This document shows positions 1 through 36,285 of a DNA stretch of 36,285 bases, in pieces. The stretch lies in assembly GCF_006363815.1 (NCBI RefSeq), contig NZ_RRYT01000027.1, forward strand, positions 29,454 to 65,738, given 5' to 3'. The DNA comes from Thermomonospora catenispora (GTDB taxonomy: Bacteria; Actinomycetota; Actinomycetes; Streptosporangiales; Streptosporangiaceae). Both the position numbers and the translations under genes were made by a program. Numbering within the stretch: the first letter of the stretch is position 1; each line of letters begins with the position of its first letter. Under the pieces are notes generated by a model. It was not told the origin of the DNA, did no database searches, and was given only the letters and a program-made list of their open reading frames with translations.

Positions 1-1140
1 TCCGGTGGCGTCGATCGGCCATCCCATCGCGGTGTGCGGGCCGGGCTGGGCGAGGAACTCGACATCGTCGCATCCGGGGAAGGCGCTGTGCTCGCTGGGG
101 CGGTGCCCGTCCGCGGCCTGCTTGGGAGCGCTCCCATCCCAGTGGCGGACCAGCGTCGGCGCGTAGTAGTTCACCCCGAGCACGTCCAGCGGGGCCGCGA
201 TGGTCTTCTCGTCGCCGTCCCGGAGGAACCCCCAATCGGTGACGGCGGCGGTGGCGGTGCGCAGGTCGTCGGGGTAACGGCCGGTCAGCATCGGGTCCAG
301 GAAGATCCGGTTGGCGACGGCGTCCACCCGCCGGGCCGCCTCCAGATCGGCCTCCGAGACCCGCTCCGCCGCGGGACGATCCTCCGGGCCCGGGGGGAAG
401 GGGATGTGCGCGCCGTGCTCGGCGACGTCCTGCCGCGCCGGTCCGGCCACGCGCACATGGTGCAGGTTGAGGGTGACCGAGCAGCGGGCCTGCGGACCGG
501 ACACCGAGCGCAGCGCCTCGACGGCCAGGCCGTGCGCGAGGTTGAGGTGGTGGGCGGCGGCGAGCGCGGCGGCGGCGTCGGTGCGGCCGGGCGCGTGGAC
601 GCCCGAGGCGTACCCCAGGAACGCCGAGCACCACGGCTCGTTCAGCGTGGTCCAGACGTGCACCCGGTCGCCGAGGACCTTTCCGATCGCCTCGGCGTAC
701 TCGGCGAACCGCAGCGCGGTGTCACGGGCCGGCCAGCCGCCGGCGTCCTCCAGGTGCTGCGGCAGGTCCCAGTGGTAAAGGGTGGCGACCGGGGCGATGC
801 CCCGTTCCAACAGGGCGTCCACCAGCCGGGAGTAGAAGTCGGCGCCCCGGGGGTTGAACGTCCCGCCGGGCATGATCCGCGGCCAGGCGATGGAGAACCG
901 GTAGGCCCCCAGCCCCAGGTCCGTCATGATCTGCACGTCGTCGGCCCACCGGTGGTAGTGATCGGCGGCCACGTCACCGGTGTCGCCGTTCAGCACCCGG
1001 CCGGGGGTGTGACTGTAGGTGTCCCAGATGGACGGCTCCCGCCCGTCCTCGCTCGCGGCGCCCTCGATCTGGTAGGCGGCGGTGGCCGCCCCCCACAGAA
1101 AGCCGGCCGGGAAGCCGGTGGGCAGGTCCTGCTCGGTCAT
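1..1140 (-). CDS. GH1 beta-glucosidase, C-terminus cut by window edge
   Basis: Glycoside hydrolase family 1 enzyme that releases terminal beta-linked glucose from cello- or xyloglucan-type oligosaccharides, probably in the cytoplasm since no signal peptide is seen. The 380 visible residues open with [19 protein letters not shown], the family's N-terminal signature, followed by [10 protein letters not shown] and YHWDLPQ. The acid/base glutamate is E168 in TLNEP. The nucleophile motif (ITENG type) would come after the last visible residues (MGWPIDATG), so it lies outside the window. The start ATG overlaps the TGA of the upstream GH31 gene by four bases (ATGA), implying translational coupling. 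It is the last visible gene of the sugar operon. An exact CebR-type palindrome lies inside the reading frame. Substrate is inferred from the partner alpha-xylosidase; cellobiose is equally possible. Confidence 0.95.
123..136. promoter_or_regulatory. CebR/CelR-type operator inside GH1 gene
   Basis: TGGGAGCGCTCCCA is a perfect 14-bp palindrome, identical to the operator described for the LacI-family cellobiose regulators CebR (Streptomyces) and CelR (Thermobifida). Here it sits in the GH1 coding sequence, about 1 kb after the start codon, encoding part of DGSAPK. That it binds a regulator is inference; the sequence match is direct. Confidence 0.5.
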
Positions 1141-3473
1141 GCCGAATCCCCCACTTCGATCGTCACTGTCGCCTCCTGCGCCTCCACCAGCACTCCCTGC
1201 TCGTCGGGGCGCGCCGTGCCGCCCCGCACCGACCGCACGTCGCGCACTCCCACCAGCAGGACCCGCCAGGGACCGCCGGGGCTGGCCTCCACGGTGATCA
1301 TGCCGTTCCGACGCGTCGTGGAGAAGGTCCGTGCCACGCCTCCGTCGGCGGACGGGATCTCGGTGACCACCTCGACGCCCTCCGCCGGCCGGTACACCCG
1401 CAGCGTCACCCCGCTGGCGTAGTCGTACTCGGGCCGGTCGTCCACCGCCCCGAGCGGGACGACCGCTCCGGGCCGCACCAGCAGCGGAAGGCTGTCGAAC
1501 CCGTGCCGCTCGGTCACCCAGCGCGGCCCCTCGACGGTCCGGCCGGTCAACAGATGGGTCCACGTCCCCTCGGGGACGTAGTACGACACCTTCCCGTCGG
1601 GGGAGAACACCGGGGCCACCAGCAGGTCGTCGCCCAGCATGTACTGGCGTTCCAGGTGGGTGCAGGCCGGGTCGTCGGGGAACTCCAGCACCATCGCCCG
1701 CATGATCGGCACGCCCTCGTCCCGCACCTGGGCGGCGGCGCGCAGCAGGTACGGCATGAGCCGCATCTTGAGCCGGGTGAACGTGCGCAGCACGTCCACC
1801 GCCTCCTCGTCGAACAGCCACGGCACCCGGTAGGAGCCGCTGCCGTGCAGCCGGCTGTGCGAGGACAGCAGCCCAAAGGCGATCCAGCGTTTGAAGACCC
1901 CGGCGTCGGGCGTGCCCTCGAATCCTCCGATGTCGTGGCTCCAGTAGCCGAACCCCGACATGCCCAGCGACAGACCGCCGCGCAGGTTCTCCCCCATCGC
2001 CGCGAAGGTCGACTCGCAGTCCCCGCTCCAGTGCACCGGGAACCGCTGGCCGCCGACCGTCGCCGAGCGGGCGAACACCACCGCCTCGCCCTCGCCGCGC
2101 CGCTTGCGCAGCAGCTCGAAGACGGTCTGGTTGTACAGGTACGTGTAGTAGTTGTGCATCCGCTCCGGGTCGGAGCCGTCGTGCCAGACGACGTCGTCGA
2201 CGGGGATGCGCTCGCCGAAGTCGGACTTGAAGCAGTCCACGCCCATCTCCAGCAGGGCGTCCAGCTTCTCGGCCCACCACCGGCGCGCCTCGGGGTTGGT
2301 GAGGTCCACGATCGCGCAGCCCGGCTGCCAGTGGTCCCACTGCCACACGTCGCCGTTGGCGCGCCTGAGCAGGTAGCCGCGGGCCTTGCCCTCCTCGAAC
2401 AGCTTCGACCGCTGACCGACGTAGGGGTTGATCCACACGCAGATCCGCAGGCCGCGCTCCTTGAGCCGGGCGAGCATGCCGCGCGGGTCGGGGAAGGTCC
2501 GCGGGTCCCACTCGAAGTCGCACCAGTGGTACTCGCGCATCCAGAACGTGTCGAAGTGGAACACGCTCAGCGGCAGGTCCCGCTCGGCCATCCCCTCGAT
2601 GAAGCCCGTGACGGTCTCCTCGTCGTAGGAGGTGGTGAACGAGGTGGACAGCCACAGCCCGTACGACCAGGCGGGGAGGCGGGGGGCGCGGCCGGTCAGC
2701 GCGGTGTACTTGCGCAGGATCTCCTTGGGGGTGGGGCCGTAGATGAAGTAGTACTCCATCGACTGGCCCTCGACGCTGAACTGCACCCGCGAGACCGCCT
2801 CGGAGGCCACCTCGAACGACACGCATCCGGGATGGTCGACGAACACCCCGTAGCCGGCGTTGGTGAGGAAGAACGGCACATTCTTGTAGGCCTGCTCGCT
2901 GGCGGTGCCGCCGTCGGCGTTCCAGATGTCGACGGCCTGGCCGTTCTTGACCAGCGGCCCGAACCGCTCGCCCAGCCCGTACACGAAGTGGTCCACCTGC
3001 AGGTCGAGCTGCTCGCGCACGTAGTGGCGGCCCTCGTCGGTGTCGATGATCGCCATCGCCTTGAAGCCGCTGCGGGTCAGCTCCCGCCCTTCGGCGAGGA
3101 AGCCCAGTCCGAAGCTCTTGGCCCGCCGGTCGATCCGGGCGGTCAGCGCCCCCGAGGTCAGCTCGGCGAAGTCGGCCTCGCAGCGGATCGCGGCGGCGGC
3201 CGCGGCCGCTTCGTCCTCGGCGATCTCGAAGCGGGGTCCCCGCTCGACCGCGCCGCCGAAGTGGGTGATGGTGACCTTGACGACGTCGGTCATCGGCGCG
3301 GCCAGCTCGACCGTCACCATCGGGCCCTTGAGCAGGTCCCCGCGGTGACGGATGTGCTGGCCGGGGGCGTAGGCCGTCAGCCGCCCGGGGCCGGTGGCGA
3401 CGTCGAGGACCTCGACGGGGTACGTCGGGTGGACGCCGGGCCGCATCAGCCAGTAGCCGTCGGTGAACTTCAT
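1137..3473 (-). CDS. yicI: GH31 alpha-xylosidase (YicI type)
   Basis: 778-residue family 31 glycoside hydrolase, the usual length for YicI. It removes alpha-1,6-xylose from the non-reducing end of isoprimeverose or xyloglucan oligosaccharides. The N-terminus ([14 protein letters not shown]) has the YicI-type beginning, which supports this start. The catalytic nucleophile is D418 in [11 protein letters not shown] and the acid/base is D485 in HWSGDCES, both in the contexts known from Yic[13 protein letters not shown] follows. KSDFGE, rather than the WxDMNE of alpha-glucosidases, favours alpha-xylosidase. No signal peptide, so cytoplasmic. It lies 60 bp after the second permease and overlaps the GH1 start by four bases. 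The upstream gap contains a duplicated CGATACGGG and a weak AAAGG ribosome binding site. Alpha-glucosidase side activity cannot be excluded. Confidence 0.94.
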
Positions 3474-3514
3474 GAAAAGCGCGCGCCTTTCGATACGGGG
3501 TCGATACGGGAGCG

Positions 3515-3534
3515 GTCCGCTCGGGAGGGCGGAC
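3515..3534 (-). other. Small hairpin between permease and GH31 gene
   Basis: Inverted repeat GTCCGC / GCGGAC with an 8-nt loop, overlapping the last base of the second permease's stop codon. It has no T-tract. It might trim or stabilise the polycistronic message, or be chance in GC-rich DNA. Confidence 0.25.
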
Positions 3535-4382
3535 TACTTGATCGCGCCCACGGTGATGCCACGGGTCAGGGTCCGCTGGAAGATCACGAAGAAGGCGATG
3601 GTCGGCAGCACCCCCAGCAGCGCGGAGGCGCTGGTCATGGTGGCGTCCATCAGCCGCTGACCCTGCAGCACGCCGAGCGCGACCGAGACGGTCTGGGTCT
3701 CGTTGGACACCAGGAACACCAGCGGGATCAGGAACTCGTTCCAGGTCCAGATGAAGAAGAACACCAGCAGCACCGACAGGGTCGGGCGGCTGACCGGGAC
3801 CACCACCCGCAGCAGCACCTGCAGCCGGTTGGCGCCGTCGATCCGGGCCGCCTCGAGGATCTCCCTGGGGAATCCGGACAGCACCGACGACAGCAGGTAG
3901 GTGCCGAACGCGGTCTGGATGCAGGTGAAGACGATGATCACGCTGAGCCGGGTGTCGTACAGCCCCACCTGCTTGGCCAGGTAGTACAGCGGGTAGACCA
4001 GCGCCTCCTGCGGCAGCGTGTTGGCCATCAGGAACAGCACCAGGATCCACATCCGGCCCTTGACGCGGCCGATGCCCAGCGCGTAGGCGTTCAGCACCGA
4101 CAGCACCACCGCCAGCACCGCCACCGAGCCGCTGATCAGCACGCTGTTCAGCAGCTTCTCGCCGTAGTCGACCCGCTGCCAGAAGTCGATCAGGCCGTCC
4201 AGGTAGACGCCCTCCGGCAGCGCCAGCGGACCGTTGGTGGAGTATTCCCGGGGCGTCTTGATCGCGTTCAGCAGCACGATCGCGAACGGCACCAGCATCA
4301 TCACGGCCAGCACCAGGTAGGCCGTCAGCACCGCGTACCGGCCCGGTCCGTACCGGCGTGCGCCGGCCTGCGGGGTCGCCAT
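3534..4382 (-). CDS. ABC sugar transporter permease (MalG/CUT1 type)
   Basis: 282-residue inner-membrane subunit of a carbohydrate-uptake (CUT1) ABC importer. Six hydrophobic segments are visible, beginning with [23 protein letters not shown] at the N-terminus. The EAA loop that docks the ATPase is present as [23 protein letters not shown]. The C-terminus ends TVGAIK, typical of MalG-like permeases. The chosen ATG is the first codon that gives a normal short cytoplasmic tail; it lies two bases after the TGA of the partner permease. No ATP-binding gene follows; the next gene is the GH31 alpha-xylosidase. Actinomycete CUT1 systems usually share a distant MsiK-type ATPase, so that is the likely energiser. 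Xyloglucan-oligosaccharide specificity is inferred from the neighbours. Confidence 0.93.
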
Positions 4383-4384
4383 GC

Positions 4385-5395
4385 TCAGCCCTCCTCGCCC
4401 TTGCTCTGCCGCCGCAGGAACACCACGGTCAGCGCGATGATGATCAGGGCGAGCACGGTGGCCACGGCGGCGCCGTACCCGACCCGGGTGGTGTCGAAGA
4501 AGTTCTCGAACGAGTAGTACGACGGGACGCTGGTGGCCCCGCCGGGCCCGCCCTTGGTGAGCACGTAGATGAACGCGAACGCCTTGAGCGAGGCGATGGT
4601 GCACCACAGCAGCGCCACGAAGATCTCCGGCCGGATCTGGGGGATCGTCACGTGCCAGAACCGGCGCCACCAGGAGGCCCCGTCGATCTCGGCGGCCTCG
4701 TACAGCGCCGGGTCCACCCGCTGCAGCCCGGACATGAAGATCACCAGCGGGAAGCCGATCTGCACCCAGACCATCACGCCCATCACGCTGAACAGCGCCC
4801 TGCGGGGGTCGCCCAGCCAGTCCTGCTGCAGCGCCTCCAGCCCCACCGCGCCCAGCAGCGCGTTCAGCGCGCCGTCCTCGGGGGCCAGGATCCAGCTCCA
4901 CACGATGCCGGCGACCGCGATCGGCAGCACCTGCGGCAGGTAGATGCAGGCCCGCAGGAACGCCGCGGTCCGCGGTCCGAACCGCTTGCCGATGTAGTCG
5001 AACAGTCCGGCGGCCAGCACCAGCCCGATGCACGTGGGGATCACCGCCATGGCCAGGGTGACCGCGATGTTGTGCCGGAACGACGCCCAGAACTCGGTGT
5101 CCCGGGCCAGCTCGGTGTAGTTGTCCAGCCCGACGAACTCCGGCGTCCCCACGCCCTCCCACTCGGTGAGGCTGAGGGCGGTGTTCATCACGAACGGAAC
5201 GATGATCACCGCGAGCAGCAGCAGCCCGCCGGGGACCAGGAACAGCGCGTAGGGGATCTCGCGGCGCCGGCGGGGGCGCTTCACGCCGTCGGCCTCGACC
5301 GGCTCGGGCGGGGCGGGGGGTCCCGAGGCGGGTCGGGGGGAGTCCGGGCCGGTCCGAGGCGAGGAGGCGGCCGTCACGTCCGCTGATCGAGTCAT
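4385..5395 (-). CDS. ABC sugar transporter permease (MalF/CUT1 type)
   Basis: 336-residue permease partner of the downstream MalG-like subunit. A Pro/Ser-rich cytoplasmic N-terminus of about 50 residues precedes six membrane segments; the first is [23 protein letters not shown]. The EAA loop reads [27 protein letters not shown]. The start ATG has GAGAGG about eight bases upstream. Only two bases separate its stop from the next start, so the two permeases are co-translated. A 15-bp hairpin separates it from the binding-protein gene, which would allow the binding protein to be made in excess. Family assignment is secure; the transported sugar is inferred from the GH31 and GH1 genes. Confidence 0.94.
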
Positions 5396-5412
5396 CTGTG
5401 GCCTCTCTCACC

Positions 5413-5445
5413 GCGGGCGGGACGGGCGGCGCCCGTCCCGCCCGC
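5413..5445 (-). other. Strong intercistronic hairpin after binding-protein gene
   Basis: Perfect 15-bp inverted repeat (GCGGGCGGGACGGGC and its complement) around a 3-nt centre, filling the 57-bp gap between the binding-protein stop and the first permease. There is no T-tract. Such structures between binding-protein and permease genes are known to protect the upstream mRNA or cause partial termination, giving excess binding protein. That role is inferred here. Confidence 0.6.
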
Positions 5446-5452
5446 CGCCGAT

Positions 5453-6736
5453 CTACTTGGGCAGGCCCTCGTCGTAGGCCTTCTGGAGGTTGCCCAGCAC
5501 CCGGTCGGGGGTGGCCGAGCCGTTCATCAGCTTCTGCACCTCCGACACCCAGGTGTCGTAGAACCCGGCGACCGGCCAGTCCGGGTAGTAGGCCAGGCCG
5601 TCGCCGTCGGCCAGCCGGTTGAAGTCGTCGATCAGCTTCTTGGCCTTCGGGTTGGTGATCGCGGAGCTGTCGGCCGCGACCGGGATGCCGCCGGCGTTGC
5701 CGAGGGCGTTCTGGATCTGCTTCTTCATCGTGATGTCGATGAAGTCATAGGCCAGCTGCTTGTTCTTGGAGCCCTGCGGGACGACCCACAGGTTGCCGCC
5801 CGAGCCCAGCGTCATCTTCGAGCCGGGCCACACGAAGGTGTCCCACTCGAAGTCGGCCTCGGCGGCGACACGGCCGAACCACCAGCTGCCGGAGAACATC
5901 ATCGGGTACTTGCCCTGCATGAACGCCACCCCGGCGTCCTCGGCCTTGGCGCCGACGGAGGTCTTGGCGATGTAGCCCTTCTTGACCCAGTCGGCGAACG
6001 TGGTGACGCCGTAGGTCCAGGCCGGGTCCTTGAAGTCCACCTTGCCGGTGTAGCGCTGGTAGGCGTCCACCCAGGCGCGGTCGGCCTTGGAGAGGGCGAG
6101 CTGGTAGACGAACTGCTGCGCCATGTACTCCGAGCCGGCGTTGGTCAGCGGGGTGACGCCCTTGGCGACGAACGCGTCCATGGCGGCGACGAGCTCGTCG
6201 AAGGTGGTGGGGACCTTGACGTCGTGCTCGGCGAACAGGTCCTTGTTGTAGTAGACCTGCACGTACTCGGCGTAGTTGGGGACGCCGAACCACTTGTCGC
6301 CGCCCATGACGCCCTTGGCGTCGTACTTGGCGGTGACCTGCACTCCGGCGGGGATGAGCTTGTCCCAGCCGCGCTTGGTGACCTCGGCGGTGAGGTCGGT
6401 CAGCAGCCCCTGCTTGGACAGCAGGCCCGCCGTGGCGTTGCCCTTGTTGTACTCCATGAGGTCGGGGGCGTCCTTGGAGTTGAGCACCATGGGCGCGGTC
6501 TTCTGGATCTGTTCGAAGCCCTTCTCCTCGAACTTCACCTTGACGCCGGGGTGGGTGCGTTCGAACTCCTTGATGGCCTCGTTCCAGGCGACCCCCATGG
6601 CGCTGTCGGGGCCCTCGTAGTGCCACAGCCGCAGCACGTTGGGGTCGGATCCGCCGTCCGACCCGCATCCCGCCAGCGTCGTCGCAGCGGCGGCCAGTGC
6701 CGCCAGGGCGGCCGCGACCTTGCGTACCTTCAGCAT
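5453..6736 (-). CDS. Extracellular sugar-binding lipoprotein (CUT1 ABC)
   Basis: 427-residue solute-binding protein anchored outside the membrane. The signal peptide MLKVRKVAAALAALAAAATT leads to the lipobox LAGC, with C24 as the lipid-modified residue, followed by a GSDGGSDP linker. The mature part begins VLRLWHYEGPDSAMGVAWNE and continues as a family 1 binding protein, with DAPDLMEYNKGN and GKYPMMFSGSWWFG typical of sugar binders. The ATG is chosen because GGAGGA lies five bases upstream and the signal peptide starts there; a longer in-frame reading would put 43 unconvincing residues in front of it. It is the first gene of the operon and lies directly behind the promoter and double operator. 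Ligand is inferred to be a xyloglucan- or cello-oligosaccharide. Confidence 0.95.
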   Translation of the reverse strand: MLKVRKVAAALAALAAAATTLAGCGSDGGSDPNVLRLWHYEGPDSAMGVAWNEAIKEFERTHPGVKVKFEEKGFEQIQKTAPMVLNSKDAPDLMEYNKGNATAGLLSKQGLLTDLTAEVTKRGWDKLIPAGVQVTAKYDAKGVMGGDKWFGVPNYAEYVQVYYNKDLFAEHDVKVPTTFDELVAAMDAFVAKGVTPLTNAGSEYMAQQFVYQLALSKADRAWVDAYQRYTGKVDFKDPAWTYGVTTFADWVKKGYIAKTSVGAKAEDAGVAFMQGKYPMMFSGSWWFGRVAAEADFEWDTFVWPGSKMTLGSGGNLWVVPQGSKNKQLAYDFIDITMKKQIQNALGNAGGIPVAADSSAITNPKAKKLIDDFNRLADGDGLAYYPDWPVAGFYDTWVSEVQKLMNGSATPDRVLGNLQKAYDEGLPK

Positions 6737-6790
6737 GTCTTCCTCCAGGGGTGGACGACCGCTTGCGCCCCGAACAAGCGGGTCGAGGTC

Positions 6791-6819
6791 GTCGAAGCGC
6801 TTAGTCGAAGCGCTTCGAC
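6791..6819. promoter_or_regulatory. Double LacI-type operator upstream of sugar operon
   Basis: GTCGAAGCGCTTCGAC (6804-6819) is a perfect 16-bp palindrome with the AAGCGCTT core typical of LacI-family operators. A second copy of its left 12 bases, GTCGAAGCGCTT, starts 13 bp away at 6791. Both lie downstream of the predicted -10 box and upstream of the binding-protein start, a roadblock position. No LacI gene is in the window, so the regulator is encoded elsewhere. Confidence 0.65.
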
Positions 6820-6835
6820 AGGCGTGATAGGGAGG

Positions 6836-6865
6836 ACGGTAGGGGTCGAACAGGTCACATGTCAA
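6836..6865 (-). promoter_or_regulatory. Promoter of sugar-uptake operon
   Basis: On the minus strand a consensus -35 TTGACA (6860-6865) is followed after 18 bases by TACCGT (6836-6841), matching the TAnnnT pattern of housekeeping sigma factors. Transcription would start near 6829 and run straight into the double operator, leaving a leader of about 90 bases. The -35 box lies just after the stop codon of the cyclase gene. Confidence 0.6.
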
Positions 6866-6872
6866 CGGTGTG

Positions 6873-8510
6873 TTACGCGCCGATGTCCTCGACGGGTTCC
6901 GCGGGCGACGTCTGCGGGACGGCCGAGGGGAGCGTCCTGGGCCGGGCCAGCACGGTGGTCCGGGTCCGTCCGCGCAAGGTGACCTCCTCGCCCGAGGTCC
7001 AGCAGTCGGCCTCGTCGGGGTCGGCGCAGGCGACCACCGACCCGGCGGCCAGCACCCGCTCCGGCGTGCGCTTCGCCAGCTCGGTCAGCCGGGCCGCCTC
7101 GTTCACCGGGTCGCCGATCACGGTGTACTCGAAGCGCTCCTCCGCGCCGATGTGCCCGGCCACGGCCTCTCCGGCCGACACCCCCACCGCGGCCTGCAGC
7201 TCGGGCACCTCGGCGCGGAGCCGGGCGGCCAGCTCGCGGGCCGCCCGCAGCGTGCGGGCGGGGGCGTCCGGCAGGTCCAGCGGCGCGCCGAAGATGGCCA
7301 GCGCGGCGTCGCCCTCGAACTTGTTGACGAACCCCCCGTGCCGGCCGACCACCTCGACCACCACCGCGAAGAACCGGTTGAGCAGGCCGACCACCTCGGT
7401 CGGCGGCCGGTCGGCGGCCAGCCGGGTGGACCCGATGATGTCCACGAAGATCACCGCGACCTCGCGGATCTCCCCGCCCAGCTCGATCCCGCGCTCCAGG
7501 GCGAGGCGGGCGACGTCCTTGCCGACCTGGCGGCCGAACAGGTCGCGCAGCCGCTCGCGCTCGCGCAGCCCGGCGACCATGTGGTTGAACCCGGCCTGCA
7601 GCAGCCCGACCTCGCTGCCGTCGTAGACCGGGACCTCGGCGTCCAGGTCGCCGCGTTCGACCCGGGCCATGGCGAGGCGGACCGACTCGACCGGGTCGGC
7701 GATGGCGCGGGCGGCCACATAGGTGACCCCGAACCCGACCGTCAGCGAGGTGCAGGCCAGCGCGAGCGCCCCGATCGCCAGGTCGGTCGCGTCGGGGGCG
7801 TCGATCAGGAACGCCCCCGACGCCAGCGCGACCAATCCCAGCAGCGGCACCGCGGTGCCCAGCGCCCAGGCCAGCATGGAGCGGGCGACCACCCCGGGCA
7901 GCCCGGTGCGGCGCGGCACCTCGGCGCGCAGCGCGGTGACCACCGCCCGGCGCAGGATCCGTTCGGTGAGCAGGTAGACGACGGTGCAGGTGGTCAGTCC
8001 GCCGAGCGCGCCGGCGATGCCGACCTTGAGCGCCAGCGGCACCGAGAACGGGGCGTTGATCGCCACCCATCCGGCCGTGCCGATCGCCCACAGCGCCAGA
8101 TGCAGGCTCATCAGCCGCAGCGGCCCGTACAGCAGCACGAACCGGTCGCGTTCGTCGCGGACCCCCTCGGCCTCCACCAGCCGCCGCACCCGGCGGAAGA
8201 ACCGCTCGCCCAGCAGCAGTCCGACCGGCACGGCGGCGATCACGTAGGCGGTGAAGACCACCAGGTTGACCAGGTGCAGCCGGTCCGACCCGGCCTCGGG
8301 GGTCGGCACGATCAGCATGGTGAACAGCAGCACCACCAGGGCGCCGCCGAGGTTGGCGATCCCGGTGCAGACGGTCACCAGGATCCGGGCGCGCTGGGCG
8401 ACCCGGGCGGGGGTGGTGCGGACGGGACCGTCGATCAGCCGCAACAGGGGGCCGAGCAGGCTCCGGCGGCGGTGCGGCGGCATGACCGGCAAAGGCCCGT
8501 CCCAGTCCAT
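6873..8510 (-). CDS. Membrane adenylate cyclase, 6-TM + HAMP + class III catalytic domain
   Basis: 545-residue membrane protein expected to make cAMP from ATP. Six membrane segments lie at about 43-68, 80-100, 131-151, 157-181, 211-236 and 242-268. A HAMP linker follows (about 265-320) and then a class III cyclase domain (350-510). The catalytic set looks complete: metal ligands D357 (FVDIIGS) and D401, adenine-selecting K397 (NKFEGD) and D467 (VIGDPVN), and transition-state N470 and R474 (NEAAR). The layout matches the mycobacterial Rv1318c/Rv1319c/Rv1320c/Rv3645 group. The start is uncertain: ATG 8510 has only a distant GAGGGG, and ATG 8483 would shorten it by nine residues without touching a domain. 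It precedes the sugar operon on the same strand, but that operon has its own promoter. Confidence 0.92.
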   Translation of the reverse strand: MDWDGPLPVMPPHRRRSLLGPLLRLIDGPVRTTPARVAQRARILVTVCTGIANLGGALVVLLFTMLIVPTPEAGSDRLHLVNLVVFTAYVIAAVPVGLLLGERFFRRVRRLVEAEGVRDERDRFVLLYGPLRLMSLHLALWAIGTAGWVAINAPFSVPLALKVGIAGALGGLTTCTVVYLLTERILRRAVVTALRAEVPRRTGLPGVVARSMLAWALGTAVPLLGLVALASGAFLIDAPDATDLAIGALALACTSLTVGFGVTYVAARAIADPVESVRLAMARVERGDLDAEVPVYDGSEVGLLQAGFNHMVAGLRERERLRDLFGRQVGKDVARLALERGIELGGEIREVAVIFVDIIGSTRLAADRPPTEVVGLLNRFFAVVVEVVGRHGGFVNKFEGDAALAIFGAPLDLPDAPARTLRAARELAARLRAEVPELQAAVGVSAGEAVAGHIGAEERFEYTVIGDPVNEAARLTELAKRTPERVLAAGSVVACADPDEADCWTSGEEVTLRGRTRTTVLARPRTLPSAVPQTSPAEPVEDIGA

Positions 8511-8724
8511 ACCGGTGCAGACTAGCCCCTCACTCCCCCGCCCCCGGAGGGGATCCCGGCACATCCTCCCGGCCTGCGGGATCGCGACGACGAGGCGCCC
8601 GGCGGATGCCCGGGCGGCGCGCCCGGACGACGTGCCCGAACGACGCGCCCGGACGGCCGCCCGGACGACGGCTCGGACGCGGCCGGAGGCCCCTGCGGGT
8701 AAGGGTTTTGCTCTCCTCCGGGGA

Positions 8725-8744
8725 GATTGACCGGGCGGTCGATC
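8725..8744. promoter_or_regulatory. 20-bp palindrome in the cyclase/SPW intergenic region
   Basis: GATTGACCGGGCGGTCGATC is an inverted repeat with 8 of 9 arm positions paired around GG. It lies about 56 bp before the SPW-protein start and resembles TetR-family operators; the TetR gene two positions downstream is the obvious candidate binder (inference). The rest of 8511-8800 holds degenerate repeats of the kind CGCCCGGACGACG and an A/T-rich CCCTTTAAAAGGG just before the SPW gene. I see no gene in it. Confidence 0.35.
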
Positions 8745-8800
8745 AGGCACCCCTTTAAAAGGGATGAAACCCCACAAAAAGGATCTCCGGGAGGTGGCCT

Positions 8801-9154
8801 ATGGGCAGATTCGCGTGGCAGGACGCGGTGGCGTTCGTGGCAGGTCTCGCGGCGGCCCTGGCTCCGGAGCTGTGGGCCGACCACGCCGGCCGGCAGCCCC
8901 TGATGGTGCTGGGGGCGCTGTTGGCGCTGGCGGGACTGTACGCGCTGCTCGGCGCGGCGGGCCCGTCGGCGTGGACGACCACCGCGTTCGCGGTGCTGGT
9001 GTTCGTCTCCCCCTGGGCGTTCGGCTTCACCGGTGAGGGCGCCGCGGCCTGGACGGCATGGCTGGCCGGCGGCGCGGCCGCCGTGGTCGGCCTGTGGACG
9101 GCGGTGCAGCCCGCCGCGACGCGCTCGTCGGCGGACGAACGGGCCGCCGCCTGA
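8801..9154 (+). CDS. SPW-repeat membrane protein
   Basis: 117-residue integral membrane protein with four hydrophobic segments (about 8-22, 32-52, 58-76 and 84-104). The diagnostic SPW motif is in VLVFVSPWAFGFTGEG, preceding a fourth helix. One N-terminal half (WQDAVAFVAGLAAALAPELWA) resembles a degenerate copy of the same unit, as expected for this two-unit family. Function is unknown. GGGAGGTGG lies about six bases before the ATG. A GC hairpin follows the stop. It stands alone between a divergent cyclase gene and a TetR gene, and an imperfect palindrome lies upstream, so local regulation is plausible. Confidence 0.85.
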   Translation: MGRFAWQDAVAFVAGLAAALAPELWADHAGRQPLMVLGALLALAGLYALLGAAGPSAWTTTAFAVLVFVSPWAFGFTGEGAAAWTAWLAGGAAAVVGLWTAVQPAATRSSADERAAA

Positions 9155-9167
9155 ACGGACTCCGCCC

Positions 9168-9196
9168 GGCCCCCGGTCGCATCCGCGCCGGGGGCC
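9168..9196 (+). terminator. Hairpin terminator after SPW gene
   Basis: Perfect 9-bp stem GGCCCCCGG / CCGGGGGCC with an 11-nt loop, 14 bp after the SPW stop codon. There is no T-tract, as is common for actinomycete terminators. Confidence 0.5.
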
Positions 9197-9244
9197 CCGT
9201 CATGCCCGGACCATGATCGGGCACGGCCATGCCCGCGCCGTGAC

Positions 9245-9283
9245 GGGGGAATCGATGAGGGAGAGGAAGGGGGAATCGATGAG
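9245..9283 (+). repeat. 24-bp tandem duplication carrying two start sites
   Basis: GGGGGAATCGATGAG occurs at 9245-9259 and again at 9269-9283, a period of exactly 24 bp. Each copy contains a purine-rich ribosome binding site and an in-frame ATG for the TetR gene (9255 and 9279), so the duplication gives that gene two candidate starts eight codons apart. Confidence 0.6.
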
Positions 9284-9848
9284 AGGACGCGGACGCGGCG
9301 GCGACGCCCGGACCAGGATCCTGGACGCCGCCGAGGAGCTGTTCGCCGCCGACGGATATGAGGCCACCTCCACCGCCCGGGTGGCGCGGCGCGCCGGAGT
9401 GCCCAAAGGGCTGGTGTTCCACTACTTCCCGCAGAAGATCGACCTGCTGGTCGCGCTGGTCGAGGAGCGCACCCACATCGAGGAGCCCGGCGCCGCCCCG
9501 ACCGCCGAGGACACCGCCCGCGACCCGGCCGGCGCGCTGGCGCGGCTGGCCCGCCGCCTGCCGCTGCGCGCCTCCCCCGCGATGCGGCGGATCCTGTTCC
9601 GCGAGGCCGACACCCATCGTTCGGTCCGCGACCGGCTGCACGCCCTCAACCGGGCCGTCCTGCACCGCGCCCGCGCCGCCCTGGAGATCGCCCTTCCCGG
9701 CGCCCGGGGCGACGCGGCCCGTCTGGAGGCCGCCGCCGCCACCTTCACCGCCGTCCTGCTCTACCAGGAGAACCTGGCCCATCTGACCGGCCACCACGTC
9801 GACCCCGAGGCGGTCGCCGAGCTGATCGCCCGTTCTCTCGGGACCTGA
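9279..9848 (+). CDS. TetR-family transcriptional regulator
   Basis: 189-residue one-component regulator. The N-terminal DNA-binding domain reads TRILDAAEELFAADGYEATS, then the helix-turn-helix TARVARRAGVPKGLVFHYFP (roughly residues 35-55), followed by QKIDLLVALVEE. The all-helical C-terminal ligand domain is divergent, so the inducer cannot be named. ATG 9279 is preferred because AGGAAGGGGG precedes it; ATG 9255, eight codons earlier, has a similar site created by a local duplication. It lies downstream of the SPW gene and convergent with the HxlR gene. The palindrome at 8725-8744 is a possible autoregulatory or SPW operator, which is inference only. Confidence 0.92.
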   Translation: MRGRGRGGDARTRILDAAEELFAADGYEATSTARVARRAGVPKGLVFHYFPQKIDLLVALVEERTHIEEPGAAPTAEDTARDPAGALARLARRLPLRASPAMRRILFREADTHRSVRDRLHALNRAVLHRARAALEIALPGARGDAARLEAAAATFTAVLLYQENLAHLTGHHVDPEAVAELIARSLGT

Positions 9849-9896
9849 CCCCGTCCCCGCCCGGCCGACGATCCGTCCGCTCCCCCGCCGAGCCCC

Positions 9897-9918
9897 CGCC
9901 CTCGCCCGCCTGAGGGCG
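9897..9918. terminator. Hairpin between convergent TetR and HxlR genes
   Basis: CGCCCTC / GAGGGCG stem of seven base pairs with an 8-nt loop, about midway between the TetR stop and the HxlR stop. A second small stem CCGTCC / GGACGG (9939-9955) overlaps the HxlR stop. Either could end transcription from both sides; there is no T-tract. Confidence 0.35.
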
Positions 9919-9945
9919 CCCCGGAGCCGCGCGGGTCCCCGTCCC

Positions 9946-10443
9946 TCACGGACGGAGGGGGTCCAGCAGCCTGCGGGGCTCGGCCAGCGCCCGGCTCACC
10001 GGGTCGTCCCCCACCGGGCGGCCCGGCACGGGGAGCATCCGCACCTCCTCGGGGGGAACGATCCCGCCGCAGGACGGGCAGGACCCCGACGGGTCCAGCC
10101 TGGTCCCGCAGGCGACGTGCTCGAAGACGCGGGACGGCCCGTCCGCGCTGAAGTGCCGCTCGCCCCAGCGGGCGAGCATGTGCAGGGCGGGCCACAGCTC
10201 CCGGCCCCGTTCGGTCAGCTCGTACTCGCAGCCGTGCTTGGCCAGCACGCCCGCCTCCACCAGTGCCTGCAACCGGGAGGAGAGGACCGCGCGGGGCAGA
10301 CCGAGATGGGCGAGGAAGTCCGAGAAGCGCCGCACCCCGTAGAAGGCGTCCCGGAGGATCAGCAGGGTCCAGCGCTCGCCCACGATCTCCAGCGCACGGG
10401 CCAGCGCGCAGTCCTGCCCTCGGTAGTCCTTGCCCAGCGCCAT
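9946..10443 (-). CDS. HxlR-family winged-helix regulator
   Basis: 165-residue regulator of the HxlR/MarR-like group. It opens with CALARALEIVGERWTLLILRDAFYG, the classic HxlR start including the redox- or ligand-sensing N-terminal Cys, and continues RRFSDFLAHLGLPRAVLSSRLQALVEAGVL as the winged helix. The C-terminal tail is longer than usual and carries CGTRLDPSGSCPSCGG, a possible zinc-ribbon-like cysteine cluster. The ATG at 10443 has GGAG six bases upstream; longer in-frame readings would run through the operators. It is divergent from the MFS transporter with 89 bp between them, which contain two GTTCA/TGAAC palindromes, so it very likely represses that pump and itself. Confidence 0.92.
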   Translation of the reverse strand: MALGKDYRGQDCALARALEIVGERWTLLILRDAFYGVRRFSDFLAHLGLPRAVLSSRLQALVEAGVLAKHGCEYELTERGRELWPALHMLARWGERHFSADGPSRVFEHVACGTRLDPSGSCPSCGGIVPPEEVRMLPVPGRPVGDDPVSRALAEPRRLLDPLRP

Positions 10444-10464
10444 GTCTCCGATCCTAACGGGTCG

Positions 10465-10522
10465 GTTCATTGAATGAACTGACCGTGATACGGTCATGAT
10501 CCGCATGGTTCATTCATTGAAC
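10465..10522. promoter_or_regulatory. Operator pair and central palindrome between HxlR and MFS genes
   Basis: Two related 15-bp palindromes, GTTCATTGAATGAAC (10465-10479) and GTTCATTCATTGAAC (10508-10522), are spaced 43 bp start to start, about four helical turns. A third inverted repeat, GACCGTGATACGGTC (10481-10495), lies between them. The second palindrome abuts the MFS ribosome binding site (GGAGGTG), and the first lies in the HxlR leader. Dimeric HxlR bound at both could loop or block both promoters. The sites are seen; the binding is inferred. Confidence 0.7.
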
Positions 10523-10532
10523 TGGAGGTGTC

Positions 10533-11957
10533 ATGGCCGTTGCATCGCCGCCGCACATCCGAACGCCCGGGGCCCGTCGGGCCGCGCTCGTGCTGCCGAG
10601 CGCCGCGACCATGCTGGCGATGATGAACTACTGCGCGCCGATGGCCACTCTGTCGGTGACCGCCGCCGGGCTGGGGGCGGGGGACGGCGCGCGGATCTGG
10701 CTGCTGGGCGGGATCAACCTCGGGTTGACCGCGACGCTGCTGGTCTCCGGCACCCTGGCCGACGACCACGGACGCCGCCGGGTGTTCGCCGCGGGGGCGG
10801 CCGTGCTGGCGGCGGCCAGCACGGCGTGCGCGCTGGCGCCGAACGTCGCCGTCTTCGTCGCGGGGCGCATCGTGCAGGGCGCGGCCAGCGCCGCCATGCT
10901 CTCGGCCGGGCTGGGCATGCTGGGGCACGCCCATCCCGGCGCCGCGGAGCGCACTCGCGCCACGGGCGTCTGGAGCGCGATGCTCAGCGGCGGCATCGCG
11001 ATCGGCCCGATCGTCTCGTCGCTGCCGGCACAGACGGTGAGCTGGCGGCTGTGGTACTGGATCGCGGCGGCGCTGGCGGTGCCGCTGGCCCTGGCCGCCC
11101 GGTCGGCGCCCGAGTCCCGGGCCGACCGGCGGCGCGGCCTGGACGTGCCCGGCGTGCTCACCCTGACGGCCGGGGTGACCGCGCTGATGACCGCGATCAC
11201 GCTCGGGCGCACCGGTTGGAACGACCCCCGCGTCCTCGTCCTGTCGGTCGTCGGCGCGCTGCTGCTGGGCGTCTTCTGCGCCGTGGAGACGCGCCGCCGC
11301 GAACCGATGCTGGACATGCGGCTGCTGCGCCGCCCCGGTTTCGCGGCGGCGACCCTCGGGGCCCTGGTCAGCGGGGTGGCGGTGATCGGGATGCTCACCC
11401 ACCTGTCGACGGTGCTGGGGCACACCCTGGGGCTCACGCCCCTCGGCACGTCCCTGGTGTTCCTGGCCTGGTCGGGCGTGGCGTTCACGGTCTCGTTCCG
11501 CGTCGGACGGCTCAGCCCGCGGTTCGCGCACCGGCACCGCCTCGTGCTCGGCCTGTCGCTGTGCGCCGTGGGCGAGGCAGCGATGCTGGGCGCAGGCCCG
11601 GGGGACCCGTGGTGGCGGCTGGTCCCCGGCCTGGCGATCGCGGGCGTCGGCAGCGGCCTGTCCAACGCCGCGCTGGCCGCCCTGGCGGTCGGCAGCGTCC
11701 CGGCGGACCGCGCCGCGATGGGCTCGGGCGCCAACAACACCGCCCGTTATCTCGGCGCCTCGATCGGGGTCGCCATGGTCGCCGCCATCGCCGCCGCGGG
11801 CGCGGGCCGCTCCGCGGCCCCCGAAGCGGTCGCCCACGGCATCGACATCGCCCTGGTCGTCTCGGCGGTCCTGAACCTGGTCGCGGCGGGGCTCATCGCC
11901 GTCATATCCGGCCGCAGGGCCCCCGCGGACGCGGTCAGCTCGCCAGGTCCTCGATGA
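10533..11957 (+). CDS. MFS drug-efflux transporter (DHA2-like)
   Basis: 474-residue major facilitator with about 13-14 hydrophobic segments, fitting the 14-TM drug:proton antiporter group. Motif A is clear as GTLADDHGRRRVF between segments 2 and 3, and GGIAIGPIVSSL corresponds to the antiporter motif C in segment 5. The substrate is unknown; quinones, dyes or antibiotics are typical. The ATG has GGAGGTG five bases upstream. It is divergent from an HxlR regulator with shared palindromes, the usual arrangement of an inducible efflux pump. Its last 23 bases overlap the end of the convergent VWA gene on the other strand, with no terminator between them, so collision or antisense effects are possible. 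Confidence 0.92.
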   Translation: MAVASPPHIRTPGARRAALVLPSAATMLAMMNYCAPMATLSVTAAGLGAGDGARIWLLGGINLGLTATLLVSGTLADDHGRRRVFAAGAAVLAAASTACALAPNVAVFVAGRIVQGAASAAMLSAGLGMLGHAHPGAAERTRATGVWSAMLSGGIAIGPIVSSLPAQTVSWRLWYWIAAALAVPLALAARSAPESRADRRRGLDVPGVLTLTAGVTALMTAITLGRTGWNDPRVLVLSVVGALLLGVFCAVETRRREPMLDMRLLRRPGFAAATLGALVSGVAVIGMLTHLSTVLGHTLGLTPLGTSLVFLAWSGVAFTVSFRVGRLSPRFAHRHRLVLGLSLCAVGEAAMLGAGPGDPWWRLVPGLAIAGVGSGLSNAALAALAVGSVPADRAAMGSGANNTARYLGASIGVAMVAAIAAAGAGRSAAPEAVAHGIDIALVVSAVLNLVAAGLIAVISGRRAPADAVSSPGPR

Positions 11958-13329
11958 ACCGGGCGAGCTGGGTGAGGTTGCGGCACTCGTGCATCGGAAC
12001 GATCTCGCCGTAGGCGGCGGCGGCCGAATCGCCGGTGTTCCAGTGACGACGCGGCTCGGGGTTGAGCCAGTGGGCGTTGCGGGCCGCCTCGACCAGGCGG
12101 CGCAGGATCGGCAGGGACAGCTCGCCGTAGTTGGACCGCGCGTCGCCCAGGATCAGCAGCGAGGTCTTCGGGGTGACGGCGTCGCGGTACTTCTCGTCGA
12201 AGACCTTGATGGCGTGGCCGTAGTTGCTGCGTCCGGTGATCCACACCAGATCGGCCTCCCGCGCCATGGCGGTCATCGCGTCCGCCACGTCCATCCCCGG
12301 CGCGAAGAACCGGGTGATCTCGTCGGTGGTGTCGATGAACGCGAACGCCCGCACCTTGGTGAACTGCTCTCGCAGCGCGAACGTCAGCAGCAGCGTGAAG
12401 TGCGCGAACGAGGACACCGAGTCGCTGACGTCGCACAAGATGACCAGCTCGGGGCGGTGCGGGCGGCGGGGCCGATGGCGGGTGGTCAGCGGCACCCCGC
12501 CGGTCGACAGCGACGCCCGCACGGTCCGGCGGAAGTCCAGCCGCCCGCGCCGCGCCAGCCGCTGCCGCTGCGCCAGGCGGGTCGCCAGCCGCCGCGCCAG
12601 CGGGTAGACCTCGCGGCGCAGCGCGTCCAGGTCGGCGCGGCCGGCGCGGTTGAAGTCCAGCTGCTCCAGCGGAGGGCGGACCGCCAGCCGGGCGGCGCGC
12701 TGCACGTCGCTGTCCTCGGCGATGCGCCGCCGGACCTCGGCGGCGACCATCTCCTCAAAACGCCCGATCCGTTCCCGGAACCGCCGCCGGGCGACCTGTT
12801 CGGCCATCCCCCCGCGTTCCCGTCCCTGCAGGACGGCGTTCAGCAGCGAGGCCATCAGGGTGCTCGGGGACAGCGCCTGCAGCACCGCGGAGGAGAACCA
12901 CGACTGCTGGCCGGGCAGCCGGCCGTAGCGGCCGACCGCGGCCCGGGCGAACTGGGCGAGCGCGGCCTCGTCCCCCTCCAGCAGCAGATCCCGCAGCTCC
13001 TGGCGCTCCCGTTGCACCTGGGGGTCCATCGCCGGCGGGATGGAGGAGTCCCGCTCCTCCGTCCCGCCCTCGGCGCGTTCGGCGGCCAGCGCCACCCCGT
13101 CGCCGAGCGCGGCCGGGAACCACAGGTCGAACAGCGCGTCGAAGACGGGACGGTGGGCCGGGCGTTTGACCAGGGCGGCCGCGTAGGCGGCGCGCAGCGC
13201 CTGGCGGTCCATCAGGTCGATGACGCCGAGCGCGCGCGCCGCGTCCAGTCCCTCGGCCACCGAGACCGGCAGCCCGGCGTCGCGCAGCGCCGCCACGAAG
13301 CCGGTGTGCCGGTCGATCAGCGAGCCCAT
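11935..13329 (-). CDS. VWA-domain protein, CoxE-like (MoxR partner)
   Basis: 464-residue cytoplasmic protein of the CoxE/DUF58-adjacent VWA group. A helical N-terminal region (about 1-290) is followed by a von Willebrand A domain (about 294-464). The metal-ion site is D300-V-S302-D-S304 (ILCDVSDSVSSF), followed by the conserved aromatic and FIDTTDEI segment and WITGRSNYGHA, with the third-loop residues in LLILGDARSNYGE. Family members work with MoxR AAA+ ATPases as chaperones that insert cofactors or mature complexes. The MoxR gene lies only six bases upstream in the same direction, so the two form one unit. No client enzyme (CO dehydrogenase, oxidoreductase) is nearby. Start ATG is six bases after the MoxR stop. 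Confidence 0.9.
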   Translation of the reverse strand: MGSLIDRHTGFVAALRDAGLPVSVAEGLDAARALGVIDLMDRQALRAAYAAALVKRPAHRPVFDALFDLWFPAALGDGVALAAERAEGGTEERDSSIPPAMDPQVQRERQELRDLLLEGDEAALAQFARAAVGRYGRLPGQQSWFSSAVLQALSPSTLMASLLNAVLQGRERGGMAEQVARRRFRERIGRFEEMVAAEVRRRIAEDSDVQRAARLAVRPPLEQLDFNRAGRADLDALRREVYPLARRLATRLAQRQRLARRGRLDFRRTVRASLSTGGVPLTTRHRPRRPHRPELVILCDVSDSVSSFAHFTLLLTFALREQFTKVRAFAFIDTTDEITRFFAPGMDVADAMTAMAREADLVWITGRSNYGHAIKVFDEKYRDAVTPKTSLLILGDARSNYGELSLPILRRLVEAARNAHWLNPEPRRHWNTGDSAAAAYGEIVPMHECRNLTQLARFIEDLAS

Positions 13330-13335
13330 CGCGGC

Positions 13336-14205
13336 TCAGCCCTCGGCCGGAAGCCCCAGCTCCCGGGCGGCCCGCCGCTGGTCGGAGACGTGCTTGAGGA
13401 CCACGCCGAGGGTCCGCGCGACGGCCGCCTCGTCCAGCTCGTCCAGTCCGAGCGCCAGCAGGGTGCGGGCCCAGTCGACGGTCTCGGCGATGGACGGGGC
13501 CTTCTTGATGTCCAGGGCGCGCAGCGCGCCCACCGTGCGCACCAGCTGCTCGGCCAGGTCGGCCTCGATGCCGGGGACGCGGGCCAGCACGATGTCGCGC
13601 TCCCGCTCCGGCGTGGGATAGTCCAGGTGCAGGTAGAGGCAGCGGCGCTTGAGCGCCTCCGACAGCTCCCGGGCGGCGTTGGAGGTCAGCACCACGAACG
13701 GGCGGCGGACGGCGGTGATGGTGCCCAGTTCGGGGATGGTGACCTGGAAGTCCGACAGCACCTCCAGCAGCAGCCCCTCCACCTCGACGTCGGCCTTGTC
13801 GGTCTCGTCGATCAGCAGCACCGTCGGGCCGGTCCGCCGGATCGCCGTCAGCAGCGGCCGCTCCAGCAGGAACTCCTCGGTGAAGATGTCGTCGTGGGTG
13901 GTCTCCCACGCCTGGTCGGAGGGGGCGGCCTGGATCCGCAGCAGCTGCTTTTTGTAATTCCACTCGTACAGGGCGCGGGCCTCGTCCAGCCCTTCGTAGC
14001 ACTGCAGCCGGACCAGCTCCGCGCCGGTGGCGGCCGACACCGCCTTGGCCAGCTCGGTCTTGCCGACCCCGGCGGGGCCTTCCACCAGCAGCGGTTTGCC
14101 GAGGGCGTCGGCCAGGTACACGGTGGTGGCGATGGCGTCGTCGGCCAGATAGCCGACCTCGCCGAGCCGCCGCACGACCTCCGCCGGTGAGGAGAACAAC
14201 GTCAC
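13336..14205 (-). CDS. MoxR-family AAA+ ATPase
   Basis: 289-residue AAA+ ATPase. Walker A is GPAGVGKT (43-50), Walker B LLIDETDKAD (130-139), sensor 1 LTSN (173-176) and the arginine-finger segment ALKRRC (184-189). YEWNYKKQLLRIQ after the first strand is characteristic of the MoxR branch that pairs with CoxE-like VWA proteins. It would remodel or activate a partner complex using ATP. The start is GTG, preceded by AAGGTGG; it overlaps the TGA of the upstream lipoprotein gene (GTGA), so translation is coupled. The VWA partner follows after six bases. The lipoprotein, ATPase and VWA gene thus form a three-gene unit. Confidence 0.94.
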   Translation of the reverse strand: MTLFSSPAEVVRRLGEVGYLADDAIATTVYLADALGKPLLVEGPAGVGKTELAKAVSAATGAELVRLQCYEGLDEARALYEWNYKKQLLRIQAAPSDQAWETTHDDIFTEEFLLERPLLTAIRRTGPTVLLIDETDKADVEVEGLLLEVLSDFQVTIPELGTITAVRRPFVVLTSNAARELSEALKRRCLYLHLDYPTPERERDIVLARVPGIEADLAEQLVRTVGALRALDIKKAPSIAETVDWARTLLALGLDELDEAAVARTLGVVLKHVSDQRRAARELGLPAEG

Positions 14206-14723
14206 GAAGCCACCTTGGTATAGGTCTGGTTGGTGCCGCCGAACACCAGCCGGTCGCCGCCGGAGCTCAGCGTGACACCCCAAAAGGACGCCTCCCGCGG
14301 GTCGGTCCCCTCCCAGGAGAAGCGGAACCGGTTGGGCCCGTCGGGGATCACCTGGCCCGCCCACAGGGTGCGGCCGCGGGCGATCCAGGCGCCCGTCCCG
14401 TCGGCCCGGAAGACGAAGTAGTCCTGGGCCGGGCCCTTGCCCACCCACTTGCCGACCAGGGGTTTGACCTGGCCCGCCCGGACCTTCGGCAGCGGGGCCC
14501 CGGTGATCGGCACGTCCGCGCCGGTGATCGGGCCCGGCCCGCCGGGGACGTCGGACGGGAGCACGCCGCTGGTGGGCGCTCCGGCCGCCGTCCGGCCGGG
14601 GGTGCCGCTCGGTCCGCCCGCGGCCTCGGCCGGGCCGGGGTCCTCGCCGCCGGAGCAGCCCGTCAGGGTCAGCGCCGCCGCCGTGAACGCCGTCAGGAGG
14701 ATCGAGCGCAACGAACCGGTCAC
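14202..14723 (-). CDS. Putative lipoprotein of unknown function
   Basis: 173 residues. A signal peptide (SILLTAFTAAALTLTGC) ends in the lipobox LTGC at about residue 23. A Pro/Gly/Thr-rich disordered stretch follows (to about 85), then a small domain with GKWVGKGPAQDYFVFRADGTGAWIARGRTLWAG and SFWGVTLSSGGDRLVFGG, which reads like a lipocalin-like beta barrel. No named family is recognised. The GTG at 14723 is preferred because GGAGG lies eight bases upstream; a GTG three codons earlier overlaps that site. Its TGA overlaps the MoxR GTG, so it may be an extracellular partner or client of the MoxR-VWA pair, but that is only positional inference. Confidence 0.8.
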   Translation of the reverse strand: MTGSLRSILLTAFTAAALTLTGCSGGEDPGPAEAAGGPSGTPGRTAAGAPTSGVLPSDVPGGPGPITGADVPITGAPLPKVRAGQVKPLVGKWVGKGPAQDYFVFRADGTGAWIARGRTLWAGQVIPDGPNRFRFSWEGTDPREASFWGVTLSSGGDRLVFGGTNQTYTKVAS

Positions 14724-14785
14724 GTGTGCCACCTCCGAATCGGGGGACTGCCGCAGTGTAACCGGGATCTTCCGGACACGGCCGG

Positions 14786-14832
14786 GCGCTCGCATCCCCT
14801 CGCCCACGGAGGGTCCCGCGGGATGCGAGCGC
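14786..14832 (-). terminator. Hairpin terminator after acyl-CoA dehydrogenase gene
   Basis: Perfect 13-bp stem GCGCTCGCATCCC / GGGATGCGAGCGC with a 21-nt loop, starting 18 bp after the dehydrogenase stop codon. It separates that gene from the lipoprotein-MoxR-VWA unit. No T-tract. Confidence 0.65.
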
Positions 14833-14849
14833 ACGCGGCCGGCTCGGCG

Positions 14850-17054
14850 TCACTTGCCGGGCTCGGGGTCCCGGGGGAGGCCGAGCAGACGTTCGCCGAT
14901 GATGTTGAGCTGCACCTCGGTGGTGCCGCCGTAGATCGTCATCGCGCGGCTGAACAGCATGGCCCGGGCCATGATGCCGCTGCGGGTCGCCGGCGTCTCG
15001 GTGGCGGCGGCCGCCCCCTGCGCGGCCCAGCAGTAGTCGGCCACGTCCTGGTTGAACTGCACGCCCAGCAGCTTGCGGACGCTGGCCTCGGCGCCGGGCT
15101 CCACGCCGTTGAGCTGCTTGAGGGTGCTGCGCAGCGCCAGCAGGTCGATGGCCTGGCCCTGGGCGATCAGGGCGCCGACCTCGGCGGCGGTCACCGGGTC
15201 CAGCTCGGCGCCCTCGAAGAACTTCAGCAGCTCGGGCACGCCCATGCCCAGGCCGCCGCCGGTCGACAGCGACACCCGCTCGTTGCTGAGGGTGTTGCGG
15301 GCGACCTTCCACCCCTCGTTGACCTTGCCGACCACGCAGTCGTCGGGGACGAACACCCCGTCGAGGAAGACCTCGTTGAACAGCGCGTCGCCGGTCATCT
15401 CCCGCAGCGGGCGCACGTCCACGCCCTCGGACTTCATGTCGACCAGGAAGTAGGTGATGCCCTCGTGCTTGGGAGCGTCGGGGTCGGTGCGGGCGATGCA
15501 GAAGCCCCACTGGGCCATGTGCGCGACCGAGGTCCAGATCTTCTGGCCGGTCAGCCGCCAGCCGCCCTCGACCTTCTCGGCCTTCATCGACAGCGAGGCC
15601 AGGTCGGAGCCGGCGCCGGGCTCGCTGAACAGCTGGCACCAGATCATCTCGCCGCGCAGGGTGGGCCGCAGGAAGCGCTCTTTCTGCTCCTCGGTGCCGT
15701 AGGCGACCAGGGACGGCACCAGCCAGGTGCCGATCATCAGGTTCGGCGGCTTGATCCCGGCGGCCTTGAGCTCCTGCTGGATGAGGATCTGCTCGACCGG
15801 TCCGGCGCCGCGGCCCCACGGCTCGGGCAGGTGCGGGGCGGTCCAGCCCTCATCGCCCATCGTGCGGTGCAGGGCCTCCTTGTCGTCCTTGAGCGGGGCC
15901 AGCCGCTCGGCGATCTCGGCGCGGATCCGCTCGCGCAGCGGCTGGGTGTCGTCGTCCAGCTCCAGTTCGATCGGCCGGCGGTGCCCGGCCAGGCCGAGCT
16001 CGGCGACGGCGGCCGCGTAGTCCTTGGCGGGGCCCAGCAGCGCCCGCAGGCTCAGCACGCGGCGCAGGTAGATGTGGGCGTCGTGCTCCCAGGTGAAGCC
16101 GATGCCGCCGAGGATCTGGATGCAGTCGCGGGCGATCTGCGCGCACGACTCGGGGGCGACGGCGCCGGCGACCGCGATGGCGAACTCGGTCTCGGGGGCG
16201 GGCTCCTCGTCGAGGGCGCGAGCGGCGTCCCACACCGCGGCGCGGGCCTTCTCCAGGGCGATCAGCATCCGGGCGGCCTTGTGCTTGACGCCCTGGAACT
16301 GCCCGATCGGCCGGCCGAACTGCTCGCGGACCTTGGCGTACTCCGCGGCGGTGGTCACGCACCAGGAGGCGGCGCCGACGCTCTCGGCGCCCAGCAGCAC
16401 GGTGGCCAGCTCGCGAACCCGCTCGGTGCGCAGCCCGGTGAGCACCCGGTCGGCGGCCACGGTCACCTCGGCGGCCTCGACCTTGGCGACCCGGCGCACC
16501 TTGTCCAGGCTCTCCAGCGGGGTCACGGTCACCTCGGCGGCGTCCACCGCGACCCACTGCCGGCCGCCGTCCACCTCCACCGGCAGCACCAGCACATCGG
16601 CCAGGCCGGCGCCCAGCACCGGCTCGGCGGCGCCGGAGACCACCAGACGGTCGCCCTCCCGGCGGCCGGTCAGCCCGCCGGCCAGCGCCAGCGCGCCGGT
16701 GCGGGAGCCGTCGGCCAGTCCGGGCAGCAGCTCGCTCTTGGCCTTGTCGTTGTCGCTCGCGTCGATCGCGGCGCTGGCGAGCACGGTCGGCAGGAACGGC
16801 CCGGGGGCGGCGGCACGGCCGAGCTCCTCCAGCGCCACGGCCAGCTCGGGCGTGCCGTAGCCCTGCCCGCCGTGCTCCTCGGCCAGGTGCAGGCCCAGCA
16901 GACCCTGCTCGGCGAGCGCGGACCAGAACTGCGGTTCGGTCTCGGTGTCGGCGTCCAGCGCGGCGCGGACCACCTGGGGGGAGATGTGGCGCTCGGCGAA
17001 CCCGCGCACCGACTCGGCAAGCGCCTCGTGCTCTTCGGTCAGCCCGATGGCCAT
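14850..17054 (-). CDS. Tandem-domain acyl-CoA dehydrogenase (FadE34/FadE6 type)
   Basis: 734 residues, twice the length of a normal acyl-CoA dehydrogenase, with two dehydrogenase units (about 1-355 and 365-734). The first half keeps REQFGRPIGQFQ (243-254), which contacts FAD across subunits, and the ILGGIGFTWEHDAHIYLRR helix (314-332), but has lost the SEPGAGSD signature. The second half keeps SEPGAGSDLASL (477-488), LTGQKIWTS and YGGTTEVQ, but not the RxQFGRPIG motif. One composite FAD site per chain is therefore likely, like the alpha/beta heterotetramers and fused FadE34-type enzymes of steroid side-chain oxidation. At the position of the MCAD-type base (YEGT) the C-terminal half has YGGT, so the base lies elsewhere. 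AAGGTGA precedes the ATG. Substrate is unproven; a bulky or branched acyl-CoA is likely. Confidence 0.9.
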   Translation of the reverse strand: MAIGLTEEHEALAESVRGFAERHISPQVVRAALDADTETEPQFWSALAEQGLLGLHLAEEHGGQGYGTPELAVALEELGRAAAPGPFLPTVLASAAIDASDNDKAKSELLPGLADGSRTGALALAGGLTGRREGDRLVVSGAAEPVLGAGLADVLVLPVEVDGGRQWVAVDAAEVTVTPLESLDKVRRVAKVEAAEVTVAADRVLTGLRTERVRELATVLLGAESVGAASWCVTTAAEYAKVREQFGRPIGQFQGVKHKAARMLIALEKARAAVWDAARALDEEPAPETEFAIAVAGAVAPESCAQIARDCIQILGGIGFTWEHDAHIYLRRVLSLRALLGPAKDYAAAVAELGLAGHRRPIELELDDDTQPLRERIRAEIAERLAPLKDDKEALHRTMGDEGWTAPHLPEPWGRGAGPVEQILIQQELKAAGIKPPNLMIGTWLVPSLVAYGTEEQKERFLRPTLRGEMIWCQLFSEPGAGSDLASLSMKAEKVEGGWRLTGQKIWTSVAHMAQWGFCIARTDPDAPKHEGITYFLVDMKSEGVDVRPLREMTGDALFNEVFLDGVFVPDDCVVGKVNEGWKVARNTLSNERVSLSTGGGLGMGVPELLKFFEGAELDPVTAAEVGALIAQGQAIDLLALRSTLKQLNGVEPGAEASVRKLLGVQFNQDVADYCWAAQGAAAATETPATRSGIMARAMLFSRAMTIYGGTTEVQLNIIGERLLGLPRDPEPGK

Positions 17055-17129
17055 TCGTCACCTTCTCTGCTGGTCAGTTGCTGGTCGCGCGGGTGGCTCC
17101 GGATATGTCCCGCCCACGTTCCGACGCAG

Positions 17130-17153
17130 ATTCTAGAACAGCATTCTGTAGAA
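17130..17153 (-). promoter_or_regulatory. Promoter/palindrome upstream of acyl-CoA dehydrogenase
   Basis: TTCTAGAA (17131-17138) is a perfect 8-bp palindrome, and ACAG-CATT-CTGT overlaps it; together with TTCTA/TAGAA outer arms they span 17131-17153. On the minus strand TAGAAT (17130-17135) is a good -10 box for the dehydrogenase gene, with only a weak -35 (TGTCCC). A TetR-type fatty-acid regulator binding here would cover the promoter; no such regulator is adjacent. The rest of 17055-17243 also contains the palindrome GCGGCCGGCCGC (17188-17199). Confidence 0.4.
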
Positions 17154-17243
17154 GGGACAGCCATCGACCGGTTCCGGCTCCGTCCCCGCGGCCGGCCGCC
17201 GTGCGCGAAGACGACGACGTCGTGTCCCCGTGTCCGCCGCGGA

Positions 17244-18392
17244 TCACGCGGACCGCCCGATCACCTCTCCATAGAGATCGGCCAGTTCCTCCACCGCCTC
17301 CTCCTCGGTGGGCAGCGCGACGGCCCGCTGCGCGGCCGCGGCGCCGAGCCGCACCGCCAACGCCGGGTCGTCCAGGATCCGGGCGACCGCGCGTTCCAGG
17401 GCGGCGGCGTCCCCGGGCGGGACCAGCAGCCCCGCCTCGGCGTCCCCGTCCTCCCCGGCGCCCAGCAGCGCCGGGATCCCGCCGACCCGGGTGGCCACCA
17501 GGGGCCGCCCGGCGCGCAGGATCTCCTGGACGATCAGCGGCTGCCCCTCCCACACGCTGGGCACCACGGCGACGTCGGCGGCGGCCAGCACCTCCGGCAC
17601 GTCCGAACGGCGGCCCAGCAGCCGGACCGGCAGCCCCTCGGCGTCGATCCGGGCGCGCAGCTCCCCTTCCAGGGGACCGTCCCCGACGACGGCCACCAGC
17701 GGCGGCGGGGTGCGGCGCGCCCAGCCCGCGGCGGCGTCCAGCAGGGTCGGCAGTCCCTTCTGCGCCGCCAGCCGGCCCACGGTGACCAGCAACGGCCGGT
17801 CCTCCACGCCCAGCTCGGCGCGGATCGCCTCCCGCTCCGCCAGCCCGGGCGCCGGGCCCGCGGGGGCGGGCGCCGGCACCAGCGCGCGTCCCACCCGACG
17901 CGCCCCGAGCTCGCGCATCCGCTCCTCCAGGTCGGGCGAGACCCCGAGGACGTGGTCGGCGCACCCGGCGACGATCCGCTCCAGCGTCCGGTACGCCATC
18001 CCGATCGCCCCGCCCGTGATCAGCGCGTTGTGCAGGGTCACCACGACCGGGACCCGGCCGCGGCCGGCCCGGGACCCGCCCGGCGCGATGCGGGCGCACG
18101 CCAGCGCCGCCAGCGCCCCCGCTCGCAGCCCGTGCGCATGGACCACGTCCGCGCCGGCCAACAACCGCCGCAGCCGCATCACCGCACGAGCGTCCGACGG
18201 CGGACGGGGCCGGTCGGCGATCGCCACCGCCGCGAACCGCGCCCCCGCCGCGGCGAATCCGAACATCTCCTCGGTCTCGGCCGGTCCGCACACCACGACG
18301 CGCGCACCGCGCCTCGCCAGCCCGGCGGCCACCGAACGGACGTGCCGGCCCACTCCCCCGGTGCTGCTCCCCAGCACCAGCGCGACCTTCAT
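17244..18392 (-). CDS. GT4-family glycosyltransferase
   Basis: 382-residue GT-B-fold enzyme transferring a sugar from a nucleotide donor. The N-terminal glycine-rich loop is SSTGGVGRHV. The donor domain has VGRLAAQKGLPTLLDA and VVGDGPLEGEL, and the EX7E-type motif runs from the E of WEGQPLIVQE to the second E, followed by LRAGRPLVATRVGGIPALL. No membrane segment, so it would act on the inner membrane face. ATG 18392 gives the canonical MKVALVLGSS start and lies four bases after the MurJ-like stop; a GTG 18 bases earlier would overlap that gene. GAGGG lies upstream. Being last in the SteA-SteB-PNPT-MurJ series, it may extend a lipid-linked saccharide (inference). Donor and acceptor are unknown. 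Confidence 0.9.
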   Translation of the reverse strand: MKVALVLGSSTGGVGRHVRSVAAGLARRGARVVVCGPAETEEMFGFAAAGARFAAVAIADRPRPPSDARAVMRLRRLLAGADVVHAHGLRAGALAALACARIAPGGSRAGRGRVPVVVTLHNALITGGAIGMAYRTLERIVAGCADHVLGVSPDLEERMRELGARRVGRALVPAPAPAGPAPGLAEREAIRAELGVEDRPLLVTVGRLAAQKGLPTLLDAAAGWARRTPPPLVAVVGDGPLEGELRARIDAEGLPVRLLGRRSDVPEVLAAADVAVVPSVWEGQPLIVQEILRAGRPLVATRVGGIPALLGAGEDGDAEAGLLVPPGDAAALERAVARILDDPALAVRLGAAAAQRAVALPTEEEAVEELADLYGEVIGRSA

Positions 18393-18396
18393 CCCG

Positions 18397-20085
18397 TCAA
18401 GTTCCCTCACGAGCGACCTTTCGGCTGAGGACGGCGCGCAGATCGCGGCCGTCGATCACGAACGCGACCGCCAGGAACACCGCACCGGCCGCCGCCGCGG
18501 CCCCCGCGGCCGTGACCATGTCGCCGACCCGACCGCCCGGGCCGAGGGCCGCGGCGAGGCCGTATCCGGCCCCGCCGCCCAGCGCCGCCCCGCCGAGCGC
18601 CGCCGCGATCGCGCGGCCGGCCCCGGCCAGCGCCCTCCGCCCTCGGGCGTGCAGCACCGCGACCGTCAGCAGCGCGCCCGCCACCGTCATCCCGACGGTG
18701 TTGCCGATCCCGAACGCCGCCACCACCCACTCCGGCGGCACCGCCGCCACCAGAGCCACGTCGACGACCAGCACCGTCAGCCACCCGGTGACCGTCGCCG
18801 CGGCCGAGGCCCGGTTCCGCCCGCAGGCCAGCAGCACCCGCCCCAGGTGCGCCACCAGACCGTAGCCGATCAGTCCGGGGGCGAACGCCAGGACGCCGCG
18901 TGCCAGCACCTGCGGATGCGTGCCCGGCGCGCTGTCCAGGAAATGCGCGGCGGGGACCGCGATCGCCGCCAGTCCCGCCGTTCCGGCCCCCGACACCAGC
19001 AGCACCGCCCGCGTGGTGGAGGCGGTGACGGCGTCGAACGCCTCCCGGTCGCCCACCCGCGCCGACAGCACGGGGAACGCGCTGGTGGCGATCGGCACCG
19101 CCAGGATCGCCCACGGCAGCAGATACACCGCCCAGGCGTAGCCGTAGTCGGCCAGCGCCCCGGGCGTGCCCCGCCAGCTCAGCACGATCACCGCGAGGGT
19201 GGCGACCTGCTGGGCGGCGACCGTCGACAGACCCGCCGCGGCCAGCGACCGCACCCGGGCGGCCACCCCGTCGGGGAAGCGCAGCGTCGGCCGCAGCCGC
19301 AGCCGCAACGGCCACGCCGCCGCCACGGCGGTGCCGACCAGCGCCGCCACCCCCAGCGTGGTGCCCACCGACAGGATCAGCTCGGCGGTCCGCGGCAGCC
19401 CCGCCAGATCGCCGCGGTGGTCGGCGCCCCACGGCACGAACAGCAGGTACGCGCCCATCACCACGATGCTCGACACCAGCGGCGCCAGCGCCGGGCCGGT
19501 GAACCGCCGGTGCGCCTGCAGCACCCCGTACAGCACGACGGCCAGCCCGTACAGCACCACCTGCGGGGCGAACACCACCAGCATGTCGGCGCCGACCGCG
19601 ATCGCGTCGCGCACCGAGCAGCCCTGGGCGTCGCCGGGCACCAGCAGCGCCATCAGCGGTCTGGCGGCCAGCGCCATCGCCGCCGACAGCGGCAGCAGCG
19701 CCAGCACCACCCAGGTCAGCATCGCCGAGGCGGTGCGGTGAACGTGCTCGCGCTCGCCGCGTTCGACCGGCCCGGCCAGCACCGGGACCACCATCCCGGC
19801 CAGCGCCCCGCCCGCCACGATCTCGAACACGATCGTGGGGAGCATGTTGGCGGCGTTGTAGACCTGCCCCACGCACTGGGCCGTGACGGTCTGCGAGAAC
19901 ACCAGCGTCCGGCCGAACCCCGCCAGCCGGGACAGCACCGTCAGCGCGCCGATGAGGACCGCCGCGCCCGCCAGCCCGCCGGTGAGCCGCCGCACCGGGC
20001 CTTTCCCGCCGGCGCCCGCACGCCGCCCCGACGCCGACGGGTCGGGGCGGCCCCCGCCCGTCCGGGACCGGAACGCCAGGCCCAC
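18397..20085 (-). CDS. MurJ/MviN-family lipid-linked saccharide flippase
   Basis: 562-residue polytopic membrane protein of the MOP superfamily with about 14 hydrophobic segments after a Gly/Arg/Pro-rich cytoplasmic tail of 33 residues. GALTVLSRLAGFGRTLVFSQT in the first segment carries the conserved SRxxGxxR core of MurJ (SRLAGFGR). LYGLAVVLYGVLQAHRRFTGPALAP is the typical segment 5-6 region. The MurJ family moves lipid II or related undecaprenyl-linked precursors outward. The start is GTG, which shares its first G with the TAG of the preceding gene (TAGTG). I think this is a paralogue rather than the main MurJ, because it lacks the long C-terminal kinase-like domain of mycobacterial MurJ and sits with a GT4 enzyme and a PNPT-like protein; that is inference. 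Confidence 0.88.
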   Translation of the reverse strand: MGLAFRSRTGGGRPDPSASGRRAGAGGKGPVRRLTGGLAGAAVLIGALTVLSRLAGFGRTLVFSQTVTAQCVGQVYNAANMLPTIVFEIVAGGALAGMVVPVLAGPVERGEREHVHRTASAMLTWVVLALLPLSAAMALAARPLMALLVPGDAQGCSVRDAIAVGADMLVVFAPQVVLYGLAVVLYGVLQAHRRFTGPALAPLVSSIVVMGAYLLFVPWGADHRGDLAGLPRTAELILSVGTTLGVAALVGTAVAAAWPLRLRLRPTLRFPDGVAARVRSLAAAGLSTVAAQQVATLAVIVLSWRGTPGALADYGYAWAVYLLPWAILAVPIATSAFPVLSARVGDREAFDAVTASTTRAVLLVSGAGTAGLAAIAVPAAHFLDSAPGTHPQVLARGVLAFAPGLIGYGLVAHLGRVLLACGRNRASAAATVTGWLTVLVVDVALVAAVPPEWVVAAFGIGNTVGMTVAGALLTVAVLHARGRRALAGAGRAIAAALGGAALGGGAGYGLAAALGPGGRVGDMVTAAGAAAAAGAVFLAVAFVIDGRDLRAVLSRKVAREGT

Positions 20086-20981
20086 TACGCGGACTCGGCG
20101 ACCTCGTCGGTCGCCGGTCGTTGGGGGCGCGGCGCGGCCGGCGGGCGGCGCCCCAGCATGTCCAGCCGGTTCAGCACCGGGTTGCCCGCGATGACCTTGG
20201 TGAAGCTGACGAACTCGCTGGCGACGTTCAGCCCGACCAGGCCGGCCAGCACCGCCAGCCGGGGGCCGCGCGGCAGCCGGCTGGCGGCCAGTCCCAGCAG
20301 CGCGCCGAGCGCGTTGGCGCCCGCGTCCCCGAGCATCGCCCGCTCGCCCAGGTCCTCGGGCAACAGCGCGACCGCGGCCCCCAGCGGCGCGGCGACCACC
20401 GCGGCCTGGGCGGGGCCGGCGGCCGCCAGCGGCGCCCCGGCCAGCAGGCCGACCTTGATCGCCCGTCCGGGCCGCAGGTCGAACAGGTTCGCCAGGTTGG
20501 CGGCGGTCGCCACCACCGCCCCGCCGGTCACCGCGTCGAAGACCCGGCCCGCCGCGGTCGGCGCCGACGATCCGGCGATCGCGGCGGCGGCCAGCCCGGT
20601 CGCCCCGATGCCGAGGATCTTGACCGCGCCGCTGGTGACCTCTCCGCGCGCCAGCGCCCCCAGATGCCCCTTGAAGCCGCGGGAGGACGCCGAGCCCGCC
20701 AGGTCGTCGTAGGCGCCGAGCACCCCGGCGCCCGTCCCGGCCAGCAGGGCGGCGGCCCGCAGCCGGCCGGGCAGTCCGGGGACCGCCAGCCCCCCGACCG
20801 CCGCGCCGGCCACGAACGCCGGCCCCTCCAGCAGGGTGACCGGCTCGCCCCGATGGTTGGTGCGGCCCCAGACCTCTGCTCCGTCGCGCCCGCCCACGCC
20901 GGGCGGGCGGCGGGTCAGCGCGAGGTAGGCGATGCGGGCGGCGGCGGCGCCCAGCAGGCCGCCGGTGATCAAGGCTTTCAT
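20085..20981 (-). CDS. PNPT-like membrane protein (divergent MraY/WecA superfamily)
   Basis: 298-residue protein with about eight to ten hydrophobic segments. Three motifs line up, in order, with the polyprenyl-phosphate N-acetylhexosamine-1-phosphate transferase superfamily: D92-D93 in GAYDDLAG followed by RGFKGHLGALARGEVTSG; N162-x-x-N165-x-x-D168 in ANLANLFDLRPG, where MraY/TagO have NxxNxxDGxDG; and LGDAGANALGALLG (217-230), matching the MGDxGSxxLG loop. TNHRGEPVTLLEGP corresponds to the early P-x-x-GG loop. The C-terminal histidine cluster (HHH or HIHH) is missing; only two histidines are present. It may therefore be a transferase with altered chemistry or a non-catalytic relative. Start ATG overlaps the SteB stop (ATGA); its TAG shares a base with the MurJ-like GTG. 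Confidence 0.75.
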   Translation of the reverse strand: MKALITGGLLGAAAARIAYLALTRRPPGVGGRDGAEVWGRTNHRGEPVTLLEGPAFVAGAAVGGLAVPGLPGRLRAAALLAGTGAGVLGAYDDLAGSASSRGFKGHLGALARGEVTSGAVKILGIGATGLAAAAIAGSSAPTAAGRVFDAVTGGAVVATAANLANLFDLRPGRAIKVGLLAGAPLAAAGPAQAAVVAAPLGAAVALLPEDLGERAMLGDAGANALGALLGLAASRLPRGPRLAVLAGLVGLNVASEFVSFTKVIAGNPVLNRLDMLGRRPPAAPRPQRPATDEVAESA

Positions 20982-21940
20982 TCGTCGTCTCCCGATGCCG
21001 GGCCGAGGGCGGGCAGATAGGCGCGGGCGTCCTCGCCGATGCCGTAGTGCCCGACCTTGCCGGCGAGCTGCTCCTCCAGCGCCAGCACGGTGACGATCCG
21101 GCCGGAGGACTGGTCGATGGTGTCGACGGAGGACACCCGCTCGCCGATGTCGGACTCGCGCAGCGCCGCGATCAGCCCGCCGTCGTCGACCGCGGTGATC
21201 GGGCCGGCCAGCACGCCGCCGCGTCCGGCCGCGTCCAGCGCGCGCGCCAGGGACAGCAGCGCCCGGTTGTCGGTGTCCGCCCCGTCCTGCTGGTAGGGGG
21301 AGGAGGGCGCGACCATGACGGCGAGCGTCGCGTGCTGGGTGGGCCGTCCGCTGACGGTCACGAAACCCGCCGACTTGAACGCCTCCAACGTCGCCTTGCT
21401 GGAGGCGTCGTCGCGCAGCGCCTTGGACGGATCGTCGGTCAGCAGCGCGGCGGCCAGCACCTGGGCCGCCTTGTCGTACGGGCCGGCGCCCCTGGGGAAG
21501 GTCATGTCGGCGGGGCGCAGCTGCTCGGCCAGCTGGTCGAGAGTGGCGGCCTGGTCGTCGTCGAGGAATTTCTTCTGCACGGTGACCCGTCCGGTGACGG
21601 TCGCCCCGGCGACCTTCTCGCCGAGCAGCTCGGCGATCTTGTTGAGGCTCTCGGAGCCGGCGCCGGGGGTCTCCACCAGCACCACCGACTGGTTCTTCAG
21701 CCGCCCGGCCAGCACGTGCGGGCCGACCGCGGCGGCGAACCGCTCCTCGCCCTCCACCTGGGTGAGCAGTTGACGCTGCCGGGCGCGCAGCTCCTCGTTG
21801 CGTTTGCCGGTGGCGGCGACCTCCTTCTTCAGGGTGCCCAGCAGCGGATCGGACAGCGCGGTGGCGCCCAGCACGAGCCCGACCGCCAGCGACAGGAAGA
21901 TCGCGACGATGGAGACGAGGTGATAACGGAAGTCGATCAC
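20978..21940 (-). CDS. steB: SteB / MctB-family envelope protein
   Basis: 320-residue homologue of mycobacterial Rv1698 (MctB) and corynebacterial SteB. It begins VIDFRYHLVSIVAIFLSLAVGLVLGA: a short N-terminus, then one membrane helix and the characteristic FRYHLVS motif. A coiled-coil-like stretch (about 33-65, rich in Glu/Lys/Arg/Gln) and an extracytoplasmic alpha/beta domain follow. SteB interacts with SteA in actinobacteria and helps control cell-wall hydrolysis and daughter-cell separation; the older name comes from a copper-resistance phenotype. The start is GTG, overlapping the SteA TGA by four bases (GTGA). Its own stop overlaps the next start. No porin-like features are visible, so I favour the SteB role. 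Confidence 0.9.
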   Translation of the reverse strand: MIDFRYHLVSIVAIFLSLAVGLVLGATALSDPLLGTLKKEVAATGKRNEELRARQRQLLTQVEGEERFAAAVGPHVLAGRLKNQSVVLVETPGAGSESLNKIAELLGEKVAGATVTGRVTVQKKFLDDDQAATLDQLAEQLRPADMTFPRGAGPYDKAAQVLAAALLTDDPSKALRDDASSKATLEAFKSAGFVTVSGRPTQHATLAVMVAPSSPYQQDGADTDNRALLSLARALDAAGRGGVLAGPITAVDDGGLIAALRESDIGERVSSVDTIDQSSGRIVTVLALEEQLAGKVGHYGIGEDARAYLPALGPASGDDE

Positions 21941-23172
21941 GTGAACAGTCCGGTCAGCCAGAAGAGGAAGGCGTGCCAGCGCTCGGCCAACAGGGGCCAG
22001 ATCACTTCCCCGATCGGCGAGACCAGCACCGCGACGGTCATGGCGATGAACGCGCCGAACACCAGCAGCAGCAGCGACCAGCCGGAGATCCGGCTGCGGT
22101 ACAGCCGGGACACGCCCTTGGCGTCGACCAGCTTGCTGCCCACCCGCAGCCGCGTCAGGAACGTGCTGGACATCCCGGCCCGGCCCTTGTCGAGGAACTC
22201 GACCATGTTGGCGTGCGTGCCGACCGCGACGATGAGGCTGGCGCCCTTGTCGTCGGCCAGCAGCATCGCGATGTCCTCGCTGGTGGCGGTGGCGGGGAAC
22301 ACCACCGCGTCCAGCCCGAGGTCCTTGACCCGCTTCAGGCCGGGCGCGCGGCCGTCCCGGTAGGCGTGCACCACCAGCTCGGCCCCGCAGGTCAGCGCCT
22401 CGTCGGAGACCGAGTCCATGTCCCCGACGATCATGTCGGGCTTGTACCCGGCCTCCAGCAGCGCGTCCGCCCCGCCGTCCACTCCGATCAGCACCGGCCG
22501 GTACTCGCGGATGTAGGGGCGCAGCGTGGCGATGTCCTCGCGGTAGTGATAGCCGCGCACCACGATCAGCGCGTGCCGCCCTTCCAGGGAAGTGGCCACG
22601 TCCGGGACGCCGACCCCGTCGATGAGCAGGTCGCGCTCGCGCCGCATGTACTCCAGGGTGTTGGCGACGAACGCCTCGAGCTGGTTGGCCAGCCCCGCCT
22701 TGGCGGCGGCCAGCGACTCGGAGACGGTCTCGGCGGTCTGCTCGGTGCCCTTGGCGATGACCTCGTCGCCGCGGTAGACCACGCCCTCGTGCACCCGGAC
22801 CTGATCGCCCTCGGCGAGCCGGGTGAAGATCTCCGGCCCCACGTCGTCGACCAGCGGGATCCCGGCCTCCAGCAGGATCTGCGGACCCAGGTTGGGGTAA
22901 CGGCCGGAGATGCTGGGGGCGGCGTTGACCACCGCTCCGACCTTGCAGGACACCAGGGCCTCGGCGCTGACCCGGTCCAGGTCCACATGGTCGATCACGG
23001 CGATCTCGCCGGGCTGCAGCCGCTTGGTGAGCTTCTTGGTGCGGCGGTCCAACCGGACCTCGGCCCGTACCCCCGGCCGGTCGTCGTCCTTGGCCAGGCC
23101 GAGCACGCGCCGCGAGAGCCGTCGATGGACGGCACGGGCGCGCCGGACGGCGAGCGAAGGCCTTTCGTTCAT
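21937..23172 (-). CDS. steA: SteA cytokinetic-ring protein
   Basis: 411 residues. A basic N-terminus precedes a central region (TKRLQPGEIAVIDHVDLDRVSAEALVSCKVGAVVNAAPSISG is split by its conserved glycines, about 50-95). Next comes a domain related to thiamine pyrophosphokinase: VLIGVDGGADALLEAGYKPDMIVGDMDSVSDE (about 225-258), where GDMDSVSD mirrors the kinase's GDxDS motif. A single membrane helix near the C-terminus (LLLLVFGAFIAMTVAVLVS) and a short tail end the protein. In Corynebacterium and Mycobacterium SteA pairs with SteB at the septum. ATG 23172 directly follows a GTG at 23175, so either could start it. Its stop overlaps the SteB start. RecN lies upstream, separated by a 9-bp hairpin. 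Confidence 0.92.
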   Translation of the reverse strand: MNERPSLAVRRARAVHRRLSRRVLGLAKDDDRPGVRAEVRLDRRTKKLTKRLQPGEIAVIDHVDLDRVSAEALVSCKVGAVVNAAPSISGRYPNLGPQILLEAGIPLVDDVGPEIFTRLAEGDQVRVHEGVVYRGDEVIAKGTEQTAETVSESLAAAKAGLANQLEAFVANTLEYMRRERDLLIDGVGVPDVATSLEGRHALIVVRGYHYREDIATLRPYIREYRPVLIGVDGGADALLEAGYKPDMIVGDMDSVSDEALTCGAELVVHAYRDGRAPGLKRVKDLGLDAVVFPATATSEDIAMLLADDKGASLIVAVGTHANMVEFLDKGRAGMSSTFLTRLRVGSKLVDAKGVSRLYRSRISGWSLLLLVFGAFIAMTVAVLVSPIGEVIWPLLAERWHAFLFWLTGLFT

Positions 23173-23216
23173 CACCTGTCATCCTGCCAGAGCACGGGAG
23201 GGTACCGAGTGAAAGA

Positions 23217-23240
23217 CGAACGGACGCGCGTGTCCGTTCG
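23217..23240 (-). terminator. Hairpin between recN and steA
   Basis: Perfect 9-bp inverted repeat CGAACGGAC / GTCCGTTCG with a 6-nt loop; outer arms ACCGAGTG and CACGCTCGGT (23204-23252) can extend it with one bulge. It lies between the recN stop and the steA start, so it probably ends or attenuates the recN transcript. The steA promoter would lie in the 45 bp after it; I see only a weak TACCCT -10. Confidence 0.5.
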
Positions 23241-23274
23241 CACACGCTCGGTGACCTTTTGACCTCGAGCGGAC

Positions 23275-25005
23275 TCAGCCGGCGCCGCGCCGGTCCCGGG
23301 CGGCCAGTTCCAGCAGCTCCTCGGCGTGGGCGCGGCCCAGCTCCGAATCCTCCAGCCCGGCCAGCATCCGCGACAGCTCCCGCACCCTGGCCTCGCCCTC
23401 CAGGACGGTGACGCCGCTGCGGGTGACCGACCCGTCGTCGGACTTGGCCACCAGCAGGTGCCGGTCGGCGAACGCGGCGACCTGCGGCAGATGGGTGACC
23501 ACGATCACCTGGGCGTTGCGGGCCAGCCGGGCCAGCCGGCGGCCGATCTCCACCGCCGCCTTGCCGCCCACGCCCGCGTCGACCTCGTCGAACACGAACG
23601 TCGGGACCGGGTCGGCGCCGGCGAACACCACCTCGATGGCCAGCATCACCCGCGACAGCTCGCCGCCGGAGGCGCCCTTGTGCAGCGGCAGCGGCGGCGC
23701 GCCCGGATGCGCCGCCAGCCGCAGCTCCACCTCGTCGGCCCCGTGCGGCCCGAACTCCTCGGTGGGGGTGACGTCCACCACGATCCGGGCGTGCGGCATC
23801 GCCAGCGCGGTCAGCTCCTCGGTGACCGCCGCCGCGAACCGCTCGGCGGCACGGGTGCGGATCTCGGTGAGCTCGGCGGCCAGTCCCCGCAGCCGCTCGG
23901 TCAGCTCGGCGTGCTCGGCGCGCAGCTCCTCGATGCGCACATCGTCGCCCTCCAGCTCGGCCAGCCGCGCCGCCGACCGCCGCGCCCAGGCGAGCACCTC
24001 GTCGATGTCCTCGCCGTACTTGCGGGTCAGCCCGGCCAGTTCGGCGCGGCGCTCCTGCACGGCGGCCAGCCGCACCGGGTCGGCCTCCACCGACTCGGCG
24101 TAGGAGGCCAGCTCGGTGGCCGCGTCGGAGATGAGATAGCCGGCCTCGGCGAGCCGGTCGGCGAGCCGGCCGAGGGTCTCATCGTGGTCGCGCACGCCCT
24201 CCAGCGCGGCCCGCGCCGTGCCCAGCAGGCTCATCACGTCGGCGGGGGTCACCGCGGGGGCGTCGGGGTCGCCCAGCAGCGCCTGGTGCGCGGTGGTGGC
24301 GGCGGTGCGCAGCGCGTCGGCGTGCCCCAGCCGCTCGGCCTCGGCGGCCAGCTCCGCGTCCTCGCCCGGCTTGGGGTCGACCTTCTCGATCTCCTCCAGG
24401 CCGAACCGGAGCATGTCGGCCTCCTGGGCGCGCTCGCGGGCCCGGGTGGTCAGCTCCTCCAGCAACGCCGTCACCTGGCGGTGCCGCTGGTAGGCGGCGG
24501 TGTAGGCGCGCAGCGGCCCGGTCAGGGCCTCCCCGGCGTACCGGTCGAGGGCGGCGCGCTGGCGGGCGGGCTGCAGCAGCCGCTGCTGATCGGACTGTCC
24601 GTGCACGGCCACCAGGTCGTCGGCCAGCGTCAGCAGCGTGCTGACCGGCACCGACCGGCCGCCCAGATGGGCCCGGGAGCGGCCCTCGGCGGAGACCGAC
24701 CGGGAGATGATCAGGGTGTCCTCGTCCAACTCGGCGCCGGCCTCGGCGACCCGGGCGGCCACCCGCCCCCGCGGGTCGACCACGATCCGGCCCTCGACGG
24801 TGGCGCGGGCCGCGCCCGGCCGCACCCGCTGCGGGTCGGCGCGCCCCCCGAACAGCAGCCCGAGGCTGGTCACCACCATGGTCTTGCCGGCACCGGTCTC
24901 GCCGGTGACCACGTTGAACCCCGGGGACAGGTCCAGGACCGCCTCGTCGATCACGCCCAGGCCCTGGATCCGTACCTCCTCGACCATCGGCCGCACGAGC
25001 GTCAC
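23275..25005 (-). CDS. recN: DNA repair protein RecN
   Basis: 576-residue SMC-like ATPase for double-strand-break repair. The N-terminal head has VEEVRIQGLGVIDEAVLDLSPGFNVVTGETGAGKT with Walker A at 35-42. A central coiled-coil portion rich in Ala/Glu/Arg follows (about 160-370). The C-terminal head carries the signature SGGELSRVMLAIEVVF and Walker B PTFVFDEVDAGVGG. Length is normal. The GTG at 25005 is chosen because AAGGGG lies seven bases upstream; the ATG six codons later has no such site. NAD kinase ends 28 bp upstream, giving the usual tlyA-nadK-recN order. No LexA box is seen directly in front of it, so any damage control would act from further upstream. Confidence 0.96.
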   Translation of the reverse strand: MTLVRPMVEEVRIQGLGVIDEAVLDLSPGFNVVTGETGAGKTMVVTSLGLLFGGRADPQRVRPGAARATVEGRIVVDPRGRVAARVAEAGAELDEDTLIISRSVSAEGRSRAHLGGRSVPVSTLLTLADDLVAVHGQSDQQRLLQPARQRAALDRYAGEALTGPLRAYTAAYQRHRQVTALLEELTTRARERAQEADMLRFGLEEIEKVDPKPGEDAELAAEAERLGHADALRTAATTAHQALLGDPDAPAVTPADVMSLLGTARAALEGVRDHDETLGRLADRLAEAGYLISDAATELASYAESVEADPVRLAAVQERRAELAGLTRKYGEDIDEVLAWARRSAARLAELEGDDVRIEELRAEHAELTERLRGLAAELTEIRTRAAERFAAAVTEELTALAMPHARIVVDVTPTEEFGPHGADEVELRLAAHPGAPPLPLHKGASGGELSRVMLAIEVVFAGADPVPTFVFDEVDAGVGGKAAVEIGRRLARLARNAQVIVVTHLPQVAAFADRHLLVAKSDDGSVTRSGVTVLEGEARVRELSRMLAGLEDSELGRAHAEELLELAARDRRGAG

Positions 25006-25033
25006 ACCCTTCCCCTTGGTCGACGGCCAGAGA

Positions 25034-25960
25034 TTATCCCCCTGCGGGCCGACCGGCGTCGTCCGCGCCGGGCCGGGCCCGGCCCCGCCAACCGGTCACC
25101 GGGAGACCGAACTTGGTCACCAACCGATCGGTGAACGGGGTCCGATGCAGTCTGGCCAGTTTGACCGGGATCGCACCGCGACGCACCTCCACCCGGGCGC
25201 CGGGAGGCAGGCCCACCGTCCTCCTCCCATCGCACCACAGGACCGCCCGAGGGGTGTCCGGCAGCACCTCGATCGCCACCACCGACCGCGGGGAGACCGC
25301 CAGGGGGCGGGCGAACAGGGCGTGCGCGCTGATCGGCACCACCAGCATCGCCTCGACCTCCGGCCACACCACCGGGCCGCCGGCGGAGAACGCGTACGCG
25401 GTCGAGCCGGTGGGGGTGGCGCACACCACGCCGTCGCAGCCCCAGTGCGACAGGGGGCGGCCGTCGATCTCCACGACCACCTCCAGCATCCGCTCGCGCT
25501 CGGCCTTCTCCACGGTGGCCTCGTTGAGCGCCCAGGTGGTGGCGGCGATCTCCCCGTCGCGTCGGACGACCACGTCGATGGTCATGCGCTCCTCGACGTG
25601 GTAGCGGCGCTCGACGACCCGGTCGACGGTGGAGGTCAGGTCGTCGCGCTCGGCCTCGGCGAGGAAGCCGACGTGACCGAGGTTGACGCCGAGCATCGGG
25701 GTGCCGGACAGGCGGGCCAGATCGGCGGCGCGCAGGATGGTGCCGTCGCCGCCGAGCACCATCACCAGCTCGGCGTCCTCGGCGGCGGCCGCGGAGGCGG
25801 GCACCACCTGCACCCCCGAGCAGTGCAGATCCGGCGCCTCCTCGTCGAGGACCCGCACCTCGATGCCGGCCCTGCTCAGCCGTTCGACCACCAGCGCGGC
25901 GCTGCGGACCGCCTCCGGCCGTCCGGTGTGCGCCACCACCAGCACCGATCGGCCGCTCAC
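25034..25960 (-). CDS. nadK: NAD kinase
   Basis: 308-residue kinase that phosphorylates NAD to NADP with ATP or polyphosphate. The catalytic GGDGT loop is at 70-74, NEATV at 146-150, and the nucleotide-binding segment GCDGVVCATPTGSTAYAFSAGGP at about 174-196. GVNLGHVGFLAE is also typical. The start is GTG with GAAGGG nine bases upstream. The C-terminal tail after about residue 285 is Arg/Gly/Pro-rich and not conserved. It lies between tlyA (69 bp upstream) and recN (28 bp downstream), the conserved actinobacterial order. Confidence 0.96.
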   Translation of the reverse strand: MSGRSVLVVAHTGRPEAVRSAALVVERLSRAGIEVRVLDEEAPDLHCSGVQVVPASAAAAEDAELVMVLGGDGTILRAADLARLSGTPMLGVNLGHVGFLAEAERDDLTSTVDRVVERRYHVEERMTIDVVVRRDGEIAATTWALNEATVEKAERERMLEVVVEIDGRPLSHWGCDGVVCATPTGSTAYAFSAGGPVVWPEVEAMLVVPISAHALFARPLAVSPRSVVAIEVLPDTPRAVLWCDGRRTVGLPPGARVEVRRGAIPVKLARLHRTPFTDRLVTKFGLPVTGWRGRARPGADDAGRPAGG

Positions 25961-26029
25961 CGCGCGCCCTTCGGACGGTTGTCGATCATGGAGCCCGATC
26001 CCCTCTCCTGCCGGTGCCGCGCCGGGTCG

Positions 26030-26836
<807 letters not shown>

Positions 26837-26861
26837 CGCGCCGCCTCCCGGCCTCCCGTCG

Positions 26862-27263
26862 TCATGCCCCGCTCCGGTGGGCGTGCCCCGGACGCGGCGG
26901 GACGATGCCGGGCCCCGGCGGCCTGGGCACGGGCGTCTGCTGATCGACCGAGGCCAGGACGTCCTGCAGGCCGCGGTGGACCTCCTCGAAGATCTCCACA
27001 TGGTCGCCCACCGGCAGCCCGGCCAGCTCGACCAGCCGGCCGAGGGCGGCGTCGACCCGCTCGTCGCCGGTCGGCTCCGGCGGCGGCACCGCGCCCAGCG
27101 CCGCCACCACCGCGCCCGCCGGCACGGTCCGCGGCTCCTGCGGGGCCGCCGGGGCCGGTGCGTTCTCCGGGGCCCGGGGGGCCGGCGCGGGCCGCCAGGT
27201 CCCGTCCTCGGCCACGTCGAGGGCCGCCGTGCCGGGCGCGCCCGCCGGGGGTTCGCCGGACAT
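26862..27263 (-). CDS. Small conserved hypothetical protein upstream of tlyA
   Basis: 133 residues with no recognised domain. The N-terminal 65 residues are Pro/Ala-rich and probably disordered. A short helical core follows (DERVDAALGRLVELAGLPVGDHVEIFEEVHRGLQDVLASVD is the conserved-looking part, roughly 70-110), then a Pro-rich tail. Small proteins with this core occur next to tlyA in actinomycetes (compare the position of Rv1693). The ATG is preceded by AGAGGAGG, a strong ribosome binding site, which supports expression. It is divergent from the SCP2 gene with 87 bp between them and begins the tlyA-nadK-recN run. Function unknown. Confidence 0.8.
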   Translation of the reverse strand: MSGEPPAGAPGTAALDVAEDGTWRPAPAPRAPENAPAPAAPQEPRTVPAGAVVAALGAVPPPEPTGDERVDAALGRLVELAGLPVGDHVEIFEEVHRGLQDVLASVDQQTPVPRPPGPGIVPPRPGHAHRSGA

Positions 27264-27350
27264 GTGCCTCCTCTGCGTCGCATCCACGTCGGGATGAACG
27301 CTACCGTCCTGAAGCGACATCCCGGCGACTGATGGGGGGACGGCCTGACC

Positions 27351-27692
27351 ATGGCGAACGAGGAGGAGTGCCGGGCGGCGCTGGAGCTGATCCGCACCCG
27401 GCTGAGCGCCGTCGATCCCGAGCTCTTCACCCGCCACGTGGTGGAACGCACGATCACCTGCCGTGTCCCGGACCTGGGGGTGGTCTGGCGGTCCCGGATC
27501 CACGCGGGCGGCCTGGACCCGTTCGAGATCACCGCCGATCCCGGCGACGGGCAGGTGCGGGTGACGGTGGGCAGCGACGATCTGGTGGCGCTGGCCAAGG
27601 AGGAGCTGCACGCCGGCCGGGCGTGGGCGACCGGCCGGCTCAAGATCGAGGCGAGCCTCCGGGACCTGCTGCGGCTGCGCACGCTGTTGTAG
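27351..27692 (+). CDS. SCP2 sterol-binding-domain protein
   Basis: 113-residue stand-alone SCP-2-like lipid-binding domain. Features include RTITCRVPDLGVVWRSRIHAGGLDPFEI, the beta-sheet part, and VRVTVGSDDLVALAKEELHAGRAWATGRLKIEASLRDLLRLRTLL, the helical end with the typical G(R/K)LKIEGs-type segment (GRLKIEAS). It would bind a hydrophobic ligand such as a fatty acyl or isoprenoid group; the ligand is unknown. It is the only plus-strand gene inside this block, which interrupts the otherwise leftward order TPR-HAD-tlyA. GGGGGGACGG lies upstream of the ATG. It converges with the HAD gene; a small CGGCC/GGCCG stem follows its stop. Confidence 0.85.
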   Translation: MANEEECRAALELIRTRLSAVDPELFTRHVVERTITCRVPDLGVVWRSRIHAGGLDPFEITADPGDGQVRVTVGSDDLVALAKEELHAGRAWATGRLKIEASLRDLLRLRTLL

Positions 27693-27797
27693 CCGCCGGC
27701 CCGACCGGCCGCGGGCGTCATGGCCGCACGGGCCGCACGCCGCCGGGGGTTCGCCGAGCCGGCCGGCGACGACGCCGTTCCCCGCGCACGCCGCCCG

Positions 27798-28802
27798 TCA
27801 GGGGAGGTCGAGCCGCTCCAGCGCGTCGGCGACGGCCTCGGCGGCGACGGGGGCTTCGGTGCGCCAGGCCGCGCCGCACAGGGCGCGCAGCCCGTCCCAC
27901 GGGTCGCCCTCGCCGATCAGCTCGATCTTCGCGCCCGCCCAGCGCGCGGTCCAGCCGCCGCAGCGGTGGCCGTCGTCGTCCGCGCGCACCGCAGGATGCG
28001 GAACGAGCAGCCCGCCCAGGTCGGCCGCCAGATAGGTGGGGCGGTGCCGGGGGCCGGCGGTCAGCACGGTCAGCGGGTCGGTGACGCCGGTGAACACCAG
28101 CATGCTGTCGGCGCCGCCGTTGTGCGCGCCCTCGATGTCGGTGTCCAGCCGGTCCCCCACGATGAGGGGGTTGCGGGCGCCGGTCCTGATGATCGACTCC
28201 TGATGCAGGGGGCGCCGGGGCTTGCCGGTGACGATCGGGTCCACCCCGGTCGCCGCCTTGATCACCTGCATGAGCGAGCCGTTGCCGGGCTGGGGCGGGC
28301 CGTCCCCGCCGGGAATGGTCAGGTCGCCGTTGGAGGCGACGAACAGCGCCCCCTGCAGCACCGCCTGGGCGCCCTGGGCGATGAGCCCGTACGACAGGTG
28401 GGGGTCATAGCCCTGGACGACGGCGGCGGGGCGTTCGGCGGCGGTGGACACCGGCACCAGCCCGTGGGCGTACAGCGCGTGCCGCAGCCCCGTCCCGCCG
28501 ACGACCAGCACCTTGGACCCGGCGGGCAGCCGTTCGGCCAGCAGCCGCGCCGCCGCCTGGGCGCTGGTGACCACGTCGCCGGCGTCGGCGGGCACCCCCA
28601 TGCCGGTGAGCAGCGCCGCCACCGCGCCGGGCGTCCGGGAGGCGTTGTTGGTGACGAACGCCAGGCGCTGCCCGGCGGCGCGCGCCTTGGCCAGCGCCTC
28701 CGGCGCCCCCGGCACGGGGCGGTGCCCCACGTACACCACGCCGTCGAGATCGAGCAGCGCCACGTCATAGGCCTCGCTCAGCGGGCGGTCGCATCCGCGC
28801 AC
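27798..28802 (-). CDS. HAD-superfamily phosphatase (NagD/class IIA type)
   Basis: 334 residues. HAD motif I is LLDLDGVVYVG with D18 and D20, motif II FVTNNASRTP, the lysine of motif III is in IVTGKPRRPL, and motif IV is IVGDRLDTDIEGAHNGG. The cap between motifs II and III is of class IIA, as in NagD and 4-nitrophenylphosphatase. The C-terminal 60 residues after the fold (HRCGGWTARWAGAKIELIGE onward) are an extension of unknown use. The GTG start has AGAAGGGG nine bases upstream. It lies between the 160-residue TPR gene and the tlyA run, the same place as Rv1692, a glycerol-phosphate phosphatase in Mycobacterium; glycerol 3-phosphate is thus a reasonable substrate guess. Confidence 0.93.
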   Translation of the reverse strand: MRGCDRPLSEAYDVALLDLDGVVYVGHRPVPGAPEALAKARAAGQRLAFVTNNASRTPGAVAALLTGMGVPADAGDVVTSAQAAARLLAERLPAGSKVLVVGGTGLRHALYAHGLVPVSTAAERPAAVVQGYDPHLSYGLIAQGAQAVLQGALFVASNGDLTIPGGDGPPQPGNGSLMQVIKAATGVDPIVTGKPRRPLHQESIIRTGARNPLIVGDRLDTDIEGAHNGGADSMLVFTGVTDPLTVLTAGPRHRPTYLAADLGGLLVPHPAVRADDDGHRCGGWTARWAGAKIELIGEGDPWDGLRALCGAAWRTEAPVAAEAVADALERLDLP

Positions 28803-28856
28803 GTCGTCGACCCCTTCTCTCGTCCCGTGCCGGTCACCGCCGCGGTTCCCGGCCCC

Positions 28857-28879
28857 GGCCCTCCTCCCGACGGAGGGCC
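28857..28879 (-). terminator. Hairpin between TPR and HAD genes
   Basis: Perfect 8-bp stem GGCCCTCC / GGAGGGCC with a 7-nt loop in the 113-bp gap upstream of the HAD start. It may terminate or attenuate the TPR transcript; no T-tract. Confidence 0.4.
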
Positions 28880-28915
28880 CGGTGGCGATCGTAGGGCCGC
28901 CGTGCGGGGCCGACC

Positions 28916-29398
28916 TCAGCGGCGGGCCTGCAGGGTGGCCCGCACGTGCCGCAGCGCCTTGACGTAGTCCTTGTTCTCCGGCCGCATCGCCACGGCCAGC
29001 GCCAGATGCTCCACGGCCTGCTCGAAGTCGCCGAGCCTGGACAGCGACAGGCCCAGCCCGAACAGCGCGTAGTCCTCGGCCGGGTTCTCCTGCACGATCC
29101 AGCGGAAGTTGTCGGCCGCCTCGGCGAACCGCCGCGCCCCGAACTGCGCGCGGGCCAGCGCCTCCCGGATGCTCCGCGAGGAGGGCTCCGCGCCGGCCGC
29201 GCGCTGCAGCAGCTGCATCGCCGCCGCCGGGCTGCCCGAGCCCAGCAGCTCCATGCCGCGGGTGTACCACTCGTACACGCCGCCGCTGGGTCCGGTTCCG
29301 GTCCTTCCCTCCCGGTCCGCGCCGTGACGCTCCTCGCCGGGGGTGCGGTGTTCGTCGCCGGGGGAATCCTCCGGTCCCTGCGCTCCTTGTATCTGCAT
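28916..29398 (-). CDS. Small tetratricopeptide-repeat protein
   Basis: 160 residues. The first 40 are charged and probably disordered. About three to four TPR-like helical pairs follow: WYTRGMELLGSGSPAAAMQLLQRAAGAEP, SIREALARAQFGARRFAEAADNFRWIVQENP, and DYALFGLGLSLSRLGDFEQAVEHLALAVAMRPENKDYVKALRHV are broken here by their repeat boundaries. No signal peptide, so it is a cytoplasmic scaffold. A strong AGAGGAGGT precedes the ATG. It is the first gene of the leftward block and is divergent from the DUF1015 gene with 69 bp between them. The same TPR-HAD-tlyA neighbourhood is known in other actinobacteria. Confidence 0.85.
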   Translation of the reverse strand: MQIQGAQGPEDSPGDEHRTPGEERHGADREGRTGTGPSGGVYEWYTRGMELLGSGSPAAAMQLLQRAAGAEPSSRSIREALARAQFGARRFAEAADNFRWIVQENPAEDYALFGLGLSLSRLGDFEQAVEHLALAVAMRPENKDYVKALRHVRATLQARR

Positions 29399-29424
29399 AT
29401 GGACCTCCTCTCCGACCCTGTGTT

Positions 29425-29440
29425 CGACCGTACCCGGTCG
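29425..29440. promoter_or_regulatory. Palindrome in TPR/DUF1015 divergent promoter region
   Basis: CGACCG-TACC-CGGTCG, a 6+4+6 inverted repeat in the middle of the 69-bp divergent gap. It overlaps TACGGT/TACCGT-like -10 sequences on both strands, so it could coordinate the two genes. Weak evidence. Confidence 0.3.
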
Positions 29441-29467
29441 TCGGACCCGGCCGCCTCTCCCACTACC

Positions 29468-30811
29468 ATGCCCGCAGTGGACCCCTATCTCCCCTTCGGT
29501 GCAGCCCTGGACGGTTCGTCCTCTGAGGCCGGCGGACTGGAGCTGGCCCCCTTCCGGGGGGTGCGGTTCGCGCCTGAGGCGGTGGGCGATCTGGCGGCGG
29601 TGACCTGCCCGCCCTACGACCTGATCGACCCCGAGGAGGTCCGCAGGCTGACCGCCGGCGACGGCCGCAACGTGGCGCGGCTCACCCTGCCGACCGGAGA
29701 GGACGGCTACCGGCGCGCCGCCGAGACCCTGCACCGCTGGCTGGCCGAGGGCGTCCTGGTCGCCGATCCCGAGCCCGCCCTCTACGTCTACGAGACCGTC
29801 GCGGCCGACGGCGCCCTGTTGCGCGGCGTGCTCGGCGCCGTCGGCCTGCGCCCGGAATCCGCCCGGGTCGTCCTGCCGCACGAGGAGGTCTTCCCCGGCC
29901 CCGTGCGGGACCGCCTGGCCCTGATGACCGCCACCGGGGCCAACCTGGAGCCGATCTTCCTCATCTATGAGGGCCCCGCCGGAGTCCCGGCGGGGGACGG
30001 CGCCGCCCCGGGGGCCGATCCGGGAGCGGTGGTGGACCGGATCGCGGAGACCCGGCGCCCGGTGACGGAGTTCCGAGCCGATGACGGAACGTTCCACCGG
30101 TTGTGGCGGGTGGACGATCCGGCGACGCAGGAGCGGATCACGACAGGGCTGCGCGACCGGCGCGCGATGATCGCCGACGGACACCACCGGTACGCGACCT
30201 ATCAGGCGCTGCAGGAGCGCCGTCATGCGGCCGGGGACGGCCCGGGCCCGTGGGACTACGGGCTGGCGCTGCTGGTGGACTGGCGGCGGCACCCGCCGCG
30301 GCTCGGCGCGATCCACCGGGTGCTGCCCGGGCTGGACCCGCGCGAGGCGGCGGAACGCGCGGCCAAGGCGTTCACCGTGCGCGAGACGCCGGACCTGAAG
30401 GCCGGCACGGCGGCGCTGGCCGAGGCGGACGGCCCGGCGTTCCTGCTCGGCGGCGCCGACGGGCTGTGGCTGCTGACCGCCCCGGACGCCGACCTGCTGG
30501 ACCAGGCGATGCCCGCGGAGCGCTCTCCGCAGTGGCGGCGGCTGGACACCGCGGTGCTCGACACGCTGCTGATCGATCGGTTGTGGGAGGTGAACGCCGA
30601 CGAGCGCACCGTCGAGGTCGTGCACGAGGACCCGGTGGCCGCCCTGCGCCGGGCCCGGCGCCGCGGCGGCACCGCGGTGATCATGAACCCGCCGACGGTC
30701 GCCGACGTGCTGGCGGTGGCCGCCGCGGGCGAACGGGTCCCCCGCAAGTCCACCTCGTTCGGCCCCAAACCGCGGACCGGCCTGGTGATGCGGCTGCTGG
30801 ACCTGGGCTGA
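29468..30811 (+). CDS. DUF1015 family protein (SerC-associated type)
   Basis: 447-residue DUF1015 protein, the usual length. Landmarks are ELAPFRGVRFAP near the start, TCPPYDLIDPEE, the paired histidines H239-H240 in IADGHHRYATYQAL, and the C-terminal PRKSTSFGPKPRTGLVMRLL. The biochemical role is unproven; some members are annotated as phosphatases or as linked to serine metabolism, and neither can be shown here. The ATG at 29468 is preferred, with a GTG three codons later as alternative. There is no clear Shine-Dalgarno sequence, so the message may have a very short leader. It is divergent from the TPR gene and followed after 74 bp by the MBL-fold gene. Confidence 0.9.
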   Translation: MPAVDPYLPFGAALDGSSSEAGGLELAPFRGVRFAPEAVGDLAAVTCPPYDLIDPEEVRRLTAGDGRNVARLTLPTGEDGYRRAAETLHRWLAEGVLVADPEPALYVYETVAADGALLRGVLGAVGLRPESARVVLPHEEVFPGPVRDRLALMTATGANLEPIFLIYEGPAGVPAGDGAAPGADPGAVVDRIAETRRPVTEFRADDGTFHRLWRVDDPATQERITTGLRDRRAMIADGHHRYATYQALQERRHAAGDGPGPWDYGLALLVDWRRHPPRLGAIHRVLPGLDPREAAERAAKAFTVRETPDLKAGTAALAEADGPAFLLGGADGLWLLTAPDADLLDQAMPAERSPQWRRLDTAVLDTLLIDRLWEVNADERTVEVVHEDPVAALRRARRRGGTAVIMNPPTVADVLAVAAAGERVPRKSTSFGPKPRTGLVMRLLDLG

Positions 30812-30885
30812 CGCCCCCGATCTACGATGAACCCGCGCCGGAGCCGATCACGGCCCTCGGCGAAGGTCACACGAACGGAGCCGCG

Positions 30886-31824
30886 ATGAGCACCGACAGC
30901 CCGATCACCCCCCTGGGGAACGAGGTCTACGAAATCGACACGCGGATGGCCGGATACTCCGGGATCACGGCCGGTTATCTCATCCGATCCGACCGGCCGT
31001 GCCTGGTCGAGCCCGGCACCAGCGGATCCGCGCCGACCGTCCGGCGGGCGCTGGAGGAGCTGGGGATCGGCCCCGACGACCTGGCCACCGTGGTCGTGAC
31101 GCACATCCACCTGGACCATGCGGGCGGGGTCGGCGACATGGCCCGCATGTACCCCAACGCCGAGATCGTCGTGCACGAGAAGGGCGCGCGGCACCTGGCC
31201 GACCCCTCCCGGCTGATGCGCAGCGCCCGCATGGTGTACGGCGACATGCTCGACACGGTGTTCGGGGAGCTCAAGCCGACCGAGGCGAGCCGGATCAGGG
31301 CCGTGGAGGAGACCGGGGTGATCGACCTGGGCGGGGGCCGGCGCCTGGAGACGCACTACTCCCCCGGCCACGCCAAGCACCACATCGGGTTGCTCGACTC
31401 CCTCTCCGGCGACCTGTACGTGGGGGACGCGGCGGGCGTCTACATCCCCGAGACCGCGGACGTACGCCCGGCGACGCCCCCTCCGGACTTCGACCTGGAC
31501 ACGGCGCTGGCGTCGCTGGAGAAGTTCCGCTCCCTGGGCCCCCAGCGGCTGCTGTTCGCCCACTACGGGCCGGTGGACGCGGTGAACGAGACGTTGGAAC
31601 GGTCCGCCGAGGAGCTGCGGATCTGGGTGGACGCGGTCCGCGACGCCCACGACCAGGGCATGGACCTCGACCACGCGGTCGCCGCCGTCAAGGAGCGCAC
31701 CGAGGGACGGTACAAGGCGTTCGGTCCGGACGCCGACCCGGAACTGGCGGAGAAGTACGAGATCCTCAGCAGCGCGGTCAGCAACGTCTCCGGGATCGTC
31801 CACTCCCTCAGCAGGCACGCTTGA
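30886..31824 (+). CDS. Metallo-beta-lactamase-fold hydrolase
   Basis: 312-residue MBL-fold enzyme. The zinc ligands are H73, H75, D77 and H78 in THIHLDHAGG, with H162 in SPGHAKHHIG and D of YVGDAAG further on; the late histidine is in FAHYGPVD. The topology resembles the glyoxalase II-like/teichoic-acid-phosphorylcholine-esterase-like MBL group. The roughly 70 residues after FAHYGPVD are helical and may shape the substrate site or a dimer. Substrate unknown. GGAG lies six bases before the ATG. It follows the DUF1015 gene in the same direction and ends in a strong hairpin that separates it from the convergent DUF839 gene. Confidence 0.92.
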   Translation: MSTDSPITPLGNEVYEIDTRMAGYSGITAGYLIRSDRPCLVEPGTSGSAPTVRRALEELGIGPDDLATVVVTHIHLDHAGGVGDMARMYPNAEIVVHEKGARHLADPSRLMRSARMVYGDMLDTVFGELKPTEASRIRAVEETGVIDLGGGRRLETHYSPGHAKHHIGLLDSLSGDLYVGDAAGVYIPETADVRPATPPPDFDLDTALASLEKFRSLGPQRLLFAHYGPVDAVNETLERSAEELRIWVDAVRDAHDQGMDLDHAVAAVKERTEGRYKAFGPDADPELAEKYEILSSAVSNVSGIVHSLSRHA

Positions 31825-31832
31825 TCCCGCGA

Positions 31833-31871
31833 CCCGGGGCGCGGCCGGGCGGTCGTCGGCCGCGCCCCGGG
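31833..31871. terminator. Bidirectional hairpin terminator between MBL and DUF839 genes
   Basis: Perfect 15-bp stem (CCCGGGGCGCGGCCG and complement) with a 9-nt loop, nine bases after the MBL stop and 98 bases beyond the end of the convergent gene. It is the strongest GC hairpin between convergent genes here. Confidence 0.7.
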
Positions 31872-31968
31872 GGGAGGGAGATCGGGCTCCGGCACGCCGC
31901 CACGACGTCCGCGGGCGCCGCCGGAGGGATGCGTCCCCGCACCGCGGGCCCGGGCGTCCGCCGCGGCG

Positions 31969-33135
31969 TCAGCGGCGGAACGGCCCGGTGACCTCGTAGG
32001 TGCAGCCGTCGGTGCCCCCGACGAAGCCGCTGGCGCCGCGTTGGGAGGAGAAGTACAGCCGGGTCCCGTCCGGCGAGAAGGCCGGACCGGTGATCTCCGA
32101 CTCCTCGTGCCCCAGTACCCGCAGGAACGGCGTCACCACCCCGTCGGGAGTGATCAGGTTGATCTCCATGTTGCCGCCGTCCTCGGCCACGTACAGGTCG
32201 CCGGTCCGCGCGGCGGTGATGTTGTCCACGCCGGTCAGCGGGGCCTCACCGTCCACCAGGTCATCGTCGTAGACCAGCTCCAACGTGGACTCCACGGCGT
32301 CGTACGCCCACACCCGGCCGTCGCCCTTGGTGGTGAAGTAGCAGACGTTCCCGGTGTAGTAGCAGCCCTCGCCCCCGTTGAAGTGCATCGCCTCGTCCAC
32401 CTGGTGCCGGGTGGGGGTGATCCAGATCTGCGGGTTGGGCACCTTCTTCCAGGACACCTTCCCCGTGCCCGAGCCGACGAGGACCTCCAGCGTCCCGCTC
32501 GACAGGTCGCCCCAGGTGTCGGGACGGAACCGGTAGAAGCACCCGTCCGATTTGTCCTCGGTCAGGTAGACCACCTGCCGCACCGGATCGCAGGCCGCCG
32601 CCTCATGCGTGAACCGGCCCAGGGCCGGACGCTGCACCGCGGACTTGCCGCCCTGCGGGTACGTCTCATAGACGATGCCGAGGTCGTACTCCTCGCACGA
32701 CAGCCACGTCCCCCAGGGGGTCGCGCCGCCGGCGCAGTTCAACGTGGTCCCGCTGAGGATCCGGTACGCGTCCACGATGTTCCCCGACGCGTCGAACCGG
32801 ATGGCCGACACCCCGCCCACCAGCGGAACCTCGGAGTTGCTGACGTAGATCCAGCCGTCTCCGTCCGGGAAGCAGGCCCCGCCGTCCGGAGCCGGATGCC
32901 ACGTGTGCCGAGTCCCCGGCACCCGCTGCATGGAGCGCGCGATCACCCTGCTGGTGAACCCCTCCGGCAGCTGGATCCCGTTCTCGTCGGCGGGCTGCAA
33001 CGGCCCGTACGGCCCCACGCCGGGCTGCGCCGGCTCCGCGAAGGCCCGCTGCCACAGCACTCCGGAGAAGGCGGCCGTTCCCCCTGCGATGGCCGTGCTC
33101 CGCAGGAACGCACGTCGCTTCAACTCGATCGGCAT
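31969..33135 (-). CDS. Tat-exported DUF839/PhoX-like protein
   Basis: 388 residues. The N-terminus MPIELKRRAFLRSTAIAGGT is a twin-arginine signal (KRRAFLR followed by a hydrophobic stretch), with cleavage likely near AFAEPAQ. The rest is a DUF839 (PhoX-type) beta-propeller: WHPAPDGGACFPDGDGWIYVSNSE, TPWGTWLSCEEY, and ATAL-like acidic metal-binding loops such as EDKSDGCFYRF, GVDNITAARTGDLYVAEDGGN and GPAFSPDGTRLYFSSQRG. PhoX proteins are calcium/iron phosphatases; this is shorter than classical PhoX, so phosphatase activity is possible but not certain. The ATG at 33135 is chosen because GAGGAGG lies five bases upstream; the GTG four codons earlier is part of that site. A good promoter lies about 90 bp upstream. 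Confidence 0.87.
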   Translation of the reverse strand: MPIELKRRAFLRSTAIAGGTAAFSGVLWQRAFAEPAQPGVGPYGPLQPADENGIQLPEGFTSRVIARSMQRVPGTRHTWHPAPDGGACFPDGDGWIYVSNSEVPLVGGVSAIRFDASGNIVDAYRILSGTTLNCAGGATPWGTWLSCEEYDLGIVYETYPQGGKSAVQRPALGRFTHEAAACDPVRQVVYLTEDKSDGCFYRFRPDTWGDLSSGTLEVLVGSGTGKVSWKKVPNPQIWITPTRHQVDEAMHFNGGEGCYYTGNVCYFTTKGDGRVWAYDAVESTLELVYDDDLVDGEAPLTGVDNITAARTGDLYVAEDGGNMEINLITPDGVVTPFLRVLGHEESEITGPAFSPDGTRLYFSSQRGASGFVGGTDGCTYEVTGPFRR

Positions 33136-33223
33136 GGCCCTCCTCACGTCCGGACGGACAGGGTCAGGCCGAGTCGACCACCGACGGATGACACCGCCCG
33201 CGCCACCCGACCATGCCTCGGTG

Positions 33224-33252
33224 AATATCGTGAAAAATCCTCATGACGTCAA
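33224..33252 (-). promoter_or_regulatory. Promoter of DUF839 gene
   Basis: On the minus strand TTGACG (33247-33252), a 17-bp spacer and GATATT (33224-33229) make a near-consensus housekeeping promoter. TGACGTCA (33244-33251), an 8-bp palindrome, overlaps the -35 box. The local DNA is noticeably A/T-rich, unlike its surroundings. Confidence 0.6.
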
Positions 33253-33730
33253 CCCCTCCGTCATTTTCCACCGACCGAGGACGCGGACTCCCTCAAACTC
33301 TCCTCAGACGCCTCAGTCCTTGCGGCGGAGGACGGGCGGGAGCCCCGGCTCCCGGGCCGACGTCGGCACGGGGACGGCATTCTCGATGCCGCGGCTCCCA
33401 TGTCGTCGAGCCCTCGGCAAGCCTCTTCGAGCCTTCGGTGAAACGATCGCGTCGATGTCCGGCGCGCGCTCTCGTTCCGGCCTTGCACCGGGGGAGGAGC
33501 AAGGCGCCTCGGCCCCGAGGCGATCACCCGCAGAGCCCGCCCTGCAACGGGGTTCGGAGCACCGGCGCACGCCGGCGGCACCGGATCATCGTCTCCAGAG
33601 AAGCGGGCCCCGGCCCACCGGTCGCCGCAGAGGACGTCGGCCCGTCACCGGCCCGGGCCCGTGCCGCCGCAGGGGCGGGAGGCGCGAACGCCGCTCCCGC
33701 CCCGATCACACCCGCGGGAGACGTGGAAGA
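33253..33730. other. Non-coding stretch between DUF839 promoter and TPR gene
   Basis: About 480 bases with no recognisable gene. Several short open frames exist on both strands, but they are Arg/Ser/Pro-rich, lack ribosome binding sites and resemble no family. It lies 3' of the 603-residue gene on the same strand, so it may be that gene's untranslated tail. I see no strong terminator in it. Confidence 0.5.
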
Positions 33731-35542
33731 TCAGCCGGTCTGCGGCGCATCGCCGGACTGCGGCCCGGCGGCATCCTCCCGTGCACCGGAACCGTCGTCC
33801 GACGGGCTCTTCTCCCCGGTCTCCCTTGTAGGCCCGGCCACGGGCTCCGAATCGGCGGCCGAGGGCTTCGAATCGAACGGCTCCGCAGAGGACTCCTCGG
33901 CGGAAGCGGCTCCGAGATCCGACCCCGCGGGGCCTGGGGACTCCACCGTGTCCTCGTCCGCTCCCGGCCTCGCCTCCGGCGGCGTCTCTTCGTCCGTCGG
34001 CGCTCCGGAGACCTCCTCAGAGGCGTCCTCGGCGGGCTCTCCCGGCTTCGAGGCGGCTTCCTCTGTCGCCTCCATGGGCGCGCCGTCCTCGGCGCCGGCC
34101 GGCTCAGCCGCCGTCTCGCCCGTGGCGGACCGGGAGGCCGAGGGGGCGGAGATCTCCTCGGCGGAGGCCGACGGCTTCTCCGCCGTCTCGTCCGGCTTCG
34201 CGGCGGCTCCCAGAACCGACTCCGCCAAGGCCTCCTCGACCGAGATCGACGGCCCCTCCGCGGCCTCGTCCTCAAGATCGAGGATCTCCAGGCCCTCGAG
34301 CTCGGCGTAACGTTCGGGAGCGTCGGTCACGCCGTCACGGTCGGCCGCCGCCGAGCGGGCGAACCACTCCACGGCCTCCTTCTCCCGCCCGGCGTCCAGC
34401 AGCGCATCGGCGTACGCGTAGAACAGTCGGGCCGACCAAGGCCGCAGCTTCCTGTCATGGAGTTCAGGGATCTGCAGCGTCACCACTGCGGCGTCGTATT
34501 GCCCCAGATCACGGCGCGCACCCGACTCGACGATGCGCAACTCGACGCGATCGGCCTGAGCGAGGCGCCGAGCGGCGGGGGACTTGGCCAGATCCAAAGC
34601 CCGCTCGGGACGCCCCAACCCGCGTTCGCAGTCGGCGAGAATCGGCAGGTACGCCTCCTCGGTGTTGCGCAGCCGCCGAGCCGCACGCAGCTCCGCCAAC
34701 GCGTCGGCCCACTCACCGGCGTGATAGGCGGCCAGTCCGGCGGCCTCCCGGACGATGCCCACCCGGGAGGCCAGCCGACGAGCGACGCGCGCATGCCGGT
34801 AGGCGACATCCGGTTCCTCGTCGATCAGCCGCCCGGTCATCACCAGGTGGCGGGCGACCCTCGTCGCGAGCTCCTTGGGCAGGGTACGCAGCTCGGCGCG
34901 CACCTCGGCGTCGAGCTCGTTGCCGGTCACATCGTCGGGAACCCTCGGTTCCTCCGACACGCGCGCCGGACGCTCCTCGAACCCTCTCCGGCGCCGTCCA
35001 CCGGTCGGCCGGCCGGCCCGACGGTCGTCCGAGGAGAACAGCCTGCCCTCACCAGAGCGACGCTGCGGACGCCCGCCGCCGGGACGATCCGCCCGCCGGT
35101 CGCTCCGCGAGCCCGGTGCACGATCCTGCGACCAACGCTTCTTTCCTGTGGCGCGGAAGGGCCGGTCCGCGCTCCGCCCGCCCGGTCCACCGGGCCGGAA
35201 CAGTCGTTCCTGAGGGTCAGAGAATCCCTCGGTCCGTCCCCGCTCCTCGCCGCGTTCCCAACGCCGCCGATCTCCAGCGGGACGGCCGCCCGAGCCGCGC
35301 CGGCGGTCCTTCCACGAAGCGGCCGATTCCCCCCGGGCCTGTCCGCTTCGGTTCCCTCGCTTCCCGTCCTTGGGTCCGTCAGAGCGCGGTCCACCGGCAC
35401 CGTCACGCCCTCGTGGGAACGGCTCTTCCCGACCTCCAGGGGCGTTCCGGTGCTTGCCGTCTCCCTGACCGCCACGCCGCTCGCGATTCTCATCGCCGCG
35501 ACGATTCTCTTCCGCGCTCATCACGTCCGTCACTGTCATCAT
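33731..35542 (-). CDS. RG-rich/TPR-like protein with acidic tail, putative RNA-associated
   Basis: 603 residues in three very different parts. Residues about 10-195 are disordered and Arg/Gly-rich with many RGG-, RRR- and DRR-type clusters, as in RNA-binding tails. Residues about 205-415 are helical and TPR-like (ARHLVMTGRLIDEEPDVAYRHARVARR, AAYHAGEWADALAELRAARR, YADALLDAGREKEAVEWFARS, divided by their repeat ends). Residues about 420-603 are Glu/Ala/Ser/Pro-rich and strongly acidic. No signal peptide or membrane helix. A TPR protein occupies the same neighbourhood (Rv1691) in Mycobacterium. ATG 35542 is the first of several possible starts (35539, 35521) and has only a weak AAAG site, so the exact start is uncertain. 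A role in RNA or ribosome biology is inference. Confidence 0.75.
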   Translation of the reverse strand: MMTVTDVMSAEENRRGDENRERRGGQGDGKHRNAPGGREEPFPRGRDGAGGPRSDGPKDGKRGNRSGQARGESAASWKDRRRGSGGRPAGDRRRWERGEERGRTEGFSDPQERLFRPGGPGGRSADRPFRATGKKRWSQDRAPGSRSDRRADRPGGGRPQRRSGEGRLFSSDDRRAGRPTGGRRRRGFEERPARVSEEPRVPDDVTGNELDAEVRAELRTLPKELATRVARHLVMTGRLIDEEPDVAYRHARVARRLASRVGIVREAAGLAAYHAGEWADALAELRAARRLRNTEEAYLPILADCERGLGRPERALDLAKSPAARRLAQADRVELRIVESGARRDLGQYDAAVVTLQIPELHDRKLRPWSARLFYAYADALLDAGREKEAVEWFARSAAADRDGVTDAPERYAELEGLEILDLEDEAAEGPSISVEEALAESVLGAAAKPDETAEKPSASAEEISAPSASRSATGETAAEPAGAEDGAPMEATEEAASKPGEPAEDASEEVSGAPTDEETPPEARPGADEDTVESPGPAGSDLGAASAEESSAEPFDSKPSAADSEPVAGPTRETGEKSPSDDGSGAREDAAGPQSGDAPQTG

Positions 35543-36159
35543 CGTGCTTTGCAGGAACCATCCCAGCTTATTGGCCGCGGGCCCCCACTCGCGCCGACCC
35601 GACTCACAAGATCATCACGCTCCGCCGTCCCGTCCCCGGCTCCGATCCGCCTTGCCCATCCGTCATCACCACGATCGAGAGTCAGAGAGCCCACACCGGC
35701 ATCGACAGTTCACATATCAACGAACCAGCAACGCAAAAGACCTGTGCTGGCGTACAGCCTCTCCATCGGCACAGACCGCTTCTCGCCCCATCACACAGTC
35801 CGCACCAGCCGGAATCACGCACAGAAAGACCAAGGACCGGCGGAGAATCCGCCTCCACCGGTCTCCGGACCCGGTGCCCGCCTCACCTGACGGACGGTGA
35901 GTGACCACCGCCGCTGATCGTCTCCACCACACCCACCTCAGCAGAGCACACGAACACCCCGCTCCTCGCTCTCGTCCACCCTGGTCCGGCGGCCATGCAA
36001 GCCCGACGGTTCGGTGGAGAGAACCCCCGCTCTCCCCCACTCTGTCGGCCCCGCCCCCGTCTCACGCCCGACCGGCCCGCCCACTCACCCAGACGGAGCG
36101 GCAACCCGCCGGCCCGCGGAAACCCACGAGAGCACCCCCACTCCCCCGCCACCCAAAAC
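35543..36159. other. Non-coding region upstream of RG/TPR gene
   Basis: About 620 bases with no gene, tRNA or rRNA that I can recognise. Small inverted repeats cluster in the middle: GGCGGA-GAA-TCCGCC (35839-35853), CACCGG-N9-CCGGTG (35856-35876) and CTCACC-N8-GGTGAG (35883-35902). The half next to the TPR gene should hold its promoter, but I see no confident -35/-10 pair. The right half is C-rich on the plus strand (G/T-rich in the leftward direction). Confidence 0.5.
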
Positions 36160-36175
36160 CACACACACACACACA
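36160..36175. repeat. (CA)8 dinucleotide repeat
   Basis: Eight uninterrupted CA units adjoining a run of seven A, next to the terminator at 36175-36200. Simple A-rich repeats are rare in DNA of this composition and could vary in length between strains. Confidence 0.85.
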
Positions 36176-36200
36176 AAAAAAGGGGGGATCCGCCCCCCCC
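36175..36200 (-). terminator. Rho-independent terminator, leftward
   Basis: Read on the minus strand: six G, a 5-nt loop CGGAT, six C, then seven T. A canonical intrinsic terminator with a T-tract, serving a transcript that enters the window from the right. Confidence 0.75.
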
Positions 36201-36243
36201 GAAAACCCCCGGCACCCCCGCCACACCCCACACCAACAAACAA

Positions 36244-36279
36244 AACAAAGCAAAAAGAAAGGGGGGGCGGAACAACCCC
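36244..36279 (-). terminator. Second leftward terminator-like element at window edge
   Basis: On the minus strand GGGG (36276-36279) can pair with CCCC of the seven-C run (36261-36267) across TTGTTCCG-type loop sequence, followed by a T-rich tract (TTTCTTTTTGCTTTGTTTTG). The stem may extend beyond the window edge, so its full strength cannot be judged. Confidence 0.5.
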
Positions 36280-36285
36280 AAGGCC

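Follow-up and report, generated by a model that had tools for sequence, protein, structure and literature searches.

What do the cell-separation proteins SteA and SteB (together SteAB) have to do with genes that would assemble a lipid-linked glycan? The question is raised by a stretch of 36,285 nucleotides of the Thermomonospora catenispora genome (referred to below as the window), in which steA and steB are followed by genes for a polyprenyl-phosphate sugar-1-phosphate transferase-like protein (PNPT), a MurJ-like, flippase-like protein (MurJ2) and a GT4 glycosyltransferase. SteA is a cytosolic/membrane protein with a thiamine pyrophosphokinase (TPK) fold, which the SteAB papers report at the septum of C. 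glutamicum and mycobacteria; in Mycobacteriales, they report a function in cell separation although no PNPT of this kind is present. According to PMC12977500, GDP or UDP stabilises C. glutamicum SteA (CgSteA), the SteA pocket is predicted to bind carbohydrate, with no ligand assigned so far, and steAB of Clostridia adjoins spo0A. The titles and abstract openings in open-access PubMed Central, as well as passages of the SteAB papers, yielded no description of PNPT, MurJ or glycosyltransferase genes beside steAB. The initial annotation read the five genes as a fully coupled unit for a septum-directed glycan or a variant of lipid II.

The five genes and their products

All five genes lie on the minus strand, and their identities and common direction were confirmed by direct reading, by family scores and by the fold and motifs of the PNPT (Table 1). 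The junction letters, i.e., GTGA (steA/steB), ATGA (steB/PNPT), TAGTG (PNPT/MurJ2) and TGA-4 nt-ATG (MurJ2/GT4), bear out the two 4-bp overlaps, the 1-bp overlap and the 4-nt gap described at the outset; an alternative GT4 start at an in-frame GTG (18410) would replace the gap by a 14-bp overlap. The term "fully coupled" thus holds for the T. catenispora genome, but the spacing varies among the named loci elsewhere: steA and steB overlap by 4 bp in 68 of 78 scored loci, while steB and PNPT are separated by 0-30 nt in 46/79 and overlap by 4 bp in 16/79, all counted from whichever start codon lies closest to the stop of the preceding gene, a choice that biases towards overlaps.

Table 1. Genes and sequence motifs of the locus (window positions; bit scores with the model's threshold in brackets)
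Feature	Position	Strand	Remarks
steA	21937-23172	-	ATG start; in-frame GTG at 23175; NF040608 549 bits (cut-off 150)
SteA DGGAD motif	22465..22479	-	residues 233-237; second TPK-like motif
SteA GDMDS motif	22411..22425	-	residues 251-255, numbered from GTG at 23175; TPK-like nucleotide pocket motif
steB (MctB family)	20978-21940	-	4-bp overlap with steA; PF11382 315 bits (gathering 25.6)
PNPT-like gene	20085-20981	-	4-bp overlap with steB; divergent polyprenyl-phosphate sugar-1-phosphate transferase superfamily member
PNPT D92 D93 (DD motif)	20703..20708	-	invariant in 47 sequences; aligns with DD of MraY
PNPT N162-L-A-N165-L-F-D168	20478..20498	-	N162, N165, D168 invariant in 47 sequences; aligns with MraY NxxNLxD
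PNPT D219 of GDxG	20325..20327	-	invariant in 47 sequences; aligns with MraY GDxG
MurJ2	18397-20085	-	1-bp overlap with PNPT gene; PF03023 141 bits (gathering 27.4)
GT4 glycosyltransferase	17244-18392	-	ATG start; PF00534 107 bits (gathering 26.4)

The PNPT protein matches no Pfam or NCBIfam model at E<=0.001, so its assignment rests on profile searches, motifs and fold. Against the window protein, PF00953 scores 16.5 bits (gathering threshold 27), and with E<=1 as the limit it matches 31 of the 47 family members, the best at 3.9e-9; in the other direction, the A2 profile retrieves MraY chains (best E 5e-7). A Foldseek search with the AF2 model (pLDDT 93.4, pTM 0.90) returned MraY or DPAGT1 at all of ranks 1-28 (probability 1.00, query TM 0.47-0.61), of which rank 1 alone has E <0.001. 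As modelled, the PNPT has an MraY-like fold; it represents a divergent subfamily, which shares with MraY, WecA and DPAGT1 the catalytic DD, NxxNLxD and GDxG motifs of the superfamily, all of them present. It differs from these enzymes in its length of 298 aa, its signature NLxDLRPGR, its PF00953 score below the cut-off and its lack of the His-rich C-terminal motif, the only histidines being H43 and H106. In MraY, this motif serves UDP-MurNAc-peptide.

MurJ2 belongs to PF03023, as does the MurJ lipid II flippase, but it scores 138.2 bits against the TIGR01695 MurJ equivalog (cut-off 235.55) and falls into a paralogue group of its own, separate from canonical MurJ (SH-aLRT 94). The arginines R18 and R24 of the MurJ structure 5t77 are kept in MurJ2 and mostly also in canonical actinobacterial MurJs. 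Residues D25, R52 and R255 of 5t77, which have essential roles, are missing from MurJ2 in the alignment, and a search of open-access PubMed Central returned no paper on them. Their absence was at one point read as loss of a lipid II site; this reading was dropped because canonical actinobacterial MurJs (n=28) mostly lack them too (D25 in 1/28, R52 and R255 in 0/28, counted after removal of the long branches L243 and L215 and without pooling L060 and L065, which are MurJ-like but lie outside the MurJ2 group, with MurJ2). GT4 contains three E-x7-E spacings, of which we take EGQPLIVQE to be the meaningful one.

The nearest fold and profile match of the PNPT is thus MraY, and MurJ2 resembles canonical actinobacterial MurJs at the compared positions, as would be expected if the locus made a variant of lipid II with the PNPT as a second MraY, GT4 as a substitute for MurG and MurJ2 as the flippase. 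We consider this highly improbable: the PNPT is without the His-rich motif, the T. catenispora genome encodes a canonical MurJ (G000:C54) and two PF00953 proteins elsewhere, and the glycosyltransferase of these loci is a GT4 or GT2 enzyme, while MurG belongs to neither family.

SteA and SteB are assigned by curated models to the same families as the proteins of the SteAB-RipA system of C. glutamicum and M. tuberculosis, and tlyA-nadK-recN lies upstream in the window as in mycobacteria-like loci. Downstream of steAB, the window carries PNPT, MurJ2 and GT4, whereas mycobacteria-like loci carry pyrG. Solved homologues of SteB consist of an N-terminal transmembrane segment and an extracytoplasmic domain; in a low-identity alignment, none of the seven RipA-contact residues of M. 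tuberculosis SteB is identical in window SteB and two are similar (L147->F, K150->R). The C-terminal domain of SteA shares pocket motifs with thiamine pyrophosphokinase (PMC12977500), but the match of TIGR01378 (thiamine diphosphokinase) is partial (residues 222-262, 5e-11) and below that model's cut-off, and SteA is membrane-anchored. Where window SteA reads DGGAD and GDMDS, the solved homologues read GDPDQ (9hmy) and GNPTG (9hmz).

Linkage of SteAB and PNPT across Actinomycetota

Among 198 genomes sampled across the phylum, 81 encode both SteA and PNPT, 9 SteA alone and 3 PNPT alone; in a class-level sample of 197 genomes, the corresponding numbers are 73, 39 and 8. The genome G096, in which a 36-bit fragment was found at the end of a contig, was scored as having no PNPT. 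The Fisher p values for co-occurrence, both of which ignore relatedness, are 6e-41 (phylum) and 3e-16 (class). In the class sample, all 69 SteA/PNPT pairs on one contig are at most 2.6 kb apart and on one strand, and four pairs are found on different contigs. Around the PNPT in 80 named loci, steB is found in 80, steA in 78, MurJ2 in 76 and GT4 in 71, and steA-steB-PNPT-MurJ2-GT4 stand in this order in a range of named genera that includes Actinomadura, Kribbella and Kineosporia. Random adjacency is ruled out by the co-occurrence, the gene order of the named loci and the same-contig distances, i.e., the adjacency that was to be surveyed in relatives proved conserved. The composition of the unit proved more variable than first described. 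In 66 PNPT-bearing steA regions of the phylum sample, a GT2 or GT4 gene is found in 61, GT4 in 22 and MurJ2 in 19, so that the constant core is steA-steB-PNPT and nearly always a glycosyltransferase, with MurJ2 and GT4 often replaced (GT2).

The two halves of the locus also separate in some lineages, and the unit is therefore not obligate. SteA without PNPT was found in 39/197 class genomes (14 in the family coded f6, 11 in f79, 7 in f11 and 7 in others), and seven of the eight class genomes with PNPT but no SteA come from the genus coded g36, which is probably Streptomyces. In the seven g36 loci, recN runs into PNPT-GT4. This PNPT-GT4 pair persists in Streptomyces-like loci without SteAB.

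Across 80 steA regions, nadK (69) and recN (64), which have no evident relation to the other genes, are about as conserved as PNPT (66), and adjacency alone therefore proves little. This conservation of functionally unrelated neighbours over the same range, together with the survival of each module alone in some lineages, is what would be expected if SteAB and the wall-glycan genes shared an ancestral block of conserved housekeeping genes (tlyA-nadK-recN-...-pyrG-xerD) with no direct tie and were lost separately. This explanation deserves weight but appears unlikely to us, given the near one-to-one co-occurrence in the phylum sample. Because adjacency is weak evidence, the claim of a functional tie is carried by the fate of conserved residues when one partner is missing.

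Decay of conserved residues in the absence of the partner

The GDxDS motif of SteA is found in 142/142 PNPT-linked loci versus 2/34 without PNPT (7/40 if contig-end loci are counted). Fourteen loci that were cut at a contig end, split or too short were left out of this count, of which 13 have GDxDS: eight whose genomes have a PNPT, be it within the locus or outside it (L034, L037, L055, L071, L087, L088, L164, L173) and five with steA near a contig end whose genomes yielded no PNPT (L056, L070, L089, L261, L265); the remaining one, L264, is without PNPT and without the motif. Other residues follow the same pattern, i.e., D233 (142/142 versus 18/34), K47 and S299 (each 142/142 versus 5/34) and K330 (141/142 versus 4/34), although K47, S299 and K330, like H270 and G354, were chosen post hoc as extremes among the 87 positions conserved in PNPT-linked SteA. 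These positions are spread over the whole protein; 26/87 persist in 90% or more of the SteAs without PNPT, and the pocket aspartates are often retained there (D252 in 24/34, D254 in 23/34). The studied mycobacterial and corynebacterial SteAs are, judged by their motifs, of the decayed type.

Decay is also seen on the other side. All seven SteA-less PNPTs of g36 have lost N162, which is replaced by H in 7/7, and K176, whereas 144 of 146 control PNPTs keep all nine residues examined; the seven belong to one genus and probably represent one event. Conserved residues are thus lost in both partners together with the partner, while the neighbours stay: in PNPT-less loci, the median profile score ratios are 0.94 for recN and 1.02 for nadK, versus 0.79 for SteA and 0.73 for SteB. 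This two-way decay argues for a functional tie and against a merely inherited neighbourhood. When relatedness is taken into account, the decay is not significant (sign test p 0.06-1), because the events are too few and the supported branches provide just 3-5 independent pairs, a point in favour of the inherited neighbourhood. The recN tree gave 9 changes per trait and 3 supported pairs (p 0.25-1), the first four-gene tree 6 changes and 5 pairs (p 0.06-0.25, with a warning of long branches and uneven composition) and the second 7 changes and 4 pairs (p 0.125-0.5). Across the three trees, the motif changed with PNPT or showed no difference, and never changed in the opposite direction. The PNPT losses of L212, L213 and L260 look recent. 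As a counterpoint, a change in wall chemistry could account for both the loss of PNPT and the relaxation of SteA, with no direct contact between the two.

The TPK-like motifs, scored as GDxDS and D233, are complete in all 142 PNPT-linked SteAs, and we assume that GDxDS and DGGAD have the roles known from TPKs. Taken with the sub-threshold TIGR01378 match and a distant match to a pterin pyrophosphokinase (8sd5), this would suit a SteA that is primarily an enzyme of the glycan pathway, performing a TPK-like diphosphokinase or nucleotide-handling step that feeds the PNPT, with the septal role in Mycobacteriales derived after the activity was lost. The spread of conserved positions over the entire protein, the lack of a known product or acceptor and the borrowed motif roles speak against this proposal, which we regard as rather improbable. 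Nucleotide binding as such does not need GDxDS, because CgSteA, which is without it, binds UDP.

A proposed glycan pathway joined to SteAB

In the explanation that we favour, with about an even chance of being correct, the genes specify a short route to a glycan on a polyprenyl carrier, and this route is connected to SteAB as a switch for cell separation, with SteA sensing or processing the nucleotide of the pathway. This explanation is based on the protein families, on the fold and catalytic motifs, on the conserved linkage and co-occurrence, and on the decay seen in both directions. As predicted from family membership, the PNPT would use a UDP-sugar as donor and load its sugar-1-phosphate onto polyprenyl phosphate on the inner side of the membrane, GT4 (GT2 in many other loci) would add a second sugar, and MurJ2, or another flippase where MurJ2 is absent, would turn the lipid-linked product outward. 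The TPK-like pocket of SteA, with full motifs where PNPT exists, may bind the UDP-sugar, UDP or UMP of this pathway, and SteA would then either sense this nucleotide or act on it as an enzyme, by producing or consuming it. Via the SteAB membrane bundle, the state of SteA would set the outside action of SteB, presumably licensing septal wall cleavage. Thus, the originally proposed glycan system tied to SteAB is retained on the strength of the two-way decay, the conserved unit and the gene identities, while its septal location or delivery in these organisms, like the sugar, we infer.

These observations suggest a partnership of SteAB with glycan-assembly genes that is undescribed and no longer shown by the usual model species. 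Both structure-solved SteAs lack the motif kept by PNPT-linked SteAs, and the locus indicates in which organisms the complete version can be found. It also offers a candidate for the SteA ligand, namely the UDP-sugar, UDP or UMP of the neighbouring PNPT. An MraY-like subfamily that is barely reached by PF00953 gains a conserved context and a testable role. Going further, and more tentatively, a dedicated polyprenyl-linked glycan pathway may exist in Actinomycetota, with SteAB at root its regulatory or enzymatic component. SteA would read, or make, the PNPT's uridine nucleotide and so tie the separation of daughter cells to the supply of glycan. What the model organisms show would then be no more than the remains of this arrangement, namely SteAB with an eroded pocket in Mycobacteriales and PNPT-GT4 with an eroded active site in what we take to be Streptomyces. 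The implied lipid-linked or wall glycan, as yet undescribed, would be made by Actinomadura, Nonomuraea, Streptosporangium, Kribbella, Kineosporia, Cellulosimicrobium, Nocardiopsis and many further members of the phylum.

A gene unit centred on steA, steB and PNPT

The five genes steA, steB, PNPT (encoding a divergent protein of the polyprenyl-phosphate sugar-1-phosphate transferase superfamily), MurJ2 (a second MurJ-family protein) and GT4 (by Pfam a family 4 glycosyltransferase) were read in the initial annotation as one coupled unit, and rereading the window, part of a 5.35-Mb draft genome (G000:C29), returned the same junctions, with all five genes on the minus strand. GT4 is the last gene of the unit inside the window, where profiles built from other loci found no pyrG, xerD, nudix, GT2, DUF3866 or APTM. 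The next gene, 189 bases downstream, encodes a 734-residue chain holding two acyl-CoA dehydrogenase halves. The 107-base recN-steA gap contains an inverted repeat with 9-bp arms, 45 nt 5′ of the steA start; arms of this length occurred in none of 200 simple shuffles (8 bp was reached in three). In 15 related loci the longest repeat in this gap differs in sequence, except for L117, where it is partly the same. The repeat may be a terminator for recN or serve the steA unit as an operator.

Features of the steA unit and its flanks (window positions unless a locus is named)
Feature	Position	Strand	Remark
steA	21937-23172	minus	
steB	20978-21940	minus	
PNPT-like	20085-20981	minus	
MurJ-like (MurJ2)	18397-20085	minus	
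GT4	17244-18392	minus	
recN	23275-25005		upstream of steA
nadK	25034-25960		upstream of steA
tlyA match	in frame 26033-27916		upstream of steA
Acyl-CoA dehydrogenase gene	14850-17054	minus	downstream of GT4
Inverted repeat	23217-23240	minus	CGAACGGAC-N6-GTCCGTTCG, between recN and steA
APTM example	L043:4967-7255	minus	22 other phylum loci likewise

Among 41 relatives including the own genome, PNPT was found in 30 (one weak, G022); in the other 29 it adjoins steB, with steA also present in 27 (1.5-kb flanks). The survey that the initial annotation had called for was performed, and both the gene order and the co-occurrence recur. In the 80 named PNPT-anchored loci (the best by similarity of at least 583 confirmed stretches) the order is steA-steB-PNPT-MurJ2-GT4, with steB in all 80, steA in 78, MurJ2 in 76 and GT4 in 71. 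Locus ends account for the absences of steA (L149, L159), of MurJ2 in L135, L164 and L173, and of GT4 in L131, L135, L146, L164, L173 and L176; true absences are MurJ2 in L139 and GT4 in L185, L187 and L188. In L142 (Allosalinactinospora lopnorensis) MurJ2 matches in three pieces and GT4 in two, i.e., broken genes or sequencing errors.

Of the 198 phylum genomes, 90 have a SteA that scores above the cut-off. The 80 SteA-anchored regions, from which the own genome and nine others were left out, contain PNPT in 66, nadK in 69 and recN in 64. Where at least 9.5 kb is available downstream (65 regions), steB is found in 64, PNPT in 58, MurJ2 in 20 and GT4 in 22; five of the seven without PNPT are mycobacteria-like (f6), and L087 and L088 carry PNPT farther along the same contig. 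Genome-wide, with presence defined as a strong match of at least 126 bits (one partial at 100; the next weaker matches, at most 50 bits, run along the PNPT superfamily), the phylum sample contains both genes in 81 genomes, SteA only in 9, PNPT only in 3 and neither in 105. Five of the nine SteA-only genomes are f6, and in four steA lies less than 4.5 kb from where the contig ends. The corresponding class numbers (n = 197) are 73, 39, 8 and 77, and all 69 same-contig pairs are on the same strand, at most 2.6 kb apart. The Streptomyces-like (g36) phylum genomes (n = 7) have SteA in none and PNPT in two, and PNPT occurs in seven g36 genomes of the class sample, where the g36 total is incompletely listed. 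The names mycobacteria-like and Streptomyces-like are inferred, from gene order and SteA sequence among other features.

PNPT identity and varying partners

Neither Pfam nor NCBIfam has a match for the window PNPT at E ≤ 0.001. At E ≤ 1 it reaches PF00953 with 16.5 bits (cut-off 27), and 31 of 47 family members likewise match when this E value is allowed. A profile from 47 diverse relatives (A2) had five matches in the PDB at E ≤ 1. All five are MraY sequences (best E 5e-7), and the alignment brings the DD, NxxNLxD and GDxG motifs together. An AlphaFold2 model (49 input sequences, window plus named loci; pLDDT 93.4, pTM 0.90) retrieved MraY or human DPAGT1 at Foldseek ranks 1-28 against the PDB with probability 1.00 (E 7e-4 to 6e-2, a single match below 0.001), and the folds ranked below these are unrelated, with probabilities of at most 0.11. 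By profile, motifs, model and Foldseek ranks, the protein is of the PNPT fold and has the catalytic residues. The subfamily signature is NLxDLRPGR and the His-rich motif is absent; the own genome encodes two PF00953 proteins outside the locus.

The five-gene form holds for the named Actinomycetia loci but not as the general form. The 66 PNPT-bearing phylum loci carry GT2 alone (35), MurJ2+GT4+APTM (12), GT2+GT4+APTM (7), MurJ2+GT4 (3), GT2+MurJ2+APTM (3), GT2+APTM (1), MurJ2 alone (1) or none of these (4). Summed over the variants, GT2 or GT4 is thus present in 61 of 66 (fetched regions, profiles from these loci; GT2 assigned by PF00535 on one representative). The constant set is SteA, SteB and PNPT, nearly always with a glycosyltransferase. 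APTM, near PNPT in 23 of the 66 loci, is an uncharacterised large membrane protein (~740-780 residues); one representative had no Pfam match at E ≤ 0.01, and its N-terminal part appears alkaline-phosphatase-like by eye.

The canonical MurJ of the own genome lies on another contig (272 bits; window copy 141). In a tree of 33 hand-picked locus-linked and 30 other PF03023 proteins, one group takes 31 of the 33 (SH-aLRT 94, just below the program's star), L060 and L065 falling outside; it spans the class of the window and five family codes outside that class. The nearest named rows to the window protein are from Actinomadura. A residue comparison setting MurJ2 apart from canonical MurJ was dropped, because a canonical actinobacterial control removed the difference.

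Loss of either partner and sequence change in the other

In many PNPT-less SteA loci pyrG follows straight after steB. The TPK-like (thiamine pyrophosphokinase-like) pocket motif of SteA, GDxDS, is present in 2 of 34 SteAs without PNPT (32 of the 39 class SteA-only genomes plus G011 and G026) versus 142/142 with it, a count that leaves out fourteen loci; adding the six of these whose genomes yielded no PNPT gives 7/40, where the five extra have steA near a contig end. D233 is retained in 18/34 without PNPT versus 142/142 with it. At five further positions, chosen post hoc among 87 that are conserved, retention without PNPT is 5/34 (K47), 6/34 (H270), 5/34 (S299), 4/34 (K330) and 1/34 (G354), versus 142/142 with PNPT (K330, 141/142). 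The pocket aspartates are often retained (D252 24/34, D254 23/34). By these counts, the pocket is damaged in PNPT-less loci. Median scores in these loci, with profiles built mainly from PNPT-bearing loci, fall from 554 to 436 for SteA (ratio 0.79) and from 258 to 188 for SteB (0.73) but move little for recN (666 to 627, 0.94) and nadK (308 to 313, 1.02).

PNPT-less rows cluster. On a four-gene tree (105 rows), PNPT and the motif each change six times, and five independent supported-branch pairs give a mean of 4.4 in the expected direction; a tree of 168 rows, with 7 changes and 4 pairs on supported branches, gives 3.5, and a recN-only tree (9 changes, 3 pairs) gives 2.4. None is opposite, and a paired sign test was significant on none of the three trees. 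Near Nocardiopsis L192, locus L212 retains a 41-residue PNPT trace with SteA motif GDFDS, and L213 has GDFGS; L260, near the PNPT-bearing Actinorugispora L158, has GDLGQ. These three would be intermediate stages after recent PNPT losses.

In the reverse direction, seven Streptomyces-like loci (L195-L201) have recN followed by PNPT and GT4, without SteAB. All seven PNPTs have N162 replaced by H, K176 lost and D274/G277 unmatched. All nine catalytic-type residues, hand-chosen among 22 invariant A2 positions, are kept in 0/7 versus 144/146 PNPTs of L033-L192 (35 of these controls are themselves A2 rows); the other two are L093, truncated where its fetched region stops, and L090, which has N162H. 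The group has one genus code, so this decay is probably a single event. With its eroded active site, the recN-PNPT-GT4 arrangement reads as a remnant.

Relation to published SteAB work

A study of SteAB (PMC12977500) describes SteA as a dimer whose conserved pocket resembles the thiamine pyrophosphokinase nucleotide site, with carbohydrate binding predicted; GDP or UDP stabilises CgSteA, MtSteA gave no clear result, and a cell-wall intermediate is the suspected ligand. It places SteAB throughout Actinobacteria and, in some Clostridia, downstream of spo0A; its gene-order figure covers three Mycobacteriales, and the terms flippase and glycosyltransferase are absent from its main text. In our alignment the two published SteAs have GDPDQ and GNPTG where the window SteA has GDMDS. 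Mycobacterial SteA (TapA) is described as working via MtrAB, with SteB dispensable for cell separation (PMC12338722), and steA-steB linkage has been reported (PMC6705760).

SteB might drive a RipA-like hydrolase here. The own genome has seven NlpC/P60 matches, but in a low-identity alignment the window SteB shares none of the residues through which MtSteB contacts RipA. In f28 genomes (e.g., L090, L099, L102, L112) SteB matches PF11382 as two pieces (~1-120 and 187-306), the stretch between them being missing or unrecognisable near the expected RipA contacts, by rough correspondence.

Adjacency, co-occurrence and two-way decay, taken together, are best explained by SteA being functionally tied to the PNPT pathway, and some such tie is likely. 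SteA would act as a uridine-nucleotide sensor or, alternatively, as an enzyme serving the PNPT pathway, a mechanism that we consider evenly balanced between right and wrong. Neither the 7/40 count nor the retained aspartates shifts these odds, both being minor next to the limit set by relatedness among the rows. That the pathway makes a septum-directed glycan, as initially proposed, is a fair hypothesis.
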